From NCBI RefSeq assembly GCF_002160865.1, contig NZ_NFLJ01000027.1, forward strand, positions 1 through 40,500: DNA of 40,500 bases. The letters are read 5' to 3'. This document shows positions 1 through 40,500 of this stretch, one piece after another. Each line of letters begins with the position of its first letter. Position 1 is the first letter of the stretch. Made by a program: the position numbers and the translations under genes. Below the pieces are notes generated by a model. It saw only the letters and a program-made list of their open reading frames with translations, searched no databases and was not told where the DNA came from. The stretch comes from Massiliimicrobium timonense. GTDB taxonomy: Bacteria; Bacillota_I; Bacilli_A; Erysipelotrichales; Coprobacillaceae.

Positions 1-55
1 AACGTTTACATATTTCTATTTTTAGTTCTTTAGAATATTTGCTTTTTCTTCCCAA
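1..55 (-). CDS. IS3-type transposase OrfA, N-terminal fragment
   Basis: Reading the minus strand from a TTG at 55-53 gives MGRKSKYSKELKIEICKR. This matches the usual N-terminus of IS3/IS150-type OrfA proteins, which begin a helix-turn-helix that recognises the element ends. A GGGAGG ribosome binding site lies 8 bases upstream of the TTG. Only 18 codons are in the window; the rest lies to the left. It is seen as a start with an RBS and recognised by its peptide style, so the family call is good but not certain. Confidence 0.6.
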   Translation of the reverse strand, partial: MGRKSKYSKELKIEICKR

Positions 56-113
56 TATAAAAACCTCCCGTATCAGTGTTTAATTATTTACACTGTCTAC
101 TAGGAGGTTATCA
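1..113 (-). mobile_element. End of an IS3-family-like insertion sequence (partial)
   Basis: The minus strand from about 113 begins TGATAACCTCCTAGTAGACA, which resembles IS3-type termini. It runs into a ribosome binding site (GGGAGG on the minus strand, plus positions 64-69) and the start of a transposase frame. A small inverted repeat (CAGTGT...ACACTG) lies inside the end. The element continues off the left edge, so its length and other end are unknown. The assignment rests on the terminus plus the orfA-like peptide. Confidence 0.55.
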
Positions 114-161
114 TATCAGACTTATTAATGGGCATGATTAATGACAGAGAAAGATTGGTGA

Positions 162-1010
162 ATGAGAGTGAAAGTAATACATGATGAAGATTTAGCAAAA
201 TACACAACAATCAAAATAGGAGGTATTGCTAAAAATTTTTATATTCCTGAAAGTCAAGAAGAATTGATTGATTTAGTTAAAAAATTAGACAATTTCAAAA
301 TTCTTGGAGGAGGTTCAAATTTATTAATTAATGATCAGTCGACTTTTGAACATGTTATTTATACCAAAAATTTCAATAACAAAATATCAATTGATGGGGA
401 TGTTACTACTTGTGGAGCATCAGTAAGTCTAAAAAAATTGATTTCTTATATTAATGATTATAATTTTGGGGGAATAGAATATTTGTATTCTGTGCCTGGA
501 TATGTTGGTGGAGCTATATATATGAATGCTGGACGTGGAAAAAACTATCATAAGTCAATTTCTGATTATCTTTTAGATGTGAAAGTATTATATAAGAAAA
601 AAGTTCAAATTTTAACTGTAGAGGAATGTTGTTTTTCTTACAGGTCATCCATTTTTCAAAATGATGAATATATTATATTAGAAGCAAGATTTAGATTTGA
701 GAAAAAAGACAAAAATATATCTAAAAAAGAACGATTAGAGCGAGTAAACTATTCAAAAGAAATGCAAGATATTCAGTATCCTAATTTTGGAACTGTATTT
801 TCTACTTGTAATAGTAAATTGTTAAATATTTCTAGGATAACCTTTATGTTTAATAATGATAAAGTACAATTTTCTAAGAAGTCAAAGAATTGGTTAATTA
901 ATAAAGGAAATGGACAATACAAAGAAGCTTTAAAAAGAATAAATCGTACACAAAAGATTCATCATTTTTTTCATAAAAAAATAGTAACAGAAGTTAGAAT
1001 ATGGGACTAA
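162..1010 (+). CDS. MurB-like FAD protein (diverged UDP-N-acetylenolpyruvylglucosamine reductase paralogue)
   Basis: The 282-residue protein has the MurB layout: KYTTIKIGG near residue 14, the FAD-binding GGGSNLL near 49, PGYVGGAIYMNAG, the FSYRSSIF motif with the conserved Tyr-Arg, and a C-terminal TEVRI containing the conserved Glu. MurB reduces UDP-GlcNAc-enolpyruvate to UDP-MurNAc in the cytoplasm. Two features are unusual. The catalytic Ser of the usual G-S-x-F motif is Thr here (NFGTVF), and the normally conserved stretch between it and the HANF/VN motif is poorly preserved. A TGA stop lies in frame just before the ATG, and no strong RBS is visible. It stands alone between IS remnants and ends at a good terminator. 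It could be a specialised paralogue from a polysaccharide or peptidoglycan-modification locus, or a gene in decay. The MurB fold is near certain; its activity is doubtful. Confidence 0.8.
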   Translation: MRVKVIHDEDLAKYTTIKIGGIAKNFYIPESQEELIDLVKKLDNFKILGGGSNLLINDQSTFEHVIYTKNFNNKISIDGDVTTCGASVSLKKLISYINDYNFGGIEYLYSVPGYVGGAIYMNAGRGKNYHKSISDYLLDVKVLYKKKVQILTVEECCFSYRSSIFQNDEYIILEARFRFEKKDKNISKKERLERVNYSKEMQDIQYPNFGTVFSTCNSKLLNISRITFMFNNDKVQFSKKSKNWLINKGNGQYKEALKRINRTQKIHHFFHKKIVTEVRIWD

Positions 1011-1305
1011 TAAAGCTATAAGAAAAACCAATTCTATTTAATGAAATATAATTCTAAAACATGCTGCCACTATTATTATTTAGTAAACATCATGAACACT
1101 TTTCCTTTAATATTTTTATAAAATTATATGATAAATGAAGGCTATAGATGGAAATTACCATTTATAGCCTTTTCTTTTTATTGAACTCTTGTTCCAATTA
1201 TTGTTGCAAACTAACTTAGTACAGGATCTGAAAGATTAATTTCTTTATAATTAGGAATAAGTGATGACATGACTTGTAAAACAATAGTTGCACTGATAAC
1301 AATAT
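1011..1305. other. Intergenic stretch without an intact gene
   Basis: Apart from the terminator at 1139-1179 I see no gene. On the minus strand, about 1185-1290 reads as a hydrophobic peptide containing SLIPNYKEINLSDPVLS, then a TAG, then FATIIGTRVQ and a stop. It looks like the tail of a lost membrane protein, but I cannot name a family. Confidence 0.4.
1139..1179 (+). terminator. Rho-independent terminator after the murB-like gene
   Basis: A 13-bp stem (AGGCTATAGATGG at 1139-1151 with CCATTTATAGCCT at 1158-1170, one G-T pair) with a 6-base loop is followed by a T-rich tail to 1179. It lies 130 bases after the murB-like stop. Confidence 0.85.
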
Positions 1306-1494
1306 ATGTTACATATGAAATCCTTAAAAGAATTTCAAAGGAAAATAAAAACACATAATTTCTATAGAGTCAATCATTCAGTTTTAGTGAATAAAAACTG
1401 TATTATATTTAATAAGATTATTAGTAATAAGAAAAGTGATTATTTCACGTTCTTCAACCATTTAATTCACAACATCAGCACCAGTAGTAGATAA
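1306..1494 (+). pseudogene. LytTR-like DNA-binding domain fragment
   Basis: A 62-codon frame contains KEFQRKIKTHNFYRVNHSVL followed by VNKN. This matches the core of LytTR domains, whose consensus is roughly: hydrophobic position, four to eight residues, F-x-R-x-H-x-S-x-L-V-N. A complete LytTR regulator needs about 100 residues for this domain and usually an N-terminal receiver or membrane part. Here both the front and the rest of the domain are missing, and the frame runs into unrelated sequence. It is best read as a remnant. The match is by eye and short, hence the modest confidence. Confidence 0.35.
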
Positions 1495-1521
1495 TTGTAG
1501 GATCACCTGTGTAAATGAATA

Positions 1522-1549
1522 GCACCGCTCAAAGGCAGTGCCCGTTTTT
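1522..1549 (+). terminator. Possible terminator hairpin
   Basis: GCACCGCT (1522-1529) pairs with GGCAGTGC (1534-1541) around a CAAA loop with one mismatch, followed by CCG and TTTTT. It overlaps the 3' end of the minus-strand istB remnant, so it may belong to the old element end instead. Confidence 0.4.
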
Positions 1550-1968
1550 ATTCTCTGTTCATATTTGAAGTAACTTCTCTCATATTGATGTCACCTGCAT
1601 TAATCGTAATAGAGTTATGAATAATTCGATCCATTATTGCGTCTGCATGTACTCCTCCACCTAATCATGTATGCCAAGATTCTATTTTGAATTGTGTACA
1701 AAATATAGTTGATTTATTTTGATATCTTCTTTCCACAAGTTCAAAAATAAATTCTATTTCTTGTTCATTCATAGAGTTTATGAGTCATTCATCTAAGATA
1801 AGCAAAGGGCACTTCGCATATTTATTAATGAGCTTATTTCGTCCTCTTTTTAGTTCTGCTTCTTCTAACTGAACAACCAAATCAGGTATTCTTATATAGC
1901 GTGTAGTTATTCCATCACGACAAGCTGCTTTACCTAGACAGTTTGATAAAAATGTTTTTCCATAATGT
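1548..1968 (-). pseudogene. istB: IS21-family IstB-like ATPase remnant (copy 1)
   Basis: The minus strand reads YGKTFLSNCLGKAACRDG (end of the Walker A region), then LLILDE-stop-LINS (Walker B), TIFCTQF, and LGGGVHADAIMDRIIHNS, to a TAA at 1550-1548. These are the ordered landmarks of IstB, the helper ATPase of IS21 transposition. Two in-frame TGA codons interrupt it, at 1787-1785 (where family members usually have Trp) and 1667-1665. The first third of the protein and any istA partner are missing. It is a decayed fragment of about 140 codons in one continuous frame. Confidence 0.8.
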
Positions 1969-1988
1969 TAAACTTTACATTATGGAAA
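1957..1988. repeat. 12-bp perfect inverted repeat at the junction of two istB remnants
   Basis: TTTCCATAATGT (1957-1968) and ACATTATGGAAA (1977-1988) flank an 8-base loop. Each arm is the Walker A codons (Tyr-Gly-Lys) of one of the two istB fragments, which point away from each other. The repeat is therefore explained by homology of the two copies joined head to head. Confidence 0.85.
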
Positions 1989-2406
1989 GACATATATTGT
2001 TTCGCCATTAGGAAATGCCGCATGCAAGAAAGCAAAAGTTGTAAAGTATATAAAATTGTTGGATTTATTGTTTGAATTGGATCAGGCAAGATGAAATGGA
2101 AAATATAAGCCACAATTAAGATTATATGCAAGAGCTGTAGTTCTTATTATTGATGAATTTCTACTTAATCCAACAACTCAGGAACAACAGGGCGATATCC
2201 TTGAACTGTTTGAATTAAGATATGATAGTCATACAACAATTATTGCTTCACAATTCACACCAGATGGGTGGCATAAAAATCTAGGAGAAGGAGCAATAGC
2301 AGATGCCATACTTGATAGAATAGTATACCATTCATATAAAGGGCGACAAATCAATGAGAACGCGAAAAAAGGATTAATAAAAATGTCACTATGGTCAAAT
2401 CTATAG
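1981..2406 (+). pseudogene. istB: IS21-family IstB-like ATPase remnant (copy 2)
   Basis: The plus strand reads YGKTYIVSPLGNAACKKAKV (end of Walker A), then KLLDLLFELDQAR, a TGA at 2092-2094, then VVLIIDEF (Walker B), TTIIASQF, and AIADAILDRIVYHS, to a TAG at 2404-2406. The landmarks are the same as in the minus-strand remnant, but the sequence differs, so it comes from a different IS21-type element. The N-terminal third and istA are absent. It is non-functional: one internal stop and no start. Confidence 0.8.
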
Positions 2407-2416
2407 TGACTATTTT
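2385..2416 (+). terminator. Hairpin at the end of istB copy 2
   Basis: GTCACTAT (2385-2392) pairs perfectly with ATAGTGAC (2403-2410), followed by TATTTTT. It overlaps the last codons of the istB remnant and could act as a terminator. Confidence 0.5.
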
Positions 2417-2423
2417 TATCATT

Positions 2424-2445
2424 ACACTAGTGTGATGACGTCATC
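2424..2445. repeat. Two abutting perfect palindromes
   Basis: ACACTAGTGT (2424-2433) is directly followed by GATGACGTCATC (2434-2445); each equals its own reverse complement. They lie just beyond the istB remnant, so they may be part of an old IS21-type terminus, or an operator. The rest of 2446-2660 shows no gene. Confidence 0.7.
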
Positions 2446-2676
2446 AAATGAGTGAAACGGTGTCATTTTTTTAGTGAAATACTCATTATCATCGCATCCA
2501 ATTCAATAAGTTATGTAATGACTATGTTAAGAAGTAATTGATTATGCATAGGTATTTTAATATATAAAATTGAAAATTTAATACACGTATTAACTCATAG
2601 ACAAAAATATATTTGTTCTCGTTTTTTTGGGGTTCTTTTCATAATCCAAAAAAATCTTTATGAAAACGTCTATTTT

Positions 2677-2707
2677 TGATATACTATTGTCATAAAGGAG
2701 ATAGAGG
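2677..2707 (+). promoter_or_regulatory. Extended -10 promoter and RBS of the TIR gene
   Basis: TGATATACT gives an extended -10 (TG at 2677-2678, TATACT at 2680-2685), with only a weak -35 near 2657. AAGGAG (2695-2700) and GAGG (2704-2707) precede the ATG at 2717; the second is at the better distance. Confidence 0.55.
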
Positions 2708-2716
2708 CATTAAATT

Positions 2717-3574
2717 ATGAAAGATAATCTACTAGAGTTAATAAATCAGATCGACTATATCCGTTCTTTGTTTCATTTACCGAGTGTAAAAGGTATGCCC
2801 CAATTTAAGACCATATCTGATAATGCAGAATTTTCTGCATGGAAACAGGAACTTCAGTTAGAACTTGAAGCTATCCATGATAGAACCCATGACAAATTTA
2901 TTTGGAGTACACTTGTAACTATAAAGCAAGGGTTTAATGGTTGGCATGATGAAAAATCGTTTAATGAATTATGTGGTAGTCTTTTAGCCATACAAAAAAA
3001 TATTGCAAAATATTATCCCGAAGAAGTTGACAGCAAAATAATTATAAAGGAGGCCAAATTGATGCCGGAAAAGAGCCCTAAGGTTTTTATAAGTCATTGT
3101 AGCAAAGACAAAGACTATGTTTTGTCTATAGTTGAGTTACTTGAAGATATTGGTTTATCGCAGGAACAACTGTTTTGTTCTTCTGTTCCAGGTTACGGAA
3201 TACCTTTGGATGAAGATATTTACGATTACTTAAAAAAGCAATTTGACGAGCATAATCTTCATGTATTTTTCATTTTATCGGACAACTATTATCAGAGCGT
3301 TGCCAGTATGAACGAAATGGGGGCAGCATGGATATTACAGACCAAATATACAACAATACTACTTCCTGATTTTGAGTTTAAAGAAATACAGGGAGCTATT
3401 AATCCACGGAAAATTGCTTTGAAGCTAGACGGCAATGAGATAGAAGTAAAAGAAAAGTTAGGTCAATTAAAGGATGCTTTAGTACAAGAATTTCATCTGT
3501 CTGACCTACCTAGTGTTAGATGGGAATGCAAACGAGATGCTTTCATTAGTTCGATTGCGAAACTCAAAGACTAA
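2717..3574 (+). CDS. TIR-domain protein (C-terminally truncated)
   Basis: The 285-residue protein starts with a helical N-terminal domain (1-110, with FNGWHDEKSFNEL near 73-85) of a kind often found before bacterial TIR domains. A TIR domain follows from VFISHCSKDKD (123-133) to about 250. The expected catalytic Glu is present (E200 in ASMNEMGAAW), so NAD+ hydrolysis is plausible. Such proteins often act in antiphage or abortive-infection defence. The stop at 3572-3574 is premature: the following codons in the same frame still encode the winged-helix-like C-terminal domain usual for this family (to 3841). The truncated form keeps the whole TIR core, so it may be inactive, misregulated or still functional. 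The next gene downstream is the wreck of a DUF2326 ATPase. TIR identity is firm; its role is inferred. Confidence 0.85.
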   Translation: MKDNLLELINQIDYIRSLFHLPSVKGMPQFKTISDNAEFSAWKQELQLELEAIHDRTHDKFIWSTLVTIKQGFNGWHDEKSFNELCGSLLAIQKNIAKYYPEEVDSKIIIKEAKLMPEKSPKVFISHCSKDKDYVLSIVELLEDIGLSQEQLFCSSVPGYGIPLDEDIYDYLKKQFDEHNLHVFFILSDNYYQSVASMNEMGAAWILQTKYTTILLPDFEFKEIQGAINPRKIALKLDGNEIEVKEKLGQLKDALVQEFHLSDLPSVRWECKRDAFISSIAKLKD

Positions 3575-3841
3575 TCTATCAAAATTAGTAATGAAGCCTG
3601 AAAATTACTACAAGCTGCTAGCAAAGCAGAAGATGGTGTAATTCTAAAAAACACTGATTTATCAGGTACATATATTACAACAAACAATATCAATTTTGTT
3701 ACATCCTAAGGTCTCCGGGAAGTGGCAAAATAGGAAAGCAGTTTGTGAGAATTTATAAATTTGTGCTTTATTAAAGTTTGGAGCGACTTATTTATGGTAA
3801 CTAAGTTTGGATATGAGTTTATTGATACCTTAGATAAATAA
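3575..3841 (+). pseudogene. Decayed C-terminal domain of the TIR protein
   Basis: Continuing the TIR frame past its TAA (3572) gives SIKISNEA-stop-KLLQAASKAEDG, TYITTNNINFVTS-stop-GLREVAK-stop-ESSL-stop-EFINL, then VTKFGYEFIDTLDK and a TAA at 3839. These match the order of motifs in a C-terminal helical/winged-helix region common in TIR and other defence proteins (EA-x-x-LL-x-x-AS, REVAKW, VT-x-x-GYE-x-x-D). The internal stops are TGA 3599, TAA 3707, TAG 3731 (very likely a former Trp) and TGA 3746. No frameshift is needed anywhere across the stretch. Confidence 0.7.
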
Positions 3842-5275
3842 AAAGAGGGAGCAAAAGTATTTAAAACAGCTCATCATTTAAAAAATAGAAGATCTTATAG
3901 AAAGATTAATGGTCAAAAATATTCAAAAGATGAATTCAACCAAGTGTTAAAAGAAATGTTGTTTAATGGCTTAACTGCAAAAAAACCAACATTAAAACAG
4001 CTTGTAGGACATAACATCAGATATAAAGATAAAGCAATTTCTAATACTATTAAATATCTTGATTCTTTTACAAAAGATGTTGAATATGAAACATTATATT
4101 TATATTTATTGGGTTGTGCTCATTCAAAGGGACAACTCAAAGAAACACTCACAACACAGTTACAGCAAGAAAAGAAATATAAAAGTCGTTTAGAATCCAA
4201 TGTTTCAAAAAATAATTATATTGTTATGTTGGTTGCTATTAATAATGAAATTAAGAAATTAAATCAAAAGAAAGATAGTCTTAATATTAATGAAAATTTT
4301 GAAAATGGTTTAAAAACATTAAATCATATTAAATATGATATTAATCAGATGACTGAAGCTATCTCATTATTAAAAATGAGAAAAGATTTAATTATAGAAT
4401 CTAAACAAGAATTAGAAAAGAATAATATTGATATTGATTTGTTTGAGTTAAAAACTATCTATGAAGAAGTATCAGAAAAGCTAGGACCTCTCAATAAAAC
4501 TTTTTCTGATTTAGTGAATCATCATAATACTATGATTCAAAATAAAGTGAATTATATTACAAAAGAACTTCCTTCATTAGAAAGTGAAATCAATTCTTAT
4601 AATGAATAATTAACAAAAATATTAGAAGATGAAAAGAAATACTCTGTTCTTTTAAAGAAAAGTGATACTTTTGAAGATTTAGAACAGATTATTCATGAAT
4701 TAAACTTTCAACATCAAAAGAAAGGTGAATATGAAGGAATTATTGCTAAAATTGAAGAATCAGAAAAACAGGCAAAAGAGTTAAAAGATCGCTTAGATAC
4801 AATCAATCATGAAATTATGTCGAATGAGTATCAAGAAGATGTTAAAACACAAGTCACAGAGTTTAATAAATATTTTGAAGAAGTTTCAGAGTATTTATAT
4901 GATGAAAAATACTTATTGTCTTATGATTTAAAAACAAATAAAAATAATCAGTCTTATTATGTATTTAGTACTTTTAATGAAAACTTAAGTTCTGGAAAGA
5001 AACAAGGAGAAATCTTATGTTTTGATATTGCACTTATCCAATTTTCACGTCATTTGAACTTGGCTCATTTATCGTTTTTATTGAACGATAAAAAGGAGTT
5101 AATGGATAATCACCAATTATTAAAAGTGGCCAGATATGCTAAAGAAAACAATATTCAATTAGTTTTTTCTATGCTTGCTGATAAGGTACCTGATATTCTT
5201 AATAATGATGGTAACATTATTTTAAGATTATCACAGACAAGTAAGTTATTTAGAATAGAAGAAAACAATTTATAA
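3842..5275 (+). pseudogene. DUF2326 (ABC-3C/YydB-like) ATPase remnant, N-terminus missing
   Basis: One reading frame, broken by a TAA at 4607-4609, encodes KINGQKYSKDEF and KKPTLKQLVGHNIR near the front, a long coiled coil (about 4150-4850), and a C-terminal DUF2326-type ATPase lobe with the signature-like LSSGKKQGEILCFDIAL and a degenerate Walker B region (LSFLLNDKKELMDNHQ). DUF2326 proteins are SMC/RecN-like ABC ATPases; many are the ATPase of ABC three-component conflict systems. The first 100 or so residues, including Walker A, are absent, and the stretch before 3944 lacks a start. The internal TAA sits where Gln would fit (SYNE-stop-LTKIL). The open parts are 3944-4609 and 4817-5275. It cannot make a working ATPase. 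Confidence 0.75.
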
Positions 5276-5280
5276 ATGCA

Positions 5281-5325
5281 AAAAGAGTTAGAACTAAGAT
5301 CAATAATCTTCATTCTAACTCTTTT
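5281..5325. terminator. Bidirectional terminator between convergent units
   Basis: AAAAGAGTTAGAA (5281-5293) and TTCTAACTCTTTT (5313-5325) form a perfect 13-bp stem, with a T-run at the end in both directions. It separates the plus-strand ATPase remnant (ends 5275) from the minus-strand polysaccharide operon (ends 5335). Confidence 0.85.
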
Positions 5326-5334
5326 ACATTAATC

Positions 5335-6387
5335 TCAATTATAAAATTCTTTATACCACTTGGCGAACTTTCTTAATCCATCACGTAATGGTGTGCTTGG
5401 CTTGAATCCAAAGTCTCTTTCCAGTGGTGCTGTATCAGCATATGTCACTGGCACATCACCTGGCTGCATTGGCACAAGTTCCTTATGTGCTTCAAAATCA
5501 TAATCACTTGGCAGTACTTCTGCATTGATTAACTCTTCACTTAAAATCTGTACAAAGTCAAGTAAGTTTTCTGGTTGATTATTTCCTATGTTATAAATCT
5601 TATACGGTGGTATTGGTAATCCATCTTCACCATTTCTCTTTTCTGGTGGTCTTTGCATGACACGCATAACGCCTTCAACAATATCATCAATATATGTAAA
5701 ATCTCTTTTACAGTTACCGTAGTTAAATATTTGGATGGTTTCATTATTGACAAGTTTGTTTGTAAATCCAAAGTAAGCCATATCCGGTCTTCCTGCAGGA
5801 CCATAGACAGTAAAGAATCTTAGCCCTGTAGAAGGAATATTGTATAGCTTGGCATAGGCATGTGCCATTAACTCATTGCTTTTTTTTGTTGCAGCATAAA
5901 GACTGACTGGATTATCTACTTTATCATCAGTACTATATGGCACCTTTTTATTAGAACCATAAACACTAGATGATGAAGCATAAACAAGATGTTCTACAGG
6001 ATAATGTCTACATGCTTCCAGTATGTTATAGAATCCTAGCATATTTGATTCGATATAAGCATCAGGATTTTCTATAGAATATCTAACTCCAGCCTGTGCA
6101 GCAAGATTCACAACAATATGAGGTTTATATTCATCAAATATCTTGTTTATTGCTTCCTTATTCGCAATGTTTTCTTTAATGAATACAAAATGATCGTATT
6201 TGAAAAGAGTATCGAGACGATACTCCTTAATAGATACATCATAATAATGATTCATATTGTCAATACCAATCACTTTGACATTGTCATATTCTTTTAATAA
6301 TCTTTTACATAAGTTAGAGCCAATAAAACCAGCAGCTCCAGTAATGAGTATTGTTTTTTCATTCAAATCAATGTTTTCCATATTCAT
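5335..6387 (-). CDS. UDP-glucuronate 4-epimerase-like short-chain dehydrogenase
   Basis: This 350-residue extended SDR carries an NAD-binding GAAGFIGS (17-24), YASSSSVYG (136-144) and the catalytic Y164-x3-K168 (YAATKKS). The segments GVRYSIENPDAYIESN and GLRFFTVYGPAGRPDMAYF are characteristic of UDP-glucuronate 4-epimerases (LpsL/Cap1J type), which convert UDP-GlcA to UDP-GalA. It is the last gene of polysaccharide locus 1 and its ATG touches the stop of the UDP-glucose dehydrogenase gene, so the two enzymes form a UDP-Glc to UDP-GlcA to UDP-GalA route. A bidirectional terminator follows. Substrate choice is inferred from similarity and the neighbour; a GalE-type activity is the main alternative. 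Confidence 0.85.
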   Translation of the reverse strand: MNMENIDLNEKTILITGAAGFIGSNLCKRLLKEYDNVKVIGIDNMNHYYDVSIKEYRLDTLFKYDHFVFIKENIANKEAINKIFDEYKPHIVVNLAAQAGVRYSIENPDAYIESNMLGFYNILEACRHYPVEHLVYASSSSVYGSNKKVPYSTDDKVDNPVSLYAATKKSNELMAHAYAKLYNIPSTGLRFFTVYGPAGRPDMAYFGFTNKLVNNETIQIFNYGNCKRDFTYIDDIVEGVMRVMQRPPEKRNGEDGLPIPPYKIYNIGNNQPENLLDFVQILSEELINAEVLPSDYDFEAHKELVPMQPGDVPVTYADTAPLERDFGFKPSTPLRDGLRKFAKWYKEFYN

Positions 6388-7619
6388 TAGTCCCTTCTGA
6401 ATAAGTCTCTTGTATAGACCTTATCTTCCACATCATCCAAACAGTTATCATATCTATTGGCTAGAATAGCCTGGCTTTGTTCTTTGAACTTATTCAAATC
6501 ATTCACGACTACACTTCCAAAGAATGTTGTTCCATCTTCTAGTGTTGGTTCATAGATAATAACTGTAGCACCTTTAGCCTTGATTCTTTTCATAACTCCT
6601 TGTATTGATGATTGTCTAAAGTTATCACTGTTTGATTTCATTGTTAATCTATAGACACCAATAATAACTTCTTTTTCTTTAGATGAATCATAATCACTGT
6701 TTTCTTCATATCCACCAGCAATCTGCAAGACTCTATTGGCTATGAAATCTTTTCTTGTTCTATTGCTTTCAACAATAGCACTAATTAAATTTTCAGGTAC
6801 ATCTTCATAGTTTGCTAATAATTGTTTTGTGTCTTTTGGTAAACAATATCCTCCATATCCAAATGATGGATTGTTGTAATGATTACCAATTCTTGGATCT
6901 AGACATACACCCTCAATAATTTGTTTAGTATTTAATCCTTTCATTTCTGCATAGGTATCAAGCTCATTGAAATAAGAAACTCTTAAAGCAAGATATGTAT
7001 TAGCAAACAATTTAACAGCCTCTGCTTCAGTAAATCCCATGAATAACGTATCAATGTTTTCTTTGATTGCTCCTTCTTGTAATAATGAAGCAAAGACTTT
7101 TGCCTTTTCAACAAGATATGGATTATTCATATCTGTACCAACAATGATTCTTGAAGGATAGAGATTATCATACAAAGCTTTAGATTCTCTTAAAAACTCA
7201 GGAGAGAAAATAATATTTTCTGTATGATATTTTTCTCTAACACTTTGTGTATATCCTACTGGAATAGTACTCTTGATAACCATGATAGCATCTTTATTGA
7301 CGCTCATCACAAGTTCAATGACATTCTCTACAGCACTTGTATCAAAGAAATTTTTCTTAGAATCATAATTTGTCGGTGCTGCAATGACAACAAATTCAGC
7401 ATTCTTGTAAGCTGATTTAGCATCTAATGTTGCCTTTAGATTTAAATTTTTTGTACTTAAAAAGTCTTCAATTTCATTATCCTGAATTGGAGACTTTCTA
7501 TTGTTGATCATATTCACTTTTTCTTCGATAATATCCACAGCAGTCACTTCGTGATGCTGTGCTAATAAAGTTGCTATGCTAAGTCCTACATAGCCCGTTC
7601 CTGCTACTGCGATTTTCAT
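6387..7619 (-). CDS. ugd: UDP-glucose 6-dehydrogenase
   Basis: The 410-residue protein oxidises UDP-glucose to UDP-glucuronate with two NAD+. It shows the N-terminal Rossmann motif GTGYVGLS (7-14), [16 protein letters not shown] (139-146), the central [20 protein letters not shown] helix with its active-site Lys, and the catalytic Cys259 in [14 protein letters not shown]. Its length matches the roughly 390-410-residue capsule-type family. It starts one base after the flippase gene stop and ends on the start of the epimerase gene, showing tight translational coupling. UDP-GlcA made here is either used directly or epimerised by the next gene. The C-terminal third (NAD/UDP-binding domain) is complete. 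Confidence is high. Confidence 0.93.
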
Positions 7620-7620
7620 T

Positions 7621-9102
7621 TTAATTTCTCCTTCTGATAAATTTTGTTATAAATGATGGATAAAAAATCATATAAATTATACTAGTAACAACAATACATA
7701 TTATAAAGTTTAAAACAGAATAAATAATCCAACCTATGATAGTTATTTCTTCTAATTTTAAAAATGAAGTAGCTATTAATATCAAAATAAAAGCTAAAAA
7801 ATCAATAAAAATATTTTTTAAAAACACAGAATATCTTCTATTAATAATTGATTTTTTTAGATAAAAAGCAGATGCACAAAGCCTATAACCAACTCCAACA
7901 CAAGTACCAATAGCAACTCCTACTAAACCATATTTTATAACAAAAATCACTGATAAAATGATATTTAATAGAGACTCAATTACACAATACAACTGTGTCT
8001 CTTTGAAATGGCCAGCTGCGAAAATAATAGTTGTATATGGAATTCTTAATGAATAAATTGCATATGCTAAAGTAATGAGATAAGAAAATATATAATTTGC
8101 ATAATTTGCATCTTTTATTCCGCTTGTGTATAGCAGTACAAATGGCACAAGAACTTTACAAATACATGAAAATAATATTACAGAAATATAATGAGTAACT
8201 AGCTCATAATTTCTAAATTCTTTTTTTAAAGCATTAATCTTATTTTCAGCATAAAGTTTTCCAAAAAAACTTTTATAACTAGCTGATAAACTTTCCATTA
8301 GAGTTTTTATGCTGTTCAATGGCATTACATATATATTGTATATTGAAACATTTTTTAATGTTGAAAATATAGTAAGGACTACATAATCTGTAGAATTTGT
8401 TACTACTGATGAAATATGTTGTGCTAATCCATGCCATTTTTGTTGTATACAATCCTTTGATGGATTCTTTACATTTTTTATATGATAATGTTTTTTTACA
8501 TAAATAGTATATATCAATGGCCTAAGAATAAAAATAATAGATGAAAAAAGTTTAACACATTGAATGTTAGCCCCAAGTTTAATCAAAATAATTGTAAAAA
8601 TTGCATTTAGAATAATAGTAATTAAATTAGTTATATTTGTTATATAAAGTTTTTGATCAGCGTTTAAAAGCAATGAATTGCATATTCCAAAATAGTATTG
8701 CGCAAAAGAACTTAAAGAGATAGATAAAATTAAAGTTATTGTGTACATGTTTGAAAAACCAGTATCTTTTATAAATCCAAAATATATAACTAAAGCAATA
8801 ATATAAAATATTAATATTCTAGCAATAAGTTTAAAATACTTTTGAGCAGCACAATAGATATTTGAAATACTCTCAAAATTTTTTTTAGATAATGGCTTGT
8901 ATAATGAACTTTGAACTACTGCACCTATACCAAAATCCAATAATGAAATTATACTTAGCATCTGTGTGATAGAAGATACTAATCCGTTTACATCAGAGCC
9001 ATATGCATTTAAAAAGAAACGTGGTAAAAATAGACCTATCAGTATACTTACTATTTGGTATATAAGAGTAATTAAATTATTTAAGATTAATTTGTACTTC
9101 AT
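7621..9102 (-). CDS. wzx: Wzx-like polysaccharide flippase (PST/MVF-type)
   Basis: This 493-residue, strongly hydrophobic protein has about 12-14 predicted membrane segments and opens with the typical [20 protein letters not shown] followed by [19 protein letters not shown]. That N-terminus is characteristic of Gram-positive repeat-unit transporters, which flip undecaprenyl-linked oligosaccharide across the membrane. Its ATG overlaps the stop of the upstream acetyltransferase gene (ATGA). Together with the polymerase at 11105-12517 it makes locus 1 a Wzx/Wzy-dependent system. Codon use is extremely A/T rich compared with ugd next door, as expected for serotype-specific genes acquired separately. 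The lipid-linked substrate is not predictable. Confidence 0.88.
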
Positions 9103-9620
9103 TTTATATTATATTTCCTTTTTAAATATTCTTTTTTATTTTGACTACTAAATTTTTTTGTATAATCAAATTCATCAATATGATCACTGTAATAATCATC
9201 TATATTTTTAATAAATTTAGCAGGTACCCCCGCCCATATTTGCCCATCCGGTATATCTTTGGTAACAACAGCACCACAACCTACTATTACATTATTACCA
9301 ATTGTAACTCCAGGCATAATAATAGTATTCATACCAATATGTACATTATTTCCAATTTGAATTTGACCAAATAAATCAATTTTTTCATTATTATATTTTT
9401 CTCTTAAAACCCATACTCCCCCATCATGAGTAATAAATTTACATCCTGATGTTATTCTAACATGATTCCCTATAGTTATTAGGTATGGTTCGCTTCCAAA
9501 AAAAACATCTGGATATATTTCGCAATTTTCGCCAATACGAACACCTATTTTTCTTAATTCATTACTATAATTGTTTAATGAAAAGAATATATATTTTAGC
9601 TTTATTAGTATATTTCTCAT
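9099..9620 (-). CDS. Left-handed beta-helix (hexapeptide) O-acetyltransferase
   Basis: The 173-residue protein has a short N-terminal helix, then hexapeptide repeats (IGNHVRI, IGNNVHIGMNTIIMPGVTIG, NNVIVGCGAVVTKDIP) and the closing WAGVPAKFIKN motif of the CysE/LacA/WbbJ superfamily. These enzymes form trimers in the cytoplasm and move acetyl from acetyl-CoA to a sugar hydroxyl. It sits in the locus between the epimerase and the flippase, so it probably acetylates a sugar of the repeat unit. The insert THDGGVW after IRITSGCKF is normal for the Maa/WbbJ branch. It overlaps the flippase gene by four bases. The exact acceptor is unknown. Confidence 0.85.
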   Translation of the reverse strand: MRNILIKLKYIFFSLNNYSNELRKIGVRIGENCEIYPDVFFGSEPYLITIGNHVRITSGCKFITHDGGVWVLREKYNNEKIDLFGQIQIGNNVHIGMNTIIMPGVTIGNNVIVGCGAVVTKDIPDGQIWAGVPAKFIKNIDDYYSDHIDEFDYTKKFSSQNKKEYLKRKYNIK

Positions 9621-10016
9621 TTATATAATACCTCTTAAATTTTTCTACATTTAATAATTCATATTAAATATTTTTCAAAACTGAAGTGGATTACTATGTA
9701 ATATAGATAAATTGCATTTAAACTTTAATGAATCAAAAAGAATATCATTCGACTAATACATCTATATAGAATTTATTTGTATGTTTACAAAATAAACTAT
9801 GAATTTAATTTTTAGTATTTTGAGTCCTTGTTTTTAATTTTTCCATATTTTTAGTGAATATATTAATTTGTTCATTTATAAATATAGGATTATTAAGTAG
9901 CAATTATAAATTTGGAAGTTATCAATTACAAAATCACTAGATACTTATTAACAAATTGCATATAATCTGTACTTAACAAATTGCATGTAATCCATTTTTA
10001 TAAAACTTAAAGAATA
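9621..10016. other. 396-bp non-coding gap inside locus 1
   Basis: No gene or transposase trace is visible in this very A/T-rich stretch. Near its right end lies a 20-base near-identical direct repeat (9948-9967 and 9973-9992), with a partial third copy of its AAATTGCAT core at 9709-9717. The gap separates the flippase/acetyltransferase/ugd block from the mnaA/wzy block and probably marks a module junction. It may also contain an internal promoter for the downstream block, but I do not see a convincing one. Confidence 0.5.
9948..9992. repeat. Tandem 25-bp-period direct repeat
   Basis: TTAACAAATTGCATATAATC (9948-9967) and TTAACAAATTGCATGTAATC (9973-9992) differ at one base. They lie just downstream of the mnaA stop (10017, minus strand). 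Confidence 0.8.
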
Positions 10017-11108
10017 TTACTTGAATAAAAACTTTATTATTTTTTCGCATGCAGTTCCGTCTCCATATGGGTTAGATGCATGTGACATCTTATTATATTC
10101 TTCTTGATCTTCTAATAATAATTTAAAGTTTTTATAAATTGTTTTTTCATCAGTCCCCACTAACTTTAATGTCCCTGCTTTTATCCCTTCAGGCCTTTCT
10201 GTTGTATCTCTCATGACTAGCACTGGTTTTCCTAATGATGGTGCTTCTTCTTGTATTCCACCACTATCAGTCAAAATCATGTAACTTCTTGCCAAAAAAT
10301 TATGGAAATCTAGTACCTCTAATGGTTCAATGATATGAACTCTATCACAGTCTCCTAGTTCTTCTTTTGCTATTTGTCTTACAACTGGATTCATGTGTAT
10401 TGGATAGATAACCTTCACTTTATCATGCTCGTCAACTATGCGTTTAATAGCTCTGAACATATTATGCATAGGTCTTCCTATATTCTCTCTCCTATGAGCG
10501 GTTAACATAATTAATTTTGAATCCTTTGCCCATTCAAGTTCTGGATGATTATAATCATCTTTTACAGTTGTTTTTAATGCATCTATTCCTGTATTACCAG
10601 TAACATAGATATTTTCCCCTTTTTTACCTTCATTTAATAGATTTTGCTTGCTCATTTCAGTAGGGGTGAAATGATATTTTGCAATAATTCCTACTGCTTG
10701 TCTATTAAATTCTTCTGGATATGGAGAATATATATCATATGTTCTTAACCCAGCCTCTACATGTCCTACAGGAATCTGCAAATAGAAGCATGCCAAAGCA
10801 GTCGCAAAAGTTGTTGATGTATCACCATGTACCAATACAACATCAGGTCTAACTTCTTCTAATACTTCTTTGATATTATTTAATATATTTGTTGTAACAT
10901 CAAACAATGTTTGTTTCTCTTTCATAATAGATAAATCATAGTCAGGCACAACATTAAAAGCTTGTAAAACTTGATCAAGCATCTGTCTATGTTGCCCTGT
11001 TACCGTTACAATTGTTTTTATATCTTCATGTTTTTTTAACTCGTTTACTAATGGACACATCTTAATTGCTTCAGGACGTGTACCAAATACTAACATTACC
11101 TTTTTCAT
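10017..11108 (-). CDS. wecB: UDP-N-acetylglucosamine 2-epimerase, non-hydrolysing
   Basis: The 363-residue enzyme interconverts UDP-GlcNAc and UDP-ManNAc. It opens with VMLVFGTRPEAIKMCPLV and contains TGQHRQMLDQ, VLVHGDTSTTFATALA, GHVEAGLRTYDIYSPYPEE, TAHRRENIG, and TDSGGIQEEAPSLGKPVLVMR, all hallmarks of the WecB/MnaA family, at the usual length. It is cytoplasmic and supplies ManNAc (or its derivative ManNAcA) for the locus 1 polymer. Its start overlaps the end of the polymerase gene by four bases. No UDP-ManNAc dehydrogenase is obvious in the window: the one nucleotide-sugar dehydrogenase here looks glucose-type. The product may therefore be used as ManNAc. Confidence is high. Confidence 0.93.
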   Translation of the reverse strand: MKKVMLVFGTRPEAIKMCPLVNELKKHEDIKTIVTVTGQHRQMLDQVLQAFNVVPDYDLSIMKEKQTLFDVTTNILNNIKEVLEEVRPDVVLVHGDTSTTFATALACFYLQIPVGHVEAGLRTYDIYSPYPEEFNRQAVGIIAKYHFTPTEMSKQNLLNEGKKGENIYVTGNTGIDALKTTVKDDYNHPELEWAKDSKLIMLTAHRRENIGRPMHNMFRAIKRIVDEHDKVKVIYPIHMNPVVRQIAKEELGDCDRVHIIEPLEVLDFHNFLARSYMILTDSGGIQEEAPSLGKPVLVMRDTTERPEGIKAGTLKLVGTDEKTIYKNFKLLLEDQEEYNKMSHASNPYGDGTACEKIIKFLFK

Positions 11109-12517
11109 AAGCGCCTCCCATTTATTTTGATACGACTAAGTAGTACTATTAGTAAGTAAAATACTATTACTCCATAGAAAAATGATTTAAAATATAAAAA
11201 TGAAGATCCTCTTATCCACCCTATTAATGTTGATAATGAAGATGCAATAATAAATAGTCTAATGTTTGAAAAATGATTACTATTATTTCTAAATAATAAA
11301 CCTAAGACATACCCTAAAATCAATAAAAACAAAACACTAAAAATACCAAAATTCAAATAACATTCTCCAAATAATGAAAATCCTGTACCATAAGATAAAT
11401 TTAAATATTGAGAAAAATAATCATCAATTAAAATTACTTGTAATCCCAACATAGGAAAATATCTACTTGAAATCACTCCTAAGATTGCTGGAATATATGT
11501 ATTACCATAATTCCAAAAAGACGCGCCATATATATATATGTATGCCAAAATATTCATACTACCTCCCATCTCACGTAAAGCACTTATTAGAGGGAACTCT
11601 ATATTTCCTAATTCTTTAATTATTGAAGTAATTTCAATTTTTCCATAATCTCTTAACTCAACAATTGCATAAACTATATATAAGAAAGGAAGCAATAATA
11701 AAATATAAAGCATTATTTTTTTAAAATCAATCTTTGGTTGATAATAATAGAACTCTAACCATATCAATATAATAATTTTATATAACCATGTTCCTCTATC
11801 TCCCATAGATAAGTTGATTATTGTATAAAAAAGCATAATACTCCATACAATAATTTGATATTTTTTTTTAAATTTTCCTCCAAGTAAAATACATAATAAT
11901 GATGGAAAAAAAAACATTTCAACAATGAATGTTAGTGATGCTAATTGAAAATCATTACTGTAATAAATTGCTCCATAACCATGTACAGAACTTATTGACA
12001 AAAATGTTAAATACCTATATAAGGTCAAAGGAACAGAAATAATTGCAAAAATATATCCTACTAATAAAATATATCTATCATAATTCACATTGCTATATTT
12101 TTCTGTTTTTTTAAAAGATGTGCTTAAAATTGCCCCAAAATGTAAGGCATAAATCATTATACATGTTAAAATTTTTAAATTTTGAATATCAATTTTGGAA
12201 GCAACCAAATTCGTTCCTAAAAACAAGTAATTAGTTATATCAGTATCTGAAATAATATTAAAAGCCCATAATAAAGGCTGACCATAGTTAAACAAAACTA
12301 TAAATATCATAAATATAATATACGGAGTAAATATGGATTCTTTAGTTGATGATTTCCATGTATATATAATCCAAATTACTAAAACATAACCCATGATATT
12401 TAATGAATAATCAATAAAGAGATTATATATATTAAGTAATGAGAAAATTAAAAATACACCTAATATACAAAATAAAATTATTGAAAAAATAGAAGCATAT
12501 TTTTGAAACTTTATCAT
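11105..12517 (-). CDS. wzy: Wzy-like oligosaccharide repeat-unit polymerase
   Basis: This 470-residue membrane protein has about 11-12 predicted transmembrane segments and a large extracellular loop between residues roughly 290 and 380, the usual Wzy/O-antigen polymerase layout. I place the start at the ATG at 12517, not at the longer frame from 12544: an AAGGAG lies just upstream, and the ATG overlaps the TGA of the preceding glycosyltransferase gene (ATGA). Residues such as the GDRGTWLYK segment after a central helix fit the family, which polymerises lipid-linked repeat units on the outer face of the membrane. Sequence conservation in this family is very low, so the call rests on topology and position. 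Confidence 0.75.
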   Translation of the reverse strand: MIKFQKYASIFSIILFCILGVFLIFSLLNIYNLFIDYSLNIMGYVLVIWIIYTWKSSTKESIFTPYIIFMIFIVLFNYGQPLLWAFNIISDTDITNYLFLGTNLVASKIDIQNLKILTCIMIYALHFGAILSTSFKKTEKYSNVNYDRYILLVGYIFAIISVPLTLYRYLTFLSISSVHGYGAIYYSNDFQLASLTFIVEMFFFPSLLCILLGGKFKKKYQIIVWSIMLFYTIINLSMGDRGTWLYKIIILIWLEFYYYQPKIDFKKIMLYILLLLPFLYIVYAIVELRDYGKIEITSIIKELGNIEFPLISALREMGGSMNILAYIYIYGASFWNYGNTYIPAILGVISSRYFPMLGLQVILIDDYFSQYLNLSYGTGFSLFGECYLNFGIFSVLFLLILGYVLGLLFRNNSNHFSNIRLFIIASSLSTLIGWIRGSSFLYFKSFFYGVIVFYLLIVLLSRIKINGRRL

Positions 12518-13590
12518 ATAATCTCCTTCAAAAATAATTCCCAATTATCAACAATTGTGGATTCTGAAAACTTTTCCCTTGTTTCTTTATAATGTGAAGA
12601 AATATTATCCGCAATATCTTCATTTTCTAAAAGAAGTTTTATTTTTTTTGTAAGTGTTTCTTCGTCTCTTATATTTACTAAGATTCCATTATAGTTATTT
12701 GTAATTGCTAATTTAGCGCCTCCTATTGGGCAATCAGTACATATAACTGGCAATCCTATTGCTAGAGCTTCAAGCATAGAATTCGATATCCCCTCATAAT
12801 CAGATGTTGATACAAATAAACTTGCATTTATTATTTCTTCATGAATATTATTTGAAAACGGTTTAAATATCACACGTGTTTGTAATTTTTTTTCTTGAAC
12901 ATATTTTTTTAAAAGAGTTTTTTGTGGACCCTCACCATATATTTCCAATTGATATTCTAATTTAAGCTGTTTAGGTAATTTATCATATGCATTTATTAAC
13001 ATTTTTAAATTTTTTTGTTCTGTTAATCTACAAAAAGTAACAATTTTATTATTTCTCTTATTTAATTTATTATGTGTGGGTAAATTTTCAATAATAGGAT
13101 TAGGTATAATTCTATTTTTTATATAGAGTCTTTTAAAAAAACGTTTTGCATCTTCAGTTTGATAAACAATTCCATCAGCATATTTATATGAAACTTTTCT
13201 TAAAAATCTTAGCAATTTCTGATGAGGATCATGATAGGGATCATTTCTTTCAGATATAATTAACGGAATATGCGTAAACAAAAGCGACACTATAGAATAT
13301 ATATTAATTTCAGTTAAAAAACTAATAACTAGATTGCAATTCATTTTTTTTATTATTTTTCTAAGATATCTTACTCTTGACGGTATACGTACAATATAGT
13401 TAGACGATATATAATTATTTAAACAAACAATATTAATTTTTTCATTAATAGGATAATCGATTCTGTTTTCATACACAAGAATGATGCTGACATGATAACC
13501 ACGTTGATTTAAATTATTAGCAAGAATTGAAATAACTCTTTCGGCTCCACCTTTGCCTAATGATCCAATTACAAAAACTATTTTTGCCAT
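12514..13590 (-). CDS. GT4-family glycosyltransferase
   Basis: This 358-residue GT-B enzyme has the N-terminal SLGKGGAERVISILANNL motif and a C-terminal donor domain with the GT4 EX7E motif (STSDYEGISNSMLEALAIGL, then PVICTD). A CPIGGAKLAI stretch follows, common in GalNAc/GlcNAc-type capsular transferases. It acts on the cytoplasmic side, adding a sugar to the lipid-linked repeat unit. It is coupled to the polymerase gene by an ATGA overlap. An RBS (AAAGGAATG) precedes its start, and 266 non-coding bases separate it from the upstream GT2 gene, which marks a seam in the locus. Donor and linkage cannot be read from sequence. Confidence 0.88.
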   Translation of the reverse strand: MAKIVFVIGSLGKGGAERVISILANNLNQRGYHVSIILVYENRIDYPINEKINIVCLNNYISSNYIVRIPSRVRYLRKIIKKMNCNLVISFLTEINIYSIVSLLFTHIPLIISERNDPYHDPHQKLLRFLRKVSYKYADGIVYQTEDAKRFFKRLYIKNRIIPNPIIENLPTHNKLNKRNNKIVTFCRLTEQKNLKMLINAYDKLPKQLKLEYQLEIYGEGPQKTLLKKYVQEKKLQTRVIFKPFSNNIHEEIINASLFVSTSDYEGISNSMLEALAIGLPVICTDCPIGGAKLAITNNYNGILVNIRDEETLTKKIKLLLENEDIADNISSHYKETREKFSESTIVDNWELFLKEII

Positions 13591-13856
13591 TCTAATATCA
13601 CATTCCTTTCTTCTTATATATTAATAGTATATAGTTATAGAAAATAATTTACTCCTATAGACAATTTATTCTTTAAAGTAAAAAATAGATACATATTTTT
13701 CAGAGAATATAATATGTTTTAAATTTTTCAAAATGAAATGTTAAATATCAATTTATTCAATCAAATTAATACACTAAATCTGTTAATATTATCATATTAG
13801 TTTATACGTTAAAAATTTTTTAAACTTATATTTTATAAATAACTAATCTATATTAT
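13591..13856. other. 266-bp non-coding gap inside locus 1
   Basis: Very A/T-rich; no gene, remnant or clear terminator is seen. It is the only other large gap in an otherwise gapless operon and may hold an internal promoter or mark where a gene was lost or inserted. Confidence 0.5.
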
Positions 13857-14798
13857 CTAAATATTATTACGCTCCATCTTGTCTCTAACTATATAAAATA
13901 GTCTTTTGTTTAGTAAAAACAGAATAGACTTTAATCGTGTTTTTAATCTATATGAATGAAGTAAAGGGTAAAATTTATCATATTCATTATCATTCAATTT
14001 CCCTATAAATATACCATTTAAATATTGATTTGATAAATAATCATAAAATATTTTTTTCTTTTTTCTGGGTAAATCAATAAATTCTTTTTCTAACTCCATT
14101 ACATTTTGAATTATATCTAATCCATTTTTATATGTATCTGTTCTTGTAGTAATAGAATTTTCTCTTATCTCATAATTATACAAAATAATATTTGTAATAA
14201 TAACTTTATTTGCATATTTTAATGCTCTTGGGAACCACTCTACATCTTCATGTAATCGACCCTTTTTGAAAAATAAATTATTTTCCATAACATATTTTCT
14301 TGAATATATATTTAACCAAACAGCAGGATAATATGAATTAGATTCAATAGAATTAATCAAATAATTAATACCACTATATATTTTATCATCGTCCTTATTA
14401 ATTCTAATTAAATTTTTTTTGCCACTGACAATTCTATATCCGTTACACAAAACTATATCATATTTTCTTAATAATAAATACTTATAAACTTTACTTAGAG
14501 AGTTTGTTTCTAAATAATCATCACTATCTAGAAACAATATATACTCAGCTTTCGAATTTTTCATTCCTATATTACGAGCCTCTGAAAGTCCTGCATTTTT
14601 TTGCTTTATAAACTTTATAAATTTATATTTTTTTACATATTTCATATATATTTTTTCACTATTATCTGTGGAACCATCATCAATTAGTATTAACTCGACG
14701 TCATTATTATACTGACTTATAATACTTTCTAAACATCTAGAAATATATTTTTCAACATTATAAATAGGTATAATAATACTCAATAGTATTGTGTTCAT
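13857..14798 (-). CDS. GT2-family glycosyltransferase
   Basis: The 313-residue GT-A enzyme begins LLSIIIPIYNVEKYISRCLE and shows LILIDDGSTDNS and the metal-binding YILFLDSDDYL (DxD-type), all standard for GT2 (WcaA/EpsJ-like). A basic C-terminal region follows. It is a cytoplasmic, membrane-associated transferase adding one sugar of the locus 1 repeat unit. It starts 11 bases after the stop of the preceding glycosyltransferase gene and is followed by a 266-base gap. Donor and linkage are unknown. Confidence 0.88.
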   Translation of the reverse strand: MNTILLSIIIPIYNVEKYISRCLESIISQYNNDVELILIDDGSTDNSEKIYMKYVKKYKFIKFIKQKNAGLSEARNIGMKNSKAEYILFLDSDDYLETNSLSKVYKYLLLRKYDIVLCNGYRIVSGKKNLIRINKDDDKIYSGINYLINSIESNSYYPAVWLNIYSRKYVMENNLFFKKGRLHEDVEWFPRALKYANKVIITNIILYNYEIRENSITTRTDTYKNGLDIIQNVMELEKEFIDLPRKKKKIFYDYLSNQYLNGIFIGKLNDNEYDKFYPLLHSYRLKTRLKSILFLLNKRLFYIVRDKMERNNI

Positions 14799-14809
14799 TT
14801 TTAGCTCCT

Positions 14810-15859
14810 TTAATTAACAAATTTTTCCATAATATCATAAAACTTTTCTTCATCTAAAAGCACTTGATTTAAAACCCTATTACAATTTTTCTCAAATACA
14901 TATTTGTCTAAATTCATATATTCATCATATAATTTATCTGCATCTAAATATGAATTCAAGCCTATTCCTAATTCTATAGATTTCTTTCCAATATATGTTT
15001 TAGGATTTGCCCATAAAGGAATTTTATAAATAATTGAATCATAAAATTTATTCGATATTGCATATTTATTTGCAATTTGACTATCATCATAAAAAGAATT
15101 GATAATATCTGCTTTATCAAGTAATAATTCTTTATCTTTTCTATCATATTTTCCTGTCATTATCACATTTTTATTCTGTACATATTCTTTCAACTTATCA
15201 TATGTGGCTCCATAACCATGATACACAATTTGAAATCTTTGATCTTTTTCTAAACAGTCTACAATTTTTTTATCCAATGTGTAATGTCTTACAGCACCTA
15301 AAAATGTAATTTGCAATTTTTGTCCCATCTCTTTTTTATCAAAATGGTAGCACTCGTTCATTTCTTCTTTTAAAAAATTATGACACAATACATATTTATC
15401 TGATTGTGGCAAAAATTTTTTAAAGCCATTTGATGAAATCATAACGGCTCTTGATGCATTTACTATTCTTTTTTCAATATGTTTGAATATCAAACTATTT
15501 TCATAAGTATAATCTCTGATATCAAAAATAAATTTGTCTTTATATGATGTTATTAAATCTCTTGCAATAATCATTCCCATAAGTGTAGATAATATTATAA
15601 TTTTCTCATATTTTTGACTATTGATTATTTTTCGTACATATGATCTATATTTTATGAAACCTCTTATTTTTTTTATTCTTGAAAGAGACAAATTTGCTTC
15701 ATAAACAAACTCATTTGTTTTAAAAGGATATGTTCTTTTTTTGCTTAATCTTTTCCAATAAACAACTTCATAATCTATACCTTTTTTTTCTAAAAAGTTA
15801 CAATATTTTTTTAAATATGGTATATAATCTAAATCAATTATGCAAAAAATACCAATCAT
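14810..15859 (-). CDS. GT-B glycosyltransferase-like protein
   Basis: The 349-residue protein has a Rossmann-like N-terminal half (IGIFCIIDLDYIPYLKKYC, then FIFDIRDYTYEN near the domain middle) and a C-terminal half with TFLGAVRHY, YHGYGATYDKL and NKFYDSIIYKIPLWANPKTY, the pattern of capsular GT4-related transferases. The classical EX7E motif is not evident, so the family assignment is looser than for its neighbours. It overlaps the upstream GT4 gene by four bases and is followed closely by the GT2 gene, so it is surely part of the operon. It could also transfer a non-sugar group, but a sugar transferase is most likely. Confidence 0.7.
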   Translation of the reverse strand: MIGIFCIIDLDYIPYLKKYCNFLEKKGIDYEVVYWKRLSKKRTYPFKTNEFVYEANLSLSRIKKIRGFIKYRSYVRKIINSQKYEKIIILSTLMGMIIARDLITSYKDKFIFDIRDYTYENSLIFKHIEKRIVNASRAVMISSNGFKKFLPQSDKYVLCHNFLKEEMNECYHFDKKEMGQKLQITFLGAVRHYTLDKKIVDCLEKDQRFQIVYHGYGATYDKLKEYVQNKNVIMTGKYDRKDKELLLDKADIINSFYDDSQIANKYAISNKFYDSIIYKIPLWANPKTYIGKKSIELGIGLNSYLDADKLYDEYMNLDKYVFEKNCNRVLNQVLLDEEKFYDIMEKFVN

Positions 15860-17025
15860 TTTTTCCTACTTCCTCCGCAATTCAATAATGCATTAAAATA
15901 TATATCTTTCATTATTTTCTCAGTAATTTTTTTATCAAATTTTTTTACGAATTTTTTATTTGATTCTGATATATTTTTTCTTTTTTTTTGATTTTCGTAA
16001 AGCAATTTAATATTTGATGCAAATGCATTAACATCATTACTATTACAAGAATATCCTGTAATTCCCTCGATTAAATAGTCTTTAATACCTTGTATATTTG
16101 AAGTAATTAATGGCAATCCGGATGCCATTGCTTCTATCGCTGCTAATCCTAATCCTTCTCTTTTTGAAGGAAACGCAAACAAATCACTTGATTGAAGTAA
16201 TGCTGCAATATCTTTTCGGAATCCTAATAATGTAACTTGATTTTCAATTCTTAATTTTTTACTTAACATTATTAGATAAGATTTTAAATTTCCTTTCCCA
16301 GCAATCATGTATTTTATATTTGGATTATTTAATTTTGCTATTGCTTTTAATATGACTTGATGATTCTTATTTGTATTTAGTTCACCAACAGATAAAATCA
16401 TAAAATCATTTTTATTCAAACCTAATTGTTTTCTATAACTATCTCTATCAAAATCATCCAATTGAAACTTTTGAATATCTACTCCAACACCAGGTATATA
16501 TTCTATTGCCTTCATTTTAAAACTATTTTTTGCTCTATTATAGTCTTCTTTATTTATTGTAATAAGGATATCAGTATATTTTGACAAATATTTTTCTATT
16601 GGATAAAATATCATCCAATTTATCAACGGCGCACCTTTATAAAAATGAAATCCATGTGCAGTATATATACATTTTATCCTGCTTTTTTTACAAACTAATC
16701 TTGTTATAACACTTGCAATAGGTGTATGACAATGTATAAAATTATATTTATTTTTATTTGTTAATTCTAAGATTTGTTTATATGATTCGAAATGATTTTT
16801 TAAATCAAATATTGAGCGAGAAAAATCAATTTGGTAAAACTTAACTTTCAAATCATTCAATTTATTCTTTAAATTATCTACTTTTTCTTGAGTCCAAACA
16901 CTTCTATCATTCCAGTTGCAAGCAACATGAACTTCATATCCAAGATCTAAAAGTATAGAAATATTATTCATATTAAATTGACCTATCATTGACGGTACAG
17001 TAGCAACCATTAACATCTTTTTCAT
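15856..17025 (-). CDS. GT4-family glycosyltransferase (EpsD/PglA-like)
   Basis: I start this 389-residue protein at the ATG at 17025 ([11 protein letters not shown]) because AAGGAGAATCAAGTA precedes it and the ATG overlaps the TAA of the acyltransferase gene. The longer frame from 17049 would overlap that gene by 25 bases. It has the EpsD-type N-terminus (DLGYEVHVACNW, then HCHTPIASVITRL and YTAHGFHFYKGAP) and a C-terminal EX7E motif in SKREGLGLAAIEAMASGLP. EpsD/PglA-like enzymes commonly add the second sugar onto the initiating residue, including bacillosamine-type residues. Its position straight after the N-acyltransferase agrees with that role, which is an inference. Confidence 0.88.
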   Translation of the reverse strand: MKKMLMVATVPSMIGQFNMNNISILLDLGYEVHVACNWNDRSVWTQEKVDNLKNKLNDLKVKFYQIDFSRSIFDLKNHFESYKQILELTNKNKYNFIHCHTPIASVITRLVCKKSRIKCIYTAHGFHFYKGAPLINWMIFYPIEKYLSKYTDILITINKEDYNRAKNSFKMKAIEYIPGVGVDIQKFQLDDFDRDSYRKQLGLNKNDFMILSVGELNTNKNHQVILKAIAKLNNPNIKYMIAGKGNLKSYLIMLSKKLRIENQVTLLGFRKDIAALLQSSDLFAFPSKREGLGLAAIEAMASGLPLITSNIQGIKDYLIEGITGYSCNSNDVNAFASNIKLLYENQKKRKNISESNKKFVKKFDKKITEKIMKDIYFNALLNCGGSRKK

Positions 17026-17654
17026 TACTTGATTCTCCTTACTGGACATCCAACATAAGTCCCACTTTCCTTGATGTTTTTTACAACCCCTGCACCAGCT
17101 CCAATAATTACATTATCAACTATAGACTTTCCTTGTATGATTTGGGTTCCTGTTCCAATTTCACAATAATTTCCAATTTCTACATTTCCAGAAATATTTA
17201 CTGATGGATATACAGTTATAAAATCATTCATTATAACATCATGACCAACTGTACAATCAAGATTAACATGATTGAAATTTCCTAGTTCTATGTTAACTGT
17301 TAATATACTATGACTACAAATTATATTTCCTATTCCCATTTTTATTGTTTTATCAATACGTACATTTTTTGCAATGATATTTGGAAATAGGATGTTATTG
17401 TTAAATTTGAGTTTTTCATAAATCATCGATCTAACGCTAGGACTTCCAATTGCAATAACAACATTTGTTTCTTCTTTTCTTCCTAATAAAAAATCAACAG
17501 TACCTATGACAGTAATACCATTGATTTTTTCCCCTTGAATTGTTTCATTATCATCAATAAATCCTTTAATGTTCCATTCTGAGAGTTCTTCTAACAACCA
17601 TGCAACCTCTCTACCAAAATCAGAGGCACCAATGATATAAATATCTTTCATCAT
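17025..17654 (-). CDS. NeuD/PglD-like sugar N-acyltransferase
   Basis: The 209-residue protein has an N-terminal Rossmann-like nucleotide-sugar-binding domain ([20 protein letters not shown]) and a C-terminal left-handed beta-helix ([20 protein letters not shown], then [15 protein letters not shown] and VGCPVRRI). The His of VGHDV is the expected catalytic base. PglD and its relatives acylate the 4-amino group of UDP-4-amino-6-deoxysugars; NeuD acetylates sialic acid. Its ATG overlaps the TGA of the thiolase gene, and the aminotransferase and PglC-like transferase are in the same operon, so an amino sugar is the natural acceptor. With a thiolase and a 3-hydroxyacyl-CoA dehydrogenase directly upstream, the acyl donor may be a 3-hydroxyacyl-CoA in place of acetyl-CoA; that step is inferred. 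Confidence 0.85.
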
Positions 17655-18907
17655 GATTCCTCCTTTCCAACAATAAAGACATAATTTGTTGTTGCAGAGC
17701 CACCTATATTCAACATCATGGCATTTCTTGCATCCTTGATTTGATATCTGCCAGCAGTATCTGTAACCTGTTTATATATATCCAACATCATTCTTACACC
17801 ACTTGCTCCTACAGGATGTCCGCAACCTATTAGTCCACCACTAGGATTAATAGGCTTATTACCATCAATTGCAATAGTACCATTTTCAATGGCTTCATAT
17901 TCTTTTCCAGGATCTGTTATTCCAAAGCATGATATTGCTGCATATTCACTTGACGTAAAACAATCATGTGTTTCAAAGACATCTATATCTTCTACTGTCA
18001 AGGATGCTCGTTGATATGCATCCATGCAGGCTTGTCTTGTCCAAGGCAATATGTATTCATTATCTTTAGATTCTTTCATCTTTTCGCCAAAAATCATAGG
18101 AGCCACTCTATGACCAAACCCTTTTATGATAGGCTTTTTTGTATTTTGATAATATTTTTCCTTATAATCTTTAGAACATAAAACAATTGTTGCTGCACCA
18201 TCAGTTACTTGTGAACAATCTGTGAGTGCAAGTCGTCCACCAATAATTGGATTTGTGCCAGTATTTCTTGTAAGTGTCTGCTTCTTATCCATATACCATC
18301 CTCTCGTTTGTGCTTGAGGATTTCTTTTAGCATTGGAATAATTAATATATGAAATTCTAGACAATGCTTTCATATACCTTTCTTCATCCAAATTGTATTT
18401 TTTTATAGTTTCATCTGCCAATCTTGCAAATAGTTTTGGAAATGGAAAATCAATATCTTTTGCTTCTAGTTCGTAAAATGCTGCCTTTCCTAAGAAGCTT
18501 CCTCCTACCTTAGAATTAACAGTTTTCATCATCTCAAATCCGATGACCAATGCAATATCATACGTATGATCTCTGATCTTACTGCAGGCTGCATCAATAG
18601 CGACTGATCCAGAAGCACAGGCAGCTTCGTATCTTGCTGATGGTACACCATAGAAACATGAATCAACTTCTGTCAGCAAAGCACCCAGATGACCCTGATC
18701 AAGATAATTTTCTGCAATAAAATTACCTACAAATATGGCAATCTTATTATCTTTATTGAGCTGAATAATATCCTCTCTTGTTAAGTTGATATCTTTCATT
18801 GCATCAAAGATATTTTCTCTTAACATTGCAATGACACTTTTTCCTTCTTTACTCCAGTTTCTTTGAAAATCAGTTTGAGCTCCACCTAATATATATACTT
18901 TTTCCAT
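17651..18907 (-). CDS. Thiolase-family enzyme (SCP2-thiolase-like acetyl-CoA acyltransferase)
   Basis: The 418-residue protein has the nucleophilic Cys in [15 protein letters not shown] (about residue 96), the HDCF motif ([11 protein letters not shown]) and [14 protein letters not shown] with the catalytic His. Its C-terminus has NIGGS in place of CIGGG. HDCF plus the missing second Cys point to the SCP2-thiolase or lipid-transfer-protein thiolase branch, not to classical AtoB. Thiolases condense or cleave acyl-CoA; with the dehydrogenase next door the simplest product is acetoacetyl-CoA. Its presence inside a polysaccharide operon, overlapping the sugar acyltransferase gene, argues for making an acyl group for the glycan. 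The direction and chain length are not shown by sequence. Confidence 0.88.
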
Positions 18908-18921
18908 TATTTATGTCCTCC

Positions 18922-20328
18922 TCAATATTTGGCTTTTAAAAATGGTCTAAAGTCATATTTAGAATGTTCTGGAATGCATTTATAAAAATCTTTATCATTA
19001 ATAATATGCTGATATCTTGCATCCAGATATTTATTGATGAGGTATTTTGTTTTTTCTTTTCCACCTAGTAATTCAATTAAAGCAATAGGTGGAATCCATG
19101 AAAAACCAGTTGCCATTGCATCATCACATGAAGCAATATCTGTGGAAACTTCACTAGATATTTTCAATGAATATACTATATATGAAAGAAGCATTTTCTT
19201 GCACAGAGTTGCCTCTTGGCTTTCATCATCAATCAGTAAATTTATACCTTTTTCATATTGTCCATTTTTAAATAATTTAATCATCTCATTAGCAAAATAA
19301 AATTGGTAATTATTCATAAGACGATAGTTATTCTGTTTGATATCATATACAAAATTCAATTGTCTATCTCTATCTTTAAAATAAAACCCTTTATTAACTT
19401 TACGACCAAGTTTGTTTTCCATAACAAGCTGATTCAGGTAATCTGGAGCAGCAAATGAATCTCTGTATTCATCAAGGACATTCTCATAGATATAATCAAC
19501 TATGCTTTTTGTTACATCCAAACCAACAAAATCTGCCGTAACAAGGGGAGACATATTTCGACCAGTAAAGCATCCTAAAATACTATCAATATAATCAATG
19601 CCCCCTTGATCTTGATATTTTTCAGCTAATTTCATGGCTTCACCAATAAAAAAGAAACCAATTCTATTTCCTAGAAATGATGGTTCATCTTTAACTTCTA
19701 CAACTGTTCTGTTTAATTTAGTCTGAAGATAATCCTTTAATTGAATAGCTGTTTCTCTTTGTTCATCACTGTGAGTAACAAGCTCACATAATGTAAGATT
19801 ATATGGTGGATTAAACATATGAATACCAAAAAATCGATTTTTATGTTTATCAAATATTTCAGATAATTCTTTAATACTTAAACCGGAAGTTCCCGTCGCT
19901 ATGATTGCATCATCTTTTAAAAAAGGTTTTATTTTCTGATATACATTTTTCTTTATTTGAAAATCTTCACTAACTGATTCAAATACTATATTTGAACGTT
20001 TTATATATGAATCTAAATTTTCATAAGTTCCAGGAAATAAATTTTTACCTATAGATTCACATCTTATTGATTGAATTGCTAATTCCTTTGCTTCATTTGC
20101 TTTTTCCATATCACGGCATACCATGAAAACTATACATTCTCCAAAGGATGCAAAAATAGCTGAAACATTTCTTCCCATGGTACCGTTAGCTCCCAAAACT
20201 GTTACAACTTTCTGATTGTGAGTTTGAAACGGCAAAGGTATACCCTCAATAAAATCAATAAGTGTATAACTATCCCTACTATCATCCGTATTTCTTATAA
20301 AACTATTCAAATGTTTTCTCTGTCTCAT
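18922..20328 (-). CDS. 3-hydroxyacyl-CoA dehydrogenase
   Basis: The 468-residue HAD-type enzyme has an N-terminal NAD-binding fold with a slightly unusual fingerprint (VTVLGANGTMGRNVSAIF) and keeps the catalytic residues. The Ser is in TGTSGLSI, the His and Glu are in GIHMFNPPYNLTLCELV, and the Asn is in PSFLGNRIG. A C-terminal helical domain follows (VGLDVTKSIVDYIYEN, then KGFYFKDRD), with an extended tail of about 150 residues (GFSWIPPIALIELLGGKEK). It interconverts 3-ketoacyl- and (S)-3-hydroxyacyl-CoA. The gene lies directly after the PglC-like transferase gene (one base apart) and 14 bases before the thiolase gene. No enoyl-CoA hydratase or acyl-CoA dehydrogenase is nearby, so fatty-acid degradation or butyrate synthesis is an unlikely context. 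Confidence 0.88.
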   Translation of the reverse strand: MRQRKHLNSFIRNTDDSRDSYTLIDFIEGIPLPFQTHNQKVVTVLGANGTMGRNVSAIFASFGECIVFMVCRDMEKANEAKELAIQSIRCESIGKNLFPGTYENLDSYIKRSNIVFESVSEDFQIKKNVYQKIKPFLKDDAIIATGTSGLSIKELSEIFDKHKNRFFGIHMFNPPYNLTLCELVTHSDEQRETAIQLKDYLQTKLNRTVVEVKDEPSFLGNRIGFFFIGEAMKLAEKYQDQGGIDYIDSILGCFTGRNMSPLVTADFVGLDVTKSIVDYIYENVLDEYRDSFAAPDYLNQLVMENKLGRKVNKGFYFKDRDRQLNFVYDIKQNNYRLMNNYQFYFANEMIKLFKNGQYEKGINLLIDDESQEATLCKKMLLSYIVYSLKISSEVSTDIASCDDAMATGFSWIPPIALIELLGGKEKTKYLINKYLDARYQHIINDKDFYKCIPEHSKYDFRPFLKAKY

Positions 20329-20934
20329 TTAAGCACTTCCTTTAAATTCTTCCATTGTAGCTGATGTATCACTGGAGATACCTTCTCTTAAGAATACAAT
20401 TTTTATAGTCTTGAATATAATACTCAAATCCAATCTAAAACTGACATGTTTTACATAATATATATCCAGATCAAACTTTTCTTCCCAGCTGATCGCATTT
20501 CTGCCATTGCATTGTGCCCATCCTGTAAATCCAGGTCTTACATCATGACGATGTTTTTGATGATCATTATATAATGGAAGATATTTGACTAATAAAGGTC
20601 TAGGCCCTACTATTGACATATCTCCTTTGAGTATATTAAAAAGTTCAGGAAGTTCATCAAGACTTGTTGATCTTAATAGTTTCCCAAACTTTGTTAATCT
20701 CTGATCATCAGGTAGTAGATTACCATCTTTATCCTTTTCATCTGTCATTGTCCTAAACTTATATAATGTAAATATCTTTTCATGAAGTCCCGGTCGTTTC
20801 TGTTTAAATATAACAGGTGATCCTAACTTGATTCTTACTAGCAATGCGATAATCAATAGGATAGGACTTAATATAATGATTGCGAAAAGTGACAAGATAA
20901 AGTCTAGCCATCTCTTTATATATCTGGCATACAT
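20329..20934 (-). CDS. PglC-like initiating phosphoglycosyl transferase
   Basis: This 201-residue monotopic transferase has one N-terminal re-entrant membrane helix (residues 8-33), [20 protein letters not shown] with FRTMT, the catalytic Asp93-Glu94 ([10 protein letters not shown]), [12 protein letters not shown] and [14 protein letters not shown]. Its small size without the extra N-terminal membrane domain matches PglC/WecP/EpsL-type enzymes. These move a phospho-sugar, often a diacetamidobacillosamine-type residue, from UDP-sugar to undecaprenyl phosphate to start the repeat unit. Its gene follows the aminotransferase gene with a one-base overlap, the usual pglE-pglC arrangement. A different, larger initiating enzyme is encoded at 35971-37314. 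Confidence 0.92.
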
Positions 20935-22157
20935 TACTCGAAACAGCTCCTTATCATCTCTATGATTTTATCCTGCTGTTCTGGTGTCATCTTGTTGTCA
21001 CTTGGAAGGCATAATCCTCTATTGAAGATATCCATTCCTATATCAAGAGATGCTCCTGCTATGTATGCATTCGTATTGGCTCTCCCGTTGCCATGACGTG
21101 TAATGAAAGGATTCATTCTATAGATGGGCTGCATATGCATTGGTTTCCATATAGGACGTCCTTCAGCATTATATCTTGCCAGTGTTTCCAGTATCTCCGT
21201 TGGACATGACTTTCCATGTTCCTTGATATATAATGCTTCATTCTCTGATCTATTTGTCTTGCACATAGCATCTTCATCAATCAATAAACATGAAAGCCAG
21301 TAGTTTGGTTCACAATTATCAGGAATAGGATTCATTGTGACAGGAAGATCTTTCAATCCTTCCTTGTATCTTTCATAGATGGCTTTCTTTTGCTTGATAT
21401 GTTCATCTAAATATTTATACTGACCTCTGACAACTCCAGCAATGACATTAGACATGCGATAATTATATCCAATCTCTTCATGCTGATACCATGGAGCATT
21501 TTCTCTTGCCTGTGTTGACCATTTGCGTGCCTTGTTAGCTGCTTCTTCACTGTCAGTTAAAAGCATTCCTCCAGAAGAACCGGTAATGATCTTGTTACCA
21601 TTGAATGAAATGACATTGTAAGTTCCAAATGTTCCTGTCTGCTGTCCCTTATATGTTGCTCCTAAGGATTCAGCAGCATCTTCAATCAATATGGCATGAT
21701 GCTGATCACATATCTTTTTGATTTCATCAAGCTTTGCTGGTGTTCCATAGAGATTGGCAACAACGACAACCTTGACATCTGGATAGATCTGAAAAGCTTT
21801 TTCCAAAGCTATAGGATCCATATTCCATGTTTCATATTCTGTATCTATGAAAACGGGGATACCTCCTTCATAGACAACTGGATTGACTGTCGCTGCAAAG
21901 GTCATGTCTGAACAGAAGACATAATCTCCACGCTTGACACCAGCCAGTTTCATTGCCAGATGCAATGCAGCTGTTCCAGAAGACAAGGCAACCGCATGCT
22001 TACAGCCAACATATTCTCTTGAAAGCTTTTCTACTTCATTGATATTTTCTCCTACAGTAGACATCCAATTGGTTTCATAGGCTTCCTTTACATATTCGAT
22101 TTCCTCACCATGCATAGTTGGTGAAGACAGCCATACTTTCTTTTCGAAAGGTTTCAC
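20934..22157 (-). CDS. DegT/DnrJ/EryC1/StrS-family sugar aminotransferase (PglE-like)
   Basis: The 407-residue PLP enzyme has [18 protein letters not shown], the cofactor Asp160 in [13 protein letters not shown] and the Schiff-base Lys189 in [16 protein letters not shown]. These enzymes put an amino group on C4 (or C3) of nucleotide 4-keto-6-deoxysugars. It is the first gene of locus 1, followed without a gap by the PglC-like gene, so it probably makes the 4-amino sugar that primes the repeat unit. No UDP-GlcNAc 4,6-dehydratase is in the window; the only 4,6-dehydratase is RmlB in the opposite operon. The start codon is GTG, after an AGGGGAGG ribosome binding site about 11 bases upstream. Confidence 0.9.
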
Positions 22158-22183
22158 TGAATAATATCCTCCCCTCGCTAAAA

Positions 22184-22200
22184 GATAATAGCGGATTATC
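22184..22200. promoter_or_regulatory. Small dyad upstream of locus 1
   Basis: GATAAT (22184-22189) and ATTATC (22195-22200) form a perfect 6-bp inverted repeat around AGCGG, just ahead of the ribosome binding site of the first gene of locus 1. It may be an operator or a short leader hairpin. I do not see a convincing -35/-10 pair here. Confidence 0.4.
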
Positions 22201-22225
22201 CTTTCAAAAGACTACTTATTTTAAA

Positions 22226-22261
22226 GAAAAAAGTCTGAATTCGTTATTTAAAAATTCAGAC
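22226..22261 (-). terminator. Rho-independent terminator of the HTH gene pair
   Basis: On the minus strand GTCTGAATT (22261-22253) pairs perfectly with AATTCAGAC (22241-22233), followed by TTTTTTC (22232-22226). It closes the transcript of the upstream HTH protein gene (stop at 22275) and separates it from locus 1. Confidence 0.88.
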
Positions 22262-22274
22262 TAGAAAAGTAGTA

Positions 22275-23888
22275 TTAAGGTATATATTGAAATCTCTCAG
22301 ATAATTCTAAGAATTCATCTGCACCATCAGCAAGTTCTGGCTTATATTTAATAAGTTCTATCGTAGGATCACCTTCGGTTAATTGAAGAAATTTATTTCT
22401 ATGGAAGAATTTGATTAATTCAAAAACGAAGTCTCTTGCTTTAACATGTGTAGAATTATGTGCACATGTAACAATATAATCAACAATAGGTTGAGCATTT
22501 AATGTTTGAAACCCCAAGTTATTTTCTTTGAATTGATCTTTAAGATGAAATAAATCTTTTTTTGAAAGAAGTGGTAAGAGCATAAATATATCAGCAATGG
22601 AATATGTATTTTCCTTTTTCATCATAGATTTATAGTATTGATAATTGAAGTCATATTCTGTGTTGAAGGTTGTCTTGGCCATTTCTTTTTTATATTTATC
22701 TAAAAGTAATTGATATTCCTCACATTCATAATTATATGAAATGATTTCTGATGAAAAATGTGGAAATAATTTTAACAGATGATACAGTACTTTTTCATTG
22801 TTATTGGATTGATCAGAAGATAACCAATTATAAAGATCTGTTTTGATGCCAAGCAATTCTTGGATGACTTGTAGATATTTTCTTAATAATGATTCATTGA
22901 TATCACCTGACATTTCTTCAACGAATTCTTCTAATAAATATCGAATATTTTTCTTTGTTTGTCTCCAATGAATTTTAAAAAGAAGACTATAATCAGATGA
23001 ATGAATCATATTGATTTGTTTATCATCTTTTTCAAAATATTGTATTATATTACGATAAGATATAAGTGGCTTAAAATCATGATTATTTAACACTTTTTTT
23101 GAAAAAGAAATATGCTTAATAAAGTTTTTAAAATGATTTGAATTTTGAAATTCTTTTATTTTATTGAAAAATGCTTCTTGTTGTTCATACATAAATTGAG
23201 GTGTATCTATAACACAGTAGTATCGTTTGGTTAAATATTCAAAATAATCTAAAGCTTCTTTTCTTTTTCCATATGCATAATTATGAAGTAAAAAATGAGC
23301 AATATATCTTTCATAATGTTTGCTATTGTTATGACCAGCAATTCTAGAAAAAATATCATACATTTGCTCTTCATTCAATAAAGGAAATGTATAAATAAGA
23401 CAATCTGTACTTAAAATGTAATTATTTTTTAGATGTCTATAAGACTTCAGCATTTGTATAACACACTTAAACACAATAATGAGTTTTTCATTTTGATTTT
23501 CCAGAATAGAAGAAACATCATCCATTAAAATTTTTATTATGTCATTAATTGTTTGATCATCAATTTCATTTATTTTTAAAATAAGTAATTGTTGTATAGG
23601 TACATTAAGAATATACGAAAATTTAATGATTTCTTTATATGGAATAGGGGAATCGCTATTTGTATTAAGTACTTGTTTTATCCAAACTTCAGAAACATTG
23701 AAAATTTGAGAAAGATCTTTACGTGTCAGTTGATAATTAGAAGTTTCCTTTTGAAACAAATGAAAAATATGTTCTTTTGTTTTCATCCAATTTACATTAA
23801 GAAGTACAAACGCTTTTTCCATGAATTTTATCGCAGAGTCTAATTCACTTTCTTTGTCATTTGTAATATTGTTAATTGAGTCTTTCAT
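22275..23888 (-). CDS. Unrecognised HTH-containing protein (paralogue 1 of 2)
   Basis: I do not recognise this family. The ATG at 23888 is preferred to the longer frame from 23939 because AGGAAGG lies 11 bases before it; this gives 537 residues. A helix-turn-helix of phage-repressor type is visible near residues 60-105 (LTRKDLSQIFNVSEVWIKQV), followed by IPYKEIIKFSYILNVPIQQL. The remaining 400 residues are charged, helical and without membrane segments, and suggest repeats of the TPR or HEAT kind. A second, clearly related protein is encoded immediately upstream; shared landmarks include YxFPLLxEExxYDIFSRI, NYECxEYxxLLD and LLPLLSxxDL. The layout suggests an intracellular regulator with a large sensory or protein-binding part. 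Target and function are unknown. Confidence 0.7.
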   Translation of the reverse strand: MKDSINNITNDKESELDSAIKFMEKAFVLLNVNWMKTKEHIFHLFQKETSNYQLTRKDLSQIFNVSEVWIKQVLNTNSDSPIPYKEIIKFSYILNVPIQQLLILKINEIDDQTINDIIKILMDDVSSILENQNEKLIIVFKCVIQMLKSYRHLKNNYILSTDCLIYTFPLLNEEQMYDIFSRIAGHNNSKHYERYIAHFLLHNYAYGKRKEALDYFEYLTKRYYCVIDTPQFMYEQQEAFFNKIKEFQNSNHFKNFIKHISFSKKVLNNHDFKPLISYRNIIQYFEKDDKQINMIHSSDYSLLFKIHWRQTKKNIRYLLEEFVEEMSGDINESLLRKYLQVIQELLGIKTDLYNWLSSDQSNNNEKVLYHLLKLFPHFSSEIISYNYECEEYQLLLDKYKKEMAKTTFNTEYDFNYQYYKSMMKKENTYSIADIFMLLPLLSKKDLFHLKDQFKENNLGFQTLNAQPIVDYIVTCAHNSTHVKARDFVFELIKFFHRNKFLQLTEGDPTIELIKYKPELADGADEFLELSERFQYIP

Positions 23889-23937
23889 TGGGTATTCATC
23901 CTTCCTGTTTTTAATTTCTAAGTCATGACTTATTAAC

Positions 23938-23988
23938 ATTATAACTTCATAATGAGAAAATAATAAGTATACTTGTAAGTTACTTACA
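23938..23988 (-). promoter_or_regulatory. Promoter and perfect dyad upstream of HTH paralogue 1
   Basis: On the minus strand a TATAAT (23943-23938) follows a weak TTATTA at 17 bp. Just upstream lies the perfect dyad TGTAAGT-T-ACTTACA (23974-23988). The dyad is centred about 18 bases beyond the -35, where an activator site would be expected. Confidence 0.5.
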
Positions 23989-23992
23989 GCAA

Positions 23993-25603
23993 TTATTTTA
24001 TCATGACTTCCATATAAAATTTTTTGATACTATCAGTAATTTCTTTTGGGAATTGACAATTTGCTAGAGTTTGAAAATTATATGCTAAATTTAAATATGC
24101 ATCTTTACCCGATTTTAAAGAAGGATTTCTTTGAGATACGATAGCCATAGGATCTTCACTTTTAAAGCGATTGACTTTATCTTCATGGTTATATCGAATG
24201 ACTTCAAAATAAAACTTCTTGGCTTGATAGTAATGTGATTTTTTTGCTAATGATACTATTGTATCAATAATATGAATACTATTGGCAAAAAAGGCGTCTT
24301 TGGTATTATAAGACTGTATCACTTCTAACAAATCTTGTTGACTTAATAGTGGTAGGAATCCAAGAATTTCACTAATAGTATAACGAGATTTATGTATAGA
24401 GATATATCTTTGATAATTAAGGGTATTTGTTTTATTTTTAAAATGATATTCAAAATTGTCGAGTAAATCTTTATATTCAGGACACTCGAAATTATAGACA
24501 ATTATTTGAGAAGAGGGAATATTTATGATCTGAATAATATTGAATAAATCATTTTTATTAAATTGATGATTTTTCTTTGAAGATAGTATATGTCTTAAAA
24601 TATGTTCTTGCTCTGTTGATAAAGCAATTAACTCATTATCAAAGATATATTTTATATTGTGTATTGATTTTGGTATATTGATTTTAAATAAAATATCATA
24701 TGATTTTTGATATGGATATGATTTCTTTTTTGAAGTATGTGGTTTTGATGAATGTGGTTTATCAGGTTCAATTGGTTTACTCTTTTTTAATAGAGTTGAT
24801 AAATAACTAGATTTCATAGTAAAAAGAAAATATTCTTTTGTTTTGAATCGATTGACTTTTGTAAAATATTCAATATAGGAATCATCATTGATAGTTAGTA
24901 AATTTCCATTATAGTATTTATCAATAATTTTAAAAAATTGATTGACAGCTTTATTGTCAGTTTGTGAAGAACAACGAAAAAAGATAACATCAGAAATATA
25001 TTGACTATCATTATATTTAACATTCTGTAGTGTAATTCTCGAAAAAATATCATAGAATTCATATTCATCTATTAGAGGTAAAGCATAAAGAATACAATCA
25101 ACATTTTGTTGATAATTCAGTAAATGATGATAATAACCATAGAATAGAAGTGTTGCTTCGTATTCTATATCTAAGTTATTCTCATATAAGGAAGTATATC
25201 TAATGATTTCTTGAAAATCATTGATTATGTTTTGTTTTTCATTTAAATCAAAAATATCAATATTGTGAAAAAGAGTATTTTCAATTGGGATATTGAGTAG
25301 AAAAGCAAAATCAAATAATCTCGATGTAGGAATCTGTGTGTTATTTTTTTGAAACCATTTCTTAACTGTAATTTCACTGACATTGAAATATGCAGCTAAA
25401 TCCTTACGTGTTGAAATGTTGTAAGGTGCTAATCTATCTCTTAAAAGCTGAAATATCTTCTCTTTGGTGAGATTCCAGTTGATAGACATAAGATTAGATA
25501 ATAATACATAGAATTGTTTACGATTTTTTCTTTGAGAAAAATCTAAAGATTTTATGAATTGTATTTGTTTTGTATAGTCTTGTAATAATTGTTCTTTGTT
25601 CAT
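23993..25603 (-). CDS. Unrecognised HTH-containing protein (paralogue 2 of 2)
   Basis: This 536-residue relative of the protein encoded at 22275-23888 is also of no family I know. It has an N-terminal segment of about 75 residues, then an HTH (ISTRKDLAAYFNVSEITVKK, with WFQ following) and IPTSRLFDFAFLLNIPIEN. A long helical region with the same landmarks as its neighbour ends in SGKDAYLNLAYNFQ. A basic, Pro/Ser/Lys-rich linker (around residues 280-300, KPHSSKPHTSKKK) is absent from the paralogue. GGAGGAAG precedes the ATG. It is divergent from the first LCP gene, so the pair could control wall-polymer attachment or either polysaccharide operon; that is only positional inference. Confidence 0.7.
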   Translation of the reverse strand: MNKEQLLQDYTKQIQFIKSLDFSQRKNRKQFYVLLSNLMSINWNLTKEKIFQLLRDRLAPYNISTRKDLAAYFNVSEITVKKWFQKNNTQIPTSRLFDFAFLLNIPIENTLFHNIDIFDLNEKQNIINDFQEIIRYTSLYENNLDIEYEATLLFYGYYHHLLNYQQNVDCILYALPLIDEYEFYDIFSRITLQNVKYNDSQYISDVIFFRCSSQTDNKAVNQFFKIIDKYYNGNLLTINDDSYIEYFTKVNRFKTKEYFLFTMKSSYLSTLLKKSKPIEPDKPHSSKPHTSKKKSYPYQKSYDILFKINIPKSIHNIKYIFDNELIALSTEQEHILRHILSSKKNHQFNKNDLFNIIQIINIPSSQIIVYNFECPEYKDLLDNFEYHFKNKTNTLNYQRYISIHKSRYTISEILGFLPLLSQQDLLEVIQSYNTKDAFFANSIHIIDTIVSLAKKSHYYQAKKFYFEVIRYNHEDKVNRFKSEDPMAIVSQRNPSLKSGKDAYLNLAYNFQTLANCQFPKEITDSIKKFYMEVMIK

Positions 25604-25805
25604 TTTACTTCCTCCACTATTCGTATAATATCATCTTGAAATAAGTTTATATATATTTTTTTAATAAAATTAGAAATAATATAATAATATATATTTTTTC
25701 ATTTCTTTTAGCAAATATAAAGTATAGATTAATAATTTTTGATATAAACTTATGCACCAATTTATATGCTATTTATTGAAATATAAAACCAAATATTATA
25801 TGATA
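25604..25805. other. Divergent intergenic region with a long-spaced inverted repeat
   Basis: A very A/T-rich region between the HTH pair and the LCP genes. ATAAGTTTATAT (25641-25652) and ATATAAACTTAT (25742-25753) are perfect inverted copies 89 bases apart, possibly paired operator half-sites. No gene is seen. Confidence 0.5.
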
Positions 25806-25846
25806 AAGTCACATAAAGTCAAAAATACGGTCTATGTGACTTTTTT
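25806..25846 (+). promoter_or_regulatory. Terminator-like hairpin (attenuator candidate) before the LCP genes
   Basis: AAGTCACATA (25806-25815) pairs perfectly with TATGTGACTT (25833-25842) around a 17-base loop, followed by a run of T (25841-25846). It lies only 25 bases before the GTG start of the first LCP gene and after the divergent intergenic region, where no upstream plus-strand gene exists to terminate. Conditional termination of the LCP transcript is therefore a reasonable reading. Confidence 0.6.
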
Positions 25847-25871
25847 GTGACTAAATTAGGAGGGAATAGTT

Positions 25872-27284
25872 GTGTTGAAAAATGTAATGAATAAACTGAT
25901 TCAATGGAAGGTCATGCTTGTCATACAGGCACTGATATCCATTGTATTGGCAGTTTTATTAATACAGTTGAATGTATTACCTATGATGTATATTATTATG
26001 ATTATAGTGCTTGAAATACTACTTGGTGTAGGTATTTTCTTTTTAATGAGAAATGCTCAAAAGGTAAGGTTAATTATAAGTCATTTGATAAGTTTGGTAA
26101 TAAGTATGGTATTGATTGTTGGATGTATGGTTGTTTCAAAAGGAAATAATGCTATTCAAGGTTTAACAAGTGATCATACACAAACTAATCGTATTTCATT
26201 ATATGTATTAGAGGAAAGTTCATATCAGGAACTTGATGACTTAAAAAATCAAAGTATTGAAGCAAATATTAATGATGAACACATGTCTGATGCAATTGAT
26301 GCACTGAATAAAAAAGTTAAGCTTTCAATTCAAGGTCAAGAAGATTATGTTCGGATGTCTAATGATTTATATGATCAAAAAACAGCTGGTATTTATATGA
26401 ATGAAGCACAATCAGCATTGTTTGATGAAATTCATGAAGATTTCCATGAAAAGACAAGAATCTTATATACATATGAAATCACTGAAAAGGTAGAAGACTT
26501 TTCTAAAGATGTTAGTGTCACACAAAATGCTTTTAATATCTTTATTAGTGGCATTGATACAACAGGACCAGTATCTACTGTATCAAGATCAGATGTCAAT
26601 ATGATTGTCACTGTTAATCCTCAAAGTAAGAAAATTTTAATGACAAGTATTCCTAGAGATTATTATGTAACTCTGGCTAATAAAGGAAAAAAGGATAAAT
26701 TAACACATGCTGGTTTAGCTGGTGTAGAAAATTCAGTCAAGACTTTAGAAAACTTTTTAAATATTGATATTAATTATTATGCAAGAGTGAATTTTACATC
26801 ATTGATTCAAATGGTTGATGCATTAGGTGGTATTGAAGTTTATTCTGATCAAGATATTCCTAAATTAGGTATTCATGAAGGTATTAATCAAATGGATGGA
26901 AAAAAAGCTTTATCATTCTCTAGAGAAAGATATTCTTATAAGAGTGGTGACAACCATCGTGTACAAAATCAACAAAAAGTCTTGGAAGCTATGCTTAATA
27001 AAATGATGTCACCTGCCATTATTACCAATTATTCATCTATATTAGATCATATTGACGGTTGTTTTGAAACCAATATGACTTCTGATGAAATTACAAGTTT
27101 AATTAAAATGCAATTAAGTGATATGTCTAGCTGGGATATTCAACAAATTCAATTACAAGGACATGGAGCTATGTTAACAGGTGGAGCCTATATGCCAGGT
27201 AATAGATTATATTATATGATTCCTGATGAAGATAGTGTGAGTCAATGTGTAGCTCAAATTAAAGAGGTTCAGGAAAATCATTAG
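25872..27284 (+). CDS. LytR-CpsA-Psr (LCP) family wall-polymer ligase, copy 1
   Basis: The 470-residue membrane protein has three predicted N-terminal transmembrane helices (about residues 13-35, 37-58 and 66-86), an extracellular accessory region, and a C-terminal LCP domain: FISGIDT, RSDVNMIVTVNP, TSIPRDYYV with a key Arg, DALGGIEVYSD, and FSRERYSYKSGDNHRVQNQQ. LCP enzymes move undecaprenyl-linked polymers (teichoic acid, capsule, rhamnan) onto peptidoglycan outside the cell. The start is GTG, 8 bases after AGGAGG. It is followed 16 bases later by a second LCP gene. With polysaccharide operons on both sides, it probably anchors one of their products. Confidence 0.92.
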   Translation: MLKNVMNKLIQWKVMLVIQALISIVLAVLLIQLNVLPMMYIIMIIVLEILLGVGIFFLMRNAQKVRLIISHLISLVISMVLIVGCMVVSKGNNAIQGLTSDHTQTNRISLYVLEESSYQELDDLKNQSIEANINDEHMSDAIDALNKKVKLSIQGQEDYVRMSNDLYDQKTAGIYMNEAQSALFDEIHEDFHEKTRILYTYEITEKVEDFSKDVSVTQNAFNIFISGIDTTGPVSTVSRSDVNMIVTVNPQSKKILMTSIPRDYYVTLANKGKKDKLTHAGLAGVENSVKTLENFLNIDINYYARVNFTSLIQMVDALGGIEVYSDQDIPKLGIHEGINQMDGKKALSFSRERYSYKSGDNHRVQNQQKVLEAMLNKMMSPAIITNYSSILDHIDGCFETNMTSDEITSLIKMQLSDMSSWDIQQIQLQGHGAMLTGGAYMPGNRLYYMIPDEDSVSQCVAQIKEVQENH

Positions 27285-27300
27285 TTGATGGAGGTCAATC

Positions 27301-28728
27301 ATGAATAAATATTTGGAATATATTAGAACATCTATTATAGGGAAAATAACACTTGTGTTATGGATATTGATTTTAATGTTAGGAATATATTGTTTTTCAC
27401 AAATCTTTATTTATCTTCCAACAATGATTTTTATAATAGCAATCATTATTTTTACAATTGTTGTTGCACTATTAGGTTTCGCACATTATAAAATACCAAA
27501 AGTTTCTCTGTTTTTAGAAATCGTTGTGTGTATATGTTTAATAGTAGGGGTATTTGCAGTCAACAAAGTCACAACATTTACTGATAAGATTACAGAAACA
27601 AATGAAGTGGAAACTGTTTCAATTGTAGCTTTAAAAGATTCTGATATAACAAAAGAACAATCTTTTGATGATTTGACTTTAGCTTATAGTCAAGATGATG
27701 ATTCATCATACAAACATTCTACAGAAATTTTAAAAGAAAATAATAAAAAAGTGAAAACAGAAAAACCATATCAAAATATGGAACTCGCTTATAAGGCGTT
27801 GAAGAATCATAAAGTTGAGCTATTAGTTTTGACAAATATTGGAAAAAGTGATTTATCAGTCATAGATGAAAATTATGAAGATTATATCCAAGTCATTTTA
27901 TCAAAAGATTATCCATTAGAAAAAGTAACATCACAAGATGTAGACATCTCTAAAGAACCATTTACAATCTATCTTCAAGGTGCTGACTTATCTTCAGGGG
28001 ATAATATTAATTCAACAGGTAGGGGAGATGTGAATATTTTATTGACTGTTAACCCTCATACAAAGAAAGTGAATATGCAGGTTATACCAAGGGATTTATT
28101 TGTTTATATTCCTTGTAAAGATGCTAGTAGTAAACTATCTTATAGTGGCTGGTGGGGTGGTATTCAATCCTCTATAGCCAGTATAGAAGATAAATTAGAT
28201 ATTCAAATTAATTATTATGCTAAGATTAATTTTAATGGTTTGATGGACTTAGTGGATGCATTAGGTGGTGTAGAAGTTTATAGTCATTATACATATAATG
28301 CAGGAGAGTATCACTTTGAAAAAGGATATAATCACGTGGATGGTCAAAAAGCTTTAATGTTCGCAAGAGCAAGAAAAATGCTTCCATTAAATGAACGTTC
28401 ACGTGGATATCAGCAAATGGAATTAATAAAAGCTATTTTTACAAAGTTTGCTCAAGAACCAACATATAATCATGCGATGAGTGTCATTGATTCTTTAGAA
28501 AGTAATTTTACAACGAATCTACCAAAAGAAGACTTTTTCAAAGCTTTTCAGCTTGTTGTAGATTTATTACCTGAATTACAGACAATGGAGAATCATTCTA
28601 TTGAAGGTGAATATCGATGGCATTATGATGAAGTCAGAACAAATTATTATCAATATTATTTCTATCCTGCTGATGGAGAATTACAGGCAGTGAAGGAAAG
28701 AATTGATTATGTCATCAATGGAAAATAA
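27301..28728 (+). CDS. LytR-CpsA-Psr (LCP) family wall-polymer ligase, copy 2
   Basis: The 475-residue paralogue of the preceding protein has the same layout: three N-terminal membrane helices (about 15-33, 38-60, 68-86), an extracellular spacer containing two YSQDDDSSY-like acidic stretches, and the LCP domain with GADLSSGDNINSTGRGDVN, VIPRDLFVYIP, VDALGGVEVYSH and LMFARARKM. The Arg residues that bind the polyprenyl pyrophosphate are conserved. GATGGAGG precedes the ATG. The pair has clearly diverged, so each copy may serve a different polymer. A bidirectional terminator lies directly after the stop. Confidence 0.92.
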   Translation: MNKYLEYIRTSIIGKITLVLWILILMLGIYCFSQIFIYLPTMIFIIAIIIFTIVVALLGFAHYKIPKVSLFLEIVVCICLIVGVFAVNKVTTFTDKITETNEVETVSIVALKDSDITKEQSFDDLTLAYSQDDDSSYKHSTEILKENNKKVKTEKPYQNMELAYKALKNHKVELLVLTNIGKSDLSVIDENYEDYIQVILSKDYPLEKVTSQDVDISKEPFTIYLQGADLSSGDNINSTGRGDVNILLTVNPHTKKVNMQVIPRDLFVYIPCKDASSKLSYSGWWGGIQSSIASIEDKLDIQINYYAKINFNGLMDLVDALGGVEVYSHYTYNAGEYHFEKGYNHVDGQKALMFARARKMLPLNERSRGYQQMELIKAIFTKFAQEPTYNHAMSVIDSLESNFTTNLPKEDFFKAFQLVVDLLPELQTMENHSIEGEYRWHYDEVRTNYYQYYFYPADGELQAVKERIDYVINGK

Positions 28729-28730
28729 AA

Positions 28731-28763
28731 ACATCAATGAGAGATGATCTCATTGGTGTTTTT
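28731..28763. terminator. Bidirectional terminator between LCP2 and the AAA/PD-(D/E)XK gene
   Basis: ACATCAATGAGA (28731-28742) pairs with TCTCATTGGTGT (28748-28759), one G-T pair, with A-rich and T-rich flanks on either side. It serves the convergent genes ending at 28728 and 28750; the stop of the latter lies in the stem. Confidence 0.82.
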
Positions 28764-30318
28764 CTATATGACATGTATGCTTCTTTGTTTTCTTATCATA
28801 ACTGATTCCGACAATCAATAAGTTATCTTTATAATTCTCTAATCCTTTTGGATATTTTTTCTCTTTGATTTGAGTTAAGGCTGTTTCAACATCCTGATTC
28901 CATTTCAACTCTATAATCATGGCTGGTTTATCTCGATATGGAATCAAAACAACATCTGCAAACCCTTTACCAGTAGGCATTTCTCTTATCATTGTATAAT
29001 AATCTCTAGCTGATATATAGGCCAATAATAATGTATAGGCTAATGCATTTTCATTGTTGTAGGTTAATATTGATGTGTTGAGATGTGCTTCTTCAATATA
29101 TCTGGCAACGGCTTCTTCATCCTGCTTCCATGTTGCCTCTAATAATTCACGACTACTCAACAATGCTTTTGTCGTTTCTTCCCAATTGGATTTTCTAATT
29201 GAGTTCACAAATGAATCTATCACTTCTTTGTTAGGAATATAGCATGTATGATCTGAACTGTTATATCCTAAATATCCAAGATGTATTAAAAGTGTTAAGA
29301 CATCATCCTTAGTATCAAATGTTGTCATATCATTCTGGAATGAGGATGTCTGTACTGGTACACTTTCACCAGCCAACATTTCAATAACACTATCTTTGAG
29401 TCCATCCTTATTTAAATCTATATAAACCTGCAAGGCTTCATAGGTTTCTGTGGATGTCCAATAGTTTCCAAATTGTTTTCTTATAAGTGATGCAACAACA
29501 GAACGTGGGGAAAGAGTTGATAAATGATCTGTCATATGATAGCCATCATACCATTGTTTCATTTCATCATAACTGATGTTATATTGAATACAAAGATTTT
29601 GAACTTCAGTTTCAGTAAATCCCATAAATTCAGATAATAATCCCGGATCAATCATAGAGATTTCTTCAAACATATTCAAAGCACTGTGTGTGCCATATTT
29701 TTTAATAGGCAATATCCCTGTCATATAAGCAAGTTCTACATATGGTTTATCTTTTAATAGATTTCTTAAGAAATCTAAATATTGCTTCTGTGCCTCTTTA
29801 TCCTGTTTATATTCTCTAAAGATACAATCCCATTCATCTATAATAAAAATAAATCTTGCATCTGCTTCAACATAAACATCTTCTATGATTTGAACAAGAT
29901 TAGATGAATCAATATAATCTACATTTGGAAAGACTTTTTTAATTTCTCTGAAAATCAGTTTGGCAAGAAGTAAGATCATTTTATTAATATCATGAGTCTT
30001 GCTTAAAAAATCCTGCATATTAATATGAATGACATGATGCTGATTAAGATGTTCTAAATAATGAGCAGTTTGGCTGATTTTGAGTGAATCAAAAATATGA
30101 TGAGAATCACAACCCTTAGAATAATAGGCAACAAGCATATTAGCATCTGTACTCTTTCCAAAACGTCTTGGTCTTGATACACATAACTTATTATCACCGG
30201 TACCTATTAATTGATTTGTATAGTTAATTAGTAGTGATTTATCTACATATATAGGATTGTTGATTGCTTGTTGAAAACTATCATTTCTTGGATTGAGATA
30301 TAAACCCATACTTTTCAC
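28750..30318 (-). CDS. AAA-ATPase-like protein with PD-(D/E)XK nuclease domain (DUF1703 type)
   Basis: The 522-residue protein begins with the AAA-ATPase-like module: NPRNDSFQQAINNPIYVDKS, Walker A SRPRRFGKSTDA (49-60), HINMQDF, and Walker B FIFIIDEWD (156-164). It ends with a PD-(D/E)XK-like domain, GKGFADVVLIPYRDKPAMII with ELKW (D and ExK of the active site), followed by QIKEKKYP. This architecture occurs in many copies in gut Firmicutes and Bacteroidetes; its biological role is unsettled. It sits alone and convergent to the LCP genes, with no visible link to polysaccharide synthesis. The domain call is secure; the function is not known. Confidence 0.88.
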   Translation of the reverse strand: MKSMGLYLNPRNDSFQQAINNPIYVDKSLLINYTNQLIGTGDNKLCVSRPRRFGKSTDANMLVAYYSKGCDSHHIFDSLKISQTAHYLEHLNQHHVIHINMQDFLSKTHDINKMILLLAKLIFREIKKVFPNVDYIDSSNLVQIIEDVYVEADARFIFIIDEWDCIFREYKQDKEAQKQYLDFLRNLLKDKPYVELAYMTGILPIKKYGTHSALNMFEEISMIDPGLLSEFMGFTETEVQNLCIQYNISYDEMKQWYDGYHMTDHLSTLSPRSVVASLIRKQFGNYWTSTETYEALQVYIDLNKDGLKDSVIEMLAGESVPVQTSSFQNDMTTFDTKDDVLTLLIHLGYLGYNSSDHTCYIPNKEVIDSFVNSIRKSNWEETTKALLSSRELLEATWKQDEEAVARYIEEAHLNTSILTYNNENALAYTLLLAYISARDYYTMIREMPTGKGFADVVLIPYRDKPAMIIELKWNQDVETALTQIKEKKYPKGLENYKDNLLIVGISYDKKTKKHTCHIEKHQ

Positions 30319-30455
30319 CTGCTTTCTTTTCTTGTCTTATTATACCATTTGTATAAGTAAAATACCATGATTATATATTTTAGGTAAATAGTAAATGTTG
30401 ACTTGATTAATGAGTTTATAGTCTTCTTATTAAGAAATTCTTAAGAATAAATATC

Positions 30456-30484
30456 TTGATATTTATAATAAAGATATTTATAAT
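30456..30484 (+). promoter_or_regulatory. Consensus promoter of the VanZ-like gene
   Basis: TTGATA (30456-30461) and TATAAT (30479-30484) are separated by exactly 17 bp, a near-consensus sigma-A promoter. It leads to AGGAGGG (30496-30502) and the ATG at 30508. The rest of 30319-30455 has no gene. Confidence 0.8.
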
Positions 30485-30507
30485 GCTATCAAGATAGGAG
30501 GGATTTG

Positions 30508-31035
30508 ATGAATCCTAAAGTCAAAGTGAGATTAAGAATTATAGCAATCCTGACAACATTAATATGGATGATTGTGATCTTTAGATTTTCAATGGATACT
30601 GGTGTTTCATCGCATGAATTGAGTGATTTTTGTGTACAGATCTTTAATAAAGCTGTTTATCATTTTACAGGTAAAGATTTAAGAATATCTATTACACCTG
30701 AACACTATGCATTAATAGAATTATTTTTTAGAAAACTGGCTCATATGAGTATCTATTTTATATTAAGTATAAACGTTATGATTGTTTTATTTACATTTAA
30801 TATGAAAATGACATTAAGAATGTTTATATCAGCGTTATTTTGTTTTCTTTATGCATTGACAGATGAATTTCATCAAATGTTTGTAGATGGTAGAGGAGCC
30901 AGTTTTACAGATTGTTTAATCGATACAAGTGGGGCATTATTAGGTATTATAGCTGCACTTATTATTTACTGTATTATGTATACTATTATGACAAAATATC
31001 AAAAACATAAAGGGCTTATTCAAAATGCTTATTAA
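30508..31035 (+). CDS. VanZ-like membrane protein
   Basis: The 175-residue protein has four to five predicted membrane helices and the VanZ hallmarks: IWMIVIFRFSMDTGVSS after the first helix, FFRKLAHMSIYFILS, and YALTDEFHQMFVDGRGASFT with DCLIDTSGALLG. VanZ family members are small membrane proteins; the founding member gives low-level teicoplanin resistance, but most have no assigned role, and envelope functions are suspected. I use the ATG at 30508, right after AGGAGGG, not the preceding TTG. It has its own strong promoter and a terminator, so it appears monocistronic. Envelope-related neighbours on both sides fit but do not prove a cell-wall role. Confidence 0.88.
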   Translation: MNPKVKVRLRIIAILTTLIWMIVIFRFSMDTGVSSHELSDFCVQIFNKAVYHFTGKDLRISITPEHYALIELFFRKLAHMSIYFILSINVMIVLFTFNMKMTLRMFISALFCFLYALTDEFHQMFVDGRGASFTDCLIDTSGALLGIIAALIIYCIMYTIMTKYQKHKGLIQNAY

Positions 31036-31046
31036 ATAAGTTTACT

Positions 31047-31091
31047 AAAATATCCTTTTTCAAGTTTAAACGTGAAAGAAGGATATTTTTT
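31047..31091 (+). terminator. Rho-independent terminator after the VanZ-like gene
   Basis: AAAATATCCTTTTTCA (31047-31062) pairs with the TGAAAGAAGGATATTTT arm (from 31073) with one bulged base, followed by further T residues. It separates the VanZ-like gene from the MerR-fusion gene. Confidence 0.75.
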
Positions 31092-31187
31092 ATGATATTG
31101 GAATCATATGATAAAATATGAAACTTGAATGAATTTTATACATAGGAAATAGGAGTTCTGTTATAATGATAATAAGGATGTGAGAAG

Positions 31188-32354
31188 ATGAACTATTATA
31201 AAACAGGTGAGTTTGCGAAAAAAGCCAGTATATCAATAAGAACAGTACGCTATTATGATCAAAAAGGATTATTAAAACCTTCAGTCATAGATACCAATGG
31301 TTATCGTTTATATACAGATAAAGACTTTGAAAAACTCCAAAAAATATTATCATTAAAGTATTTAGGATTTTCTTTAGATGATATATTTGCTATGACAGCT
31401 AATGATAGTTACTTGTCTTTAAAACAATCCTTAGACTTACAGATGAAATTGATTCAACAAAAAATAGAAACATTACAATCTATGCAATCATTTCTACAAG
31501 AAGCTCAAGATACTTTAATTCATAATGAAAAAATAGAGTGGTCCGAGTTTATGAAAAATATCCAAATGGATGAAATGGAAAAAGAACTTGTTGAACAATA
31601 TCGTAATGCAACGAATATTGATATTAGGATGAGGCTTCATGATAAATATTCAATGAATCCTGTGTCATGGTTTCGCTGGTTATTTTCTTTTTATAAAATA
31701 GAAGAAAATAGTCAGATTTTAGAGATTGGTTGTGGAAATGGACAATTATGGAAAGATAATCAGGAATGTATCAAAGGGCATATTGTTTTATCAGATGTTT
31801 CACAAGGAATGGTTCATGATGCAAGAGAAAATCTTAGTCAAGTTTCTTGTATGCAATATCAATGTTTTGATTGTCTTCATATTCCTTATCCAGATGAATC
31901 TTTTGATGTCGTGATTGCCAACCATGTTCTTTTCTATTTAAAGGATTTATCTAAGGCATTAAGTGAAATCCAAAGAGTTTTAAAACCAAATGGATATTTA
32001 TATTGTAGTACATATGGGAGTTGTCATATGAAAGAAATTACAGATTTAGTAAAAGAGTATAATCCTAAGATTGTTTTATCTAATAGACAATTATATGATG
32101 TTTTTGGATTGGATAATGGATTCAATATTTTAGAGAAGTATTTTTCTAAGGTAGAAAAGAAGTGCTATGATGATCATTTGGAAGTTGATAATATGGATGA
32201 TATTGCCAATTATATTTTATCGTGTCATGGCAATCAAAGTGAGTATATTTCTAAAGATTATCAGGCATTTAAAAACTTTTTGGATCGTAAACTTTCATCA
32301 CATACAATATTCTATATTACAAAAGATGCAGGTATGTTTATTTGTCAAAAATAA
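31188..32354 (+). CDS. MerR-family regulator fused to a SAM-dependent methyltransferase
   Basis: The 388-residue protein has an N-terminal MerR winged helix (YKTGEFAKKASISIRTVRYY, then DQKGLLKP and GYRLYTDKDFEKL), a coiled dimerisation helix (about 75-110), and a C-terminal class I methyltransferase domain with ILEIGCGNGQLW (motif I, about 177-188), LSDVSQGM, and SFDVVIANHVLFYLKD, then RVLKPNGYLYCSTYG. MerR proteins bind dyads in over-long promoter spacers and change promoter geometry when a ligand binds. Here the effector domain is a methyltransferase fold, so SAM or a methyl acceptor may be the signal, or the protein may be bifunctional. A TATAAT lies at 31162-31167. A MerR-type promoter for the rml operon starts four bases after its stop. 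Confidence 0.88.
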   Translation: MNYYKTGEFAKKASISIRTVRYYDQKGLLKPSVIDTNGYRLYTDKDFEKLQKILSLKYLGFSLDDIFAMTANDSYLSLKQSLDLQMKLIQQKIETLQSMQSFLQEAQDTLIHNEKIEWSEFMKNIQMDEMEKELVEQYRNATNIDIRMRLHDKYSMNPVSWFRWLFSFYKIEENSQILEIGCGNGQLWKDNQECIKGHIVLSDVSQGMVHDARENLSQVSCMQYQCFDCLHIPYPDESFDVVIANHVLFYLKDLSKALSEIQRVLKPNGYLYCSTYGSCHMKEITDLVKEYNPKIVLSNRQLYDVFGLDNGFNILEKYFSKVEKKCYDDHLEVDNMDDIANYILSCHGNQSEYISKDYQAFKNFLDRKLSSHTIFYITKDAGMFICQK

Positions 32355-32357
32355 GTA

Positions 32358-32388
32358 TTGACCGTGACGTTACGTCATGGTTTATATT
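32358..32388 (+). promoter_or_regulatory. MerR-type promoter/operator of the rml operon
   Basis: TTGACC (32358-32363) and TATATT (32383-32388) are 19 bp apart, the hallmark of MerR-controlled promoters. The spacer holds the dyad ACCGTGACGT (32361-32370), centre T, ACGTCATGGT (32372-32381), which matches on 9 of 10 positions per arm. Transcription would start near 32395, about 25 bases before the rmlA ATG. The MerR-methyltransferase gene ends four bases upstream. Confidence 0.8.
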
Positions 32389-32417
32389 TTGGTTGTAGAA
32401 GATGGAGGAAAATGAAT

Positions 32418-33296
32418 ATGAAAGGAATTATTTTGGCAGGAGGAAGTGGGACAAGATTATATCCTCTTACTCAAGTGACAAGTAAACAATTATTACCTAT
32501 TTATGACAAACCTATGATTTATTATCCATTAAGCATTTTAATGAATGCAGGGATTAAAGAGATTCTCATTATTTCAACACCTGATGATACACCAAGATTT
32601 CAGGAATTATTAGGTGATGGACATCAATTTGGAATTGAATTACAATATAAGGTACAACCATCGCCTGATGGATTGGCTCAAGCTTTCTTATTAGGTGAAG
32701 AATTCATTGATGGAGATAGTTGTGCTATGATTTTAGGGGACAATATCTTCCATGGTCATGGACTGACAAAACGTTTAAAACAGGCAGCAGCAAAAACAAC
32801 TGGTGCAACTGTTTTTGGTTATTATGTTGATGATCCAGAAAGATTTGGTGTCGTTGAATTTGATAACAATGGCAAAGCCATTTCTATTGAAGAAAAGCCT
32901 GAACATCCAAAATCTAATTATGCTGTGACTGGTTTATATTTCTATGATAACAAAGTTGTAGAGTATGCTAAAAAGATTAAACCTAGTGATAGAGGTGAAC
33001 TGGAAATCACTGATTTAAATAAGATTTATTTAGAAAAAGGAGATTTAGAAGTGACTTTATTAGGTCAAGGATTTACATGGCTAGATACAGGGACACATGA
33101 ATCGTTAGTAGATGCAACAAACTTTGTGAAAACTGTAGAAACACATTCACATAGAAAGATAGCATGTCTAGAAGAAATTGCTTATTTGAATGGTTGGATT
33201 TCTAAAAATGAATTAGAGAAAGCATGTGAGCTTTATAAAAAGAATCAGTATGGTAAATATTTAAAAGATGTATTAGAAGGGAAGTATATTGATTAA
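32418..33296 (+). CDS. rmlA: Glucose-1-phosphate thymidylyltransferase
   Basis: The 292-residue enzyme joins dTTP and glucose-1-phosphate to give dTDP-glucose, the first step to dTDP-L-rhamnose. It shows the pyrophosphorylase motif [16 protein letters not shown], then [18 protein letters not shown], the DGLAQAF loop, [12 protein letters not shown] (metal-binding Asp), [20 protein letters not shown] and [13 protein letters not shown], all at standard spacing. I start at the second ATG (32418) because it begins the family's usual MKGI N-terminus and stands 9 bases from GGAGG; the ATG at 32412 is only 3 bases away. The stop overlaps the start of rmlC by one base. Confidence 0.96.
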
Positions 33297-33874
33297 TGAA
33301 AGCTATTGAAACAAAAATACCAGGAGTTTTGATTATTGAAACAGATGTTTTTGGTGATCATAGAGGTTATTTTACAGAAACATATTCTAAACCAAAATAT
33401 GAAAAATTAGGAATTACAGTAGATTTTGTACAGGATAATATGTCATTTAGTGCGCAAAAAGGAACATTAAGAGGATTACATTGGCAAAATCCTCCTTATG
33501 CACAATCAAAGCTTGTATCTTGTACAAGAGGAAAAGTGATCGATGTTGCTGTGGATATTAGAAAAGGTAGTCCTACATATGGTGAGTGGGTATCTGTTGA
33601 ATTAAGTGCTGAAAATCATAGACAGTTCTTTATTCCACAGGGATTTGCACATGGATTCTTAACTTTAACAGATGATGTAGAATTCAGATATAAAGTGGAT
33701 AATGTTTATAATAAAGAATCTGAAGGTGGTATGCGTTATGATGATCCAACTGCTAATGTAGATTGGGGAGCATTACTCAATGGTATTGAACCTGTCTTAA
33801 GTGAAAAAGATCAGACAGGACCAACTTTAGAAGAATCAAATAATCAGTTTGTATATGAAGGAGAGAATAAATAA
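33296..33874 (+). CDS. rmlC: dTDP-4-dehydrorhamnose 3,5-epimerase
   Basis: The 192-residue cupin epimerises dTDP-4-keto-6-deoxyglucose at C3 and C5. It has TDVFGDHRGYFTETYS, FVQDNMSFSAQKGTLRGLHW with the catalytic His62, CTRGKVIDVAVDIRKGSPTY, and FFIPQGFAHGFLTL. The length is normal. The ATG overlaps the rmlA stop (TAATG) and the stop overlaps the rmlB start, so the four rml genes are translationally coupled. Confidence 0.96.
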   Translation: MKAIETKIPGVLIIETDVFGDHRGYFTETYSKPKYEKLGITVDFVQDNMSFSAQKGTLRGLHWQNPPYAQSKLVSCTRGKVIDVAVDIRKGSPTYGEWVSVELSAENHRQFFIPQGFAHGFLTLTDDVEFRYKVDNVYNKESEGGMRYDDPTANVDWGALLNGIEPVLSEKDQTGPTLEESNNQFVYEGENK

Positions 33875-34908
33875 TGAAAATATTAGTCACAGGTGGAGCA
33901 GGATTTATTGGTGGAAACTTTGTTCATTATATGGTCAATAAATATCCTGAAGATATGATTGTCAATTTAGATTTATTAACTTATGCTGGAAATCTAGAAA
34001 CATGTAAACCAGTAGAAGGAAAACCTAATTATAAATTTGTCAAAGGTGATATTGCTGATAGAAAGTTTATCTTTGATTTATTTGAAAAAGAAAAGTTTGA
34101 TGTGGTTGTGAACTTTGCAGCAGAATCACATGTTGATAGAAGTATTGAAGATCCTGAAAGCTTTGTCAGAACCAATGTCATGGGTACAACAACATTATTA
34201 GATGCATGTAATCAATATGGAATCAAAAGATATCATCAGGTATCAACTGATGAAGTCTATGGTGATTTACCATTAGATAGACCAGACTTGTTCTTTACAG
34301 AAGAAACACCATTACATACATCTAGTCCATATAGTTCATCTAAAGCAGCTGCTGATTTATTTGTACTAGCATATCATAGAACATATGGTTTACCAGTCAC
34401 AATCAGTAGATGTTCTAATAACTATGGACCATATCATTTTCCAGAAAAACTGATTCCATTAATGATTTCAAGAGCATTAGCTGATGAATCATTACCTGTT
34501 TATGGAACAGGAGAAAATGTCAGAGACTGGTTACATGTTTATGATCATTGTGTCGCCATTGATTTAATCATTAGAAATGGAAGAGTTGGAGAAGTCTATA
34601 ATGTTGGTGGACATAATGAAAGAACAAATCTTGAGGTTGTTAAAACAATCTTAAAAGCATTAGATAAACCAGAATCATTAATCAAGTATGTAGAAGATAG
34701 AAAAGGTCATGATTTAAGATATGCGATTGATCCAACAAAATTGGAAACAGAATTAGGATGGAAACCAAAATATAACTTTGATACAGGTATTCAACAAACT
34801 ATTCAATGGTATCTTGATAACAAGGAATGGTGGCAAAACATTTTATCTGGTGAGTACAAAAACTATTTCCAGAAAATGTATGTTGATAAAGGTAGAGTGG
34901 AAGAATAA
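33874..34908 (+). CDS. rmlB: dTDP-glucose 4,6-dehydratase
   Basis: The 344-residue extended SDR makes dTDP-4-keto-6-deoxyglucose. It carries GGAGFIGGNFVHYM, FAAESHVDRSIEDP, STDEVYGDL (the Asp-Glu active-site pair follows the Thr), and the YSSSKAAAD catalytic Tyr-Lys. NNYGPYHFPEKLIPLMISRA, VRDWLHVYDH and NVGGHNERTN are also typical. It is the only nucleotide-sugar 4,6-dehydratase in this window, so its product could in principle also feed the aminotransferase of locus 1. It overlaps rmlC and rmlD by one base each. Confidence 0.96.
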   Translation: MKILVTGGAGFIGGNFVHYMVNKYPEDMIVNLDLLTYAGNLETCKPVEGKPNYKFVKGDIADRKFIFDLFEKEKFDVVVNFAAESHVDRSIEDPESFVRTNVMGTTTLLDACNQYGIKRYHQVSTDEVYGDLPLDRPDLFFTEETPLHTSSPYSSSKAAADLFVLAYHRTYGLPVTISRCSNNYGPYHFPEKLIPLMISRALADESLPVYGTGENVRDWLHVYDHCVAIDLIIRNGRVGEVYNVGGHNERTNLEVVKTILKALDKPESLIKYVEDRKGHDLRYAIDPTKLETELGWKPKYNFDTGIQQTIQWYLDNKEWWQNILSGEYKNYFQKMYVDKGRVEE

Positions 34909-35744
34909 TGAAGGTATTGGTAACAGGAGTTAAAGGGCAATTAGGCTATGATATTGTTAATGAATGCAAAAAAAGATGTATTGAAGCAGTTGGTGTAGAT
35001 GTAGAAGAAATGGATATTACTGATGCAAAACAGGTTGAAAATGTCATTACTGATGAATATGATGCAGTGATTCATTGTGCGGCTTGGACGGCTGTTGATA
35101 AGGCTGAAGATGAAGTAGCAATGTGTAGAAAAGTGAATAAGGATGGTACAGAAAACATTGCAAGAGTCTGTCAGCAATTAGATATTCCATTAATGTATTT
35201 TTCTACGGATTATGTTTTTGATGGCTTAGGTGAAAAACCATGGCATGAATATGATGAAAGAAAACCATTAAATATTTATGGACAAACAAAATATGAAGGT
35301 GAATTAGCTGTTGAAAAGTTACCAAAACACTTTATTATTCGTATTTCTTGGGTGTTTGGAGTCAATGGAAACAACTTTATTAAAACAATGCTTCGCTTAG
35401 GAAAAGAAAAAGGGGAAGTCAGTGTTGTTGATGATCAGATTGGATCACCAACTTATACATATGATTTAGCCAAACTTTGTGTTGATATGATTCAGACTCA
35501 AGAATATGGAACATATCATGCAACAAATGAGGGGATCTGTTCATGGTATGAATTTGCCTGTGAAATCTTTAGACAGGCTAATATGAATGTGAAAGTCAAT
35601 CCTGTAGACTCATCAGCTTTCCCAGTTAAAGCAACAAGACCAAAAAACAGTAGGATGTCTAAAAAAGAATTAGATAAACATGGTTTTAATAGATTACCTG
35701 CATGGCAGAATGCATTGAAAAGATATTTAAAGGAAATTTTATAA
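34908..35744 (+). CDS. rmlD: dTDP-4-dehydrorhamnose reductase
   Basis: The 278-residue SDR reduces dTDP-4-keto-L-rhamnose with NAD(P)H to dTDP-L-rhamnose. It has VTGVKGQLGYD, HCAAWTAVDKAEDE, YFSTDYVFDG, YGQTKYEGE (catalytic Tyr-Lys), RISWVFGVNGNNFIKTML, VVDDQIGSPTYT and ATRPKNSRMSK, as expected for RmlD. It is the last gene of the rhamnose operon; a terminator begins at the stop codon. Antisense open frames inside it are shadows. Confidence 0.95.
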   Translation: MKVLVTGVKGQLGYDIVNECKKRCIEAVGVDVEEMDITDAKQVENVITDEYDAVIHCAAWTAVDKAEDEVAMCRKVNKDGTENIARVCQQLDIPLMYFSTDYVFDGLGEKPWHEYDERKPLNIYGQTKYEGELAVEKLPKHFIIRISWVFGVNGNNFIKTMLRLGKEKGEVSVVDDQIGSPTYTYDLAKLCVDMIQTQEYGTYHATNEGICSWYEFACEIFRQANMNVKVNPVDSSAFPVKATRPKNSRMSKKELDKHGFNRLPAWQNALKRYLKEIL

Positions 35745-35777
35745 GGTATATAACAAAAAAGTTATATATCTTTTTTT
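35745..35777 (+). terminator. Rho-independent terminator of the rml operon
   Basis: GGTATATAAC (35745-35754) pairs with GTTATATATC (35761-35770) around AAAAAA, followed by seven T (35771-35777). It begins one base after the rmlD stop. Confidence 0.88.
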
Positions 35778-35785
35778 GTTATATA

Positions 35786-35815
35786 TTGACAAAATGTGTC
35801 GGAGGGGGGTATAAA
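35786..35815 (+). promoter_or_regulatory. Upstream promoter candidate (P1) of the second glycosyltransferase operon
   Basis: TTGACA (35786-35791) and TATAAA (35810-35815) lie 18 bp apart. A small inverted repeat (GACA-AAATG-TGTC, 35788-35800) overlaps the -35, and a G-rich run (GGAGGGGGG) fills the spacer. Confidence 0.6.
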
Positions 35816-35869
35816 TAAATAAGATATATAATCAATTGATGATAAAAATTGGAAATGGTATCTTTGATA

Positions 35870-35934
35870 AAAATGTTGACATTTTGGTTATATTGACATA
35901 TTATGTTGATGACAAAAGGGAAAAATGATATACT
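35870..35934 (+). promoter_or_regulatory. Downstream promoter candidate (P2) and operator-like repeats
   Basis: TTGATG (35906-35911) and TATACT (35929-35934) are exactly 17 bp apart. Upstream lie the dyad AAAATGT-TG-ACATTTT (35870-35885) and a further TTGACA at 35893-35898, so TTGACA-like boxes recur at 35877, 35893 and 35906. These look like binding sites for a regulator near P2. A GGGAGAGGG ribosome binding site then precedes the ATG at 35971. Confidence 0.6.
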
Positions 35935-35970
35935 GATTATATCTTAGTCATATAAAGGGAGAGGGAATAT

Positions 35971-37314
35971 ATGAAAGAAAATCTTTTTGCAGTATGTTTA
36001 ATATGTATTGAGATAGCTTTCTTTTATTTACTTTATTATTTTGTCAATTTACCGTTATCTTTATATATTCAACTTGGCGTATTATGGCTAATTATTATGT
36101 TTGTAAGTAAACATTATAAAATTCAATCTACTCTTGTATGGGATGAAATTAGAAGTGATTTAAAAGCTTTTATATATTTTGTATTAATTGCTTTTGTTTT
36201 TGTATATCCAAAAACATATTTCTATTGGAAAATATTAGGAGTAGGTTTTTTTATGTCTATATTTGCTATTGTTTTGAATAGAATGATACGCATTGTGTTT
36301 AGAAAACAGTTATCAAGGAAAACATTAATTATTGGGACTGGGAGCGAAGCATATCGTGTTGGACGTATAGCTAATAATAATCGTTTTGCTTTGACTGAAG
36401 TATTAGGGTTTGTGAAAATTGATGATTTTATTGATGAGGAATTAAAAGATGATTTGAGATATCCTATTTATGATTATTATGAATTGAATGAATTATTAAA
36501 TAATCATGTAGATCAAGTTATTATTGCATTACCTGATGCATCAAAAGAGGAAGTTGATGTCATCACAAGGCAGTTGTTTGATAGAGTTCAATATATAAAA
36601 GTCTTACCACAATTGAATTTTACAATGACTTTTAATTCTAAGATTGATGATTTTGATGGTGAATTGTTGATTTCTACATCAAGAGGAAGATTAGGGGTTA
36701 TTGGTAAGTTTTTTAAAAGAATTATTGATATTATGGCAGGAATATGTGGATGTTTATTATTAATTCCATTGACAATATATGTATCACATAAAAATAAAAA
36801 AAGTGGAGATACAGATCCAATATTCTTTAAACAAAAAAGAATTGGTGAAAATGGGAACGATATTTATATTTATAAATATCGTTCTATGGTACCCAATGCT
36901 GAAAAAGTGCTTGAAGAATTAATGGCAAAGGATCCAGCTATAAAAGAGGAGTACCTTACAAATAAGAAATTAGTTAATGATCCACGTATTACTGAAGTTG
37001 GTCACTTTTTAAGAAGAACATCATTAGATGAATTCCCACAATTTATCAATGTTTTGAAAGGTGATATGAGTTTGGTTGGGCCTAGACCCTATTTACCTAG
37101 AGAAAAAGATGATATGGATATTTATTATAAGTCTATTGTTAGATGTAAGCCAGGTATTACAGGAATGTGGCAAGCCAATGGTAGAAGTGATGTTGGGTTT
37201 ATTGACAGATGTAAATTAGATGATTATTATTATAGAAACTGGACTTTAGGTCTAGATATGATTATTATTTATAAGACGATTAAAAGTGTAATTTATGGAA
37301 AGGGTGCATTATAG
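35971..37314 (+). CDS. WbaP/CpsE-type undecaprenyl-phosphate sugar phosphotransferase
   Basis: The 447-residue polyprenol phosphotransferase has four N-terminal membrane helices (about 5-28, 33-50, 65-82 and 86-105), a Rossmann-like middle domain (TLIIGTGSEAYRVGRIA), one more membrane helix (about 252-270) and the catalytic domain. That domain carries PIFFKQKRIGENG, YKYRSMVPNAEKVLEEL, TSLDEFPQFINVLKGDMSLV and GPRPY, with the Asp-Glu pair and PGITGMWQANGRS. This large form typically transfers glucose-1-P or galactose-1-P to undecaprenyl phosphate, starting a polymer distinct from that of the small PglC-like enzyme at 20329-20934. It heads the operon that continues to the window end. Confidence 0.93.
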   Translation: MKENLFAVCLICIEIAFFYLLYYFVNLPLSLYIQLGVLWLIIMFVSKHYKIQSTLVWDEIRSDLKAFIYFVLIAFVFVYPKTYFYWKILGVGFFMSIFAIVLNRMIRIVFRKQLSRKTLIIGTGSEAYRVGRIANNNRFALTEVLGFVKIDDFIDEELKDDLRYPIYDYYELNELLNNHVDQVIIALPDASKEEVDVITRQLFDRVQYIKVLPQLNFTMTFNSKIDDFDGELLISTSRGRLGVIGKFFKRIIDIMAGICGCLLLIPLTIYVSHKNKKSGDTDPIFFKQKRIGENGNDIYIYKYRSMVPNAEKVLEELMAKDPAIKEEYLTNKKLVNDPRITEVGHFLRRTSLDEFPQFINVLKGDMSLVGPRPYLPREKDDMDIYYKSIVRCKPGITGMWQANGRSDVGFIDRCKLDDYYYRNWTLGLDMIIIYKTIKSVIYGKGAL

Positions 37315-37359
37315 TGTATCTATTTCGTAAAGTATATTCATTTAGGAAAGGGAGATAGC

Positions 37360-37809
37360 ATGAAAATATGTTTAGTTGGTTCTAGTGGTGGTCATTTGAC
37401 ACATTTATATATGTTGAAACCTACATGGGAAAAATATGATCGCTTTTGGGTGACCTTTGATAAAGAAGATGCAAGAAGCATTTTAAAAGACGAAAAAATG
37501 TACCCTTGTTATTATCCTACAAATAGAAATCTTAAGAATCTTATCAAAAATACTTTTGTTGCATGGAAAGTGCTTAGAAAAGAAAAACCAGATTTGATTA
37601 TTTCAGCTGGTGCTGCAGTTGCTGTTCCATTCTTTTACTTAGGAAAGTTAATGGGTAAGAAACTTATTTATATTGAAGTCTTTGATAGAGTGGATAAACC
37701 TACACTGACAGGTCGTTTGGTTTACCCAATAGTTGATGAGTTTATTGTGCAATGGGAAGAACAGCTTAAAGTATATCCAAAGGCTAAGAACTTTGGAAGT
37801 ATTTTCTAG
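37360..37809 (+). CDS. Alg14/PssD-like glycosyltransferase subunit
   Basis: The 149-residue protein matches the Alg14/PssD/Cps14F family: ICLVGSSGGHLTHLYMLKP, FDKEDARSILKDEKMYPCYY, PDLIISAGAAVAVPFFYLG and VFDRVDKPTLTGRLVYPI. In these two-part enzymes the Alg14-like subunit, bound to the membrane, recruits the catalytic Alg13-like partner, encoded 11 bases downstream. Capsular homologues add a beta-1,4-linked sugar (Gal or GlcA) as the second residue after the WbaP/CpsE initiating sugar, which agrees with the gene order here. The donor is not determined by sequence. Confidence 0.9.
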   Translation: MKICLVGSSGGHLTHLYMLKPTWEKYDRFWVTFDKEDARSILKDEKMYPCYYPTNRNLKNLIKNTFVAWKVLRKEKPDLIISAGAAVAVPFFYLGKLMGKKLIYIEVFDRVDKPTLTGRLVYPIVDEFIVQWEEQLKVYPKAKNFGSIF

Positions 37810-37820
37810 GAGGTAGCATC

Positions 37821-38315
37821 ATGATATTTGTAACCGTAGGAACACATGAACAGCAGTTTAATAGACTTATACAAAAAGTAGATGAACTCAAACGTGATGA
37901 AATCATCAAAGACGATGTTTTTATACAAACAGGTTTTTCAACTTATGAACCACAGTATTGTCAATGGAAAAAATTGCTATCTTATGATGAGATGAATGAA
38001 ATGTATGAAAAAGCAGATATCATTATTACACATGGTGGGCCAGCAAGTTTTATGAAAGCATTGGAATTAAAGAAAATTCCAATCGTTGTCCCAAGACAGG
38101 CACAGTTTGATGAACACGTCAATGATCATCAGGTAGAGTTTGTAAAGTTAGTTGAAGAAAGATTCAACAATATTATTGGTGTATATGATATTAAAAATCT
38201 AGAAAATATAATTGTTAAATTTAATAACACTGTAGCTAAGAAAAATACTTCTAGTTTAAGTCATAATAAAGAATTTAATGAGAAATTAAGTATAATGGTA
38301 GGTGAACTATTTTGA
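37821..38315 (+). CDS. Alg13/PssE-like glycosyltransferase catalytic subunit
   Basis: The 164-residue partner of the preceding protein has MIFVTVGTHEQQFNRLIQKV, FIQTGFSTYEP, YEKADIIITHGGPASFMKAL (the sugar-nucleotide-binding His-Gly-Gly) and PIVVPRQAQFDEHVNDHQVE. This is the C-terminal GT28-like half of an MurG-type fold and supplies the donor site. GGAGG precedes the ATG. The stop (TTTTGA) overlaps the TTG start of the next glycosyltransferase gene. Confidence 0.9.
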   Translation: MIFVTVGTHEQQFNRLIQKVDELKRDEIIKDDVFIQTGFSTYEPQYCQWKKLLSYDEMNEMYEKADIIITHGGPASFMKALELKKIPIVVPRQAQFDEHVNDHQVEFVKLVEERFNNIIGVYDIKNLENIIVKFNNTVAKKNTSSLSHNKEFNEKLSIMVGELF

Positions 38316-39205
38316 AAAAATCGGTATTAGTTTTGATGGCTACCTACAATGGTGAAAAATATTTAAATGATCAATTAAAAAGTATTTTTAATCAAACTGG
38401 TGTACTAGTTAAGGTGCTTGTAAGAGATGATGGATCTACTGATAATACTATATCAATATTGGAAGATTGGTCTAAAACTAACAATTTAGAATGGTATACT
38501 GGTGAACACTTAAACGTTCAATTTGGATTTTATGATTTAATGGTTCATGCTAAGAACTATAATTATAACTACTTTGCATTTTCTGATCAAGACGATATAT
38601 GGGATAGTGACAAACTATATATTGCCTTGCAACACTTACAAGAAGCAGATAATTTAAAACCTTCTCTATATTATTGTGGACAAAAATTAGTAGATGAAAA
38701 CCTTAATTATTTAGATACACATTATTTGAATACAAAAAGAAATTTAAAAACAAAATTTATTTTTTCAGATATTGCAGGATGTACTGCCGTTTTCAATAAA
38801 GATTTACTATTGAAAGTAATAGCGTATAAACCAAGCTATATGATGATGCATGATACGTGGATTTTAAAAGTTTGTTTATCACTTGGCGGTGAGGTTTTTG
38901 TAGATAAAAATCCACATATGAATTATCGTCAACATGGTAATAATACAGTAGGATTAAGTAATGCGCTATCTTCTAAAATTAAAAGAGCAAACACTTATAT
39001 TTTTGATTATGATTTAAAAACTCAAATGTCTGAATTGTTAGCAGGATATGAAAAGTTTATCGTACCTGAATATCTAGAAGTTATTAATAAAATAATCAAC
39101 GCAAAAAAAAATAAAAAGTATTTCTTTGATAAAAAAAAGTTTGACTTTTATGATAAAGGTCTAAATTTAACATTTAGAATAAAAGTTCTATTAAATAAAT
39201 TATAA
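38312..39205 (+). CDS. GT2-family glycosyltransferase (rhamnosyltransferase-like)
   Basis: The 297-residue GT-A enzyme has SVLVLMATYNGEKYLNDQLK, VLVRDDGSTDNT and FAFSDQDDIWDSDKL (metal-binding Asp residues), then AGCTAVFNKDLL and MMMHDTWILKVCLSLGG. The NYFAFSDQDDIW type of motif is frequent in rhamnosyl- and galactosyltransferases of Gram-positive capsules. With the rml operon upstream, dTDP-rhamnose is a likely donor; that is inference. It starts at a TTG overlapping the end of the previous gene, with AGGTGA upstream as a modest RBS. Confidence 0.85.
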   Translation: MKKSVLVLMATYNGEKYLNDQLKSIFNQTGVLVKVLVRDDGSTDNTISILEDWSKTNNLEWYTGEHLNVQFGFYDLMVHAKNYNYNYFAFSDQDDIWDSDKLYIALQHLQEADNLKPSLYYCGQKLVDENLNYLDTHYLNTKRNLKTKFIFSDIAGCTAVFNKDLLLKVIAYKPSYMMMHDTWILKVCLSLGGEVFVDKNPHMNYRQHGNNTVGLSNALSSKIKRANTYIFDYDLKTQMSELLAGYEKFIVPEYLEVINKIINAKKNKKYFFDKKKFDFYDKGLNLTFRIKVLLNKL

Positions 39206-39234
39206 TAACCAAGTGTTATAAAAGGGAGAACTAA

Positions 39235-39984
39235 ATGATGATTGAAACAATATCGATTATTATGATAATTAATAATGAATCTATTTATAAAGGATTTTTA
39301 GATAGTCTTAATAATCAAGATTTTAAAAAAATTGAATTAATTCCAATTTATAATTATGATCAAGAATTTAACTCAGCAAGTTATGCTTATAATAAATATG
39401 CAAAAAATGCAAAAGGTGATTTGTTAATATTTATGCATCCGGATATTCGTTTTCAAGATAAACATTCGTTATCAAATATTATTGAATATGTAAATAATTT
39501 AGATGATTTTGGAATTGTTGGTGTTGCAGGAGCAAAAAAAGGTAAAAATGGAGAGCGAGAAATCTTAACTAACATTGTTCATGGAAGCAAGAAAGAAAAG
39601 GCAGGAAATCCTATACATAGTCCGGAAGAAGTTCAAACGTTGGACGAATGTATGTTTATTATCAAAAAAGATTATTTTAATAAAAATATGTTTACTGAGA
39701 GAGAAAGTTGGCATTTGTATGCGGTTGAGTATTGTTTAAAAGTATTAAACCATGGAGACAAAATCTATGTCATTCCATTGAATGTATGGCACATGTCAGA
39801 TGGAAAATCACTTAATTATAATTATGTTTTAGATCTGATTAGCTTAGCAAAAGATTATAAAGACCAATTCCCTGTATTATATACTACTGTAAAGAAATGG
39901 GATTTAAAGGGTGTAAGTGGATTTCTATATCTAAGATACTATCTATTAAAACAATTAATTAAAAATACAATAATGAAAGGATAA
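39235..39984 (+). CDS. GT2-like glycosyltransferase with HxD-type motif
   Basis: The 249-residue protein has a GT-A style N-terminus (ISIIMIINNESIYKGFLDSL) and, where classic GT2 enzymes have DxD, the sequence LLIFMHPDIRFQD. That HPD/HQD variant defines a GT2-like subfamily found in capsule clusters. GVAGAKKGKNG and WHLYAVEYCLKVLNHG follow, as is usual there. Two ATGs are in tandem (39235 and 39238) after AAAGGGAG; either could be used. It is part of the same transcript as its neighbours. Sugar and linkage are unknown. Confidence 0.78.
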   Translation: MMIETISIIMIINNESIYKGFLDSLNNQDFKKIELIPIYNYDQEFNSASYAYNKYAKNAKGDLLIFMHPDIRFQDKHSLSNIIEYVNNLDDFGIVGVAGAKKGKNGEREILTNIVHGSKKEKAGNPIHSPEEVQTLDECMFIIKKDYFNKNMFTERESWHLYAVEYCLKVLNHGDKIYVIPLNVWHMSDGKSLNYNYVLDLISLAKDYKDQFPVLYTTVKKWDLKGVSGFLYLRYYLLKQLIKNTIMKG

Positions 39985-39989
39985 TTAAT

Positions 39990-40500
39990 ATGCTATTCAG
40001 TATAATAATACCAGTTTATAATGTAGAAAATTATTTAAATGCGTGTATAGGAAGTATTCTCCCTCAGCTAGAAGAAAATACTAATGATGTAGAAATTCTA
40101 TTAATCAATGATGGCTCCACGGATCGAAGTGGACTTATCTGTGACCATTATAAAAAAGAACATCCACATTTATTTCGTGTCTTTCACAACAAAAATCAAG
40201 GGTTGTTTTTATCTAGAAGGTATGGTTTTAAAAAAGCACAAGGGAAATATATTATAAATTGTGATTCGGACGATAGTTTGGCTATAAATACAATAACTAT
40301 ATTGAAAAAAATCATTGAAAAAGAACAACCAGATTTAATTTTATATAACATGAATTTGTGGGATGGAATAAATACATCATCGTATTTTGAAAATGTATTT
40401 ACTAAAGATAAAGTATGCTCAGTTGATAAAAATGAGTTATTAAAAAATTTTTTTATTTCTCATGAGTCCATTAGTATGTGCACTAAAGTGTTTAAAAAAG
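39990..40500 (+). CDS. GT2-family glycosyltransferase, 3' truncated by the window end
   Basis: An ATG at 39990, after GAAAGGA, opens 170 codons running off the right edge. The translation has LFSIIIPVYNVENYLNACIG, ILLINDGSTDRSGLICDHYK, NKNQGLFLSRRYGF and YIINCDSDDSLAIN, the standard donor-binding and DxD motifs of GT2 enzymes. It starts five bases after the preceding stop, so it belongs to the same operon. The C-terminal acceptor part is outside the window. Confidence 0.88.
   Translation, partial: MLFSIIIPVYNVENYLNACIGSILPQLEENTNDVEILLINDGSTDRSGLICDHYKKEHPHLFRVFHNKNQGLFLSRRYGFKKAQGKYIINCDSDDSLAINTITILKKIIEKEQPDLILYNMNLWDGINTSSYFENVFTKDKVCSVDKNELLKNFFISHESISMCTKVFKK

Follow-up and report, generated by a model that had tools for sequence, protein, structure and literature searches.

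In a 40,500-nt stretch of the Massiliimicrobium timonense genome (contig NZ_NFLJ01000027.1, positions 1 to 40,500; hereafter the window), two adjacent genes, HTH-A and HTH-B, encode large paralogous proteins with a Cro/C1 (XRE)-type HTH and separate a capsule-type locus from two divergent LytR_cpsA_psr (LCP) genes. We propose, with a probability of about 0.55, that they form an autoregulated pair acting on the spacer shared with LCP1 and controlling LCP1-LCP2, perhaps together with the capsule genes; binding, autoregulation, targets and any signal are what we infer. The features are listed in Table 1.

Table 1. Positions in the window of the HTH pair, its domains and neighbouring features
Feature	Position	Strand	Remarks
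DegT aminotransferase and PglC-type sugar transferase	20329..22157	-	First genes of capsule-type locus; possible target
Intrinsic-terminator-like hairpin with T-rich tail after HTH-B	22223..22262	-	11-bp stem
HTH-B	22275..23888	-	About 537 aa counted from M18
C-terminal module of HTH-B	22380..22988	-	HTH-like part alone without XRE profile match
N-terminal module of HTH-B	23205..23810	-	
Cro/C1 HTH of HTH-B	23583..23771	-	Approximately residues 57-119 from ATG 23939; by alignment to HTH-A
HTH-A	23993..25603	-	536 aa; first gene of pair; Shine-Dalgarno GGAGGA at 25610-25615
C-terminal module of HTH-A	24134..24697	-	Diverged copy of N-terminal module; HTH-like part shortened
N-terminal module of HTH-A	24899..25498	-	HTH plus 'PLIDEYEFYDIFSRI' landmark
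Cro/C1 (XRE) HTH of HTH-A	25271..25459	-	Residues 49-111; hhalign probability 96, E 3.6e-9
Promoter-like site towards LCP1	25776..25804	+	TTGAAA-17-TATGAT; consensus match only
Promoter-like site of pair	25795..25822	-	TTGACT-16-TATAAT; consensus match only; -35 within candidate operator
Candidate operator	25805..25852	.	11-bp perfect inverted repeat AAAGTCACATA/TATGTGACTTT at 25805-25815 and 25833-25843
Half-sites in candidate operator	25807, 25817, 25836, 25847		AGTCAC, AGTCAA, GTGACT, GTGACT, respectively
LCP1, LytR_cpsA_psr gene (Pfam)	25872..27284	+	Divergent; diverged paralogue; likely target
LCP2, second LytR_cpsA_psr gene (Pfam)	27301..28728	+	Likely target

HTH-A and HTH-B are paralogues

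The preliminary description had reported a diverged pair of adjacent paralogues of about 537 residues, lying between a minus-strand capsule locus and LCP genes. Both frames were indeed found, the Pfam matches of the flanks agree with this placement, and the two proteins align over nearly their full length (29% identity, 524 columns, E 9e-51). The frame of HTH-B is open from a first ATG at 23939 (22275-23939, 554 aa) that lacks a Shine-Dalgarno sequence; M18 (23888), by contrast, is preceded by AGGAAGG about 11 nt ahead, and the size first given for the two proteins matches HTH-B counted from M18. Across 500 aligned codons, the proportions of differences at positions 1, 2 and 3 were 0.55, 0.36 and 0.57; position 2 changes least, which is the pattern expected of protein-coding genes. 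Judged by their sequences, HTH-A and HTH-B are true paralogues over almost their full length.

The shared DNA-binding domain is of the Cro/C1 type

A profile containing both the HTH-A and the HTH-B rows was compared by hhalign with 23 HTH_3 domains taken from the host genome itself. The HTH aligned over 61 columns with a score of 46, against a mean of 10.0 and a maximum of 19.6 in 200 column shuffles, and only those windows of the protein that span the HTH scored against HTH_3. By this profile comparison, the HTH of the pair is of the Cro/C1 (XRE) type and not a chance resemblance. In Pfam, HTH-A reached 17.7 bits with Phage_CI_repr, below the cut-off of 22, and HTH-B alone gave no match. As first described, the HTH is internal, starting about 50 residues in from the N-terminus in both proteins. 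The claim of an unfamiliar family is supported in that no family matched the full-length proteins; the HTH itself belongs to a known class.

An AF2 model of the HTH domain had a pLDDT of 62.7 and returned nothing significant in Foldseek (best E 2.6, TM about 0.2). Many of the 29 weak Foldseek rows were XRE proteins, which we did not count as support. VIA-align with the same model gave unrelated rows only (Z 2.0 to 2.3), and XRE chains were absent from them.

The remaining residues resemble a second copy of the N-terminal half

In profile comparison, the N- and C-terminal modules scored 29.9-31.3 against each other, a level reached by none of 200 column shuffles (maximum 26.9) and none of 200 block shuffles (maximum 28.0). 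The residual ~400 residues thus resemble the N-terminal half, as if it had been copied once and had since diverged. The possibility that the C-terminal module contains another functional XRE HTH was rejected, as its score of 11 lay inside the shuffle range. This part had been called helical and repeat-like. The first term finds support only in a low-confidence model of full-length HTH-A (pLDDT 39.5, pTM 0.22), too poor to be fit for a fold search, in which the long C-terminal part is probably all-helical. The second is borne out as a two-module duplication; for TPR or HEAT repeats, Pfam gave no match at E values up to 10.

Family searches so far find the pair in one bacterium

Neither protein had a full-length match in Pfam, NCBIfam, PHROGs, PADLOC or the PDB. 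In the first four, HTH-A gave sub-threshold HTH matches and an unrelated FolD model (E 0.014), with nothing outside the HTH region in PHROGs, and HTH-B gave nothing. Sequence searches of the PDB returned eight matches for HTH-A (E 0.36 to 0.78; 3omt and seven homeobox chains), none for HTH-B, and one viral protein for the two-row profile (E 1.5). Pfam detected neither a NusG N-terminal domain nor, at E up to 10, the winged HTH and PRD domains of the Mga type. Nothing assigned the pair to the phage CI repressors, since the match to that family covers the HTH only and falls below the cut-off, PHROGs yielded nothing beyond the HTH, and no phage record matched.

The genes are present in one of five genomes of the genus, neither being found in the four others. 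The two-row profile revealed no relatives in 43 family, 294 order, 395 class and 392 phylum genomes (overlapping samples), an absence whose weight is bounded by the small profile of only two rows and by the few candidates scored per genome. Two candidates were rejected as chance matches, namely G121 (E 0.004, four internal stops) and G532 (E 0.0072, three internal stops). Pattern scans of genome contigs gave matches of which none was confirmed. A module profile matched 10 sequences other than its own, spread over 8 of the 42 other family genomes (E values from 0.004 to 0.39), approximately the number expected by chance. Five were XRE-type proteins, classed by eye, that aligned at the HTH (L038, L039, L041, L042 and L043); the others were dropped because of stops (L037, L046) or as proteins that by eye were of the sugar-nucleotide epimerase (L040, L047) or peptidase type (L044). 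Our search of open-licence papers found no description of such a regulator pair. We consider the pair a new type of regulator, not a new kind of system, in a family so far from one bacterium only.

A candidate operator lies between HTH-A and LCP1

In the 268-bp divergent spacer, the promoter-like site of the pair is overlain by four AGTCA half-sites arranged as an inverted tandem. The promoter-like site matches the consensus at 11 of 12 positions, has the best minus-strand score in the region and overlaps the candidate operator. A perfect stem as strong as the inverted repeat arose in 6 of 500 shuffles, and 13 of 2000 shuffles had, within 50 bp, a 5-mer with at least two G/C that occurred twice per orientation, figures that are optimistic because the candidate operator was spotted by eye before testing. 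Among five genus genomes, the half-site quartet was found upstream of LCP1 of the window and of none of 18 other LCP matches, for three of which the region compared does not show the true promoter. Elsewhere in the genome, every copy of AGTCACATAAAGTCA differs by at least two bases; at up to two mismatches there were 10 matches versus 5 for a reversed-pattern control, which gives no indication of a regulon.

As RNA, the inverted repeat folds at -15.0 kcal/mol (z -2.66; equalled by 1 of 200 shuffles), and with the TTTTTT behind it, it can be read as a plus-strand terminator or attenuator ahead of LCP1, with the pair acting elsewhere, for example at the capsule promoter or on distant genes. We consider this unlikely. 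The half-sites are doubled at spacings of 10 and 11 bp, close to one turn of the helix, and overlap the -35 element of the other strand, both of which suit protein binding at least equally well; moreover, they are absent from the other LCP genes examined, and Rfam gave no family above cut-off at the repeat. The surroundings of the spacer showed no inverted-repeat pair conspicuous enough to suggest the recombination sites of invertible DNA.

In its clade, LCP1 forms a long branch and is additional to the ordinary copy, which is 59% identical and lies elsewhere in the same genome. This diverged extra gene, taken with the absence of the HTH genes from four other genus genomes, suggests that the pair and LCP1 go together.

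The pair occupies the place of a NusG-type gene

The terminator-like hairpin after HTH-B (z -2.42; equalled in folding by 5 of 200 shuffles) suggests that the pair is its own unit and argues against its direct co-transcription with the capsule genes. In the genus, all six loci that have a specialised NusG-type gene carry it directly before PglC, DegT-PglC or PglD-DegT-PglC. The DegT-PglC locus of the window has none and carries the HTH pair in that place; the two NusG genes of this genome are both on other contigs. Comparison with the spacers of two G001 loci gave no convincing alignment that would indicate a conserved promoter upstream of DegT. The earlier view that the placement fits a dedicated regulator of surface polymers is strengthened by the motif in the spacer, the hairpin after HTH-B and the comparison with NusG-headed loci.

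Proposed mechanism and alternatives

We propose that HTH-A and HTH-B form a two-gene regulatory operon whose products would bind DNA through the Cro/C1-type HTH of their N-terminal part, probably in dimeric or heteromeric form, while the C-terminal part, derived from the duplicated N-terminal module, may now serve oligomerisation and signal input. The most likely target DNA would be the four AGTCA half-sites between HTH-A and LCP1, where the bound proteins would mask the -35 element of the pair's promoter and lie next to the LCP1 promoter. The pair would then regulate itself and LCP1-LCP2, which presumably encode the proteins that link the polymer to the wall; the capsule genes downstream of HTH-B may also come under its control, though this is less certain.

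Peptide-responsive regulators such as Rgg, PlcR and other RRNPP proteins combine an XRE HTH with a helical receptor for a small exported peptide, a general plan that the pair shares through its HTH and, in the low-confidence model, its probably all-helical C-terminal part. Rgg is about 285 aa long, and HTH-A and HTH-B are far longer, at about twice that length. Neither protein matched TPR or Rgg families at E up to 10; the full-length model, with its pLDDT of 39.5, leaves room for a degenerate TPR. Of four small frames in the two spacers beside the pair, only one lies on the strand of the pair, and it encodes 37 aa from a TTG start with no visible Shine-Dalgarno sequence. The suggestion that the helical part senses a peptide or partner protein gained no support here, as these spacers hold no convincing cognate peptide gene. 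Rgg-Shp regulators are reported to affect pneumococcal capsule synthesis (PMC5913232), which would speak for such a reading; overall, we find membership of this group rather improbable.

The pair could also derive from a mobile element, as phage-type repressors or a defence module left behind between polymer loci and unrelated to them. The Cro/C1 HTH, the restriction to one of the five genus genomes, the defence-like genes at the left end of the window and the low G+C (0.247 and 0.252 versus 0.314 for 11 stretches elsewhere in this genome) would agree with such an origin. However, several capsule genes of this locus are as low in G+C, no integrase or phage gene lies beside the pair, PADLOC gave no match, and neither 50,697 phage nor 72,556 plasmid records matched; pattern matches among IMG/VR viral contigs were not confirmed. 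We hold this origin to be very unlikely.

Discussion

The pair shares its DNA-binding domain with Cro/C1 (XRE) regulators of the Pfam HTH_3 clan (61 columns, E 3.6e-9), and differs from them in its internal HTH and in ~400 extra residues without family match that include a diverged repeat of the N-terminal module. An HTH_XRE regulator of the meningococcal cps promoter is reported to act on a divergent polysaccharide intergenic region (PMC12131743). The XRE type and the divergent polysaccharide spacer are common to both, whereas the meningococcal protein is described as a LexA homologue, encoded by a single gene and not a pair, at an unrelated locus. Specialised NusG paralogues, namely UpxY, LoaP and RfaH, head polysaccharide operons (PMC7593976, PMC12691694). 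In the genus studied here, such genes occupy the same locus place as the HTH pair, directly upstream of the first polymer genes. Unlike them, the pair has no NusG domain and would be expected at promoters, not on the elongating polymerase.

As a speculation that we consider quite doubtful, capsule loci of the genus may have an exchangeable regulator slot, usually filled by a specialised NusG antiterminator and here by a new two-protein DNA-binding family, one paralogue activating and the other antagonising, such that polymer switching would occur at initiation instead of elongation.

How surface polymers are chosen in gut Firmicutes, the group to which the gene content of the host points, is poorly known. 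If the proposed control does not hold, the pair would be an ordinary orphan regulator family of one species. If HTH-A and HTH-B do control the LCP and capsule genes, they would represent a new regulator family where relatives carry NusG-type genes, and the locus would offer a ready test of an interchangeable regulator position.

Two paralogues between polysaccharide loci

Both frames of the preliminary description were found where it had placed them, and the proteins proved to be paralogues as it had claimed (29% identity over 524 columns, E 9e-51), with position 2 the most conserved when HTH-A and HTH-B codons were compared. The HTH pair is real and unusual. The probable start of HTH-B is the ATG at 23888, which has AGGAAGG about 11 nt upstream and gives 537 aa.

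Features of the window and NusG-type genes of the genus
Feature	Coordinates	Strand	Description
Capsule-type locus, downstream of HTH-B		-	DegT, PglC, 3HCDH-type protein, thiolase-type protein, PglD, glycosyltransferases, Wzy
Same locus, later genes		-	UDP-GlcNAc 2-epimerase (Epimerase_2), UDP-sugar dehydrogenase (UDPG_MGDP_dh), an epimerase
Hairpin after HTH-B, looks like an intrinsic terminator	22223-22262	-	11-bp stem, T-rich tail
HTH-B	22275-23939	-	554 aa counted from first ATG
HTH-A	23993-25603	-	536 aa, GGAGGA before start
HTH-A/LCP1 spacer	25604-25871		19% G+C
Beyond HTH-A		+	LCP1, LCP2, later RmlA, C, B, D and a further sugar transferase
Specialised NusG-type genes heading capsule-type loci	L065:3871-4464, L067:9469-10693, L104, L105, L107, L108

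The own genome contains exactly two family members, HTH-A and HTH-B. With just these two sequences as starting material, which limits all searches for relatives, no match was found in the 42 other genomes of the family, and overlapping samples from the order (294 genomes), the class (395) and the phylum (392) returned the own genome only, bar two weak matches with internal stops, which were rejected as chance. Pattern scans of genome contigs and viral contigs confirmed no relative.

The capsule-type locus contains an odd combination of thiolase-type and 3-hydroxyacyl-CoA dehydrogenase-type genes between PglC and PglD (17651-20328), which may serve acyl modification of the polymer. A predicted AAA-ATPase_like/PDDEXK_9 protein without a match in PADLOC is encoded on the opposite strand between the LCP and rhamnose genes (28750-30318). 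At the left end of the contig (2717-5275), a TIR protein like SpbK (PADLOC, 258.8 bits) is followed by frames 3944-4609 and 4817-5275, which are probably one broken defence-candidate gene because they align to consecutive stretches of a single PDC-M68B profile.

The HTH domain is of the Cro/C1 (XRE) class

In Pfam, HTH-A gave sub-threshold matches only (Phage_CI_repr, 17.7 bits vs a cut-off of 22), and HTH-B gave none. A profile of both HTH regions was compared with an HTH_3 alignment of 23 domains from the own genome, out of 44 matches (loci were given for 30, of which L087, L091, L092 and L095-L098 were omitted). The score was 46 (probability 96, E 3.6e-9), and 200 column shuffles averaged 10.0 with a maximum of 19.6; of twelve windows (95 columns each) taken along the two proteins, high scores were obtained only where the HTH was covered. 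Because the score lies beyond all shuffles and is confined to these windows, we assign the domain, on sequence grounds, to the Cro/C1 (XRE) class. Its predicted structure (pLDDT 62.7) adds little to this assignment, as Foldseek returned no significant match and VIA-align no XRE chain in the rows returned. The "unfamiliar family" of the preliminary description therefore does not apply to the HTH; it stands for the ~400 residues beyond, which matched no family in Pfam, NCBIfam, PHROGs, PADLOC or PDB.

The C-terminal half of the pair is collinear with the N-terminal half, in an alignment that includes both the 'PLL..DL' landmark and the point where the HTH region starts. Neither 200 column shuffles (maximum 26.9) nor 200 block shuffles (maximum 28.0) reached the hhalign score of the two halves (29.9 to 31.3 by split point; reversed control, 13.5). 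The HTH-like part of the HTH-A C-terminal module is shortened, and the C-terminal modules alone showed no resemblance to XRE profiles. Full-length structure prediction gave a mean pLDDT of 39.5, too low for a fold to be read from it.

A repeat quartet precedes an unusual LCP gene

The spacer between HTH-A and LCP1 contains AGTCAC-ATAA-AGTCAA ... GTGACT-TTTTT-GTGACT, with two half-sites per orientation spaced by 10 and 11 bp, together with a perfect 11-bp inverted repeat. A perfect stem of equal strength arose in 6 of 500 spacer shuffles, and 13 of 2000 had a 5-mer (at least two G/C) occurring twice per orientation inside 50 bp; these figures are optimistic because the motif was noticed before it was tested. 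The top promoter-like site of the scanned stretch (11 of 12) would serve the HTH operon and has its -35 element inside the repeat; since 48 such sites were found vs 35.5 expected, single sites are weak evidence. The five genus genomes gave 19 LCP matches, and of these LCP1 alone has the quartet upstream; for L014, L022 and L024 among the remaining 18, the stretch inspected is not a true promoter region. Its 15-base half has one exact copy in the genome, and no wider regulon is visible because the 10 matches with up to 2 mismatches compare with 5 for the reversed control.

In a tree built from 17 LCP rows, which carries a long-branch warning, LCP1 forms a long branch within a five-member starred clade (L014 and L022 were omitted as partial; LCP2 and its counterpart in G003, another genus genome, came from a separate search). 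The ordinary own-genome member of this clade, C59, is located elsewhere; it is 59% identical to LCP1 and 80% identical to its G003 counterpart. LCP1 and the pair may have been acquired together, because LCP1 is divergent and the counterpart of LCP2 in genome G001 has neither LCP1 nor an HTH gene beside it.

That LCP2 counterpart (L066:15428-16854) is split by a frame change, as is the G001 DegT counterpart (L065:4499-5718); either the genes have decayed or the sequence of that genome contains errors. The ordinary LCP gene has a tyrosine recombinase gene upstream of it in G003 and, judged by eye, probably in the own genome (C59) too (L007:53-953; L011), and the spacer holds TTCACATG...CATGTGAA in both.

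The pair occupies a position held elsewhere by NusG-type genes

A PF02357 search of the five genus genomes returned 12 matches. Each genome has one ordinary NusG-like gene, and the other seven matches are further copies at six loci, with NusG confirmed by Pfam for the three copies run. At all six loci, PglC, DegT-PglC or PglD-DegT-PglC comes next after the further copy, and in the window the HTH pair occupies the equivalent position before DegT-PglC. Because one of the six loci belongs to the own genome (C43), the strain also has a capsule-type locus, other than that of the window, with the NusG arrangement. A further copy in genome G002 (C45) contains an internal stop.

One locus has two NusG-type genes in tandem with a tyrosine recombinase upstream (L067:10724-11692). 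A specialised NusG-type gene heading a capsule-type locus is a likeness to Bacteroides capsule loci, where a tyrosine recombinase is also part of the arrangement. Known specialised NusG genes include Bacteroides UpxY, inside polysaccharide operons, and LoaP, adjoining them (PMC7593976, PMC12691694).

Proposed regulation

Most likely, HTH-A and HTH-B are autoregulated XRE-type regulators that bind AGTCA sites, controlling LCP1-LCP2 as well as their own promoter. We infer binding of both proteins to the AGTCA sites of the spacer, control of the two targets by the bound pair, the sign of that control, and a putative signal and partner. For comparison, action on the divergent cps promoter region of Neisseria meningitidis has been reported for an XRE-type protein (PMC12131743).

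There are rival explanations. The proteins could be peptide-responsive, RRNPP-like regulators, or an RNA attenuator could operate at LCP1; the pair could also be mobile-element cargo, and phage and plasmid records gave no match to it in a search built on the two sequences only. Under the preferred reading of autoregulated XRE-type proteins, an effect on the capsule genes is also possible. The pair is probably a dedicated regulator with a DNA-binding part of a known kind and a putative regulatory role.
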